A stretch of DNA of 64,000 nt from Mesaphorura yosii (taxonomy: Eukaryota > Arthropoda > Collembola > Poduromorpha > Tullbergiidae): NCBI GenBank assembly GCA_009869945.1, contig WIXG01000009.1, forward strand, positions 248,001 through 312,000, written 5' to 3'. The notes beneath the pieces were generated by a model that did not search any database, had not been told where the DNA came from, and saw only the letters and a list, made by a program, of their open reading frames with translations. This document shows, piece by piece, positions 1 through 64,000 of the stretch (its first letter is position 1; every line of letters begins with the position of its first letter). The translations under genes and the position numbers were made by a program.

Positions 1-770
1 AACAAGACACGAATTTACGACACGTAATAAAAGCTTGTCAATCGCTCACAAGTCATAGCAGCACAAAAGTGAGCGTGACATTGGACTAAATCAAAATCAA
101 TGCACTCTTTCTTTGGCACTTTGGCCCAGTGTCGTGTCGTGCTCTTTGCGATCCATTAATTGATTCTGACTTGACGTGATAGATATTATGAAACAGTTGA
201 ACGTGTATACATGCAGTCATGCAGTGTTGCATACACTTTCAGTGACTAGTCAATGAGTGACAGTGAGACTGTATAATTATAATTTAATTATGCGAGTGAA
301 CTCTGAATTGAATTCTTTGCATTTTGGCTGAAAATCTTGTTGAATTAAATTATCAGCAGGGCTCCTGCGTCGGTGTCGGCGCTGAGAACACTTTCAGTAT
401 GCAAATATATCAAAAGAGTTAAAAGAGCGCATTCACGTACAAATCGACAGTCGAGAATGCGAAAATGCAATTGTGAATTGTGATTTTGACTGCTGCGGAA
501 TGCGAGCCTCAATGAAGTCAGCCAGTCGCTTGTTGTTAACAATGCAATGAAATGAATATCTCTGGTCTTGAGCGCAACAGCAAGCCACAAAGCGCAAAGA
601 GGTGCTAATTTTAACGTTAACATCTTGCTAACTGCCTTCTGCAAATGCAAATGAGCATTCTTTCACACGAACAATGCGAATGCGAATCCAAAGTGGAAGT
701 CGATGTCCAGTCATTCGAATGGAATTCGTTGTCCACTCGAAGGGGTAAAGACATTCAGTAGAATCGAGTT

Positions 771-777
771 TATAAAG
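771..777 (+). promoter_or_regulatory. TATA box of the Gasp promoter
   Basis: TATAAAG about 30 nt before a probable start site near 800. A likely non-coding first exon runs from there to 1048, where CTGAAAG meets the strong donor GTACGT. It probably splices to a pyrimidine-rich acceptor ending at 1405, which leads into the exon holding the start codon at 1623. Exon boundaries are inferred from splice-site quality only. Confidence 0.5.
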
Positions 778-1622
778 CCCAGATGAGCCGGCAGCCAACT
801 GCAAATTGTATTACTCCGTCGCACATCGTCGACGTCGGTGCGTCTCTTTTGGACGAATCTTTTTGAGAAAGTTCTTCATTATTGCGATTATCATCGTGCG
901 TCTTTCAACAACAATTCAACAATTTGTTGAGTTGTGAATTCTTCTTTTGCTTCTTCGCCGTAGTGAAGTGGAGTGTGACAGTGACTAGCTATTGCTCTTC
1001 CTCGGGCCGCTGCTGATTCAATCAATTTGAGATTCCCTGAACTGAAAGGTACGTACGTATGCGCGTAACAATCATGATGAATTGCTGCGTCGAGTCTTCG
1101 AGCGAGGATAAGAATACGAGAAAGATGATATGCAATGTAATGCAAATGCAGTTGCACATACAGGCCGAAATGAAGGTACAGCTTGCATTGTTACGTTCAT
1201 TTTCATTTTCGTTAAGCCATAGCCATTAGCTATGAAGCTTATCACGTTTCGCGTATTGAGAGTGAACGCGAGAATGCAATGCAATGCAAATACAATGCAA
1301 GTGCGGCGAGAGAGATATGAATTGAGCGTCCACAGCGTGCATCTTAGTTGTTATTTGATAGCTGGCCTAATCTCATCCTAAGGGTACTGCTTCTTCTTGC
1401 AACAGGTTTCCAATCTTTTCAACTTCCGTCCCCGTCCGCGTGCCCGCTACATTTCTGTATCTGCTTCTCTCCCGCAGTAATTAGCAATTAGTAATTGTCT
1501 TGTGACTGTTCTTGTTCTCGCACTAGATCGATCGGATCTTCGACTTGGCGGTCTCATCTTCAATCTTTTCCATTCCTACTCGTAATCGTTTGCCGTAGTC
1601 GTATTTCGTGACCAGCTTCGCC

Positions 1623-4600
1623 ATGTTAACCGCCTTCGTCGTCTTCGCCCTCATACTTAATTCAGGTAAGACACAACTTCATTTTTTGATTCGCAAATTC
1701 AACAATACAGCTCGCAATTCGAGATGTCAATGTGCACATGCGCAGACGCTCGGATTCGCGTTCCTTTCCAAAAATGGAAAGTGGAGATAAGGTTGGTTAT
1801 ATAAGATTTAATTTCAAGATAAACAATTGCGATTGCTCTACTTTTCAAGTCGAGTAAGGCAAGAAGAGCGAGCGCGAGTGAAGCTGCTCGGCTGCTGGTC
1901 AAATGATCGAATTGGCATTTCAACCGTATGATCGTTAAAGTAGTACGAAGTACGAACGTCGTTTGTTTTCTCACTCGTATGAGCAGCCCTGCCGTGAGCA
2001 TTGAGAGAATCGTGAATTGTTTGAACGACTTCCTCTTCTGATTAGTTAATTGTTTGAGTTTGATGGCCCACCGACCGGCCACACACTTCTCAAATGCGGT
2101 ATGCGAAGATTTGGCTTTGTTTGAACTTCTCGATTATCAATTAAGTGCTCGAATTGAGTTAAAAGGTTCAACTTGAGTGCGGAGATTTGTAGCACACGAC
2201 GTAAACAGTAATTAAAGTCAATTATAAAGAGCCAAATTGCATGTTCGATTTTCCTGCGTAAAAACCGCAAAAATGCATTAACATTTGCAATTTGAGGTGT
2301 AGCATTAAATTCATTCAACCCTTCATGTATTTTTACGCATGGATAGTAAAATTCGTAATCCAATCGTTCTCGTGATCGCTCGAAACTCGAAAGTGATTTG
2401 CGGCTCGCCAGCGTGTAACAAACTGAAAAGTTGCCCAGTCTCGTCATGTCATCATGATCGCAGTCACAGTCGTCAGTCATCGTGGTCTTGACAATAAGAA
2501 ACAGGCTCAGTGATTCAATTATGCAATCGAGCGTTCGAGGTTCGAGGCGAGCATGACACGGCACGACACGCGAAACCGACCGCAAACTGCAGGAACGAGT
2601 TTGCACGTTTGCGTAATTAAAATGTTACAAATACAATTACAAATCGAATTCCCTCGCGCACTGCACTGCACTCATGCAAATTAAATGGTCATTAAGTACG
2701 CGTACGCGATCGCCGTACGTGCGCGTCAGAGTCAACAACCAGCGCGGCGCAGCCGAGCCGTCAAACAATTAGCGAAAAAGTACACGAATTTGCTTTCAAT
2801 TTTTTCCTGCTGCAAATGCAATGCTCGAGTTGAGATTTTGAGATTTTATTCGGTCTACATAAGATCGAGGTGTGTGAGAGGCTCAATTACAGCCCAAAAT
2901 GCTGCGCTTTACTTGTTTAATTTCGCTGAAAATCCCTTCTCGAGTCTCTGTGAATGTGTGTCAAAAATAGAGTTAGCTCCTTTCATCTCTTTTCATTTTT
3001 GTATGTTCACGGATCTCGAGGCATCAAAAATGTCACTGGCCGACCTTTCGCTATCGTTGTCCTAATTTGTGATTTGTGAAGCAGTGGAACGTAAAGGTTC
3101 TTCTGCTCTCGAGAGTCGCGAGTTATTTTTACATTTCGAAACCTTGCTTTTGTTGCTTGGGACCTTGGAAGACCGTAGACAAAGACCTCAACGGGATCAC
3201 AGTCCACTTGCCAATTGTAAGTGGCATTGTCCGTGTTATACTAATTTCCTTGGACGCAGGCTTCTTCCCAAACTCAGTTCGACTGTAGTTCGTTTGTTTG
3301 TAGGCATGAGGGTGAGAATGGGAAGAGAGTAATTGTGGGACTCTGAACTCATTACTGGCTTGAAGGTTTGAGCAAAAGTTTGTGGGTTTGACCCGCACAG
3401 TTTAAGCTACACATTATTTGAATGTTTGAACTGTGAATGCCCCTTTTACTTTCACCAGGAATTTTTGGAATGCCTTTAAGACTACGACTACGGCTCAAGG
3501 TTGTTGGAATTTTGCATGAGCAATTGAGAATTGACAGGACAAATGACAAGGGAAGTGATCGCTTGGCTAAACTCTAAATGCACCAAATAAAGAGTGACTG
3601 ACAATTGCTGACAGATTTGGACAGCGAAAAACTTCCTGTCCAAATCAGCGATCCAAACGAATATGAATACGACAGCAGACAACAGCTATGACAGATTTTT
3701 GTCACCGCACCATCATTAAGTAATTTACATTAAGTAAAATGCTGCCAGCAACCACAGCCCGAAGGCTTAATTTTCGTTTGTCGGTTCCTGGCTTGCGATG
3801 GCTTCAATGACATTAAATAGGGAAGGAAATAAAAGAGCCTGCTTCGATGGGTGCCATAATTAGTAACTGAAACTTAATACTGTCTTATGCACTGTGGGCG
3901 TTGGTGAATGGCGAAAGGGAAAACTCTTACCCTGCAATTGCAATGCAATTTATTACTACACGGTGCGGTAATGGAGATGGAAAGATCAGCAGTTATGAAA
4001 ATGACTGCATGACAGGCCAGACTTTCTACAGACCGCCAACTCACCGCCAGATTAATGCCTAATAATAGCAATAGCTCCTTTATCATATAACGAGGGTATT
4101 ATTAAATGGTTTACATAATACATGATGGGCGTGTGTACACTGATCGTGTGATCGCTGATCCGAGCCGCGATAAGTCGCTCAGACTCAAATTGTACGCAGT
4201 ACGCAGTTTCTAAACTGTCAACGTCAACGTCAAGTCAAGATTTTATGTCATTAACTGGTTGCTTTCTTAAGTTCAGCCAATTAGTACAATGCAAATGCAA
4301 TACGAATACGTTGCAGAAGCACAACGCAGAATGAGCCATGCCATGTCATGTCATAAAAGGCTACTAGGAAGGGATGGTCGTAATTGTGAATCAACAAAGT
4401 CATCTTTGCGTTTGCCATTTTATCTCTCTTCCCTCACTATAAATCAATGCAGGACAATTCAACAATGCAAATGCAAATGCAGCGCGCTGTGTAATCATTC
4501 GTGGCATGCATGATTTGATATTACATAACGCCTCGCCAAGTACAGCCATAAAAATCGAAATTATTATTCAGGCTGGGCAGGCGAGCTGCAAACGTAATTT

Positions 4601-7010
4601 GTAATTTATGCATAAAATTACTAAATGCAAAATGCGAAATACAAAAGACCAAGACTCGTTTCTTGACTCTTGAGTTTGCGCAGATGAGACCTGATGAACC
4701 AGAAATGGGAACTGATTGCGTGTCTCGAGAGTAATAATGCAACTGCAAACTCTTAACTCTTAACAGGGCGTATAATGCGAGTGAGTACGTTGGCCACGTC
4801 TTTAGTCTATTGACATGGTTAAATAAATAAGTAAATTGTTCCTGTTCGCGTATTTCAACACGCCGGTCCCACTTTGCATGAGATTATGCGACTGATATGA
4901 TGCAAATTGAAATCACTCGGAGGCTGTTGCTTTTGGAGACTTGCATCTTGAACGTTGAACCACTGATCTGATGAAACATATTTGAAGAGATCCTCAAAGT
5001 TATTGAGGCTCGAAATCAAAATTTTAGACTGTACATTGAGTTAACTGGGTACAACTTGCAAATTGCAATGTGGCAAAGCAAGCAATGAGGAAATGCGATT
5101 TAATTGGCTTGACTTAATCTAATTTGTCTTTACAGCGCTCGCCCAGGACGGCTTCAAGTGTCCGCACGAGTATGGCTTCTACCCTCACCAGAGATCCTGT
5201 GACAAGTACTACAAATGTGAAAATAACCAGCCAGAACTGAAAACCTGCGGAAACGGACTCGCATTCGATTCGTCAGATCCGAAATTCCTGACGGAGAACT
5301 GCGACTACCTGCACAATGTGGACTGTGGCGACAGAACAGAGTTGGAGCCACCAATCGGGTCTCCAAACTGCCCAAGACTTTATGGAATCTTCCCCGATGA
5401 AGTAAAGTGTGACACATTTTGGTCCTGCTGGAACGGCGAATCCAACCGCTACACTTGCGCGCCAGGATTGGCGTATGATCGCGATGTAAGCCAATTAGCA
5501 CTTAGCATTGAAATTAATATTCAAACTGCATCATGCGAGGCTCAAGATCAATTTATCTATATTTTCTACAGGCCAGAGTCTGCATGTGGGCTGATCAGGT
5601 CCCAGAATGTAAAATCACCGGTAAGTATCCACAACAAATTTGACCGTCTGCATTTTGAATGCAGAAATGCAGAAATACAAATCTGAGATGAATGAACCGT
5701 GAATAGGAAAAGAAACAGATTTGCTATTCGCAGACTTTCCTATTTCAATTTGCGTTCAAGCAGTTTATTTGTTGTCATCATCGTTGTGAGCACAGCGCAG
5801 CAGCTTGAATATCACTTTTCACTTTTAAACTCGTGTCCGCGTCGTAGTCGCCGAATGTATGAATGTCTGATATGAAATTCATACCTGCGAAAACTGCGAG
5901 TTCGAATTCAAATGTGTGAATTGTGTATGATGTGATGCAGAGAAACGAATTGCTGACCGCAGCGTGAGTCACAATGCAAATGCACACGGCGAGCATGAGA
6001 ACTGACAAAATTGATAACGTCGGCGTTTGCGGTCGGCTTTTGGGTTTGGGCTTAGCCCACCTGCGGCGAGAAGTAGAAACTTTGTGAATTTAATAGCGGG
6101 TTAATGATACGTGTAACGTGTTTGATATTTGTTTCATTTAAGAGATTAATGATTCGAATCGAATCGACAATCAGCATTGATGTAACAACGCACAGCATTC
6201 TGATTGACGCACATCTGTAATGTTATGTGGCTAATAATTGGATTTATTTCAACAGAAACTGATGGCGGATTCAAGTGCCCAAATCCAAAGGACAATCCGA
6301 ACCCTGGAACCTTTTCTCGCCACGCTCATCCAGATGATTGCAGGTATTATTCAGTAATTGACTTGCTCATTAAGAACTGTGCCCTGAGACAAAGTTCAAT
6401 TTTGCACAGGAAATACTACATTTGCCTGGACGGAAGCCCACGCGAGTATGGATGTCCGATCGGAACCGTCTACCAAATCGGAGCTGACCAATTCTCAGGC
6501 CAATGCACGGATCCCGAAGGAGTTGAGGGATGTGAGAATTATTACGGCGACGACCTGAAGGCGCTGAAGAAAAGCGAGCTTCTTCTTGGGTTGAGTGGAG
6601 ACAGCGGCAACAGCGGTCAGTATTCAGTCACGCAGAAGTCCGCCACGAGAAAGAAGGTTCCTCAGCCACCGAAAGCCCAGGAACCAGTCGTTGTTCCACA
6701 ACAACAGCAGTCTGCACGTGTTCAACAAGTTACGAGAGTAAGACCGACAAACCAGCAACAGCAGCAACAACAACAACAGCAGCAGCAATCAAGACCAGTC
6801 GTAGCTTCAACTGCCAGGTAACCGAACACTTAGCTGATTTGTAGCTTCAAATTTCCAGCAGAAGTGTAACGAATTGTTTTACAATGCAGGCCGGTCTCCT
6901 CCACCGCAGCGCCAAAGCCAGCCGTGACGCCCGACCCGAAAACTCTGTCCGATGACTACTACTACTACGATAACTACGACGATACTCCAGTTCAACCACA
7001 GTCTGGTTAA
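1623..7010 (+). CDS. Gasp: Gasp, CPAP3-type chitin-binding protein (obstructor-C)
   Basis: Secreted chitin-binding protein of cuticle and tracheal matrix. Exons: 1623-1665, 5136-5485, 5572-5620, 6256-6343, 6410-6817, 6890-7010; phases agree throughout and give 352 aa. The first exon encodes a hydrophobic signal peptide (MLTAFVVFALILNS, completed by ALAQ). Three CBM14 (peritrophin-A) domains follow. The first two contain CDKYYKC, TCGNGLAFD, NCDYLHNVDCGDRTELEPP and FWSCWNGE; the third contains HPDDCRKYYICLDG, REYGCPIGTV and GCENYYGD. These blocks match insect Gasp closely as I remember it. The C-terminus is extended by a basic linker, a run of about 12 Gln (6755-6790) and an Asp/Tyr-rich tail. 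Intron 1 is about 3.5 kb, much longer than the others, and I found no gene in it. A poly(A) signal lies at 7433-7438. Start chosen as the first ATG giving a signal peptide. Confidence 0.93.
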
Positions 7011-7799
7011 GCAAGGCATTTGTACTTTAGTATAAATGTAGTCTTATTCTTATCCAAGCTTTCTACCTTCAACAAACAACTACCAGCTCGAATTTAGTCA
7101 AGATGCAATCGTACACGTGCCGTGTAGCAGGCGAAGCTCGAAAACGTGACTAAATCTGATCCACACATCCAAATTCACTTGCGCCGTGGACACCGTACTT
7201 ATTTACTTACTTATTTACTGCTTAGATAGTTAACATTAGTTCAGTACAGTGTCAGTCCCTTGAAATAAGTGCAATAAGTCCGCGCTTGTCTTACGCGCTT
7301 CACTAACTCAACTCTGGCTTTGCCTTCACAAACGGAATGTTTTAATTTACTTCAATATTTTATTCAGGACGATTTTAATTAATTACACCATTAAGAATTG
7401 TGACCCCAATGCCCCAATCATGAATGCGCGAAAATAAATCTGATAATCATTTTTTAACTGATTGCAAAGTTTTAGTCGAAAAACTTTGGGTGTGACGTAT
7501 CTGAAAACTAGACAACTTGAACAGAATCTGAACAGAGTTTAACATCTTCAAACTTGAACGGCTTCGAGGGTTTATTAACCAAACAATCAACGGCATTTTG
7601 GGAAATGAACAGGATTTCCAAGGTTTCTGCAGGTCACCTTTCAACAAAGATTCCATTTGAAAGTTTGTAAAGTCAGCGTTAGTACAAACTAATCACTTTA
7701 GATACGAGTTCTTTAGTGGTGATGTCCAGTGATAGGAAAGTCGTAATCATATAGGTGTTTAAAGATTCTGTGATCATTATTACTTCGTGTTTTCGGAAC

Positions 7800-8468
7800 A
7801 TGTCTTCAAAAGTTAAACTTGACCACGACGAAGAGGAGAATGAACACGAGGAACCAAAGCCGCCAGTCGTACCGAATGAGACCGAATCGGCAGCGGACAA
7901 GGTGAGAAGCCGTTATTCTCAATCTGGCGTGTGAATTTGGCCAACTTGGGGTCCAATGCTTGCATCTTCGCATTGTTTGACGGATTATGATGCCTGCAGT
8001 TCAGCCCGGCTCGCAAAGACGCATTTTCCCGATATTTGGAAGACATCGGCTTTGTGAAGGCAATGACTCAAGTTGTGGTCGAGCTGTACGAGGAACCAGT
8101 GAAACCCGTCGACCCGGTCGAATACTTTCTGAACAGAATCGTGACCAATGTGCCTTTGAAGGAATCACTCAAATCTGTACGAGAAGAAATTGCTGCTTAT
8201 GAGAAACAGGTTAGATTTTCTCCAAAAGTCTAAATTTGACCGTATTTTGATGCGATTGGCTCTGCTCTCATTAAAATATTCACAGTTGACAACGCTGATG
8301 TCCGATAATCAAACCTTGCGTGAAAAATTGCTTCGGCACGAAGCAATTTTTCACGAGGAAATTCTGGATGCGATTGAGGTAGATCAGAACTTTGGTGGTG
8401 GCGACAATGAAAAAAAGGAGGAGGAGCAGGAAGTCGAAGAGAAAGACAGCGCACAAGAGAGCACATGA
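7800..8468 (+). CDS. MYCBP: MYCBP (AMY-1) homologue
   Basis: Small helical protein related to c-Myc-binding protein; in vertebrates it associates with MYC and with AKAP-family anchoring proteins. Exons 7800-7901, 8000-8209 and 8286-8468 encode 164 aa. The family core is in exon 2: FSRYLEDIGFVKAMTQVVVE, then LYEEPVKP and EYFLNRIV, matching the pattern of human MYCBP (RRYLEKSG, LYEEPEKP, LDFLKHH). Exon 3 gives a coiled-coil-prone segment and an acidic, Lys/Glu-rich tail that makes this protein longer than the roughly 103 aa human form; the acidic N-terminus is also extra. It sits between two cuticle genes on the same strand with no obvious functional link to them. Confidence 0.82.
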
Positions 8469-9539
8469 GCACATTCCTGAAATTAATGCAAATTCTTAAA
8501 CTTATACGGCTCATTCGTGCATTAAACCCGATTGGTTCGAATTCGGTGCGTCGGTGAGTCGATAAATACAGTATAGTCCACGTTCTTTAGCTTATTGTCC
8601 TTTTTCGGTTATTTTTTTCGGAGGGTTAGTCACTTTTGCTTTCATTTGCAATCCAACTGCATTTCGCGGCCCACGTTTTTGCCAAATTCCCTAACTGGGC
8701 ACATTTCCATGTACGGAGCAGTTGTATTACGGTACATTCGCAGCTGGCACTACTGTTTTCAAACGGTATTTTGTGTTTTCATTTGTAAACAGCAATACAT
8801 GTTTACTAGCTTATGACATGCCATCCTGAGTCAGGGTCCGCGGAATCCGGTACAGGTACGGCGTTGGTGTGAAAATTGGTGAACAATCCTACTCGATCGT
8901 CATATTTCAGGCAACGTTAGCTTGTGATGTCCTCAGCGCTGCCGCTGCGCTAATTTTGTTCATGATGTCATGAACACATTCATCTGCAAAATTAGTCACG
9001 GTGGGCAAATCCGAAATGCATCAACGTATTCAAGCGTGGGGCGCAGGCTTACCATTAAGCTGAAAAATACATTCAAATTGGAAACCCGACTAATTTTAGT
9101 GATTCACCAGATTTGAGCCGCAAAATTCAAGAATGTTTTCGATTTTCTAAATCATCATTGCCAGCCATACTCATAACCTCCGAAAGAGAAAAGACACGGT
9201 GCACGATGATCTAATCGAAGCACGAAGCGCTTAGGCACAAATATTGTTATCGCGTTCGGTGTTCGTAACGTGAATTGTCTCAGATACGAGATATGAACCA
9301 TGAGATTTGAGGTGGTTTATGAAGACTCCATAACAAAAAGCAGAAATCCCACGACGTTTCGTATCCCACGCATCTACCGTCGGACGGGCTCCTTCATTTT
9401 TTAACAGGCAGGAATACAAGTCATTTATCACCATCAACTGCAGCACCATCATTCATTAACGCCGTACACAAATGAGTAATAAGGATAAATTCCACCATTA
9501 CACAAGCATGTCCATTAAATGCGTATTAAAGATTGGAAG
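8469..9539. other. Intergenic, MYCBP to obst-E
   Basis: About 1.1 kb with no convincing coding frame. It holds the MYCBP 3' end (ATTAAA at 8521, GATAAA near 8561) and the upstream region of obst-E. Confidence 0.6.
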
Positions 9540-9547
9540 TATATAAG
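9540..9547 (+). promoter_or_regulatory. TATA box of obst-E
   Basis: TATATAAG lies about 130 nt before the start codon at 9672, so transcription should begin near 9565-9572. This resembles the Gasp promoter. Confidence 0.5.
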
Positions 9548-9671
9548 CGAGACCACGCGCCAGTGTTTCATCTTCAGAAACGGGCTTGGACTTGACCAAT
9601 AAGTTACAAAAGTGTGAATTGCTCCGTCGACCGTATTTTTTATACTCGAAACAGTCGCAGTTAAAAGTGAG

Positions 9672-11673
9672 ATGCAACGTCGCAAAATGTGGAATCCAAG
9701 CTGGTTCGTCGTCGTCTTTGGAGCCACACTTGTGCTGCTCGTCCAAGAAGGTAATTTTGTAAGACCGATTGAATTTTGCAGCCTGCCCATTTTGCTAGTA
9801 CTTTTCGTAACTTAATTACTGGCTGACGCGAAGAAGAGCCCGTCGAGGTCGAGTCCTTGTCATTTCAATTAGCGTTGACATAAATTCCTACAATATTCGA
9901 ATCTTTTCCTTTCTTAACCTGTTTGACCACAAATTGTAAACAAGAGATTGGGTTTGAAGGTACATTTTAACGTCTCTTCGAGATAACTCAATTATCCATC
10001 ACTAATTTGAGCCTCTTCCCCAAAAGTAGACTGACGCTTGGCTTTGATGACTCGATTCTTCCATTTATGAACCTATCTTAAATTTTACTTTTAACTTTTG
10101 TGACGTCAGGAGCGTCGCAAAATTGTCCAACTCCGAATGGATACTTCCCTGATCCCCAGCAATGTGACTCGTATGTCGAATGCAAAGTAAGTCACTTTCC
10201 TTTATCCAATGATATTGCATCAAAATGCATATGAATTCTGAGTACGCTGCAAATGTTTCCCAGGATGGAGTCGCAGAAAAAAAACTCTGTCCGGACGGCC
10301 TCTTCTTCAATGACCAGCTCAGCGGGTATCCAAGATACCCGTGCTCCTACCCGCAAGAGGTTCAGTGTGGATCCAGGACGAGAAGTCGTAAGTTTAAGTT
10401 ATGAATTACGACTCTTTAGTTGTAAAGATTCCTCTTTGTGATCGTGACTTGGATTTTGTCTACTGCAACCCCGTTGTATACAATACTCGAATTATAAGCT
10501 TGTTTTGCAGTTGCATGTATTTGCCCAACTTTCAGGATTCAAGCGGCTTCCCAGGATCGGGAAATAAATTGCATGCTATTTAAGCATAAATGCGCCTGCG
10601 ACCAGAACTGTGACTGGAGCATTGCATGTGGTGTCGTTGATCGCATGAAGTAACCTTGAACCTTGCTGGCCAAGTCCACTCTCGTAGTATTTCAGTATTT
10701 GCACAACTACGTGTTCAAATCTCGAAGACTGATCTCTTGTAAAGCCTCATCTTTACGTGCCTGGGCAATCTGTCGTTGTTTGTGTGATTTGTGATTGTTT
10801 CACGCTTCTGTGCATGTGAATGTTAATTTATTTGCAATTTGCACGTCTGAATAAATGATTAGTGTGTGTGTACTTACGTTGTAACAATAATTATCTTGTG
10901 TTGACCATTTTCGCGACTGATCGTGACTGCCATTGCACGTTGTACTATGAATTGACATCGTGTATTCAAACAGAGCCTCCACAATCTTCGGGCGATTGTC
11001 CACATCAGTACGGTCTCTTTCGTACGGGAGCCAGAGCTGATAACTGTGGAGAGTTTATAAATTGCGTCGGAGGTTTGTGAGATGCAGTAATAAAACTGGT
11101 ATGGATTTAACTGGTTTTAACTGGTAACTGGTAAAGGTGTTGCCCACGTGCAGCAGTGTCCTGAAGGCCTCGCCTTCAACTCCGCGACGGCACGCTGTGA
11201 CTGGCCGGATGAAGTCGCCGAATGTGACGCCTCGCAGTACCTCAAGTTTAAATGCCCTGGAACGAAAGTCGAAGCCGACCTCGGCCACCCGCGCTATTCT
11301 GATCCGGGAGGAGACTGTCGTAAATTCTTCGTGTGTAAGTGTCTTGGATGGACAACTCCAATCATGAAGTTGAGTATTTAATTGTGCGTCTTGCATGTGC
11401 ACGTGGATACGAATTTTTCAGGCATAGAAAACGCTCAACCCAGGGAACTGTCATGTGGAATTGGAACCGTCTTTAATGAGGAACTCGGAGTTTGCGACGA
11501 GCCCCAAAATGTGCCGAGATGGTAATAGAATCACACTAACAAATGCTCTCGAGATGGACACCCAGCACCTTTGGTTGATGCTTTTGTTCTTTCTTTCTAG
11601 CCAAAATTACTATCCGGCAGATATCTTGGACGCACTGCAACGGCTTAGAAGTTTCGATAGCAGGCTGTTGTAA
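9672..11673 (+). CDS. obst-E: obst-E, CPAP3-type chitin-binding protein
   Basis: Secreted matrix protein with three CBM14 domains. Exons: 9672-9750, 10110-10186, 10264-10387, 10974-11072, 11137-11334, 11422-11521, 11601-11673; phases agree and give 249 aa. A signal peptide (FVVVFGATLVLLVQEG) precedes domain 1 (NCPTPNGYFPDPQQCDSYVE, KLCPDGLFFND), domain 2 (CPHQYGLFRTGA, QQCPEGLAFN, CDWPDEVAEC) and domain 3 (HPRYSDPGGDCRKFFVC, CGIGTVFNEE). The CDSYVEC and CPEGLAFN..CDWPD blocks resemble Drosophila Obst-E more than the other obstructors. Poly(A) signal at 11753-11758. A second possible ending is described at 10511-10653. The paralogue assignment is from memory, not a computed tree. Confidence 0.86.
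10511..10653 (+). CDS. Possible alternative terminal exon of obst-E
   Basis: A good acceptor (TTGTTTTGCAG) ends at 10510. Joined in phase 1 to the exon ending at 10387, it stays open for 47 codons to TAA at 10651-10653. The frame has seven Cys, including ACICPTF, CACDQNCDW and IACGVVDR, the last two recalling the end of a CBM14 domain (CDW..CG.R). An AATAAA follows at 10850-10855, still upstream of the canonical next exon at 10974. The resulting isoform would be 140 aa with one full CBM14 domain plus this tail. It could also be a chance open intron. Confidence 0.4.
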
Positions 11674-12699
11674 ACTTGAAACTGAAGCTGCTTGATTAAT
11701 AATTGTTTACACATTATTTGCCCGGTGAGTGATGCTGAAGTTAAATGATCCAAATAAACGCAGGTTAATATGTGAAAAAAACAAGCAACAAGTTTCAGTT
11801 TGGGAGCACTTCAATTCTTCACGAATCATTCATCTTTACATTCATTCATAAACCGGAAATGCGAAATGTTCTTCCTCATAAGCTTAATTTAGTCAGCCTT
11901 GTCTATTTGACTTATATGGACATGTTTGAATAATGTTACCTTCCAGTAAATCATGAAGTAAACACACAATCCATCAAAGAACGCCCTTCAACAAAAGGAA
12001 GATACCATGCATAGTGCACCTTCGAGCATCGTTCGAGGTTCATCACCAAAGTACATTTATTACAAGGATTTACTGTGCGCTGTCCCGTCTGCCGTACAAG
12101 ATGATACGACGATGCGAGAGGATGATGACAAGAATAGAAAGGGTTACAAAATAGCAATGAGACAATTGGCTTGACTCAGTGATTTGGTTCTTAAAGAGAA
12201 AGTTAAGAATGGTACAATCCTAAGTAAATCAAATGGGGCATGGTCAGCAACAAATTGTATAACTAACATGCAATCTCAAGCGATAGGCCATGCCAAACCA
12301 TCGTCATCGAGTTCGAGTCAATGCGTCTGCGAAAGAAGGAAATGCAATCGCCGCGTCGTGCGTTGCCGTAAATGGATATGATCTTATGAAGGCTCATCTC
12401 GTACGACGAGACGACGCTACGACGCGTTAGCGTACGTTGACTAAGATTATCTTGTGAATCCTCAGGTAAGAAACACTGAACTTAAATTAGAGCTACAATT
12501 ACGACTTGAAGCACCAGGTTAAGTACTCTGCTCGGAATTGGAGCCTATCGAATTAAACTGCACCGCATTACATTAACATCAGAGGTTGCATCAATCGTGC
12601 TGCGATTTCAGCAGTTGCATGTGACACGAGCAACGTGAAGGTGCTTCGTCTCAGTTTGTGCTTCAACTCAAGCATTTTGAAATTCGATTCTACTCTCAA
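11674..12699. other. Intergenic, obst-E to obst-B
   Basis: No coding frame recognised. The poly(A) signal of obst-E is at 11753. A probable 5'-UTR exon of obst-B ends at 12465 (CTCAG before GTAAGA) and may splice to the acceptor ending at 12611; this is inference from splice signals. Confidence 0.45.
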
Positions 12700-14204
12700 A
12701 TGAAGAACTTTGCAAGCATCTTCGTCTTCGTTGGACTCTGTGTCTGTCTTGGAACTGAAGGTAAATTAAACGCTTGGCATTAATTGCGACAGGATTGAAT
12801 GGTGACTGAATCCTTGTAACTGTGACTGGTATTGGCATTGCAGTGAACGCGCAGGGCAGAAGAAAGCGTCCGCAGGGACAGAGGACCACGCCGGCGCCAG
12901 TGGTCGACCCAGATTCGTCAATCGGAGTCTCTGATGTCTGCCCGGAACCGAATGGATTCTTCGCAGACGCTTATCAGTGCGACAAGTACTACCAGTGCAC
13001 TGATGGGAAAGTGAAGGAGAAGCTGTGCCCTGGTACTTCAAGCATTTATTGTGTTCTCTGGGCTGATTTATTTGAGCACGTTGCCAATTCGATGCTTGCA
13101 ATTGACAGATGGGCTTGTTTTCGTGGATGCTGGACCCAAAGTTGAGAAATGCGAGTTTCAGTTCGCAGTTGACTGCAGTGACAGGCCGGAACTTCGTAAG
13201 TCGTGCTTTGCTAAATTAAGCTTCGAGAAAATGATTGTGCTTAATTAATTGCTAACGGCAATCGGCGATCTTAATTGCAGAGCCACCGCAGCCGAGTATG
13301 AACTGCCCAAGACGAAATGGATACTACCCCGACGCCAACGAAAAAATCTGCAATCGATTCTATTACTGTGTTGGTGAGTGTGGTTCAATAATGACTAGTC
13401 GTTGCATTGCAAGGTCGAGATTGAACGGTGTAACTTCTATTTTAGACGGCTCCTTCAATACGATCACCTGTCCCGAAGGGCTAGTCTTCTCAAACAAGAC
13501 TGGAACCTGCACTTGGCCGGATCTAGCCTTGAAGAAGCACTGCAGTTCAGGAGGTGCCCGAAACGCGTACATTTATGACGACAGGCTTGAACTTTGGTGA
13601 ACCAGTGTATTATTTATTTATTTCCAGAGTTATTTGAGTTTGACTGCCCCGGACGTGAAGGTGAATTACAGGCGGGGCAAATGCAACATCCAAGGTCAGT
13701 CCAATTACTTGATTCAAGCTGCGTGGCCTTGTACAGCTTGCAAATGTTTAACTTGTGGGGAAATTCTTAGATTTGCAGACCCAAAAGACTGTCAATATTT
13801 CTACGTTTGCATTGGTAATTTGAGCGAGGACATTCATTTCTCTGTGAAGTCCTTCGCTTGTGTCGTGTTAAAAATACTGTAAACTAATTTAGATGGGAAA
13901 ACTCCAAGGAGAAGCGGCTGCTCACGAGGCCAAGTGTTCAATGAAAAGAACGGACGGTGTGACAAACCGAAAAATGTTCCCGAATGGTGAGTCTTGACTG
14001 TCTTGCCTTTATGAACGTCTCGTCAGAATTGTAACAATCTTAACTAATTACAGCAAAGACTGGTACAAAGGAGTATTTGACTACGATGAGGAAGGTGAAA
14101 TCGTGACAACTCCTCCACCGCGTCCTGCGCGCCCCACGCCGGGAGCCGCTGGCACGAGACGGAAGGTGAAGCGGCCACCACCTGCCCAAGTTGTGGAAAT
14201 ATAA
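12700..14204 (+). CDS. obst-B: obst-B, CPAP3-type chitin-binding protein
   Basis: Nine exons: 12700-12760, 12844-13032, 13109-13195, 13281-13373, 13446-13553, 13628-13694, 13771-13814, 13893-13986, 14054-14204; phases agree and give 297 aa. Signal peptide MKNFASIFVFVGLCVCLGTE, then a basic, Pro-rich linker (GRRKRPQGQRTTPAP) and three CBM14 domains: CPEPNGFFADAYQCDKYYQC; CPRRNGYYPDANEKICNRFY with ITCPEGLVFSNKTGTC; HPRFADPKDCQYFYVCIDG with RRSGCSRGQVFNE. The ending CKDWYKG followed by Pro/Arg/Lys-rich sequence is a distinctive feature shared with Drosophila Obst-B. Poly(A) signal at 14330-14335, which falls just short of the stop of the opposite-strand gene that follows. Confidence 0.9.
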
Positions 14205-14368
14205 GTGTTCTGCCCCAATTGCTGCACCGTAAAGATCACTGAAGACGGTTCTAATCTACAATTTGATTACAAGATTAGAGAGCAAGGCGTGGCGTTTGAA
14301 GTGTGAAGATGTTCCGTTCACGGTACATGAATAAAAGAGGATGTTAAAATTCGTTCAAGTTCACGAGT

Positions 14369-15154
14369 TTACTTGAGTCTGTATATGATTACAAGAATAG
14401 AGATAATTAGTGCGATCGTAATGCACCAGAATGCGAACAGGTAAACCAGCTGATGGCAGTAGTGATCTTCTTTACTTGCAAGATTTTCGTAAGTGACCGT
14501 CGGGTAGATTTGATACACACTCACACATGTACCCCCAAATAGGCCACATCCAAAGCTTTTGAGAAGAAAAGTGACACATTTTAAGTATGCTCGCTCCCTC
14601 CCGTCCTCAGCGGCAGCGCCCTCGCCTTCTTCTTGGCCTTGCCTAGATCGATTTACACGTTCGGTGATCATGCCCAGGATCAGGACCACACAGGAAATGC
14701 TTCCTATTGTGACCAGCATGATTGGAATAATAGGTTTGGCAGGACACTCGTCCAAGTACAGGGCCCCAATGACAATCGATGTAATGGAGATGATATGCCG
14801 TACGGCCAGAAGTACGATCAAAACAATGAAAGGGTAGCACGCAGGATCCCACTTGGCGAAGATTCCAGGAGTTTTTCTGAGTTGCCCCTGCCTCCGGATG
14901 ACAGACAGCTGTGCCTGGTCTAGGCTCACCTCCTCCATTCTTTTCCGGATCCATGCCGCGTTTACTTTCTCGAGTTCTCGGTGTTCTGCCCGGCTCCAAC
15001 TTCCAATTTTCAGGCTCCGCTCGAAAACAGTCAAAATCACTACTAAATATGATTCACAGCCATGGAATTTTATTGCTTCAACCGAAATAAGGTAGCCACA
15101 GCCACAGCTGCAGCGAACCTTGATTGATTGACTGATTAAATGCGGCCATTTCAC
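14369..15154 (-). CDS. TMEM272-like four-pass membrane protein
   Basis: Single open frame of 261 aa. Four hydrophobic segments are visible at about residues 106-131, 141-163, 190-212 and 234-257. The short loop after the first segment, YLDECPAKPIIPI, is the hallmark I associate with the TMEM272-like family of arthropods and fish, whose function is unknown. A charged stretch, RQGQEEGEGAAAEDGRER, separates segments 2 and 3. The N-terminal 100 residues are not recognisable, so the true start may be a later Met (for example residue 73) or an upstream exon. The gene lies tail-to-tail with obst-B, 165 nt from stop to stop. Confidence 0.65.
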   Translation of the reverse strand: MKWPHLISQSIKVRCSCGCGYLISVEAIKFHGCESYLVVILTVFERSLKIGSWSRAEHRELEKVNAAWIRKRMEEVSLDQAQLSVIRRQGQLRKTPGIFAKWDPACYPFIVLIVLLAVRHIISITSIVIGALYLDECPAKPIIPIMLVTIGSISCVVLILGMITERVNRSRQGQEEGEGAAAEDGRERAYLKCVTFLLKSFGCGLFGGTCVSVYQIYPTVTYENLASKEDHYCHQLVYLFAFWCITIALIISILVIIYRLK

Positions 15155-15847
15155 GCACTGTTAACGAAACATGTGAGCATTGCTCTCAAGACACTAATGG
15201 GCGAATTAAATGATTGTATCGCCAGCATGAAGCGCGAGAGTTAAATCGAGCGTCCAAACCTCTTGAGTTGAATCCTGCAATTTAGCATCCGAGCCGAGCG
15301 AAGCGGAGCCAATGCCAAACCATGTACTTTGTACTCGCTCCACTCTCATCTTGATCTTGTCAGTCTCATCAGTCTTGACTTGACGCGTTTTAGCCTACTT
15401 TCCAATAATAACAATGCTCAGGTCGTTAATAAGAGTATCAAAAACTGTGAAGCATAATTTGCTGCTCGACTCAAAATTTTTCGTAGACGAATTTCACTTC
15501 TTTTGTGCGGCACAGTGGCAGACGCATCAAGAAACACTGCCGAGTTCATTCATATCTTCGTTCACTGCGCTGCTGCTGCTACTGTGGAGTATTGTTATTG
15601 TTATTGCGACTTCTGGTTTATTGTTGTACTTTGATGAACCTTCAACGCCAATTCCCTTCAGGATAGGTTTACTCCTTGAGAACTGCGTAGCTCTGGTCAG
15701 TTCATTTCTCTCTGCCACTGTGAGTTGTAGTTGACGAACGTGCAGCAGCCGCATCACATCGAGTAAATCAGCGCAAAGAAAGTCGCAAGCCTGTAAACGT
15801 TCCACAATCCAAATCCAAGTTCCTCGAATCCAGATAACGCAGGCATC
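15155..15847. other. Intergenic, TMEM272-like to CPAP3
   Basis: Divergent promoter region. Small open frames occur on both strands at 15414-15805, but none has a recognisable motif. Confidence 0.4.
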
Positions 15848-17421
15848 ATGCGGAGGCTGATTTTGTGCTTAGCAGTCGGTAAGACGGCATTAGAACACAA
15901 TTTTGGCGAGAACCTTCATAATTTAGTTGCGTATTTCAGTGGGAATCGCGATGGGATTCCAGTGTCCAGAGCCCCACGGCTTTTTCGCACATCCAACCGA
16001 GTGCGACGGCTACTATGAGTGCAAAAGTAAGTGATCTTTACATTTACATGATACGCGAATGCGTTTACATTGCAATATCATTGACCTCACCATCCATGCG
16101 TTACGCGTCTCTGTCTCTCGTCTCCCGCAGATAACCAGCCTACGAAGAAGCTGTGCGAAGACGGTCTTCTCTTTGATACCTCAAATCCAAATCTGGAGAA
16201 GTGCGATCTCCCATTCAGCGTCGACTGCGGAGACCGAACCGAACTACGTAAGGACAATTGACGACACAGGCATCAAATGCTGGATGCGTTATTCAATGAT
16301 TGATTTAATTCCAGAACCGGCACAGTCCACAATTCAGTGCCCACGTAAGAACGGATTCTTCTCCCACGAAGATCCGTCAGTCTGTGACAGATTCTACAAC
16401 TGTGTGGTGAGTCTGCAATTTGTTGCTGCCGTACACCTGGAGCAAGAAACGGCACCTTTTATATCCCTGCTCACATTATGAAACGAATTTTCAACTTTCA
16501 GAATGGTCTCGCAAACGTGCAGCATTGCTCAAGCGGTCTCATTTACGACGACTACACTGGAACCTGCACCTGGCCAGCGGATGTCCAGCGGCCGGAGTGC
16601 AGTAAAGACAAAATTAAGAAGGAGGTGTTGGCCGACGGATTCAGCTGCCCCAACGACGAAGTCATTGGACCAAATGGCAGACCACTGCCCCATCCGACAT
16701 ATCCACATCCGGAAGATTGTAAGTCAGACTAATTAATTCATCAAATCATTTCTAAAATGTTGCTAAAACTATCAATTGCAGGCCAGAAATTCTACATTTG
16801 CCAACTTGGAAGCCGACCTCAATTGGGATCCTGTCCAGCCGGCACGGTGTATAGCGAAACCAGTTTCCGATGCGAAGATCCAGAAAACGTTCCAGGATGG
16901 TAAGATAACGCCGTACGCGTACGCATTTGGCTGCATGTCGTGTCGCGTGTATGAATGAACTCGCGGCCGCAGTTAAATAACCTTTAATTGTGTGCACTGT
17001 GCACTCTTGAAGCTTCTTCCTTAACGAGATTTCGTGTTGAAAGAGACCTGCAATTTATTATTGCGTAATTTTTATGCAAATGTTTATTGTATAACGAGCG
17101 TACGTGAAACCAAACCAGTTTTGCAGTGTTCAGGCAGCGTTGGGCTGATTATGTTGTAAGAAGTCGGTGCCTGTGACTGCGCTGGCTGATTTGAAATGCA
17201 TGAGCAGTTTCTCTTTGCCAAAGTTTGCTCTTCTCCCACTTTATCTTCGTAAACAGCAAAAAGCAAAAAGCCAAGTAATATCTTATGAAAATTAAGCACA
17301 AGCACACTTGATAACTTGGTCAACTTAATTTATAGCTCGTAACAATTCCATACATTACGCGAAATTAGTCGAATGACATTTTCTTATTCTTTGCAGCGAG
17401 AAATGGTTTGACGAAGCGTGA
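15848..17421 (+). CDS. CPAP3/obstructor-family chitin-binding protein
   Basis: Exons: 15848-15878, 15940-16026, 16131-16247, 16315-16406, 16502-16718, 16782-16899, 17397-17421; phases agree and give 228 aa. Signal peptide MRRLILCLAVVGIAMG, then three CBM14 domains: QCPEPHGFFAHPTECDGYYE with DCGDRTELQPAQ; CPRKNGFFSHEDPSVCDRFY with GTCTWPADV; HPTYPHPEDCQKFYICQ with CPAGTVYSE, ending GCEKWFDEA. Domain order and linkers are those of the three-domain obstructors. It is not Gasp, obst-A, obst-B or obst-E by its blocks, so it may be the obst-D/CPAP3-D type; I leave the symbol blank. The last intron (16900-17396) is about 500 nt, long for this cluster. Poly(A) signal at 17470-17475. Confidence 0.88.
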
Positions 17422-17475
17422 GCAGGTCGGTCGCAAGTGGAATTGTGCAATCAACTCTAGACTTCAAGCAATAAA

Positions 17476-19113
17476 CAGAATTGGCAACCTCGTCACCACC
17501 TGCAGCAAAGCACTGCAGTAAACAAATTCACTCAAACTCCTTTTAGATTTATTTGTCTGGTCTATTTTATGATTACGATTATTGTTGACGCGACGGCGGC
17601 GTTAAAAGCCTGTGATTTTAAGTTGACCCTCTGTAGGCTAAGCATTTAATGCGTTTTACTGAACTTTCTGCTTTTGTTGTAAAAATAGCAGTCCATTCTT
17701 CTTCTCGTGAGACAGTTCTTGAATCTATTTTTGCATTTTTGAAAGTTTTACCATTCTTTTCACGAAAATATTTGTGTGAAATTGAAAATCTTGCATTGAA
17801 GCAGCAGCTCAGCTCGTGTAGAGTACAAGAATAGACTCCAACTCATCAAGATTATGACTACAACAACAATAATACTCTCCTCAAGAATTGTACAAGGCTG
17901 TTACAGTAGAAGCTTTGTAACTTATACACTACCTTCAAGTTATAAATATAAGCACGGCCAAGACACAATGCGACAAAGACGATGAATGAATAAAGTTGTG
18001 ATTGTGTGCACCGTTTATTTGGAAAAGTAAAAGTACACCCGACGACGCGACACGCCGTGTTGTAAATTCCACTCGTGACTGTGCTGTGGCTGTCTGTCAT
18101 GCTTTATGATGTCCTAAATTGATGATGCACCCGAAAACCAGTTTAGAAATGGAAAGTGATCGAAAATGTCCCCTGCGATGCGACGGCGACGCTCACGTGC
18201 ACGCGTACTCGTACGACGTGAATGATTGAACCTTTGGTTCAAAAGTTATGTAAATATGAACGAACGAACGCAGTCACGAATGACATATATGAACGATTCA
18301 ACGGACTCGTGACTATTTACAATTGATAATTGGCGAATTTGGTTGCAGAATTGTGAATGCGATTGAATTTCTTTCATTGACTTGCATTGCAACTCAAGCA
18401 TCTCAAGCAAATCAAGATCATGTTGAGGGTGTTGCCGCAGCCGTACCAAGAAACGACGGAAACTAAGTCGATACTTACTTACTCTTCACGGGTAATTAAC
18501 TTGTAACACAATTTCACATGTATGACTACTTGTAACGTAACCCTCTTTCACGGTACATTAAATTTAGCAGACTAATTGCTACAAGGTTAAATTACACGGC
18601 TGTACAAATCCTATTGCCGTTTTGGATTCAGAGCATGCAAGATTTACGCCTAGCCGCGACTAATTCAGTGATACAGCTCCATTGTGCCAGCGTCTCAGCG
18701 TCCCCCACCACTTTTTGCTCATTTAATATGTGTATAGCATCGAGATCCATGTCCAAGTTTAACCTTTTAACTCCAACCGCCCAAATATAGCCTGGCAGAA
18801 TTTCATTATCCATTTAAAGTATTTATGATGAGCAAAAGTAAAGGGTTCATTTCATAGCCATAATGACGGCCGACTGAAAAAGAATGACATTGTAGAAATT
18901 AAAGGATCAGAGAGGCACCACATTGCACCATCGACTTTACGACTGTGCACTTCGTGCGACAACAACAAAAGCTGCACAATCAAGGTAATTCTCAATTTTG
19001 TGTCTTTGCCTCTTTCACTTTTCGTGCTTTTCGTTCGCATTTTGGCAATTATGACTCATTTGTACGTAGAAAATTGTCAGATTGTGCGGTGCAAAGTTTT
19101 GTGAGAGAGAAAA
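17476..19113. other. Intergenic, CPAP3 gene to obst-A
   Basis: About 1.6 kb with only short unconvincing frames. A possible 5'-UTR donor of obst-A is at 18984 (CAAG before GTAATT), with an acceptor ending at 19080. Confidence 0.45.
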
Positions 19114-20172
19114 ATGGGCTTAGACTGTGGTTGCATTAAACTTCTGCTGGTTTCGTCCCTCGTCGTCCTCGCGGCTGGTAAGTACAATCCGAATTCTGCC
19201 CAATCCTTTCAATGACGAGATTATTGGACCTCAATCTTTCTTTGCAGGTCAATTCGCGGGAGTTCCACACTGCCCGGACACGTACGGATTGGAAACAACT
19301 CCACATCCAGAATCCTGCCATCAATTCTACAAATGTGAGCCCAATAATTCTAAATTAGGACCATTTACCTCGTTCAATTCTGATATTTCACCTCATTCCA
19401 GGTGAGAACGGAACGCTGACCCTGGAGACATGTGAAAACGGCCTGCTCTTCGATGGACGCGGAGGTGTACACAATCACTGCAATTATTATTGGGCAGTTC
19501 AGTGCGATAAACGGATAAGCGAGGGTAAAAGCTATTTCAGCGTTAAGTACAACAGGCTAAGCAACGAAATAGTTTGAACTGAAATATTTTGTACACAGTT
19601 GTCCCAATTTCAACGCCTGGCTGTGAGTTCCAGTTTGGAATTTACCCAAAGGTTCATGGAGGCTGTGACACGCATTACATCAAATGTGCACATGGAATCC
19701 CTTACGAAACACCGTGCGAGCCCGGACTTGCGTACGACGAGAAGAACCATTCATGCAACTGGCCGGATCTCCTGTTGGAATCATGCAACCCCGAACGTAA
19801 GAACTGGCCAGTCAGATCACGGACTAATCACTAATTAAATGGATCCTGTACTCAATACTGTGATAATGTCGATGCAGAGGTTGTTGGCTTCCGCTGCCCC
19901 GATAAGGTAGAACCGGACACTTTGGCGTACACTTTCTGGCCGTATCCGAGATTCGCGATTCCAGGCGAGTGCGGACGCTTGATTACATGTGTAAATGGCT
20001 ACCCGCGCCTGATTACCTGTGAGCACGGGACGGTGTTCAATGAGGCTTCGTTGACGTGTCAGGATCCCGCTGAAGTTCGTACCGACTGGTTAGTCCCCAA
20101 AACCGGACCTATTCGGGTACACTGCAACTACTTTATTCTCTTTTATTTCATAGTGGAAGAATCAGATTCTAA
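19114..20172 (+). CDS. obst-A: obst-A, CPAP3-type chitin-binding protein
   Basis: Exons: 19114-19177, 19248-19334, 19402-19524, 19599-19796, 19878-20088, 20154-20172; phases agree and give 233 aa. Signal peptide with core IKLLLVSSLVVLAAG. Three CBM14 domains carry blocks nearly identical to Drosophila Obst-A as I remember it: TLTLETCENGLLFDG, VHNHCNYYWAVQC, YIKCAHG, CNWPDLLLESCNPE, FWPYPRF, GRLITCVNGYPRLITC. In insects Obst-A scaffolds chitin and deacetylases in cuticle and trachea. The final exon has only 19 coding nt; the 65-nt intron before it has a near-ideal pyrimidine tract. Without that splice the frame would run on with an uncharacteristic hydrophobic tail. Poly(A) signal at 20326-20331. 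Confidence 0.93.
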
Positions 20173-20672
20173 ACGGGTCCTAAATCTTCAGTGAGCTGAT
20201 GTCCGGAGTTGTCTTCAAACTAACCTCAAAATTAACTGATAATTTAACATTTACCAATTTTAGACATTTTAACGAGTTTATTCAATCCTTTGTGCATCAA
20301 AATTAAATCCGCCTTACACGTTTAAAATAAAAAACATTAGCTAAAAGTACGAAATCATTTACAATGCCAACCTGGAGGTTTCTCATTCGTATTGTGTCTT
20401 CTTGTGTCTTGAAATCTGAAATGTTCTGGGATTTCTGATCGTATCGCTCAAAAACTTCATCAAGCTGCTCTAAACAGAGGTCATTCACACATCTTATTAA
20501 AGCCTTGCAATTAAATTACAGTGGAACAAAAGAGCATGAGACAAGTTACAAGTAATGTAAGACGTAAAGAAGTGATTGTCGGTTGAAGAATTGTGGTATC
20601 GTACAAACTAGCATTTATTTTGTATCGGGTGTCGAGTTGTCAAGTCTGAACATAAATAACTAATCAGCGCAA

Positions 20673-20790
20673 TTATTGTCGCTGCTGCTGCTGAGCTCTG
20701 ACGTCCTGACTGGAGAATACCGGACGACTTGGCACAAATTCATCTGATCTGGCCTGCTGCTGCTGAATTTGCTGCTGTTGGGATCTCTGC

Positions 20791-20837
<47 letters not shown>

Positions 20838-22212
20838 CGGGCGTTGCTGATTTGGTCGACCCTTTCTTTCCTCCTCAACTTCCTCTGGAGGAGGTGGTGT
20901 GGTCGAAGGAACGTCACAATCTTCCGTTGGTGGAACCACACACCTCAGCGAACGCTTGTCGAACACGAGCATGGCTGGACACCTTTGGAGTCTTGGGTAT
21001 CCTCCTTGACAGTTCCAGTAACGATTGCAGGATTTTCCAAGTGGGACATTGCCGTTCGGGTCGTCCTTGCAAAGAGCTACACAAAACCCACATATCGATA
21101 TTGTCTTGCTCAATTACAATCATAGAATCGTGTCATGTGCTGCTTACGATGTTTCTGGCAGCCGGGCACATTTTCCGGCCAATCACAGGCGTGCGTGTCT
21201 TCATTGTACAGCAGACCACCGATGCAAAGCTGCTCGGTCGCAGTTCCATTCCAGCATGTCCAGTATCTCGTACAGCTGGTCTCATGTCCAAATATTCCAT
21301 ACAGCCAGTCGCAGTGTTCGGTGGAGATTGGCGGATCTGAGCGAATGCAATATACAGTTAAGTCGGCAAGCAAAAGTTGATTTGGATATCGAATATGATC
21401 GAAGCGTAACATATGGATTTGGTTAGTGGCTTATTTGTGGGTTAGTTCCTGTACGCCAAAGACAAGCAACTCCATCGTCTTACTGGCTAATTGTCTTCCT
21501 TCGCAATAGTTTCCACGCCATGGATAATCGCATCCATCAGCCACACCGCGATTTCTTCCGGCAAACGCGAGCCCGTTCGGGCAATCGTACAGCTCGGGCT
21601 GTCCTGAAACACCTGTCGCAAATATCCTTCAATTTTACTCAAGGTGGACGACCGTTATTGAAGTTGGCAAATCTTCCACGCTTCATGAGAACATTTTCAG
21701 AACCGAGCAACTAATTTGAATGAACGTTAACTAAATTCACGCGAGGAAGATTGTGCCAGACTTCTCAGAGGAAGCAAAAGAATGTATTTTGCGAACATTC
21801 CCAGTATCGGTCACAGTACGTGACATCTCCAACAATTTTGCCCTTGACGTCACAAGGATTGATCTGGTCTTGTCTTTTCGCCGTTTGTTGTCCATATGTT
21901 ACTCCAAATACTACAATCCAAAGAGAACGCAAAGAAAACAAGAGATGAATTAGCTGATTTACTTCTTTGAGGTCGTCCGCCACAATCGATATTGAAGTCA
22001 TAGTCGCAAGGCCCCATGACTGAGAATCTTCCCCTGTTGCCCATGTAAGCAAGACCGTTTGGACAGTCCATCACCGTGGTTGTGTTGCCCACGCAAGCGT
22101 AATACTTATCGCAATGGGTCTCATGCGGCGTCGTTTGGACCTTCGACTTGCAAGGGTCACGGGACGCAGTAACGACAGCAGCTCGCGCGAAAGCGGATGT
22201 TAGTCCATGCAT
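20673..22212 (-). CDS. Peritrophin-like protein with four CBM14 domains and Gln-rich tail
   Basis: Exons in transcript order: 22212-21963, 21910-21797, 21612-21484, 21336-21148, 21076-20673; phases agree and give 361 aa. Four Cys-rich CBM14 units: PHETHCDKYYACVGN; TYCDRYWECVSGQPELYDC; CDWLYGIFGHETSCTRYW with HACDWPENVPGC; CNRYWNCQGGYPRLQRC with RSLRCVVPPTEDC. The last three strongly resemble a conserved insect CPAP3 protein (CPAP3-D-like). The first is an extra copy most similar to the second. The tail has a long poly-Gln run (20760-20850). The donor after exon 2 (GAAT before GTTCGC) is non-consensus but restores a perfect domain. The N-terminus at 22212 lacks a strong signal peptide: an ATG at 22303 opens a 21-codon frame (MELTIAILTMMMLILPNLAV) that looks like one, but I could not splice it in phase. 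Confidence 0.82.
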
Positions 22213-22303
22213 TGTCAGCACTGTACAGAGTTCCAAGTCAATTCACAGCAAGATTAGGCAAGATTAGCATCATCATTGTTAGGATCGCAATCGTTAGTTC
22301 CAT

Positions 22304-25300
22304 TCCAATTCCAAGTCAAACAACATGGGTGGGATAATGACAAGGCAAAATCGCAAGGCAAATTCAGTGAACAACCCTACAATCAGCGAATAACTTTCCG
22401 AATCGTGTCTGCGTACGTGCTTTACTTGCATCACGAAGTCGTAACTCGTAAATTGGCAAATTCCTTGCTTTTAACCCATTTTAATGAGAATCTTGAGCTG
22501 TGTACTTAGAAATTGTCCCAAACTCTGAGAAAACCTAACATTTGATAATTAAATGGGCGACGACACGACGTACGCGAATTTTGCCATGTCGTAATGAAAG
22601 TTTACTAATTCTAGGCCTTTGAGTTTTTGCAAATTGCGAATCATACCGGCTTTTATTCCACGCCCGCACGCGGCACACTCTGATTTCGCATTTCGCACTC
22701 GCACAAGCATGTCGCAAAAGGCAATAAAAAGTTGACGAATGCAACACTTTTCATAATTACGCGTTTTCGTTTCACGCGAAAGTGAAAGTTAAGTCTCGAG
22801 CTAGTAAACGACGATTTGCAGTATTAAATTCGCGACTACGACACGACTGACTTGCGCGAATGAGTGCACAATTTAAGGTACTACAATGATTGGCCATTGT
22901 GATGGCACGAAGGGAAACGCTTAAACGGTAAGCATTAATCTGCCATGAATCAGTTTCGCTAATGACACGTTACGCACTCCCAATTCGCATTTCGCATTCG
23001 CACTCCTCAATTTCGCCTGCAATTTTTGCAGCCCGGTACGATGACGACGGCGCGGGTCATAATTTTGGATTGCGACAATTCCTCGAAATTCGGCCAAGAA
23101 ACTCGCAAAGTCGAGTCGAAGTCGAGAGAATTTGTGAAATAAGGCAGCACACCACGGCAATTAAGTGTTTGTTAATTTCCAACCCGCAACCCTTTCTTTA
23201 CTGCCAATTCAGTCCGCGTCTGTGCAATGTGCAATATGAATATGGCCCACGGGCGAAATTTATGATCAAGTCAAGCAAAGCAGGCGCAAACGTCTTACAT
23301 AAGCTGACCGACCAATTACATTACGAGACGATGACCGTACACAATTTGGTCAAGTGACTATTTATTATACTAACCTCACAACCTGAATTTTTGTGAGCAA
23401 AACAAATCTCTTAACTTTTACTTTCGTTTGGCTGCTGCTGTAGAAGGCACTACACGACGAAGGAATGACTGAAATGACTGAAAGAACTCGACGAAGAGTT
23501 CAAAAGTAGAAAACGTGTAGTGCACAGGCAATCAATCACCGTATGAGCTAACTTTTATGCAAATTAGACAAACACATTACGAACGCACGTTGCACAATCG
23601 AGTGAAATGTCCACTTTGCAGTGAAACGCACGTAAAAGTCATAAAATCCTTCACCAAAGCCAAGCCAAAGCTGTGCCCTACGCATGCAAAATATACAAGA
23701 AGGCCCGGTCCGAGTGTCCGCGAGTCTCACACGTGCGAAAATTCTACTTACCTGCTAAAACTCCGAGCAGAACGCCCGTGTGGGCCAGCCTCCCTTGCAG
23801 AAACATGTCGCAAAAAAAATTATACCGGATAGGCTATGCAAATTGCAGATAAAATTCACTGAGACGACGACGATGGCGGCAAGAATTTGTGATTAGGCTG
23901 GCGAATGTGTCGGTTGTGAATCACAAATGAAGACTGTGGAAGGAATCGCAAGGAAGGGCAAATATGTGGTTGAGGAATCAGGCAAAGAAGACAGGCAGAA
24001 GAAGTTGGGTGCGTGTCGCGTGTGACGTGTGTAACCAAACCGCTGCTGGCTGATGTGATTTCAAGAATAAATCCCAAGCCAACAATGCAGGAGGCAAGCA
24101 ATAATGCATGCATGCAAATACACCCTGCCTTGTGTATCTTGTCGGGAAATTGTAAAGAACCTCAAATTATTCCTGCTCGTGGGCTTTACGTTTGTTTGCA
24201 GTTTGCAATGGTCACATCTCACTTGGCACTCGCTTATCGCATTCCTCGCCACTGCACGCAACAATAGACAATTCATTTTCAGCATCTTCGTCTTCAGCGA
24301 GTCGATCTTCTATTTTTCGCATATTTGATTCGTGCCCAAGAAACTCTTATTCGTATTCGTACTTAACGTTAAATGCAATGCATAATGCATCTCATCGTTA
24401 TCTTCGTCTCGCTCATCGCATTATCATAATGATTCATTTCACTTTCATTGAATTTCGTTTAGTCGTTTGGTGCTCATCTTTTGTTCCACGTGCACGACTG
24501 CATTGCGCTGCACGCAACGAAAAGTCTTCCTTCAATTATGAGCCTATTCAAACCAGAATTGCATTCAGCCATAAAATAAATACCACGTCAAAGAAGATGA
24601 GGAGAAGAGCTTATGATTTGTGTTTCGTGCATGATTGCTTTGCTGCTCAGACTTCAGGCAGACACACCCTTCGAAGATGTAAACCCAATGCAATTATGCG
24701 AGCGGCCCGAGTTTTTAAGGCAGTAAGGCAAGGCTGCAAGAATTTTTTAAGCCGTGTGCTCGTCGTTTGCACTGAAGGGAAGAATTTGAGGAATTCAGGC
24801 ATGAAACATGAAAAAGAGTTGACGTTTGCACAAAAGGAAGGCAGGGCGGTCGGTTTTGGAATGATAATTGTGGATAATTTCACGCCAATTATACGACCAC
24901 TTCTTGCGCTTCCTGACTTATCAGTTGTCACGCTATTTATAAAAGAGCACCCATGCCTTCAATTGAAGCTGTGAATTACCGTCTTGAAATCTCTGCTTAT
25001 CTTTAAACATGAATATTTAGTCATTTCCACCTACAACCGTCCGTCCCACAAATGACGATCTATTGTCATTAGCCACTAAACTTCCGGCCAAGTGCTTGGC
25101 TCGTCGATTTGGGTTTAAATCTCAATATTTAGCAAGAATCACATCGAAAAGTGAAAAGTCTCAAGAAGATGATAAACTTAATTATATCATCTTGAATGAA
25201 TGGCATTCTTCGTTTAACGAAAACTTTCGAATTGCTATTCGAACGCAATGGCTCGACCGGCCGTGATAATTTGCAAAGTTTCATAAACTCGCAGCCTCGA

Positions 25301-25832
25301 CATTCTTCGACAGTGCAATAAACAACGCGAAAAAAAATTAAGAATCTCATTAATTTCAGAAATAGAGTAATGGGCGAGACGCGAGAAATGAAAGCTCACA
25401 TGTCATTAAACGATTAAGATGAGAGGAGCAATAAAATGCGAAGGACGAGTTCGCGTGTGGTTTCTCGTGTCATTAACATTGAGGTTGTAGTTGTAGTCCA
25501 TCGGCAGTTAGTTTAGGTTGTGCGTTGAGCAATTGAAACTTAAATTAAGAAATTCAAGTTAAAATTCTCAAATTAATTAAGCGAAGGTTCGTCATATGGC
25601 CACTCGATTTTAAAGCGATTTCGCTCGGCCGTGAAATGAACAGAAATCCGGTGGAATTTTACCGTCCTCCGCCAACCCCAGCAAATACGAATTGTACTAG
25701 CATTTACGCAGGCTGGATGGCTATCCAATTTGGTAAACCGCTGAAGTTTATTGGCAAGATTTTAAAGCAATCCAAAAATACAGTAAACAGTGAACACAAT
25801 CAAATGAATTTGAAATAAAGGTAAACATTCGG
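22304..25832. other. Gene-poor region
   Basis: About 3.5 kb without a supportable gene. It contains a 260-codon open frame (24192-24974) of unrecognised, low-information sequence and an isolated TATA box at 24938-24945. A minus-strand poly(A) signal (TTTATT at 25747-25752) belongs to the EGF-like gene. Confidence 0.45.
24938..24945 (+). promoter_or_regulatory. Orphan TATA box
   Basis: TATAAAAG in good context (CTATTTATAAAAGAGCAC), predicting a start near 24968 on the plus strand. No plus-strand gene was identified downstream before EDC3, so it marks either an unseen transcript or chance. Confidence 0.25.
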
Positions 25833-26466
25833 TCACTGACAAGTTTTCAAGCCAGTACTGCCTCCGACCTGGAAACAGGACAGACCCTGTGCGCACTGTA
25901 CGGTGTGGTCATCTGCACCCACATATCCTGGACGGAATGTCGGTCCAAAGCGAATACCGCAGGGTTCCCTAGCTGGCGCCACACAGCCACGGCCCGTCCC
26001 AAACTGGTACTGAAGTACTGGGCTGGTGCACGCACATCTCCCGTTTCGATATGTCAGCAGCAGTCACTCAGAGTAGATTGCGATCGACCCGTAGATCCCC
26101 GGTCGAACGTAGCTTGCGCCATAATCTCCGTGGCAGAAGCTGTAGTCCGAGACCAAGAAGCCTACCTGGCACTCACAGTATTCATGTGTCCTGTTGCGGG
26201 ATACACAGACGGCATTTGTGACGCAGGAATAGTATTCGGGGTGAGAAGAATTGAACACACAGACAGCACCCGCCTTCCGGACACAGCGAGTTCCGTCGAG
26301 GTATTCGGCCACAGAGAAGACTTCATCTTCGCAAAGGCATACATAAAATTCTCACAGTATTGTCCTATGGGACAAGGTTTGATTTGGCAGTTGGGCCCTT
26401 CTGTAGTGGTTGGGGGCTGCGGTGTTTCGGGTTCCGGTTGCTCTGTCCCTGTCCTCATAGGATGTC
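25833..26466 (-). pseudogene. EGF-like secreted protein, 5' end unknown, frame disrupted
   Basis: A coding exon begins after acceptor AATTCCAG at 26467 and reads a Pro/Thr-rich linker, then an EGF-like module (CQIKPCPIGQYC). The frame must shift by one nt at about 26350 (within a run of T) to continue as YVCLCEDEVFS..GTRC; one extra T would restore it. A second EGF module follows (CVFNSSHPEYYSC, HEYCECQVGFLVSDYSFC). In the same frame a TGA at 26064-26066 precedes more Cys-rich sequence (GRCACTS, GRGCVAPAREPC, CAQGLSCFQVGG) ending at 25833. The TGA may be removed by an intron from CAG/GTAGGC near 26166 to an acceptor CTTCAG near 26010, in phase. No signal-peptide exon found. It is either a live gene with a sequence error or a recent pseudogene. 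Confidence 0.5.
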
Positions 26467-26972
26467 CTGGAATTTATTTGGAACATGTCATTGATAAGTT
26501 CGAGCCCTTGAGTCTTCAGCTTGAGTAGCCTAATTCAATGGTTTACGATCGACTGGTGTATTAATCCAGACGGATGAAATGGTAAATGTCCGACCTGACT
26601 CATTATGCCTTGCGCATTGTTAAAGCATCCAATTTCGACCACAAGCCTGTGCTCGAATTGTCGAATTCATTTTCTGTAGATAAAGAAAAGTGCTTTGCAA
26701 AGGACAGGGGTTTTCCTATTTGGCATAATTCTCGAAAGACTCCAACTAACCCCTTCAGGTTAGCGGTTCACTCTGACTTGTTTCGAAAATTGTTTTCAGT
26801 TTGCAATTACGAAGAAAGCTGCTGCGCTGCGCCTCGAAATTCATAGAACATAGTGTTTATGATTACATGTGATGACAAATCTGCTAAATTAGACGCAGGC
26901 ATCTATATAGTTCACTAGAGACTAAATGCATCATTATTAAAAGAGACTCGTATTCATTTCAGTCCATCTGTG

Positions 26973-27086
26973 ATGAAATTGTCAAAGTGCATATACGTCA
27001 TCGTGTACGTCCTTCAACTCATCTTGGAGGCTGGAGGGTCGAGCGAACAGCACGTAAACACTAGCGTATGCAGTTGTAACTTGTAA
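26973..27086 (+). CDS. Possible small secreted peptide or signal-peptide exon
   Basis: A 37-codon frame opens MKLSKCIYVIVYVLQLILEA and then runs polar, ending CSCNL. The start looks like a real signal peptide. An initiator-like TCAGTC lies at about 26960 and a TTAAAAG about 25 nt before that. It may end as a mini-ORF or splice at 27054 (CAC before GTAAAC) to an exon I could not find. Confidence 0.25.
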   Translation: MKLSKCIYVIVYVLQLILEAGGSSEQHVNTSVCSCNL

Positions 27087-27603
27087 CTTTTGTAATGTTA
27101 ATCAGGTTATCGTGTAACAAGAACGCAACACAAAAGACTTCAAGTGAGTGAAATTACGTACCAGCTTCGAAAGCGGACAACAAGCGAGCGAGTTTAGCAT
27201 TTTCATAATTTGGGCACTAATTATAAAAATTGATTTCAAAGATTTATGGGATAGTCGCCAAGTTTCAGTTTTATTGTGCCAGCAATTCAGAACTGACAAG
27301 TGCTCTCTGTGTCAAAAGCAAATTAATCAAATTACTGTGTTTTAGTTCTTTGAACGTTTGAATGCTTAACTGTTTATTGCTAGTTCTGTGTAGGATTTAA
27401 GAAGGTAGAGTTGAACCTTGTTCTGACATAAGAATTACCACGGACCACGGAAGATATTTAATTGGTTTGTAATCAAGTGTGGAGACTAGATTTTGGATTA
27501 AGAAGCTCGAAAGGTGAGTGCGTATTGACCATTCAGTGCAAATGCAAAGCGTTGTGAAGACTTCAAGCAAAGTACGTTAAATAATTTTTCCAGGTGCAGC
27601 AAA

Positions 27604-30000
27604 ATGGCAGAAGAAGAAATTAACGATTTTATTGGGTCTATCCTGAATATTAAGACAAAACCCTCGCCAGAAGGAATAGGATCATGTATTATTGGGACAC
27701 TGGTTTCTGTTGACCAAGCTAAAGGCGCGATTTCTTTAGACGACGTAGTCAAAAATGGCGAAATGATGCCTAACGGGTTTGTTTTGAGGTAATGACTTCA
27801 GTGCGTGTCATGATTTTCAGAATTTCCATTCGACTACAAATACAACGTTGCTTCATTTATTACTTTAATGTTACAGCACTGCCGATATCGGGGACCTTCA
27901 GATTTGTGGAAGATCTACATTGACTACCCCAGCGAAAACAGAATCAAGCAGCCCGACAAGGCCTTCCAAAGAAGGTTCGAGCGGTAATAAACCTCTGAAA
28001 GAAAACGTTCCAGTCAAAAGGCACTCGGAAGTGCCGAAGACTCAGGTTCCAAAACCAGAGCAGCCGCATGTCAAGCAAAGAAGTACTTTACCGAATTCAA
28101 AGCATCAACAGGAGGCCACAAATCCTACTTTGACATTGAATTCGACTTCAGTGCTCTCCTCCAGCAATCTAAACGCGCATTCGTCCCCTGGCGGTGTGAG
28201 TGTCAATGGGCATGCTTTAATGGACATGTTCTCGCAGTGTATGAAGCTTCAGTCACCAATGAAAAATGAAGATAAGAATTCTGGGCAACTGGGATCGGGA
28301 CTCTCTGGACAAAGTGTAAATTCGAACGCCGAAGGTCCGAAACTTGTATATAAAGCATCTGCTGTCGAGCAGAATTATTTTACCAATGCGAGAAAGCCAG
28401 ATACTCGAGCATTCCAGCAAATTTTGCAACAACAAAATCAATCAGAAAAACCAAAGCCAGTGCCAGTGTTATCTGCGATTGCAAAGGCAGCATCCAGGAA
28501 GGACCAGCACGGGACCACGTTAGGACATTCGTCTGCAGGAACTAGTAATGGGAATGGGAGTGGACCCAGGAAAACTGCCCACCAACCACTAAATGGCGCC
28601 AAGAGCTCTTCACAGAATCGCAAACAAGATTTCAACCCATCCGCAGGTGCGTCGGCGAAACATAATCAAAGTAAGGAAACGTTGATTCATGGCTTAAGGA
28701 AAGTTTGTGGCAGTTTCATAATTTACTCACCTTTCCTTCTAGACGCAACCACCTTCGAGATGACCAATGATGAAATTCGATCAATCGAATTCGATTTTCA
28801 AAAGAATAACAACATGTTTGAAAAGCGTAAGTGCCTTGTGCAATTAAAAGCTAATCACATAAGACTCATTAGCTAATTTTACTTTTCATTCCAGTTCCAG
28901 TTCATTCCAAACGTCCCACGAAAGTACAACACAACCCCAAATTTACAAGTGAGGACACGACGCTTAAAGTGACTCGCACGATCGAATCAATTAAGTTAAG
29001 GGGAATACCATCCGAGAAGACGTTCATGACTACGACGGGGGTTATAATTCCAGCAGTGGATCAGGGTACAAGAAATTCCATTCTGACTTTGGCACACAAT
29101 TTGGGAATCACACAAAGCAGGTATTTCATGTCAAGGATCTCAGCTTTCTTTGTGTATTCGAAATTCATTTAACATATCATCTTGTCCTCGAATACTTTAG
29201 AACGGTTGAGAGTATGGGAAGATCGATTGCTCAGATTTGTATTCCATTGCTTGGAGATTCGTTCAGGTAAATTTGCGACTATGGTTATTGTCTACAACTT
29301 CTTGTACATAAACTTGTTAACTGACGGGCATATACTTACACAGATTTAGTCCAGAGCGTGAAGACGATCGACCTAAAGTCTTGCTTTGTGCCGGGCCACA
29401 CTGGCAAGGGGCTGCGACCATTTCGGCTGCTCGAGTCTTGGCAAGTCAAGGTGTTCAGACATTCGTGTACTCAATCAAGGGCGACACGACTCCAAGTTCG
29501 GTCGAGGTTGAACAAAAGCTCTACCGCCTGAGTTGTCAGCCCTTCACGCAGGATTTAAACAGTAAGTTTAATGAATACTAAGTTAGTTTTTACGAAGATT
29601 TCAATATACATTTGAATTGCATTTGATTTTAGGCTTACATGACGAGAATTTTGACTTGGTCATTCTGGGCGTCGGTGGACAATTGAAAGTGGACGCAAAG
29701 CTCAGAGAATTCCGGCCATTTTTGGAGTCCAAGCCCGTGGTTCTGGTGGACCCGCCCCTGCTAGCGTCATATCAGCAAGTCTTATTCGGTTCAGACAGCG
29801 ATCCAGGTTCCTCCCGTGTGTACCTCATCACAGCCAACTTACCACTTCCGTACGCTATCGACAACGGTCTCAAAGTATTCCTAGTCAACTTGGGGATACC
29901 GCGCCGAGTTTACGAAGAGAATAATGTGATATACAAGAGTCCATTTGGTGATAAGCTTGTTATACCAATATTTTCGGCTCCAAGCGCTCTACAACCATGA
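27604..30000 (+). CDS. EDC3: Enhancer of mRNA-decapping protein 3
   Basis: Scaffold that stimulates Dcp2 decapping in P-bodies. Exons: 27604-27788, 27877-28670, 28743-28826, 28895-29120, 29201-29266, 29344-29561, 29633-30000; phases agree and give 646 aa. Domains in order: N-terminal divergent Lsm (residues about 1-80, with GTLVSVDQAKGAISLDD), a long polar Ser/Asn/Gln-rich linker, an FDF segment (IRSIEFDFQKNNNMFEK, the DCP1/Me31B-binding type), then a C-terminal YjeF_N Rossmann fold (ILTLAHNLGITQSR, CAGPHWQGAATISAARVLAS, DLVILGVGGQL, VVLVDPPLL). Length is somewhat over the human 508 aa because of the linker. The poly(A) signal at 30203 nearly touches that of the opposing gene. Confidence 0.93.
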
Positions 30001-30202
30001 ACATCCATCCTCTACCTTCACCAACGACGATTCTCATCCGGAATTTACTCATTGTTTTACTAACTTAACTGGCATTTCGTAACGTTTTATCAATCAAAGT
30101 AATTGGACAATTTACAGATTTATTTGGTTTTCCTTTTCAATCAATTCGATCAATTGGCATTCGTTTTTTCGTATTTGGAATTTGAAATAATTCGGCAATT
30201 CA

Positions 30203-30224
30203 AATAAAATTTTTCAAAATTTAT
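30203..30224. terminator. Facing poly(A) signals of EDC3 and the C1orf131 homologue
   Basis: AATAAA at 30203-30208 (plus) and TTTATT at 30219-30224 (AATAAA on minus) are about 10 nt apart. Cleavage downstream of each would make the two 3' UTRs overlap. Confidence 0.6.
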
Positions 30225-30282
30225 TCGTTTCGCAATTTGCATCGAAATAATTTTCTGCATTGTTATCATCTAGTTTTTTATG

Positions 30283-31141
30283 CTACCTCGTTCTGGCACC
30301 TTTGAAAGAACGCTTCGTCTTCGACATGTTTTGGTTCGATCGGGATTTGCTCTTTCCAGCTGGGCGGGCCTGGGACTTTTTAATTGCATGCGACTTCAAA
30401 TCTGGTTTTATAGAATTTTTCTCCTGTTCTTGCTTCATTTGCTTCTCGGCCTTGCGAATTTCTTGCAGTTCTTTGTAATTGATGTATTTATTCTTCGGAG
30501 GCTCCGCGCCTAATGAGATTGCTAGCTTGGTTTCTGCGTCTTCCTTCTCGGATCCTTTCATCGAGTTTATACTGAACTTGATCACTTCGAAGCTGCAGGT
30601 GTAAAGAAAAACAGGGATTATACTCTCTCGCGTCTGGCATACCTCGTTGAAAAGTTGTTCTTGTTCTAAGTGTATGTGAGATATTTACCTGGCTTTCCTA
30701 ATATCAATTACATCGTCGGTCCCACTTTCAGAATTCTTTGAAGCTTTCTTGTCACGCTTCTTACTTCCATTTTTATTTTCTTTGCTGCCACTGCCGGCGC
30801 CGGGTTTCAGAGGATCCCGAAATACGACCGTCTCCACTTCAGGCCGATCTTGATTAAATACGGCAACGCCAATAGTTTTGTTAAGCAAGCTTCGTCTTTT
30901 CTTTTGCTTTTTCTTCTGAGATTTGGATAATCCCAACCCCGTGCCGGAAGTTGCAGTGACGCGTGGCTTGGGCTTGCAGCTGTTGTCAGTCCTTGATTCT
31001 ACGGAACGGATACGATATGGTACCTTTAAGTATTGGCAGCATTGGATAAGAAAATGTGAGCTAATTTATGTATTTAATTAACCATTTACCAACACGTCTC
31101 CCCAAATCGTTGAGGAATTCTTGTAGTTTGTACTTTCCCAT
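30283..31141 (-). CDS. C1orf131 homologue (DUF4602)
   Basis: Basic nuclear/nucleolar protein; the human relative is a component of the small-subunit processome. Exons in transcript order: 31141-31090, 30998-30689, 30592-30283; phases agree and give 223 aa. Family features: VVFRDPLKP in the middle, then FEVIKFSINS, LGAEPPKNKYINYKELQEIR and a Lys/Arg-rich tail. A Lys-rich KKKQKKRR stretch probably serves as nuclear localisation signal. For exon 2 a closer acceptor would hit a stop, so the one ending CCGTAG was chosen. It is convergent with EDC3. Confidence 0.8.
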
Positions 31142-32320
31142 TACGGCTTTCGAATTCGGTAAGGTCACAGAAAGTAATGCGATGCGCTATAAATTAATAA
31201 CTTTAATCAGCTGTGGTTGTATTTCTTAGAAATCTGAATTACACTGCGCACGAGGTGCAAACACGAGCACCGAACACGGTGGTCCAATTCCAAGTCCGAT
31301 TCAAATGTTGTCAAACTCGTACTCGCGAAACGTGCGTAGTCTAGTCGGTCGAGTCCAATAAAGACGTAAGCACTGAATTGGTTCTGTGTTGTTTAGTTGA
31401 AGTTGTAGCTGGCCGTGTCGTGGGTGCCTGCCTCCTGTATTTTACAACGGCCAAGATGTTTGGGAGCAGAAACAGAAACGCAACTCCCGCGAGCCTCTTT
31501 CACTTCTTTCACTGACTGTTGTATTTGTTCACAGAAGGTCCTTTCATTCACTGAAGACGAAGTCGTAGAAATGCCCCTCCTATTTTTAACTGAATAGAAT
31601 AAATACTCGCTGACTGCGTTGGTGGTTTTTGTCGAGATTGACGTAAACATCAAGTTTGACAACACACGCACTAACCACGTACTAAGTCTCATTTACGACG
31701 AAGCAAGTTCAGTTACTCGTGTTCAACGTTTCCAGTCTGTCTCATTGCTAGCAGTGACAAGTGACACAGTGACTCTGATTGAAATTAAATGGTGAAATTC
31801 TAGCTTATTTACCTAATTTAGCCAACTCTTCAGCAGCTGAGCCGTAGTTGCCACTTTCCAGCACTGAACTCTTTGCTGCTACAGTGAAAGCATCGCCTCT
31901 CCTCTCCGTGCTACTGCTCCAATCACTGTCAACTAAATTCGCTTTCGGGGCTTTTGCTTTATTAAACAACTAACTGCTGTTGATCTCTGCTGTAATCAAT
32001 TTTATGCACCCTTTCATTTCTGGTATTTGGCTTTCTGGTATCCACTTCACTTGCCACTTGATTGACTTGACTCCGAAAGGCTAGGCACTTCAAAGCGTTC
32101 GCTTCTTGCTTAGACAATAGCGTAAGTAAAGGAGTTCTTTGTAATTTGCACTTAACTTTTCAAATTATGCACGCACGCGTACACGCCGAGGTAAAGTGCA
32201 CAGTTGCCCTTGCACTATTTTCCACTTTGCAAATCTTTAGCACTTTATCTCGTCTCTCTCTAAAATGAGATAAGAGCACCGCACTGCACCATCTCAACGG
32301 TCTCCTTGTATTTGTTGTAG
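31142..32320. other. Divergent upstream region of C1orf131 homologue and pins
   Basis: Probably the shared promoter area plus pins 5' UTR exons. Candidate pins donors are at 31791 (ATG immediately before GTGAAA) and 32121 (before GTAAGT). A 99-codon minus-strand frame (31692-31393) begins with ATG but has no recognisable motif. Confidence 0.4.
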
Positions 32321-35300
32321 GCCACGTTGGATCACTGCACGTGTCTGGAGTTGGCCCTAGAGGGGGAGAGGCTATGTAAGTCTGGGGACTACAGATCAGG
32401 CGTTGTTTTCTTCGAAGCTGCAATACAGGCTGGATCGGATGATTTGAAGACACTCAGTGCAATCTACTCGCAATTAGGAAATGCATATTTTTATCTGGGT
32501 GATTATATGAAGTAAGTAGTATTCATTATTGGTAGGTCGCGGACGGAATGTTTTTATTTTTATAGAAATATTCCATAAATAATTGCGATCTGAGTTGATT
32601 GTAATTGTTGTCAACTATTCAACCCAGATAAACAAGATAATCTTATCGATTCTATCTATTCTACATTAGTAAGTTTAAGCTAACAGTTATCCTAAATTTC
32701 ATATTAACAGGGCGATGAGCTTCCATAAACATGATCTCACGCTAGCACGGTAATGAATGAATGCTCCATCATACATTGTTTCATTAATACTCGAAGGGCT
32801 CCACTAACGGAATTTGTCTTTCCGTCTGCAGCACAATGGGAGACAAGTTGGGCGAAGCAAAAGCCAGCGGTAATCTTGGAAACACTCTGAAGATTATGGG
32901 AAGATACGACGAGGCCATCATATGCTGCACCAGACACTTGGATATAACCAAACAGCTCGATGACAAAACTGGCCAAGCCAGAGCTTACTACAATTTAGGA
33001 AATGCGTACCATGCGAAAGGGAAATACATCGGGAAACTTGGACAGCAGGATCCTGGCGAATTCCCAGAGGATGTGAAGGCATGTCTGACGAAGGCATTAG
33101 AGCTTTACATGTAAGCGCCTTTAATTGCCATTTTGTGCTAGTTGGCAGTCGAAGTGCCCGGAAGTCGGCCAAGGAATGAGCGAATTTTGCTGAGACATCA
33201 TTATAAATTGAAAATTGATCAATTATAATTATTACTGAGAATGAGAAGGCGATATAATGAAACTTTTCATATCGTATCCTAAAAAATTGGCAGCGATACA
33301 GGAATAATTTCCTTCAAACGATTTTTCAAAGACCGTGTGCTCAGGAAATTCCAACTCAGCCTTTCCGTTTGTCACGTTGAATTTCGTCTTGTAAGGCGTG
33401 AGAACATCTTTTCCGTCCTTTGTCCACGCAACCCTCGGCGTAGGCGTGCCTTGAATTTCACACTCCAGTGAACGGAGTCCTTGCGTCAAATGAGTTGGAA
33501 TGTACAGCACACGCTGTCCAGCAATCTTCGGCGATCTTGGAACTGATTCTACCCAAATAAGCAAAAGGTCATCCTGATTAGTTCCAGCGCGAATAAATTA
33601 ATATATCTGTAGTGATTCTTACCCTCAGACGTTTCGTAGTACGTTCTACGATTTGCGGCCATTGGCGCAGTCAGGGCGTAGGCATACGAAATGCTGAACA
33701 CGGAAAACGAATAAATGCACGCGAAGAATAAGAATAGGTTCATTTTTTTTTGCTTTTGCGAGTTGTGTATCTTCAAAAATGAAGCGTTTACAGTAAAGAA
33801 CTAAACTAAACTGACGTTTACATAAAGAACGTGCTTGAGATTTCAATTAAAACTTCATGTTCATGCTGAATTCCTCTAAAAAGTTTTCACACGTATGAGG
33901 TGTCGATTATCGATGCAATTGAAGGTCTTCCCTTGTTTCTTGATTGCTTCTTGCGTCTTGCCGCAAAATATATCTTCTCTTTCTCTTTTTGTACCTCGAA
34001 CGTAGTGAGTCATCTTTCCTTTATCCCAAAAGTCAGTCAGTTACTGTCAAGAATTTATTTAAATTGGATAAACTAGAGCATGAATGAATGAAACTTATCA
34101 TGAGAGGAATGCGAGTTCGAATTTATGAGATTGATTGAATTCAATTCAGTTTACGGTTATTACCTTGCCGGTTATCGCATTGTTCCGGGAGCAGGAATAC
34201 GTAGTCGACGACGTCAATGATAATTCCAAGAAGAGCATTGCGAATCAATCGGGATCGATTGATCATTTTATAAGAATTGATTTGATCACCTTACAGTGAA
34301 TATTTGTTTCTTCGTTTCAGGGCAAACTTGGATCTCACGAAGGAGCTAAACGACAGGAGTGCAGAAGGACGCGCGTGTGGGAATCTTGGAAATGTACACT
34401 ACTTACTCGGGAACTTTGATGAGGCGATCGCGTACCACGACCAAAGACTTGAGATTGCGAAAGAGTTTGGAGACAAGAATGCTCAACGAAGAGCCCACAC
34501 CAATTTGGGCAACGCTCATGTGTTCTCTGGAAATTTTGAAACCGCAGCGCAGCATTACAAGTGCGTTCCTGTTACTAGTCTTGTGTTTTACGCTTTGCTC
34601 ACAATTAAAACGGTTCGACTTTCTGTTACAGAAAATCGCTGCTACTGTCTCAAGATCTCAGCGATCACGCGCTCGAAGCACAAGCTTGCTACAGTTTGGG
34701 CAACACATATACTCTTCTTCGAGATTATCCAAAAGCAGTTGAGTATCATTTGAGACATCTACAAATTGCACAGAACCTCCACGATAAAGTGGGGGAAGGT
34801 ACGGAAAACCCTATCCTGAAGTGTGGTGCGTACTTCATATATTTAGCATGCGGGATTCTTTTCCAGGTCGAGCTTTCTGGAGCTTAGGCAATGCATATTC
34901 TGCAATGGGCGACCATACTCAAGCTCTGCGATATGCAAAGCAACATTTTACAATTTCTACCGATTTGGGAGACCAAATGGGCCAGGCCACGGCGCAGATG
35001 AATGTGAATGACCTGCGTAAAGTGTTGGGGCTCACTGGAGATGAAGATATTGAGACAAATCCAAGTGAAGAAAGTAAATACAGTACAAATAGAAGAAAGT
35101 CAATGGAGGAAATGAACCTGATCAGAATGACACCAGAAGCTGCGTCATCAAACAGGGGTCGTGGGAAGAATCCACAACCTGGAGCTGGTCCGTCTGGAGC
35201 CCGACAAAATCGATCCCTGTCGGTTGGACAAGTTCTTTTCCGGAAAGGTCGCAGCCAAGATTCTTCGAGCAAGTTGTCCAAGCACATTTCCAAAACTTCG

Positions 35301-36075
35301 GAACTGGAGGAGGAGGAAGAAGAAGGACAAGACCAATTTTTTGATCTTCTTAGCAAGTGTCAAGCGGAAAGAATGGACGATCAACGCTGCAGCTTGCCCC
35401 AAGAACGGCCAACATCCAGCAAGACGGCTCGGAAAGAGGCTTCTGACTCGCATCCGTTTTCTTCAAGCTCTTTGCATTCCAAGGCTGGCTCATTTAAACA
35501 ATCTCATAGCAATGATCCCGGGAAGGCAGTAGACAAGGAAAACAAGGAGAAGAAGCCAAAAGTACTTCCACCCAGAGCATTAAGCGTTCCAGCTTATACT
35601 CCAAAGTCGCAGGCCACCGGAGAAGGTAAATACAAACTTGGCGGCAATTATAGCAGTTATGCACATGTTTAATTTGCTAATTAGGAGAATCGTCTGGTGG
35701 GAGTGAAGATTTGCTTGACATGATTTGGGGAATGCAGTCTAAAAGGATGGACGAACAACGGGCATGCTTACCACAATCGTCTAGTCCAGAAGAGAAGTTC
35801 TTCGATATGCTAATTCGGTCCCAGGTAAGTTTCGAGTGTGGAGCTGGAAAATTAGGAAAAGATTGTAGATGGACTTCATTTTGAATTTCTTGCTTTAGAG
35901 TTCCAGACTGGAAGACCAAAGAAGTGTTCTTCCAGAAGATTGTGCTGCAGGAACATCGCGCGGACCGACAGTTCCTGACGAAGACTTTTTCTCGTTAATT
36001 GCAAGGCTACAGGAAGGAAGAATGGACGATCAACGAGCGGACATTAAAGACAAAAATAGGAACAAAATTAACTAA
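32321..36075 (+). CDS. pins: Pins/rapsynoid (GPSM1/2, LGN) homologue, N-terminal Met exon not fixed
   Basis: G-protein regulator that binds GDP-Galpha-i and Mud/NuMA and orients the mitotic spindle at the cortex. Exons: 32321-32511, 32711-32749, 32832-33110, 34321-34560, 34632-34798, 34867-35625, 35685-35824, 35899-36075; phases agree and give 663 aa plus the start. TPR repeats fill the N-terminal half (CLELALEGERLCKSGDYRSG, SAIYSQLGNAYFYLGDY, ASGNLGNTLKIMGRYDEAI, ACYSLGNTYTLLRDYPKA), nearly as conserved as LGN. Four GoLoco motifs end the protein: FFDLLSKCQAERMDDQR, LLDMIWGMQSKRMDEQR, FFDMLIRSQSSRLEDQR, FFSLIARLQEGRMDDQR. The first listed exon begins in phase 0 after an acceptor, so the initiator is upstream; an ATG at 31789-31791 directly before GTGAAA would fit. 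Intron 33111-34320 holds another gene on the opposite strand. Poly(A) signals are near 36962 and 36969. Confidence 0.94.
33232..33743 (-). CDS. Small secreted single-Ig-domain protein nested in a pins intron
   Basis: Exons in transcript order: 33743-33623 and 33548-33232; phase 1 junction, 145 aa. Signal peptide MNLFLFFACIYSFSVFSISY is followed by one I-set-like Ig domain: SLECEIQGTPTPRVAWTKDG supplies the first Cys and the core Trp, and FEGNYSCIAANFLG supplies the YxC motif. There is no membrane anchor. One predicted N-glycosylation site lies in KFNVTNGK and another at NYSC. It resembles the Ig units of ImpL2-type or hemicentin-type proteins but has only one domain; I do not assign a family. 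Both exons lie inside the 1.2-kb intron of pins on the opposite strand. Confidence 0.75.
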
Positions 36076-37178
36076 CTTAATTGTGTTACATGTTAAGACT
36101 TTCATGTCATGGTTGAATCGTTGAATGGCAATTTATAGAATCGTAGCTACTCTACTGTATTGTTTGTTCCGAGCCATATGAAGGAAAATGGTACTAACTC
36201 AACTGTCTACGTCTACACTGGATCCGACATTCTCTTGTCTAATTCGAGGGCTGCCATTCATTGCCAAAATAAGGTTGTTATTGTTGCTAAACCATACAGT
36301 TGTTTCCGAGATTGAACTCTGAATTGCCCAAATTCTAGTATTATCGTGCACAAGTTGTTTGCCGTCACCAGCAAATATTTATCATTGTTAAAGGTAAAAG
36401 GTTGTAAAGACGCTTAACCTCTTGATTCTGTTATTGGAGTGACCCTTGAAAGTAGTTTATACCCTGACAAGTACTGCACTGTGTACTAACTCAGAAGTTC
36501 TGGACAAATAATTTCTGTTTCCCTGCATTTATGTAATGCCCGTTCGTCTCGTTATGATCTCGTTAAGTAGTTGCTCTCAACCACACAACACAATGAACTT
36601 AAACAAATTCCACCGTCGAAAAGGTATTTAACTTATTACATTCGGACAACCTCGTGACGGATACTCAGGCGTGTGAGCGTAAGCCAATTTACTGTGATCA
36701 AGCTGTTATCCTGCAGTTAAGTTGTAAATCTAATACTCATAAGATTGTACAGTGAACCCAGTTAATTTCAAGAGGTACTTGATAATTTATTCCTTAAGCG
36801 TGATTAGTATTTTAGTTTTGTTCATGTGCGTGGCAAATATTTTGAGTTTTTGATGTAATGTTCAGTTTATGACTTTTACAAGTTCACTCGCCCGTGCTCG
36901 TCTGTTTCATTTGTTGTATTATTTATACGGGAACTAGAATAGCTTAGACTTTTGTTGGAATAATAAATAATAAATGATTAAATCACAATTCATGTTTATC
37001 TGATGAATTGCAATAGTTTCAAGAGCGTTTTCACTTGTACACTGAACAAAGACAAAACGCGACAAGCGGGAATTCACTTTCTCCGGAAATTCAACTTGCG
37101 AAAATCTCCGAGATCGTAGCTTAAAAGTTTAAAGTTAATTGACGTTATGTAAAAACTTGTAAGACTACAAGTTTGGAT
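36076..37178. other. pins 3' UTR and intergenic gap
   Basis: About 900 nt of pins 3' UTR run to the AATAAA copies at 36962-36974. A short gap then precedes FRA10AC1. No coding frame seen. Confidence 0.55.
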
Positions 37179-38443
37179 ATGTCGGGGAACAGACGTGACG
37201 TTCGCCACGAAGATGAGGAAGGTTATGATTCCAGTTTTGAAGACGAGGAGACTTCAAACACTTCAAAGAAATCAAAGTCGTCTGAAGTGACGTTACAAGC
37301 GTCCGCGGCACAGACTCGGCACGCTGAAGGTAATCAACGTTGGGCTCCCAAATTCTTACGCATCACTGAAACACTGAAGCAGTAACATTTACTTATCTGT
37401 TCACAGCACTTCCATCCAAAAGCTTCTTCGAAGATCAACAGAGGAGGGCCGAGAGTTACAGAAGTCATTACTTCGCATTAAACGCCTATGAGCGGCACAA
37501 GAAATTAATTAATGACTACGTGCTCTACTACCCTGGCTCAAAAGCTCTGCTTAAAAGAGACAGGTAAGATAAGATATTGTATTGCCACTCCAATTATTAT
37601 CTGTTCACATTTACATGCAATTGATCGCAGTTCGAAAGACAAAAACGATCGAGACATTCTCGAAGAACATCACAGATTTCTGTGGGACGACGGAGAGGAC
37701 CCAACAAGTTGGGAAAAGCAGTTGGCAAAGAAATATTACGACAAGCTTTTTAAAGAGTACGGATTGTGTGACCTCTCCAGATACGCAGAGAATAAGGTGA
37801 GCGTGGACTCATTACATGGAAATTGAAGAAGTTGATTTGATTGGAGCTTGCGACGCACAGTAAGTTGAAAATGCTCAAAATTGGTTGAATTCTGGAACAG
37901 ATAGCGATAAGATGGCGGACTGAGGCGGAATTGGTGGAGGGAAAGGGCCAGTTTATCTGTGGGGAGAAGAAATGTCCATCAAAGGAGCACTTGCGTACCT
38001 GGGAAGTTAACTTCGCATACCTCGAAGATCGTGTCAAGAAGAATGCCTTAGTTAAGCTGCGTAAGCAGAAAAAGCATTATCGTTAGCTCATAATTTCTCG
38101 TCGAAGCTTAAAGTATTAGGTGGTATAAATTTCCTTCTAAGGGCTATGCACTCCTTGCTCCGTGAAACTAAACTTCAAGCAGCAGAAGAAAGAAGTTACG
38201 AAGAAGCCAAAGAAACGGAAACACAGCAAAGAGTCGTTGCATGGTTCCGACAAAAAGCGACGAAATAAACCCACGAGTGACGTATCTACAATCGAAGGAA
38301 AACAGGAAGGCGGTGACGGTGATGTAAAAGCTGAAAGCGAAGCCGCGTCAAGCAGTAATATTTGGAGGGAAACAGTCGTCGCTCCAGAACTGAAATCGCG
38401 AGAGGAGGAATTCGATGAGTACTTGGACGATCTCTTTTTGTAA
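37179..38443 (+). CDS. FRA10AC1: FRA10AC1 homologue
   Basis: Conserved nuclear protein associated with spliceosomes in other animals. Exons: 37179-37329, 37407-37563, 37631-37796, 37901-38060, 38142-38443; phases agree and give 311 aa. The acidic N-terminus precedes the family core: ALNAYERHKKLINDYVLYYP, DILEEHHRFLWDD, WEKQLAKKYYDKLFKEY, IRWRTEAELVEGKGQFICG, KEHLRTWEVNFAY, and a Cys pair in LCTPCSVKLNFKQQKK. The CGEKKC and CTPC pairs could bind zinc. The C-terminus is Lys-rich, then acidic (FDEYLDDLFL). Start is the second in-frame ATG-like codon; an upstream TTG was ignored. Poly(A) signal at 38493-38498. Confidence 0.9.
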
Positions 38444-38498
38444 CAGCCGTGAAGCCGACTAACAAAAATTTTGCTAAAACCTTTCATAGCATAATAAA

Positions 38499-39282
38499 AG
38501 AAAAGCCAGCGCAGCGTTCGAGTCTAAAATGTTCGTGTACAGTAGTCTGAATTTAATTTTACGACGACGATAAACATATAAGCATTCAAATTCTAACAAG
38601 TTGTGTTGCGTCCAGACGTGACGAGCAGATGAGATTATAGATTATGAGATGAGATAAGTCACATCATTTTTTATGCGTTCGTGCAACGTTCCTTGCGCAC
38701 ATGTGCTTTTGTTTACAATTGAATCCACATTCATTCAAAGTTGGACTTCTGCTTCGTATAACAGGAAAAGAAGTAACTTTGTTGGCGACGTTGTTCGATT
38801 TAGTAGAGTCTCGAATTTTAACGGTTGTTTCTCATCAATTCAATCTTGACTCATGCATAAATTCACAGTTTCCAGAAAAAGTAGGACAACCACAAGGGCA
38901 AGATTTATACCTAGTTTGACTAATTATTATCGTTTTAACTGTAGTAGTGTTCTACTAATTTTCCATCTACTCTACTTATGGTTTGATGACAAAAAGACTC
39001 CTAAAAATTACTTGTACTACATTGACACTTTTGACACTGATCTAATTGACTCAAAACGGAAGCAACTTGGTTCTCAACCCTACCTCGCTCGAGGATCCTG
39101 TCAACGGTGATCCCAACCCCACGGTGATAGAAAGGTATTGCGTTTGTTTAAACTGTTTCTTGAAACAACGTCTTTGAGTGGACCGAGGCGCAGGCATTAG
39201 TGCTGTTATATTGTCCTAAGATTTTGACTTCCTGTAGGGAGGGAGAAGGATATTGTACGCCAGCCAGCCTTGTTTCAACTTA
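38499..39282. other. Intergenic, FRA10AC1 to RING-DM9
   Basis: No convincing coding frame; includes the 5' UTR of the RING-DM9 gene. Confidence 0.5.
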
Positions 39283-40722
39283 ATGGCTGCACTTCCGAAT
39301 CCAGACTCCACCCTGTCGTCAAGCGGAGATGCTTCCAGTGTTGAGCACGGAAAGTAAGTCAGACGCGTGTAATCTGTAACGCTAATTGCAAAAAGTGGTG
39401 TAGTCCTTGAAGTTTTGATACGTTACATTAGTCCGTATTGTGTAGTTTGACCTTTATTGCAACATTGGACGTTAATTTTATCTGTGTTGCAGTTTCGAAG
39501 TTTATACTGGGGACATAATAGAGCTTGCTTCCAAAGATGATGTTTTGAAGAGTTTGGAATGTCCAGTATGTAGAGAAACTGCGCTGGCGCCCATCCACAT
39601 GTGCGAGAATGGACACATAATATGTTACACATGCCGCCAGCGATTAGTATCATGTGCCTTATGTAAAATTGGATTTTCCCATATACGCAATTTTGGATTA
39701 GAATCAATTGTCGCCAAATCAAAGTTGTACTGCAAGTATAAGGAACTTGGATGCGCCGAAATTTTGTTGGGAGAAACCCTAAATGACCATGCTCGAAATT
39801 GCTCCTTCAGGTAACCAAGCTTTTACTAATTCTATTATAAGCATGTAAACTCGAAGTGGAAGTTATCTTGATATCGTGGTAATGTTGAAATAATTTAGAC
39901 CTGAACCCGAGCAGCAGCCGCAAGTGATCACTCGTCGCACCGACAACTACGTTGATCGATCCGATTTGGACTTGGACCTAATTCCCCAGTTTATGGAGTG
40001 GTTATGGAGTGGGTCTCTCGGGAACTTGTCTTCTGACGATGGAGACAGTTATGTTCAAACAATGGGATGGCGAAGAGGAAGAAGTGGCAGTATTCCTCCG
40101 AACGCAGTGCGTGCTGGTTACGAAAGTGCTAAATACGTGTGCCGCGCGTTTCATCAACGAATGTGTGCTCCGGGAATGATTTGTCCTGAAGATCGAGTCG
40201 CTTATGTTAATTGGTTTGGTACGAGATCGAAGTATTACTATGAGGTATGTCGCCAATTGTCAGACCGTATATTTCTACACGAACAAGCTCGTGACGGCCC
40301 TAACAGATATTTAATTTCATTTGCAGGTCTTAGTTGCCATTCCAGGTACTGTGACATGGGTGCGATCTCGTCGGGGTGAAGTTCCAGGTATTTTCCCTCA
40401 TACATTTGTTAAAACCTTGTCTAGTTAAGGAGTTTGTCCAGATTTTGTTTTTCCGTTCTCACTAATAGACAATGCTGTGATTGGTGCTGATCAAGTTGGC
40501 AGTGAGCGAATTTACATTGGCAGAACAAAAATTGACGGTCAATGGGTTTCTGGCTACGTGAAGCCCTCGCACAACCGTAAGAGACATTGAATTCGAATCT
40601 CCATGTTAAATCTCAGCGTGCCCTCATTTGACAGAGACTCTTTGATAGGTTGTTACGTGACAAATGGAACGACTGCCATTGGGAGAAGATACTACCAACT
40701 TTTAGTAACGACTGACACATAA
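39283..40722 (+). CDS. SIAH-type RING finger fused to tandem DM9 (DUF3421) module
   Basis: Predicted E3 ubiquitin ligase with a lectin-like tail. Exons: 39283-39353, 39493-39810, 39899-40244, 40327-40387, 40469-40576, 40649-40722; phases agree and give 325 aa. Residues about 47-81 form a C3HC4 RING of the SIAH type (CPVCRETALAPIHMCENGHI, then ICYTCRQRLVSCALC). Residues 82-130 resemble the start of the SIAH zinc-finger/SBD region (IRNFGLESIVAKSKLYCKYK, ELGCAEILLGE, DHARNCSF), but the substrate-binding beta-sandwich is absent. Residues about 193-322 are instead two DM9 repeats: PPNAVRAGY..YVCRAFH..YYYEVLVA, and DNAVIGADQ..IYIGRTKIDGQWVSGYVKPSH. DM9 proteins bind mannose in oysters. No signal peptide, so it should act in the cytoplasm. 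Poly(A) signals at 40864 and about 40953. Confidence 0.85.
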
Positions 40723-41420
40723 GTTTACGTAAAACCTTTTACATTGTCTAATTGACTAAGTGCTTTGTTAATTTTGTACAATTCGCTGTTTCGTTAAAAT
40801 TCGCATAGTCGCTGTACTGTACTCCCCACAAAAATCCCTCCTGAGCCAACTATCGCGGGCGAAAATAAACTAATTAAACGATTCCGTGCAATATAGTGTT
40901 GGAAAAATTCTTCCCCTTTCACTATACTGCTGTTAGTACTATTTTATGACAATAAAATGACTAAATGACCAATACAATTTCATCGATACTTGCGAAAGGC
41001 ATTTTATTTACTTCTGGATTCAGAAAATTGGGACACTTAATTAATTCACCATCAATTCCCGAGCTGGTTAATTACAAATTGAGTTGCTGTTGCTGGAATT
41101 AAAAGCTCATTGACGTAAATACGCGTACGCATTATGAAGCAAGCTAAAAGACAACTTAAAAATCGGGTTATAGGCAGAAGGGAACTGAAAATTTGGCTCG
41201 AGTCGGCCAAAGAGAGATTGCGCTAATTCATGATCCGCTAGAACTAAACTATAATACGTAATGTAAGCTTTGTGCAGAGTATCCTAATTTCAATTTCAAT
41301 ACCACGTTCACTTTTTACGCTCGAATTGCAAATGCAAATGCAGTGATAGGTTCTTGATTGATTGTGCTGTCGCTGATGCTGATTCGCCGCTGGTTTAGGC
41401 AATTAGGCCACATCTCATCA

Positions 41421-43039
41421 TCACTCGTCTAAGCAGACTGTGCGAACAATGACCTCCGTCACCGAGTACGGATCGCAGTTTGACGATGGGCGACGGTCCT
41501 CCAAGTACCCCTTGCGCTCTTCGGCGACAGATCTCGGAATGCGAATACTGCATCCACGGTTGGCCACTCCGGCCGAGAAGTCGTGAATCGAAGACGTCTC
41601 GTGGTGCCCCGTCAGACGACGCTCATTGTCCTTGCCTTCCTTCGGGTCGTAGGCCTTGATGTGGCGCAGATGGTGACGAGAGAGCTTGTCAATCGCCTTC
41701 TCAATGTCCAAGATGCCATTCTCCTCACGCATCGCCTGTGAAAATGAAAATGTAAAATGTGGAAATGGAAGCACTGACTTATGCCTGATTTAATGTTCGC
41801 ATTCTGTACCTTGGTCGAGAAATTGGTGTGGCAGCCAGCTCCGTTCCAGTCTCCTGGAATCGGTTTCGGGTCCAGAGACACAACGACGCCAAAATCTTCT
41901 GCGACGCGGTGAAGCAGATAACGAGCGACCCACAATTCGTCTCCCATCGCAATACCTTCACAGGGTCCGACTTGAAACTCCCATTGAGCTGGCATAACCT
42001 CGGCATTTGTTCCGCAAATCTGAATTCCAGCGTAGAGCGACGCACGGTAATGCGCTTCAACGATGTCCCGGCCAAATACTTTGTTGGCTCCGACTCCACA
42101 ATAGTAAGGTCCCTGGAGAAAAATATGAGAAGCTTCTTTGAGATTGGCTGTATTTACCACTTGCGATTTCAGTCATATTCACCTGTGGTCCTGGGAATCC
42201 GTTCTTGGGCCAGCCAAATGGATGCAAATCTTGGTCCAAGAGAGAATATTCTTGTTCCAAACCAAACCACGGTTTCTGGTCCTTCGCCTTGTTCATGGCT
42301 TCCAAGCAGCTCGCACGTTTGTTCGAATCTATGTAAAAAAATAGAGCACGAGGGTCAAGAGACGTGAATTCTTAACGCGACGTTTGTCATGAAAATGAAT
42401 GTCTTTGATTTGATGATCTGACTCACCGGTAGGCTTCTTGTTGTATCTGTACGTATCGCACATTACGAGCTTGTGATTTCCAAGAAGAAACGGATCTTTG
42501 TAGACTGCCACCGGGTACAAATACACGTCCGAATTGCTCCCTTCTGCCTGGTAGGTTGAGCTTCCATCGTAATTCCAAATTGGTAATTCTGCAATTTTGA
42601 GGGAAAGTGAGCAAAAGAAAAACCTGAACTGAGCTGCGATCTCGAATTTCCTGTTTAGGCACACGAGATACGAGAGCACGAAAGGGTTTTTGGGTACGTT
42701 TGAGCTCGTGTGGGAAAGCGACTGAGAACGAATGTTCTCTGATTTAAGTGCGTGAAGGGTTATCAGGAACCTCTGCCCGTGCATCGAGTACGAAAACGCT
42801 TCGGCTTTGCGTGCAATTGTTCGTTCAATCGCCGTTATGCAAGTAAAACTTAAAGGCTGAATTTGTTAATTACCTTCGGCTTTCTTCGGTACAAAGTTCA
42901 ACGATCTTGTTTTGCAGCGGACGTACTCGCCAGTGCCATCAATCCAGATGTACGTCGCCTGACAAATGTTCTCGTCAAGCGGAATTCGGAGGTAACGGTC
43001 CAGCACCGTTTTGTTGGTGGCGATATTCGGTAAAGTCAT
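41421..43039 (-). CDS. GS: Glutamine synthetase (GSII)
   Basis: ATP-dependent ligation of ammonia to glutamate, cytosolic decamer. Exons in transcript order: 43039-42874, 42588-42427, 42328-42183, 42112-41810, 41735-41421; phases agree and give 363 aa, the usual length for animal GS. Landmarks: [111 protein letters not shown] and [20 protein letters not shown]. These include the glutamate-binding and metal-binding residues. No mitochondrial targeting extension is evident. Poly(A) signal (TTTATT) at 41003-41008; convergent with the RING-DM9 gene. Confidence 0.97.
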
Positions 43040-46000
43040 CTTGAATGCTGCTGCTGCCGATTTGTCAATTATTTTCTATCTGCAGTACAGAAATTATTTG
43101 TTAGCATTTGCTGATTGCTTTTTTCCTATTCACATTCTGCTTATTTTTCGAATAAATTGTTATTTTCCCAATTTTCCGCATCGCAATTTTAATTTGTAAA
43201 TTGCCAAATTGTGTTTGCTTTAGATTATACTATCAGTGATAACAAAGCCAGTGATATCGATTAGCATATTCCTACGGATTCCGCAGTGAGGATTCTTGGA
43301 AACTGAGCGCAGTTTCTGCGTTTTGGGCAAAGATTCATCTACTCACGTTCACGTCACAAATGCGCCGGCGATCTGTGATTGCGACCTTACATAATAACAG
43401 ATTAGCTTATCAAAAAGTGCTCTAATCGCATTTAGGCCCTTGTTCACGAACACATTTGCACTGTGCACTTGTGCACTGCACATGGGCGTTTTTAGATAGC
43501 AGCATCGCAAATAGCAAATAGCAATAGACTTTGGACGTGCAGCATTTACTCATATACGCATTTCGGAGAGCGAGGTTCTCAACGTTGCAGGCAGGAAGCT
43601 CTTTGACAGGAGCCAAGAATTGTACCCACATTGGCAGGGAATTGTAAGGAACTGAAAATAGAGCATCTGCTCTTTGTCACGTACGCATACACGTACGCAT
43701 TCATGTTAATTACAATTACGAATTACGGAGAAATGCAGTAGCATGAGCACATTGTAATTTTGATGCGAAGGTTAAAGTTTTAATTTTATGATCGCTTGAC
43801 TGACTCGCACGAAGCCACTGAGCGACAGAACAGCAGAAGAGCACTCGGTCACCATGCAATGTGACTGGAACTGGTCTTGTATTGGAATGCAATAAAAATC
43901 TTTGTACCAGCAAAAAATTACTTCCATGACCATGGCCAGATTTTAATGAAAGCCATTGTGCCATTGTTTCCCTGCTTGCACTCCTCGTATGCCTCGTAAT
44001 AATGATCATGATTTAAACCTGATCTGATCATCGTTGGAGATCGCGATCGTGGGAGAGATTTCATTACAAGCTTTGCATGGCACTTGTGTGACCTTGCCAG
44101 TCTTGTTTCACGTAAATTCATTTTGCCTGTACTTTATTCATGGACACGGACGGACATATCAAAAATTTTCTGTTTCTTTTGAGACTCTGCTAAGCATGCA
44201 ACAATGTACAAGGAAATACGAAATACGCCCGAGCAAGAAGATGTACAATTCTTCAAAATTCTAGTTCTCTTGCTTTGCCCAAAACTTGTACGAAACTTTC
44301 CTTAAAATTTCCCCACAATAATATTGTGAAAATGCAAATGTGGTTACAAATTGCAAAAGTTCAAGTCTCAGGCTGCCCCATTTTAAACAGTATTAAACTT
44401 TTGAAATATAAAATCCTCATCTTGAGACGTGGCCAATTAAATTATAAACGGACTAGTCAGTCACATTTCCGAGTGAATTCGCGAAAAAATCGGATATTTT
44501 CAATTCTAAGCAAAACTTACTTGAATGAGACGCTGTCGAGATGAGACGCGACGAGATTGCGGTGCACAGAATGAGACCACTCGAAACTTAACGCGATTGC
44601 AGTTCGCAGTTTGCAGTCTGCTGATTCAAACTCGAGGGAACGAGACAAGTTGAGAAATGAGAGATGCGCAGAGGAATCACGTCAGCGTATATGAACGTTC
44701 CAACGTTAAGCATAAGCAATCTTTGCCAGTACAGTACTTTTGTACTTTTCTACAATGGGCTGGTTGGTTGTATATCAACCACATTTTTACACATGTCGCC
44801 TGATATGTACTATTAATGCGGTCTATTAATGCTTAATGCGCTGGACATAGTTTCAAATTCGAAATTTCCCATTTGCGTGAACACTTGCATCGAAGCATAG
44901 AACGCTGCACAATTTCATGAATATAAACCACGCATAATTTTGTGAAGCTACCACCTGAACTGAAAGTCCCTCGACAAGTTCAACTCGTCGCATTTACATG
45001 TACACATTAAGCTTTCAGTAAAATTCAGTTAATGAGCCATGCTATTTTATTTTATAGAGTGCTTTCTGCTGGTCAAAGTCTTTTCTTGTCATTTATTTTA
45101 AGCCATTTGGCTCCAGGCTACGAAATTCGGCATTTTGACGTTTGAGACGAGAAAGCACGTAAGAGGCAAAGCCAAAGCTCTCATTTATCAGTCAAATTCA
45201 GTCTCTAGGTCAAAATCATAGTTGGAACAGGGCACAGAGCATTTTTCTCAGCCATTCAGCGCTCAATTGATCATTACAAATGTTAACCTTGCACTCTAAT
45301 CGTTATCGTACGTTTTCGCTGCCGTGCGCTGCCGTGCTGTCGAGTTGAGCACCGAAGCAATTTACTAAAGTACAAAGGCAGACAGCAGAGCCGACTAATT
45401 AGATCGACCAACTTGCCCTGCTGCGCCGAGAGCATTTGAGGCAATTTAATCCGTCGGTCAATTTAGAGTATCCTCAATAAAAGCACTCACGCCAATTCTA
45501 GTCCATTGTTCCAATTCTGAATTGGTTCGCGAATGGACATGGAAATGGCAACGATAACACAACAAGTCAATCAAGATTTATGAGCTGCACACGCAGACGC
45601 AGACATTTGATTTGAGTTGATGATGTGAGACAAATTCAAATGCCGAAAAATAGCGAATTTTCCTTCTGGACTTTAGACTCAACGTAGACTTGGTCTTGAC
45701 TCTTGAATTGCTAAATTCTCCTCAAACAAACCTACAAGACCTCACATATGAATAGGAGGCTTGTAAAAACGGTTTGTCATCTGTCATGTTCTCGTTTGCG
45801 TCTGTCGGCTCCAGACTTTGATCTTTGCTTTTCGCCCATACGTGACACATTTATCTTTGCATTTGACTCATAAATTCAAATTTTATGAACCAATAATCGA
45901 AGTAACCTTCGCGCTTGCATTGGAAATTCGTTCCGTTATTGCGCAACGCACTCTAATCTTAATTCTCTTAACCTTTGCGTTGCCTTTGCCGTTTTACCCT

Positions 46001-49000
46001 AAAATTAGCACATCTTCGAGCCGAGACGATCGATCGTCTGATCGCTGTCGTCACGAGGAAAGGCTCACTTAAACTTAATGGTCTCACTTTTTGCCGAGCA
46101 TTTAAAAAACCATAAATTCTAAACGACCCGACCTCCCTGACCAGGTCATCACGTTAACAACCTCACGCACTGTTCACGACTCATTCACCGCACTGCAGTG
46201 CTAATATTGTCTCAACCGTGGAAGTGACTCGAGCCGAGAAATGACGCAATCGACAAAGAACTGTCATAATGTTATAAATGTCATAAAATTATTCGCTAAT
46301 GACCTTATTAACCGCTAAGAGAAATTACTTAACATTTTGACATGACAGGAACGAAAATGTCAAATCCCTAGAACTCAAGATAACGAACATCGCCTTATCG
46401 TCTAGCCTGCTGATTATTCAGTCCCGGATCGAGGCAATCGAATTCCACGGGTCGTGTCACAAAGTCTCAAATTGTTCATGTTTCGATGCCTCTTGTCAAT
46501 TCCGACTTCCGACTCCAATGCATTGTTTTCTGTTTCTGGATTCTGGCTTAAATCGCAATTCGCAAAATTTGCAATTTCATACTCGCAGTTTGTGGCGTGT
46601 GGCATTTACAAAATTTAGTCGCAATTTAATTGCAAAAAATCGGCCAATGGACCAACCGCGTCATTACAAGCGTGCGTCGTACTTGCACGGTGACGGTAAC
46701 GGTCTCGCGCGTGCAATTTCTATGTCCATGCCCACACTCTTTGCTCTTTGGTCTGAGGTAATAAGAAAATAAGCTAAGACCTCCAAAAATTTATTTATCG
46801 GCCTTTGTTTTATGTCTTCATTATTCCGTCGTCCATGTTCTGTCCTGTCCTGTCCCAAGCACCCATTGGCCATGTCTTACATAACACGCTGGATGCTGGA
46901 ATAAATTGTCTCTTATTATTGAAGTGCGCTATGAGAGGATACGCTGAGACTCGTTCCGACTGATGGCAAGATTTTATGAGCTGAAGGACGCTGCGGCATC
47001 CAAAAAAAATCGAGGCTTCTTATAACCTGTTTTGATTTCATGGTCACGAAAGATAAAACTCTGATTCTCGCATGCACGCGCAATGCGCAACAATTGGCAA
47101 ATGCTGAAACACACCCTTTAATTATTAGGAACTTGTACATAAGTTAGCCTGGACTAGACTGCAGACGGGAAGCAATTCACACATCATTGGCCGTGTCCAG
47201 CGTCCAGTGTCACAAGAACATGCAGCGAACAGTGTATAAATGTAAGAAATTGATACTCACCCGAGATACGATCAAAATGACGTAACGTAAGCAAACTCAC
47301 GACCAATCCAAACCAACTAAACTTGAATAATGAATTCTAATGTCACCTGAAACTAAGAACAAGTTCTAAGGTACTTGAAATCTGAGTCTTGCACTTCCAT
47401 CGGTCTCGCCCTCGCCACGAATCTAAATTACTCAGCCTTGCAATTTTGGAAATTTTGCTCTTTTCTTAATTCCACTCGTAAAGTCTACTGTTTGCTCGCA
47501 AAATGTACATGCACAAATCGGTTGAAAGTCGAACTGGCAACTGTTTTGAGGTGTTAAAAAGTCAAAGACTTTGATTTGACTCTACGAGACTGTTGTAATT
47601 TTGAAAGATTGCCAAAATGGAGACAAAGTACACAAATCAGAGAACGAGTGCCAAAATGAAAGGCCAACGCAAAGTGTAGCTTGGGCTTCGGGAATCCAAC
47701 ATGAACTGATCCTGACCAGAGTCTAAAATTTCAAGCTTGGCAGTGCAAATAGCTTATCGATTCAAGGTTTTAATTTGTGGTAAGCCATTTGTATTTGGTA
47801 CTTAATTATTATTGATCTCTAGCTATGACTCGCTCAGAGCACTGAAACCCACAGACTGGACTTTCGGTCAACTTCGGTGCAGCCACAAAGCAAGGCACGG
47901 TTTATACAAATGTATGAAAATATAATCATCTGTTTCACTTTCTTCATTCTTCGGTTTTTCACATGCGAGCTACGAACTGCTAACTGAACTGGGCTCTAGA
48001 CGCCCAAACCCTAGAAGCAAGTGCCCGTTCAAGCTAGAGAATGACTATGAATTTTGCACGAAAGTTCGCACAACACGAGAAACTTTGGCCCCGAGAACCT
48101 AAACTCAGGAGGACTCGGCCCGTGTAGACAAAAACATCGGTGCGGAGTTCTCGCAAGTCTAAAGATCTTGCGTCTTGCAAAGAAGAGGTTCAGTAATTCT
48201 GAGCGATTTGGATAGGAATGTGGACGCAAACAACATGTTTACATCTAAATTCCAAAAATTCGCACAGCAAAACAACGCGTCACCACCACGTAATTCGTAA
48301 TTGGCTGAGACTTTGAGATTTTGGCTTTTTCAATCAGTGCCAAGTGCCAACTAATTACTGTTGCCGGGATTTCCAATTTTTCCGCTGATGATTTGTGACT
48401 TTCCAGTTTCTACAATCAAATGCTTGGTGAATGTTAAAATGAGAATTGATCATGCTGCAAGCTGTGTTTAATTAATTTTTTGAACATTTGACCGGAAATG
48501 AGACTTGCATGTCCTCATGCTATTCTTGCTTAGGACAAGCTAAATGCAAGATGAATTTGAGGTAGAAATCTGCCGGAAGATTACTCGAATTCGGCCGAAG
48601 ATTGTTCGGTCACTCGAATTAATGTTTAATGCCTGGCTGCAGATGCGACGATTGACGCTTGCTTATGACCATTTGACATTTGCTAGCTTTCCAAGACTTG
48701 CGAAAGATAAGATTGATTCCGAGAATTCCGAGAATCCGATAATGCCCAAGAAGTCTCATTTTATATTCAGCATGGAATTGAAATGCAAATGCTATTGCAT
48801 AATCGTTATCTCGCGTTTCTCTGAGTGAGTTCCGTCATGCAGTCTGGTCTTCCATCTAACCTTCTCGAAAGCACTAAAAGCGCTGAGTTTATAAGGCGCG
48901 GGTGTTCTGCCTTGGCCCGAAATTGCGACAAATTCAGACTTCTGTTTGGAAGTGAGTTGAAATCCAAAACATAAACAGAAACTCGTGATTAAATTAATTA

Positions 49001-49384
49001 AATCACGTGTGTAGGTTTCATTAGTCGGATGAATCGGGTAAAAGTCCGGTGAACAATTTAAGGACACGTAACGAAGTACGAGATTATAAAATTTTGCTCA
49101 AAACAGAAGTTGTAAATGGAATCTGAATCTGTTTAGCCAAGATTAGAAGGTTCATTTCATTAATCAGAGTGCAGTGGCCCGTCGTCTGTCCTATCCATGG
49201 AATATTTAAAAACAAAAATGGATTAATGTCCTTCGCCCCTGAGGGTCCTCATTCACCATTCTGAAGCAAGTTAGTGCTGACAATTACAACAAATGAGAGC
49301 CTCAGCGTTTTTGCCATCTGGCGCATTGGATCATTCGACATCCGAATGTGAACCGAGTCAGTCACTCAGGAATCAGTGCACAAG
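43040..49384. other. 6.3-kb gene desert
   Basis: No supportable coding frame on either strand. It probably holds the 5' UTR and promoter of glutamine synthetase on the left and of the RPRD gene on the right. Sequence is rich in short AT runs and in ATGCAAAT-like words. I see no transposon coding remnants. Confidence 0.5.
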
Positions 49385-51885
49385 ATGAGTAGCGGCACAA
49401 ACTCCGACAGTGGCGTGGACGTTGCATTATTAGAAAAGCGGCTGGAAGGTTTGAGGGACACGCAAGAATCTGTGCAAGGACTCTCCATTTGGTGCCTAGC
49501 GAATAAAAAGTTCTCGACTGCCATCATTGAGAGCTGGCTTAAGTGCCTTAAGAGAAGTAAGACATCTGTTATCTTAGGCTTATCTTAAACCATGATTCGT
49601 AATACAATGCATTTCATTGACAGGTCCTGTTGAGAAGCGGCTGACGCTATTTTACTTAGCAAACGACGTTGTTCAGCATGCAAAACGGAAAGGAGATCCA
49701 ACATTACTTAACCAATGGGCCGTGGCCGTTCAGAAGGCGACGCCGCACGTACGCTCGCCGTCATCGATTTCATCGGCCATAGCAAGAATATTTAAAATAT
49801 GGGAGGAAAGAAACGTCTACTCCACGGACGCGGTTACCGACCTTCTCTCACTCTTAAGTAATGATATAAACCTGGGAATTTTGTAGGCCAATACTTCAAC
49901 ATTTCCCTGTTATCTGAACTATAGATACCGCTTCAGGCAAAGAGAAAAAGGAGAAGCGTCCTGCAGCCAAGAAACCTGAAACATACACCGCTAGTGCGGA
50001 AAAGGTGCAAAAATTTGATCCATCAACCATGATCTCAAAAATCAAAGTTGCCTGCAAGCTGAAGTCCCACTTGGGAAATACATTTCGTACAAAACACTAC
50101 TTTAATATGAAAATGGATCAGTAAGTGAACAGTTTGACTTGTAATCATGTCACTGGGTTCAGTAATTAACGCATGGCTTGTTAATTTTTGAAGTCTAATC
50201 GGGTCGATAAAGGACAGACAGCACGGAATGGAAGTTGTCCAAGAACTAGCACAGCTGCTAGAAGAATGTAAAAGTTCCGAGCATAAATTGCAAGCGGAAG
50301 TGGAAGAAAGGCGCAAGCTTGTAGAAATTGCTGAAATTGGAATCGTTTCGTACGAAAATGTTCGGGGTGAAGCTGGAATTGTGAACACTGCTTACAAGAA
50401 TTTCACCGAACGAATTGAAAGTACAAAGGAGAAAGTTGACGAGAAGCTGAAGGCGTTTCAGGGTGAGTACGATTATCATATCAGTCATCACTCATGGTCG
50501 TGGCAGAGAAGCAGTTTGGAGACCTTGACTAATAACTGTCTTAATTTCAGCTATGGAAAGCCCCGAACCTTCATTTCCAGGGTCCGATTTCGTTGCAAGT
50601 TCGATAGGCTTTATGCAAAGGCAAAGTACAAACGTGGACGCACTAAACTCGATCAGCTTACCACCTCATCCTCCACCAAAACCAACGGAAAGAGTGACGC
50701 CTTCTCAATATTCGGATTATTCCTCTGGTGATCAAGGTCGGCGGGAGTCCGATTCGTTCCAGCAATCGCTTTACAGTCCCGCAGTACCATCTTCCTCGAT
50801 GTCGACTGGTTATGACATTTCCGCACCGCCGTGGACAAATGACTCATACACAAGTATGATGTCAACCATGATGCAAATGCAGTATCCACCACCACCTCAG
50901 CCCCCACCCCCACAGGAACCTCCGGCAAGCGTGCCTCCGGGCCCTGGCTCTGGCCCTCCCGTGTTTACGCTGACGCCATCAATGCAATTGCAAATGCAGA
51001 TGCAATTGCAGCAGTTCCCAACCCCACAAGCGTACAGCAGTGTCAACAATAATTTCCATTCACCCCAGTCTGGCTCTGGCAAGACTGCAAATTTCGGGTC
51101 GATTCCTCCACCTCCTGTAGGAAATCCACCGCTGCCTCCAGAACCAAACCACAATTTGTCAATGACGCAAAACAGCACACCAGCGCCTGACCCGTACCAT
51201 CCGCCGCCTTTGCCATCTGACTATGCAACTCCTTCGAGTGGCCATCAGCTCGATTCGACGTTTGATAGCTCGGAGATGGAATCCCCGTCCTCCTCCTCGT
51301 ATGGAGCTCAGTATCAGTTCAACAGTCAAGACACGCCTCATTCGTTTTCTAATAGAAACAATGGCGGCACAAATGCTCATCCGCCTTTGGGGCCAGGGTC
51401 AGGTTTAGCAACCACGCCAAGGAACCCCCAGTTTAGTCATGCAGGGCCAAGGTTCCCTCACCAAAGAAGCAATAGCTCATCAGGATTCAACGGGTATAAC
51501 AGCGGAGATGCAGAGTTTACGGATAATTCCGAAGGTAAGAACTTTGAGGTTCGGCCCTGGCTGGCCTGACTTTTGAAATTTCCGAGTAAATTAATTTGCC
51601 CGTCTGCACTTATCAGCAAACCTGAGCCTGAATGGAGATGAGGCCACGGTTGGTGGCGGAAGTAGTCTATACGACAACAGCCCAGAATTCTATGACCAAA
51701 GTTATGGCGGAATGGGAATGGACAGCCCGCACAAGGCACCACGGATGTTTCAACCAAACTGGAGAAGTGGGCGGGGACGGCCACCCAGACCACCGTTCCC
51801 TTACGACGGTGGATTCCGCGGAGGCCGTGGTATGCGAGGAGGATTTGTGAGAGGCAGCCGGGGTGGGCGAAGGGGTTTTCGATAA
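49385..51885 (+). CDS. RPRD2-like CTD-interacting protein
   Basis: Regulation-of-nuclear-pre-mRNA-domain protein that binds the RNA polymerase II CTD and scaffolds its dephosphorylation. Exons: 49385-49556, 49624-49857, 49925-50120, 50194-50462, 50551-51534, 51617-51885; phases agree and give 707 aa. Residues about 10-140 form the CID (SVQGLSIWCLANKKFSTAII, RLTLFYLANDVVQHAKRKG, SAIARIFKIWEERNVY). A coiled-coil follows (LAQLLEECKSSEHKLQAEVE). The rest is Pro/Ser/Gln-rich, ending in an RGG-type tail (GGFRGGRGMRGGF). The long Pro-rich C-terminus favours RPRD2 over RPRD1. ATG at 49385 was chosen because it opens directly into the CID. Confidence 0.88.
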
Positions 51886-52392
51886 CCGACTTTGTAGTGT
51901 CTAAAATCTTCACGTGAATCAGATTGCCCGAGTATTTTTTTTAGTTAGGGTTACTTTTTAGGAAAACTTCGCGAGGTCTCTTGAGATGGAGTGTCAACTT
52001 ACATGCACACTTGAGAGCCTGCTAAACCTTATCACCAATTCAAAATCTTCGGGTGCATTGCATGCTCTTTGCTAATTTAAATTTAAATTCACTGTGTAAT
52101 TTTTCGCGCTAGCTGTAAAATAACTTTGTTTTTGTTATCACTTACTGATAGGATTTTATAAGATACTGTCGAAATATACTTACTTCTGTAAGGGTTATGC
52201 AATACTGATTTTAATTAAGATTAAATTATGCATTTTAACATTCATCGAACACCAAAATCTCAGTTCTTCATTGCAAATGCATTCGCAAACTCGCAAACAG
52301 TATCCGCATCATTACTTCATAAAAATGAAACAATTTATTTGCAAATTCTTTTTCTGAAGTATGGAATACCTTACATTTTCCTTTAATTAACT
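51886..52392. other. Converging 3' UTRs of the RPRD and RPL28 genes
   Basis: AT-rich, no coding. TTTATT at 52334-52339 is the RPL28 poly(A) signal on the minus strand. Confidence 0.5.
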
Positions 52393-53088
52393 TTAATCTG
52401 ATTTCTTTCCTTTTGTCTTCTTGCTGGGTCGCTGCGACTTGAGGATGACACTTGCACGCACCAAAGCAGCCTGGAAAGGATCAAAAGAAGACAAACTTTC
52501 AATTCTGCCCAATTTCCAGTGTATAATTAAAGCATAAGCTTAGTTTATTAATTTCAGAAATGCATTTAATCTGTCACGGTAAATCTGCGATCTTGGTGGT
52601 AAATGTTCATCATTATTCTTAGGGGAATTTCGTCGAAGTTACAAAGGTCATTGTAAATTACCTTTGTAAGATCCTTCCTGTACTTGTTCTTGACCAAAGT
52701 GTTCCTCAGCTTCTTCAGTGGTCTTCTCGGGCCAACCGAGTGCATGTGAGTCCTTTTATAAGCCTTGGAAGGCTTGCCTTGTTTCTTGGATGTTTTTGTC
52801 ACAAGAACGAAGCCCTTCTTGTCTGCAGGAGGAAATTCGATTCCAACTGTCTTCTTCTGCACAAGCCCTGAATACCGATACGAACTCTTATTGGTCAAAT
52901 TGTTAGGCTCCTGTCGCAAAAAAAGTATCAAGCAACAATTATTAACATTGACTAGTGACGTAACTCAAAAGAACGAGATATTAATTTCTTGCACTCACCA
53001 CGCTGAATGGTTGCTTGACATTCCTAACTTTCTTCAAGAAGCTGTTGTTGTTGCGTACAATCAACCAGTTTAATTGTGGAGAAGTCAT
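52393..53088 (-). CDS. RpL28: 60S ribosomal protein L28 (eL28)
   Basis: Large-subunit ribosomal protein. Exons in transcript order: 53088-52999, 52910-52662, 52470-52393; all junctions in phase 0, 138 aa, matching the family length. Landmarks: [82 protein letters not shown], and a Lys-rich end. A non-coding first exon is possible, since a good acceptor (CGTGCAG) lies just before the ATG. The gene sits about 115 nt from the stop of SAMTOR on the same strand. Confidence 0.95.
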
Positions 53089-53202
53089 CTTGAATCACCT
53101 GCACGAAAGCAAACCAAAAAAATTGTAAAATACACATATTGGAATTTCAATGCGTCAAGTTAACTTTCTCTCACTCTGGTTCGTCCAACTTCTTAGTTAC
53201 AG

Positions 53203-54357
53203 TTACAACTCAAATGGTAATTCATTAAATAAATCTTCCACAACTTCGTCGTCAGCTGTTGAAGAACGACTTGTGCTAACAATCGCTGAAGTTTCTTCGT
53301 CATTTTTCTCTCTGGAGAAATCTTGCGGTATCGTAAACAGTTTATGCAACTCGGTCATGTCCATGCTGACGTTATCTCCTAACAGCTTGTGAACATCTTT
53401 CAAAAATCTCTTCGAGTTCAAATATTCCTCAACTGCCTGCTCATTTTCAAGTTTACTGTATCCTGCGCCCCAAAAATGTTCGAGTTTCTCGAGAAATACT
53501 CGTCTAAATCCTAGATAACCTAAACCAACTTTCCACTGCTTCATCCATTTTGCACATGTCGCCGTCACAGCGTTTGATTCTGGTCGAAGAATGAACACTA
53601 ACCCTGCCGGTTTCAAAAGACTCCTAGCCTTAAAACAGCACTCTAATCTTTGCCTAGGGCTGGGCAAATATTCCAGCATAAATGAGAAGACTACAGCATC
53701 GAAATATCCTTCAGGTAAACTAACGAGGTCCAACATTTCCCCACTGGTCTCAACCTCAGGCGGTGAATCAAATCCGGAAACTTCTAATTTCAAAAAGTCA
53801 CAACGATAAACTTCCTTTTCATAGCCAGGTGCTGGTTGCAAATCTAATGCCGTTATGTCAAACAGTTGGCTGTATTTACTAAATGGGTTGTAGCAACTTC
53901 CTATGTCCAACAACTTCAATTTGCTATGTTGAAAATCAGCATCTGTACTGCCACCAAAATGCTCCTGACACTTTAACACAACCCATTCGATTCTACATTT
54001 GACTATGGATGAAGACGCATCTTGGGCTTGTGCTTGGTCAGAATTATGATGCCTAGGATCCCAGACTTCTGTCGCGAGCTGGTGCATCGCCTTTGCATAC
54101 GCCTCCAAACCGTCCCGATTTTGTGTATGCTCATTCCAATCTTCCTCCCAATCTGTCCCAGTCCCAGGTCCTTCATTTCCAGCACTTTGATCACATTTCC
54201 TGAACTTCCTACGCAATGCATCATGTACGGCGGACACTTGGCTAACGAGATTTTTCTGCAGTTCACTCTTATCAGTATCAGCGGCTTCAGTTGTGGCTGG
54301 GGCACCACCACCACCAACGCCAAATTCAGTCTCATTGATATTACTTTCCTCAGCCAT
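53203..54357 (-). CDS. Samtor: SAMTOR (BMT2) homologue, S-adenosylmethionine sensor
   Basis: Methyltransferase-fold protein that in human and fly cells senses S-adenosylmethionine and inhibits TORC1 through GATOR1-KICSTOR. Uninterrupted frame of 384 aa. The SAM-binding motif I region is KLLDIGSCYNPFSKYSQLFD; then ALDLQPAPG, YRCDFLKLEV, FDAVVFSFMLEYLPSPRQRL, CFKARSLLKPAGLVFILRPE and WKVGLGYLGFRRVFLEKLEH follow the family order. The N-terminus is acidic and the C-terminal 40 residues are polar. It is intronless, unlike nearly all its neighbours, although the Cys and Gly motifs look intact. Its start is about 300 nt from DHPS, which reads the other way. Confidence 0.92.
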   Translation of the reverse strand: MAEESNINETEFGVGGGGAPATTEAADTDKSELQKNLVSQVSAVHDALRRKFRKCDQSAGNEGPGTGTDWEEDWNEHTQNRDGLEAYAKAMHQLATEVWDPRHHNSDQAQAQDASSSIVKCRIEWVVLKCQEHFGGSTDADFQHSKLKLLDIGSCYNPFSKYSQLFDITALDLQPAPGYEKEVYRCDFLKLEVSGFDSPPEVETSGEMLDLVSLPEGYFDAVVFSFMLEYLPSPRQRLECCFKARSLLKPAGLVFILRPESNAVTATCAKWMKQWKVGLGYLGFRRVFLEKLEHFWGAGYSKLENEQAVEEYLNSKRFLKDVHKLLGDNVSMDMTELHKLFTIPQDFSREKNDEETSAIVSTSRSSTADDEVVEDLFNELPFEL

Positions 54358-54653
54358 GGATAAGCGTGATCACAATTTCTTTCTCGAAGCTTATGACTTG
54401 ATCTCTGATGCTTAATGCTTGAACTCAATTAAGTATTGAATTAACTGATTAGAATTCCAAATTTTAACTTTTCTCACGCATGACTCTGGAAGGAACGCGC
54501 CATCTTAGCGACCTGTGCTTTCCGTGCGTGCATATGCTTTACGCTAACATTTGACACGAGGTACGGCACCAGCAAGGCAAGCAAAGAAGTACTGCCACTG
54601 CACAAGATTAACTAGCCAAATTCTAACTGCTGGACAAACTAACGACCGCCGGA

Positions 54654-56325
54654 ATGGAGTCAGTGTCAGGTACGTGTAACTTAAACTTATCTACCTTAAC
54701 TTTTGTACTTACCTTCGGAAACTGACGTTCCAAATCCAATTAATTTCCAACTAATTCCCGTCCCGTCCTAAATCGGCAAAACTACACACTGTGCCTTATA
54801 CAACTACGAATACGATACAAGATGTTGAAATGAACACCGGATGGCTCACCGCACCGCATGCATTGAGTGCTTTAAGGTTGAGTGGAGTTGCACGTTCCTT
54901 CTTGATAGAGAGCGCGACGAGCTCGCAGGCCGATTTTCGACCAAGCTAAACCTGACAGAGAACTTTAGACTTGAGATTGCAAAAGACTGGTGATGAGACG
55001 TTGTTAAATATCGTCCTCGTCGCTTATTATGCAGAGGCACATGATAAGGATTCCGGAACCGGAGCTGGAGCTGCCCACGCCGTTGTACTCACGCCCAGCG
55101 AAACTGGCCAATTTCTGGGCGACTACACTGAGAACGTGCACGGTTACAACTGGTCTCAAGGGAATGATTTGACAGGCATTTTGAACTCATACAAAAACAC
55201 CGGATTTCAAGCGACTAATTTCGGACTGGCGGTGGAAGAAATTAATCGAATGGTAAGAAGACGCGTGAGAGTTACGACAAAATTAATTGCAGGCGGTGCT
55301 AAAGTCCAAAAGTCCGGTTTTTATTGACAGATTGAATGCCGAAGCCAGTTGGTAAAGGATGACCTCAATAACACGATGGTGCCCGGCTGCACGATATTCT
55401 TAGGGTACACTTCTAATTTGGTCTCGTCTGGAATTCGAGAAACGATCACGTTCTTAGTTCGGCACAAATTGGTCGACTGCTTGGTCACAACCGCCGGTGG
55501 GATCGAGGAGGATTTCATAAAGTGTCTTGCGCCGACCATCGTCGGCGAATTCTCTCTGGACGGTTCGACTCTGCGTGACCACGGAATTAATCGAATCGGA
55601 AACCTCCTCGTGCCAAATAACAATTACTGTAAGTTTGAAGACTGGATCACGCCAATATTAGATGAAATGGTGCAGCTTCAGCGTGATGAACAAGTTGTAA
55701 GTTAATGCCGTCTTGAAGAAGATTATTTTCCAAGGCTCCGTTCGTTAATTTCTGTTCTAGATTTGGTCGCCATCAAAAATGATCTCAAAATTGGGCGAGA
55801 AAATTAATCATCCCGACTCAATTTATTATTGGGCGTTCAAGAACTCCATTCCAGTCTTTTGTCCAGCTTTGACAGACGGATCTTTGGGAGACATGATGTT
55901 CTTTCACTCGTACAAGAATCCTGGTCTTGTGCTGGACATTTTGAGTGACCTCAAAGCGATAAACACGCTTGCTATGAGAGCGAAGCAGTCTGGAATGATT
56001 ATTCTGGGTGGAGGTCTTGTCAAGCATCATATTTGCAATGCGAATTTAATGGTAGGTTATCTTTGCCTAAAGAGTTCATCAAATTCTGTACGAACGTGAA
56101 TTCTGAATTGGTTTTCACATTTCGCAGAGAAATGGAGCAGACTACGCCGTATTCATCAACACGGGGCAGGAGTACGATGGCAGTGACTCCGGGGCAAGGC
56201 CTGACGAAAGTGTCAGTTGGGGCAAAATTAAGAAGACTGCGAATCCTGTTAAAATTTACTCTGATGTGACTCTTGTATTTCCACTGATTGTTTCACAGAC
56301 GTTTGCGAAAGTGGTTTTCAAATAA
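54654..56325 (+). CDS. DHPS: Deoxyhypusine synthase
   Basis: Transfers the butylamine group of spermidine to a lysine of eIF5A. Exons: 54654-54669, 55035-55252, 55331-55696, 55761-56051, 56128-56325; phases agree and give 362 aa. The first coding exon is only 16 nt (MESVS). Landmarks: [107 protein letters not shown], and the catalytic-lysine motif SVSWGKIK. The stop codon is embedded in AATAAA (56321-56326), so the 3' UTR may be only tens of nt. Confidence 0.97.
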
Positions 56326-56326
56326 A
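56321..56326 (+). terminator. Poly(A) signal overlapping the DHPS stop codon
   Basis: AATAAA includes the TAA stop at 56323-56325. A T-rich stretch follows within 15 nt. Confidence 0.5.
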
Positions 56327-56446
56327 TGCAATTTTATTACAAGCAAGACGCGACACGCCGTTTGTAATTTCATGGTAGTGAGCATTTCTGGTGATAAAAA
56401 ACCAGATGTAGATTTGTAGGTAACTTTCTGGTTCGGTTTGAGTGCT

Positions 56447-56453
56447 TATAAAT
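56447..56453 (+). promoter_or_regulatory. Probable TATA box of the P2X gene
   Basis: TATAAAT about 120 nt after the DHPS stop and about 220 nt before the P2X start; predicted transcription start near 56477. Confidence 0.35.
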
Positions 56454-56664
56454 GCTTGCAAGTGCCAAATGTTAGAAATGCAATTCTGCACATATCTGCG
56501 CGTAAGACGCGACTCTCAGGCCTTGACAGAGAATTCAGTACCAAAGTGTGTACGTCAAAATCAAATCTCACCAGCGGTAAAAACTTGCGACTGTGAACCT
56601 GATTCTGTCACTGGGCGTAATTTCATCCTCTGTCTTGAAGAATCGCCGGAGCCGGCAACTGACT

Positions 56665-58426
56665 ATGTCGTCCGCAGGGGTTTACATTCGGAAAACGATA
56701 TCTCTGTTCTTCGAGTACGACACTCCGCGATATGTCCACATAAACAGTAAAAAAGTGGGAGTGTTTAGCAGAATCATTCAACTGATCCTGATTGCTTACA
56801 TTGTGGGGTATGGTTATTTGGTTCATCTCTATTGTATTGATCATTTGTACATTGTTAACCTTACACGCTTGATTCTTACAGTTTTGTGCTGGTGTACAAG
56901 AAAGGGTATCAGGACACGTGTGACGTCGAGAGCACGGTTGTCACAAAAGTCAAAGGAGTCACATTCACAAATTATTCCGACCTCGACTTGCACGTGCCGT
57001 CCAATCCGGACTTGTATCGCAGGGTTTGGGACCAATCTGATTATGTCGTTCCGGCTTCTTCCAACGAGCATGGGGGCTTGTTCGTGATGACCACAGTTGT
57101 TATCACACCTAATCAGACGAGAGGACTTTGTCCAGAGGTGCGCTGTTGTCTTATTTTTAACAATAATTAAATGGCTTAATGACCATGATAATCGTGTTGA
57201 ATTTAGGACCCAACAATTGAGATGTCAGATTGTAAATCCGACAAAGACTGCAGGGAGGGTCGAGCCGAAGAAATTGGAAATGGAGTTCAGAGCGGAAAGT
57301 GTGTCGCAAGCGAGAGAATTCCGGATGTTAAAACGTGCGAAATATACGCATGGTGTCCGGTGGAGCAAGACGTTGTACCATTGTAAGAGAATTTTTCGCA
57401 ATTAACGACAATGATCATAAATTACGGTACTCTATGATCTTGGATTCATACAGGAACGGAAGTATTCCGCTGCTCAAAGGAGCCGCTAATTTCACCATTC
57501 TTATCAAGAACGCAATTTCATTCCCTGACTTTGGACCGCAGTTTCAGCGCAGAAACATTTTAGAAACTGCGAACGCCACATATCTACAGAATTGCATTTA
57601 TCATCGCCATTCCGACCCTTTCTGTCCGATATTTCGATTGAACGATATCATTTCGGAAGCAGGAGAAGATTTCCTTGAAGTTGGAAGAAAGGTTCGCAAT
57701 TTAGTAATGGAATCAAAATAATGCGCAGTTGGCACAGTTTATCAACGAGAGTTGACTCATATTTTTCTTTGAAATATTGAACAGGGTGCCGTGTTCCGCA
57801 TCTCAATAAACTGGAACTGCAACCTCGATTGGGATTTCTTGGAGTATTGTCGACCGAGATATCAATTTCAGAGAATGGACAACCCGGGAGCACTTATTTC
57901 ACCTGGATTTAATTTCAGGTTCAAGCACAGAAAACCCAAGAATCTTGTAATCAGCAGATGCGAATAACAAATTGGAATTTCTCAAAATAGGTTGGCGAAC
58001 TACCACGAAGAAAACCGTCGAACGCTTTTCAAGATGTATGGCATAAAATTCCTAATTGAAGTGAACGGACAAGCTGGGAAGTTTAATGTGGTTCCACTTT
58101 TGCTAAATGTCGGCTCCGGTCTTGCTTTAATGGGACTGGTAAGTGCGTCCAGTCGATATTTTTCTTCCAGGTTGACAATATTTGTGTGTTCTCTCCAGGC
58201 GACGATAATCTGTGATTTGATGGTATTGTACCTGCACAAAAACCGGGGCGTTTACAAGAGCAAGAAGTATTTAAACGTGCGAGGAGATGACGCCTTCGAT
58301 GTGAATCCGGCGCAAGCCGGTGCTCGTCAGAGAGAGTACGCCAGGCTTTCGACAGATCATCAAGAAGGGATGAGTAACGAAGAGCTTAACACAGAGACAC
58401 AGACTGAAAGGTTTAATTCTAATTAA
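56665..58426 (+). CDS. P2X: P2X receptor, ATP-gated cation channel
   Basis: Trimeric plasma-membrane cation channel opened by extracellular ATP. Exons: 56665-56807, 56882-57137, 57207-57382, 57454-57691, 57785-57918, 57991-58138, 58199-58426; phases agree and give 440 aa. Features: TPR at the cytosolic N-terminus (the conserved TxR/K site), first membrane helix at about residues 32-52, and ATP-site motifs TKVKGV, GFNFR and RTLFKMYGIKF. Cys-rich ectodomain includes NQTRGLCPE, CKSDKDC, AWCPVE, CIYHRHSDPFCPIFRL and NWNCNLDW. The second helix (SGLALMGLATIICDLMVLYL) is followed by YKSKK, the YxxxK surface-stability motif. All expected conserved elements are present, so it should be functional. P2X is missing from most insects but known in ticks and tardigrades. 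Confidence 0.97.
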
Positions 58427-59002
58427 CTTGCAACTGTGATGAAGTTACCGTTTAACGAAGGTATCTTAAGCGCATGTATATGTTCCGGTTACTTAGTTAT
58501 TAGCAAGTTATGTTCGTCTAGTTCACTTAATCTTAGAGACACGAGTGTCTAATGTGATTTTCATGTGATAAAAGTATCGGCGCAAGATGCGAAATATTTG
58601 AGTCTTGAATTGAATTAAACGTTATTTATTTGTATGTCTAGTTTGATCTTGAAGCTTGGATCTTCGAGTGGCTTGTATTAAATGGAAATTCTAATAAATA
58701 CCGAATGCAATTGAAATCAAAATTAACTAGTCACTTATTGAGTGTTCTCCGAGCACATTGCATTGAGTTCTTTGTTTAACACGCGAGCCGCCGAGGGAAG
58801 ATCAAATCGTCGTACGCACAAGATCTCAAAAGTCTCCGAAGAATTAATTGAAATCAATCGGATTGGGAGTTTTGTCGTTGGTGCTTAGAGCATAGTTTAG
58901 AGTGAAGACAGTTTAAGCATTTAGCTCGGTGGATTTACCTGAAAACATTATCGTCGTTCATATATGCACTTGGAATCGGAAACGCTGTCGTAAGAATTTA
59001 AG
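58427..59002. other. Intergenic, P2X to MRPS6
   Basis: P2X 3' UTR (AATAAA near 58691) and MRPS6 upstream sequence; no coding frame seen. Confidence 0.5.
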
Positions 59003-59623
59003 ATGCCGTCCTACGAAGTGTCGTTAATCTTGAAGACACTGACGAAGCCTGAACTGGCCACTGTTCTAAAGAGAGCAGCGCTTCATGTCCTAGACAGGAA
59101 TTGTCTCATCTTCGGCATCGAGAATTTAGGAACCAGAAAGTTGCCGTTTGTAATTTCAGCTCATACAGTAAAGCACAGGGAAGGAAGGTATGTCTCGTTC
59201 TCATGCATCCCTGAGTAATGATTGTGACTATGAACACCCATCTCACTTGCGTCTACCTCTTTCAGTTACTTTCTTATAAAATTTGATGGCCCCGTGAAAA
59301 CAATTCCGGAGTTAAGGGACGAGTTCATCCGAGACATTGACGTAATCAGATGTGGTTTCTGCCGTGCTAAGTAAGTCAAGGCACCACATTCAAGCTCTCG
59401 CAATGGATTATCTTCACAATACTCCTTGAGATGATAAGGATAATGTTAACTTAATTAATTTTGCATCCTTTACAGCCCTTACCAGCCATTTGAGTGCACA
59501 CTGGAGGAAGAGCTGAAGCCGCCTGCATACCGTGAAGATGTGGCCAAACTGATGGCAACAGGAAAGAAGAAAGAACACAGATATGACCCGCAGATTGGGC
59601 TTCCATATGATCCATGGAAGTGA
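59003..59623 (+). CDS. mRpS6: Mitochondrial ribosomal protein S6 (bS6m)
   Basis: Small-subunit protein of the mitochondrial ribosome. Exons: 59003-59187, 59266-59370, 59476-59623; phases agree and give 145 aa. Landmarks: MPSYEVSLILKTLTKPELAT, GIENLGTRKLPFVISAH, GSYFLIKFDG-like strand at the first junction, IRDIDVIRC, CTLEEELKPPAYREDV and GLPYDPWK. The family has no cleaved presequence, consistent with the start used. The stop is about 60 nt from the poly(A) signal of PPM1G on the other strand (59685-59690), so the two 3' ends probably overlap. Confidence 0.93.
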
Positions 59624-59772
59624 GCGCGTGGTCAACACCACGCATCAGTCTCTTGAATTGAAGTCAGTTAGCTCTGTATTGTAATTTATTTCTTATAATG
59701 CTGTAATTTATACTCAATACCACAAAAGTAACAAAAAGGAAGAATAGAATACATAAATCATAAATTAGATCC

Positions 59773-62700
59773 TTAAGCTGAAGCTGAGGTCTTGCATTCT
59801 TCTTCGGTGTCTAATTTCATACGCTTGGGCTCCTCTTTAACAACATCAGCATCGTCGGAGCTCAATTCTCGTTTGGCAGTCTTGAATTTTTCGAGACGAA
59901 TGATTACAGCCGTCATATTATCGCAACCTGTTCCATCTCCACCTGTGTCTCTTGCGAGGCAGGTGTCGAATAGCTGCAAGATAAAAAATATAAGGAAACT
60001 ATTAGAACCCTCTTCATCCGCCGAGCAATTCGATTCCGGTAGTAGACTTACCTGCTCGCAAATTTCTGAAAGCTTGGTTTCAGTGCTCAGTCTGCGTGAC
60101 ACAAAGTCGACCACTTGCTGCGAAGTCATTGAGTTCCATATCCCATCACAAGCCAGGACAATGAAGTCGTCGATTTGAGGATCCAATTCTAGGTGCTCCA
60201 CGTCCGGAACTGTTGTTAATAAGAGCATAATATTAGGCACGGAATTTTACCGTCACTCAAAAAAACCTTTTATCTATTAAAAAGATGACACTTATTGTCA
60301 ATCAAAATACGAAATCTCTAACAAAACCAATCATCAATCTGACAAAATATTTTATAAATACGTTTATTGAGTGATAAAAAGGTTTAAAAATTCGTATGGC
60401 GGTGATTGCTATTTGCATTTATTGCTCATTGATAAAGGTTTTATTTGAGTGATGGTTAAGATATATCTCATTATATTAGCGCTATGATCGATGGAGTAAA
60501 TCGAACTGATTGGGTTAGAAATTTTGTAACGCATAGTTCCAAGTTTTTACTACCTAAATCCCTGATTGACAAAATTGTGTCCCTTCAAAAAGTTGCGATT
60601 TTGAGTTTCTGAAAAAATTATTTCCCCATTTAAAATACATGGGGAGCGATTTCGAAGAGGAATTTAGCCAACTTCTGGCTGGCAAAACCCGTGAGACTCG
60701 GTACTGAAATTAAAGCTTAGTTAACGCTCTTTAGAATGAAACTAGCCACCAAATTGTGCCCCTGCGAAAATTATGAATTTTTTAGTCAGAAGGGAACGTG
60801 TCGGAAATCCTATACAAATCATATGGGGGTACTTGGGTCCTCCAGCAGGTCGCTAAGCAACGGGGGTAGCAAACCGCCTGACTTACACGAGGCCCAGCTA
60901 GTTAACGTTAATTTAGTTAATTCAGCCCCAAATTATCCCCAAAGTAGAAAACATTCTTTATGAAGTCCATGTTACTTACCAGGAGTGATCATTTGTTCCT
61001 CTGCTGTGACGTCCTTATTTTGCTTGTAGGAATGGTCGCCCAGTGCCCTGCTCAAATTCAGTCCTCCATTCACTCGCCCATCGATAGTCACCTTACCGCC
61101 AGCTTGAACAATTCTTCTGGCCTCGCTCTCTTCCTCTGGCTTGTGGTCCTTAGACATGTCTAAAGCTTTCCCATTGCGGCTGATTACGCACCTAAAAATT
61201 AATCGACAAGTATGAACATCAATGAAGCAACAGTGTGAGTCTTTAGTGAACTAAGTCCTAAGCATTAAGACGCAGTCCGTGGAATTTACCTGGAATCGCC
61301 AGCATTCGCAACCCAGAGGTGTAGTTTGTCAGCATCCCATTTGAGTAGAGCGACCACGGCCGTTGAGCCTTCAAAAGAAAACAGGAAATGAAAGTAAAGG
61401 CTTAATTTCTTCTACGCATGGATAATGGGTAAAACTTCTTACCAGAATCAAAACCAGGCTCCTGAGAATCATTGAGAAAGTCGTCATCTGCCTCTTCATC
61501 ACTCTCTTCTTCCTCTTCATCGAGCGCATCATCATCGTCATCCTCCGAACTTCCGGAATTCAGAACTTCTTCGTCATCATCGCTTGAATCTCCCTCTCCC
61601 ATATCAATTTTTGGAACGAGAAATGAGTCATCTTCCTCCAAATCAGACATGTCCTCCGAATCCGACCCAGGAATCATAAGACTTTGATAAATATGTCTCT
61701 TAATACGTCCAACCACTGAAACAGCAGATTTTCCCATTTCTGCCTTTTCGACAGGAGCAGAACTGCCTGGACCTCCTCTACTACCGCCTGGCTCAGACGA
61801 CCCAGAGTCAGTTTCAGTTGAGGTTCCAATTTTTGAATTCGTTTCACCATTCACATGCTGTTTCCCTTCAGTGACATCCGCGAGGCTCTTCGTTGCTGGA
61901 CCTGACTCATTCATCTTAAGATTAATTTCGTTCTTGGTGCTTTCATGAGATTCTGCCTCTCCATTTTTGTGCTCGGTCTTGATTGGTTCCTTCAAGTCCA
62001 CCTTTACATCGGAAATTACCTCCTCCTTCCCTGGCTTCTCGGATTCCTCTTTAATTTCGGCATTGGCAACTTTAATTTCTCCATTTCCATCAGTGGCAGT
62101 TTTGGTTTCGCCATTTGTACTATTGCCACTGCCACTGCTCAATTCAGATGTACTCTTCGGTTCTTCTTCTGTCAATACATCTGGCTTCTTTCTAGGGAGT
62201 TTGGGAGACAAAATTGATTTCGATGAACACGGCCTTTCTTCTGCGGGAGATTCAGGAACTCCGGCCCCTCTTTCGGCGTTGTACTTTGCTACGAGTGCTT
62301 CCAGGGGCATAGTTGCTTCCTCGTACAAAGCGCATACATTTTCTTCTTCGAAGTCGACTCCGGATACTTCATCCTGGGGCTTACGTTTAGCTATGGCTTG
62401 AATTTCCGCTTGTGCTTCAGCAGTTTTCAATGACTCATCAATGGTAAGGTATGTAGTGTGAAGTGCCTTCTTCATGTCGCGGCCATCGATGTAATCCGGA
62501 TTCTTCTTCAAAAATTCAGGCAGGTGCTTTGACAAATAAATGGCTACTTCTGCTCCTCCGTGGCCATCATACACCCCAAACAAGCTAACATTTGCGTCAA
62601 ACTTTCCCTCACAATTGTGTGCGTCCTGAAAGGAATCCCACCGAAAGCAAATAAATTAGTGCCTCCAATATGAATAAAATTTTAATGCACTCATTCATTG

Positions 62701-62818
62701 CACTGACCTCCTGCGAGACACGCCACCCTTGCATGGACGAAGCTCCATACTTAAAACGATTTGCTTCTCCGTCTTCTGAATCTTTCGAAGTTATCGGTTT
62801 CGACAAGTAAGCTCCCAT
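59773..62818 (-). CDS. PPM1G: Protein phosphatase 1G (PP2C-gamma, PPM1G)
   Basis: Metal-dependent Ser/Thr phosphatase of the nucleus, linked to splicing and chromatin. Exons in transcript order: 62818-62708, 62625-61443, 61368-61290, 61191-60980, 60209-60052, 59973-59773; phases agree and give 647 aa. The N-terminus [12 protein letters not shown] is family-typical and can be N-myristoylated. PP2C motifs: [56 protein letters not shown] and [12 protein letters not shown] supply the metal-binding Asp residues. Between the first motif and STAVV lies the long acidic insertion that defines PPM1G, here ending in an Asp/Glu run at about residues 385-420. The C-terminus has a Lys/Arg nuclear signal (EEPKRMK). 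A 5'-UTR exon probably ends at 62992 on this strand. Intron 60210-60979 carries repeats. Confidence 0.96.
60250..60456. mobile_element. MITE-like element in a PPM1G intron
   Basis: Inverted ends: CACTCAAAAAAACCTTTTATC starting at 60254 matches the reverse complement of GATAAAGGTTTTATTTGAGTG at 60431-60451 at nearly all positions. Both ends are flanked by TA (60248-60249 and 60457-60458), as in Tc1/mariner-type insertions. About 207 nt, AT-rich, no coding. An inner copy of the right end (GAGTGATAAAAAGGTTT near 60368) suggests a nested or decayed structure. Confidence 0.5.
60560..60830. repeat. Diverged direct repeat in a PPM1G intron
   Basis: Two stretches resemble each other: one near 60570 containing AAAATTGTGTCCCTTCAAAA and one near 60748 containing CCAAATTGTGCCCCTGCGAAA, each followed by similar TTTTGAG/TTTTTAG text and, later, CATGGGG or CATATGGGG. 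Spacing is about 178 nt. Possibly two decayed copies of one repeat. Confidence 0.3.
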
Positions 62819-64000
62819 TCTGTTCTAAAAAGAAACAATAGTCTTAATGAGTGAGAATGATATCCGTGGTTTTGTGGGCTTGTCAATGCTGTATCATTTC
62901 ACTAGGGTTCGCTTATCAAGTCTAAGATCTTATTAGCTAGCGTCACCAAATCAGTTTCATTCAAGGGTGTTAAACACTTACCTCGTGGTATTCAACGGGT
63001 CGAACACAAATCACAAATCAGGAACCGAATTTAATGTGCCAACAATGCCAAGAGTTCAACGCAGAAGAGATCAGTTAATCAGTAACTCTAACTCAGCTTA
63101 AACTTTAACCGATTGGTAACTCAATTCTCAGAAAGATCTTAGCGTCGCGACCGTAGGTTTCGGACTCCGAATCTTTCCCTTTGTCAGGGTCGTTAAAACT
63201 CACAAAGTTCTAAGCACGAATCATCAAAATAAAAGTCTTTCATCAAATCAAGTCAAATTGCAGTAATTAAGTTAGTCCTGCACGCTGCCTAAACTCGGTT
63301 AATTTCGCACCGCAGTCGTAGCCGAAAGAGTTACGAAAGGAAGAAGCCACTTTCAAATTCAAGTTCTTGTTTCTTTATCGACCGAATGAAAACCAGCGAA
63401 TATTGGCGGCATGAAACAGCAAAGGAAAGGCGAGCACGCGTTTTTGCTTATGCTCGCTCAGAATCTCAGAACGACACGGGTCGAAACGTCAAGTTGTGAA
63501 ACCGCATTATGTCCATGGATTGTTGTTGCTTGGATAGGAATTTCCAGAATTTGTGAACACTGCCCGTCGTAACTGCAATTATTTCAAGCATCCAACAGCC
63601 AGGCGTACCTGACCATCGTTTGCATCGTGTAGGTCAAGTCGGCAATCAATTGATCTGTAAATTGTCAATTCTCAAGTGAAAAACCGGAAATTATGAGACA
63701 CGCCGCCACCGCGACAAGTACGCGTCACACCAAAACGGAGTTTTCCTGGATTCAGGCAGAGGTTCCAGGCATTGGCATTATAATTCATGTATTCAAGATA
63801 TGAGATTGAGAAATTGACCGTCAATTGCAAAGTTCAAAGCCCTCATTTCATTGGCAAGCAATCTGATTTTTCGAGCCTCGCTGTACAAAAGTTTCAAGAT
63901 GCAGGTCACCACACAGATCTGACGCATGAAACCAAAAACGGTCCATTTCATTTCCAAGAAGCTTCACTCGACCTACGCAGATTGTTCCCGTTTATATTTT
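62819..64000. other. Upstream of PPM1G
   Basis: A short 5'-UTR intron (about 62825-62991) and a non-coding exon upstream of 62992 (CCACGAG before GTAAGT on the minus strand). Beyond about 63400 I see nothing recognisable. Confidence 0.4.

Follow-up and report, generated by a model that had tools for sequence, protein, structure and literature searches.

The genome of Mesaphorura yosii (93 Mb, 1127 contigs) contains a gene in which the RING finger and first zinc finger of a SIAH-type ubiquitin ligase are joined to two tandem DM9 repeats. Chitin_bind_4, a domain characteristic of cuticle proteins in arthropods, is matched 66 times in this genome, in keeping with an arthropod source. The gene lies in the window analyzed here, a stretch of 64,000 nucleotides (C9:248001-312000), and is hereafter called the C9 copy. 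The junction of a SIAH-type front half with DM9 is a real architecture, belonging to one gene. The main features are as follows (positions in the window).

39283..40722, + strand: whole RING-DM9 coding region; 6 exons, 990 nt, 329 aa plus stop, open frame with GT-AG introns
39283..39353, + strand: exon 1; short N-terminus without a hydrophobic stretch, ending in phase 2 (C360 and C21, see below, also have a short exon 1 ending in phase 2)
39493..39810, + strand: exon 2; RING and zinc finger 1, phase 2 at both ends
39560..39664, + strand: SINA-type C3HC4 RING, aa 47-81; Pfam PF21362 (Sina_RING), E 3.7e-11, over the cut-off, and found at the same place by the genome-wide family search
39731..39802, + strand: first SIAH zinc finger, aa 104-127 (C104, C111, H123, C127); from the alignment to SIAH1 9g0l_A and the ligand pattern
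39900..40067, + strand: linker, aa 131-186; without Pfam match, placed where SIAH zinc finger 2 is expected to start, with the junction residues RP as in SIAH1
40068..40244, + strand: main part of DM9 repeat 1; Pfam PF11901 and oyster lectin alignment, last residues in exon 4
40351..40713, + strand, split 40351-40387, 40469-40576 and 40637-40713 (exons 4-6): DM9 repeat 2; Pfam and oyster lectin alignment

The six exons (39283-39353, 39493-39810, 39899-40244, 40327-40387, 40469-40576, and 40637-40722) are separated by five introns of 60-139 bases, all of them GT-AG, and a stop closes the frame 5' of the ATG. An acceptor two bases 5' of 40637 was discarded for the last exon: it breaks the frame, which 40637 keeps.

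The first-pass annotation had read the first ~130 residues as a SIAH RING followed by the start of its zinc-finger region, and the searches agree. Besides the Sina_RING match, the PDB sequence search aligned aa 35-132 without gaps to the RING and zinc finger of SIAH1 (chain 9g0l_A, E 8.9e-18). The zinc ligands are complete in both the RING (8/8) and zinc finger 1 (4/4), as they are in C360 and C21, whereas the Sina_ZnF profile (Pfam PF21361) matched aa 101-131 below its cut-off (E 0.0029, 18.4 bits vs 32). As for the back half, DM9 (PF11901) was matched well over its cut-off in two stretches (E 7.9e-27, 93.9 bits vs 26.2), and aa 187-292 found the oyster DM9 lectin chains (labelled Natterin-3) in the PDB at E 1.1e-5. 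The TRAF-like substrate-binding domain (PF03145), the aerolysin-like pore-forming domain typical of natterins, and the B-box typical of TRIM proteins were all unmatched in Pfam up to E 1. The earlier statement that two DM9 repeats replace the SIAH substrate-binding domain, for which a significant DM9 profile match had been named as a check, is thus confirmed. The second SIAH zinc finger is missing too: there is no cysteine or histidine between aa 128 and 186, and the Sina_ZnF match stops at aa 131. AlphaFold, run without an alignment on exon 2 alone and exon 3 alone, returned unusable models (mean pLDDT 40.4 and 39.7).

Searching the genome with the C9 protein identified two paralogues with the same order of parts, C360, with Sina_RING at E 1.1e-9 and DM9 at E 1.5e-36, and C21, where the two domains reach E 2.2e-12 and E 8.9e-18, respectively. 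The three genes share intron phases 2, 2, and 0: a short exon 1, a RING-zinc finger exon with a phase-2 intron on either side, and, following DM9 repeat 1, a phase-0 intron. Beyond this pattern, the C9 gene has two extra introns inside DM9 repeat 2. Compared pairwise, the RING halves are 37-39% identical and the DM9 halves 29-33%, with shuffle z values of 20-41. The best other match of the C9 protein in the genome reached 47% across a single exon, and no recent duplicate of the gene is therefore seen.

These paralogues bear directly on whether the locus could be two adjacent genes mistaken for one, or an error of assembly. Such an explanation could draw on two traits of the C9 copy: retention of the 39810/39899 intron brings a stop straight behind zinc finger 1, encoded by the first bases of the intron, and exon 3 holds internal ATG codons before DM9. 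Against it, the join and its intron phase are repeated in two paralogues on other contigs, and an equivalent intron of equal phase stands behind zinc finger 1 in other SINA-RING genes as well. Furthermore, a DM9 match at most 1 kb downstream of a SINA-type RING on the same strand was observed three times, against 0.0016 expected by chance (25 RING × 12 DM9 places), and a further place, C656, encodes a RING and a DM9 repeat within a single unspliced frame. Given the recurrence of the join at C360 and C21, we reject a misreading of two genes, in line with the clean exon phases that the first-pass annotation had taken as a sign of one gene; adjacent genes or assembly error, taken together, are an explanation to which we give very little weight.

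The front half belongs to an expanded family. Sina_RING was matched at 25 places in the genome (E up to 0.001), 24 of which are over the cut-off. At the same E value, Sina_TRAF (PF03145) was found in C27 only, which is the canonical SIAH of the family, and DM9 is carried by C9, C21, and C360. A second zinc finger was read at eight places in the next exon frame listed by a script (C107, C55, C64, C150, C101, C182, C776, and C373) and at another eight by eye in open frames (C460, C25, C81, C602, C142, C87, C125, and C164). The C107 tail matched Sina_TRAF below the cut-off (E 0.0036), and two other tails of this type had no Pfam match. On this manual reading, a SIAH back half, though diverged, seems to be retained at 16/25 places, which makes the DM9 genes an exception within the family. 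The class of the tail is unclear at the other five places (C384, C608, C266, and two at C484, a and b). C384 and C608 are close paralogues, and the downstream frames of both show a cysteine-rich motif that may be another zinc-finger tail. The next frames of C266 and of the two C484 places are of low complexity (serine/arginine-rich at one of the latter), with no second zinc finger visible. A literature search on SINA family expansion returned a single paper, on a clam genome.

At 16 of the 25 places, the script placed a phase-2 donor after a C-x-F/Y/C-R/G motif close to where zinc finger 1 ends, its pick at C107 being an odd upstream site. The residues across the junction are RP, as in SIAH1, in 7/8 of the listed zinc-finger-2 exons and in the C9 gene (RPEPEQ), while C360 has GP and C21 has RY; this likeness is partly built in, since the script took only frames with P or Y as the second residue. 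The pattern fits a replacement of the back half at the phase-2 intron or a few bases behind it.

DM9 also occurs behind a second type of RING, as follows.

C656:3593-4765: second RING type with DM9; RING and first DM9 repeat in one unspliced open frame

This RING matches zf-C3HC4_2 (E 4.1e-10) and is followed by a zinc-finger stretch (Sina_ZnF E 0.00039, below the cut-off), an alanine-rich charged stretch that looks coiled-coil-like by eye, and DM9 (E 3.6e-13); the second DM9 repeat lies in the following exon (E 4.6e-22). The RING-zinc finger part has 33 matching stretches in the genome, itself counted. Nine further loci of this family encode the RING and zinc finger in a shared open frame, several with coiled-coil-like or low-complexity tails; no DM9 was seen in these nine, and their contigs are also missing from the genome-wide DM9 matches. 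One place of this type, C704, is weakly matched by the C9 protein (23% identity), and the two families may thus be distant kin. Overall, the 14 DM9 matches in the genome were grouped manually into 12 gene places, and DM9 stands behind a RING in four of them (C9, C360, C21, and C656). At C456 and C202, it stands behind an astacin protease domain: the astacin domain and then a DM9 pair lie in a single frame at C456:29925-30257 and C202:114407-114763. The HExxH zinc site at the C202 place looks broken by eye, so this protease may be inactive.

Then, we considered whether the fusions share one origin. In the RING tree (23 rows, C602 and C164 dropped, and several rows, including the canonical SIAH C27, lacking the zinc finger), C9, C360, and C21 do not group, and forcing them together costs 7.4 log-likelihood units, which is not rejected (AU p 0.26). 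The nearest RING of each of the three is that of C107, a zinc-finger-2 gene, at 44-49%. In the DM9 tree (10 rows including the oyster lectin CGL1), neither a clade of C9, C360, and C21 (AU p 0.37) nor one with C656 added (AU p 0.30) was rejected. The trees are thus compatible with a single origin of the three SINA-RING/DM9 fusions and with separate ones. Because the RING of C656 differs in type from the SINA RING, DM9 was likely taken up twice, though the DM9 tree is equally compatible with a single clade of all four DM9 parts. No close relative was confirmed for exon 2 in prokaryote genomes or for exon 3 in viral contigs.

What the protein does can be approached from its parts. With slightly better than even confidence, we read the C9 protein as a cytosolic RING E3 of SIAH/SINA descent in which zinc finger 2 and the TRAF-like half would have been exchanged for tandem DM9 as a reader. 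The RING and zinc finger 1 would recruit a ubiquitin-loaded E2 enzyme, and the tandem DM9 beta-module, in place of zinc finger 2 and the TRAF-like domain, would select the target. In SIAH, the TRAF-like domain serves both to hold the target and to pair the subunits. DM9 may likewise pair two copies of the protein, given that the oyster DM9 lectin is a dimer. Hydropathy revealed no membrane-length hydrophobic stretch, and the protein is probably cytosolic, consistent with the location proposed in the first-pass annotation. E3 activity, the role of DM9 in recognition, the location, and the dimerization are all inferred from the domains.

Alternatively, the RING half might transfer no ubiquitin, and the protein would act as a pseudo-ligase or adaptor that pairs with further SINA-type RING proteins and binds partners through DM9. 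The proline that SIAH1 has between its last zinc cysteines (CPTC) is gone from the RINGs of C9, C360, and C21 (CALC, CGLC, and CHLC), and from other family members too, and E2 binding could thereby be altered. Moreover, the RING ligand pattern failed at 5/25 places of the family (C266, C608, C602, C776, and C164), some of them perhaps merely through odd spacing or a missing exon. The C9 RING, however, retains all its ligands, the CPVC start, and the basic residue after the last cysteine, and its alignment with SIAH1 runs without gaps, which leaves the adaptor explanation improbable.

The ligand of DM9 is the other point at which an active E3 can be understood in different ways. The first-pass annotation had proposed that the protein reads sugar or pathogen patterns. 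In oyster CGL1, a dimer with its sugar sites between the two DM9 halves, mannose is reported to be held at site A by the side chains of D22, K43, and E59 and, at site B, by those of K114 and E130, in addition to main-chain and stacking contacts (passages of PMC4932603). Mutation D22A or K43A alone is described as abolishing mannose binding of the oyster protein (passages of PMC5712788). We aligned CGL1 with nine DM9 pairs from the 12 DM9 gene places; the sequences are diverged, and the columns of the second repeat are gapped and less sure. C864, the second DM9 place of C456, and C75 were read as well but stand outside both this alignment and the DM9 tree. The residues equivalent to D22, K43, E59, K114, and E130 are:

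C9: E, M, R, Y, A
C21: E, F, I, F, N
C360: Q, K, E, K, E (4/5 kept)
C656: E, K, E, Y, E
C291: D, K, E, K, E

Seven of the nine pairs have both K43 and E59; the exceptions, which lack the two, are C9 and C21. D22 is present in four pairs (C291, C1, C456, and C202), none of which is among the four linked to a RING. In the C9 protein, E and M thus take the place of the two residues that CGL1 requires for mannose binding. Judging from these residues, mannose reading by the C9 copy is unlikely, and this copy probably binds a protein, another sugar, or some other ligand. C360, with 4/5 contact residues, may still bind glycans. The proposal of sugar reading is thus unsupported for the C9 copy and keeps its place for the family.

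A glycan-reading immune or damage sensor, along the lines of the first-pass annotation, has several points to recommend it; its DM9 would bind, in the cytosol, mannose-rich sugars from microbes or from endosomes that have burst, which the RING would tag with ubiquitin. The portions of PMC5712788 consulted report that the oyster DM9 protein binds mannose and microbes, that one Drosophila and one mosquito DM9 protein are upregulated on infection, and that three more from Drosophila are linked to engulfment. Sugar-recognizing F-box proteins are described as components of a different type of E3 (PMC6389600, in part), and C360 retains K43, E59, K114, and E130. The replacements in C9 and C21, at positions that include the two essential in the oyster protein, speak against it, and we regard such a sensor as unlikely, if somewhat less so than an inactive adaptor. 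The eroded sugar site could also be taken as a mark of a decaying gene without present function. Since the frame and splice sites are intact through six exons and the identity between paralogues spans both halves, decay seems highly improbable. The SIAH-derived E3 with a DM9 reader of other ligands remains our preferred reading of the C9 protein.

Compared with known systems, the C9 protein shares the RING and first zinc finger with the SIAH/SINA E3 ligases (PF21362, PF21361, and PF03145), as the alignment of aa 35-132 with human SIAH1 indicates, and differs from them in having DM9 where they have their own second zinc finger and TRAF-like domain. It shares the two tandem DM9 repeats (PF11901) with oyster CGL1/CgDM9CP-1, whereas its DM9 sits behind a RING and zinc finger and has lost the mannose-contact side chains. 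TRIM proteins, such as TRIM21, consist of a RING, a B-box, and a coiled coil, and the recognition domain attached to the RING differs from one member to another. The likeness to the C9 protein lies in the RING with a variable recognition domain; the C9 protein differs in lacking a B-box match and in the recognition domain itself. To our knowledge, most sugar-reading E3s are F-box lectins found in mammals and plants. Ligases of the FBXO2 type are multi-subunit cullin ligases with another lectin fold and are not kin of the C9 protein. As E3 components with a sugar-recognizing target reader, lectin-type F-box proteins such as FBXO2 (SCF E3 parts; PMC6389600, in part) are functional analogues.

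DM9 is joined to other domains elsewhere too. The fusions named in the consulted parts of PMC5712788 and PMC8402412 are natterins (DM9 with an aerolysin-like domain) and DM9 with a farnesoic acid O-methyltransferase domain; they resemble the C9 protein in that DM9 is joined to another domain, and none of those named there includes a RING or E3. A literature search for DM9/DUF3421 with SIAH, RING, E3, or ubiquitin ligase, whose coverage leaves out most subscription papers, returned no such fusion by title or abstract start. Among the matches listed, searches on DM9 with Daphnia and on DM9 fusions in general gave nothing on a RING-DM9 architecture by title. As the first-pass annotation had supposed, this SINA-derived RING protein with another reader is undescribed in the literature searched, although protein databases may list the architecture uncommented.

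If active, these proteins would be single-chain E3 ligases with a lectin-like reader. The three sister genes differ in whether they keep the mannose residues and constitute a natural test of whether DM9 chooses its targets by sugar or by protein contact, and the SIAH front half appears at the C9 locus as a reusable exon module between phase-2 introns. More tentatively, DM9 could be a recurrent reader of RING ligases in this genome: two expanded RING-zinc finger families, the SINA type (25 places) and the C656 type (33 stretches), would each have gained tandem DM9 in the position that different tails occupy in the rest of the family. The products would be a TRIM-like set of cytosolic E3 sensors whose readers can be exchanged, with C360 and C656 perhaps still reading sugar and C9 and C21 turned to other ligands; we consider this broader picture possible rather than probable.

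The surroundings of the gene in the window are ordinary. A piece of a Fra10Ac1 gene lies 5' of it (37509-37823, + strand), a piece of a glutamine synthetase gene lies 3' (41615-42172, - strand), and an open frame with a GoLoco motif is found at 34788-35669 (+ strand).
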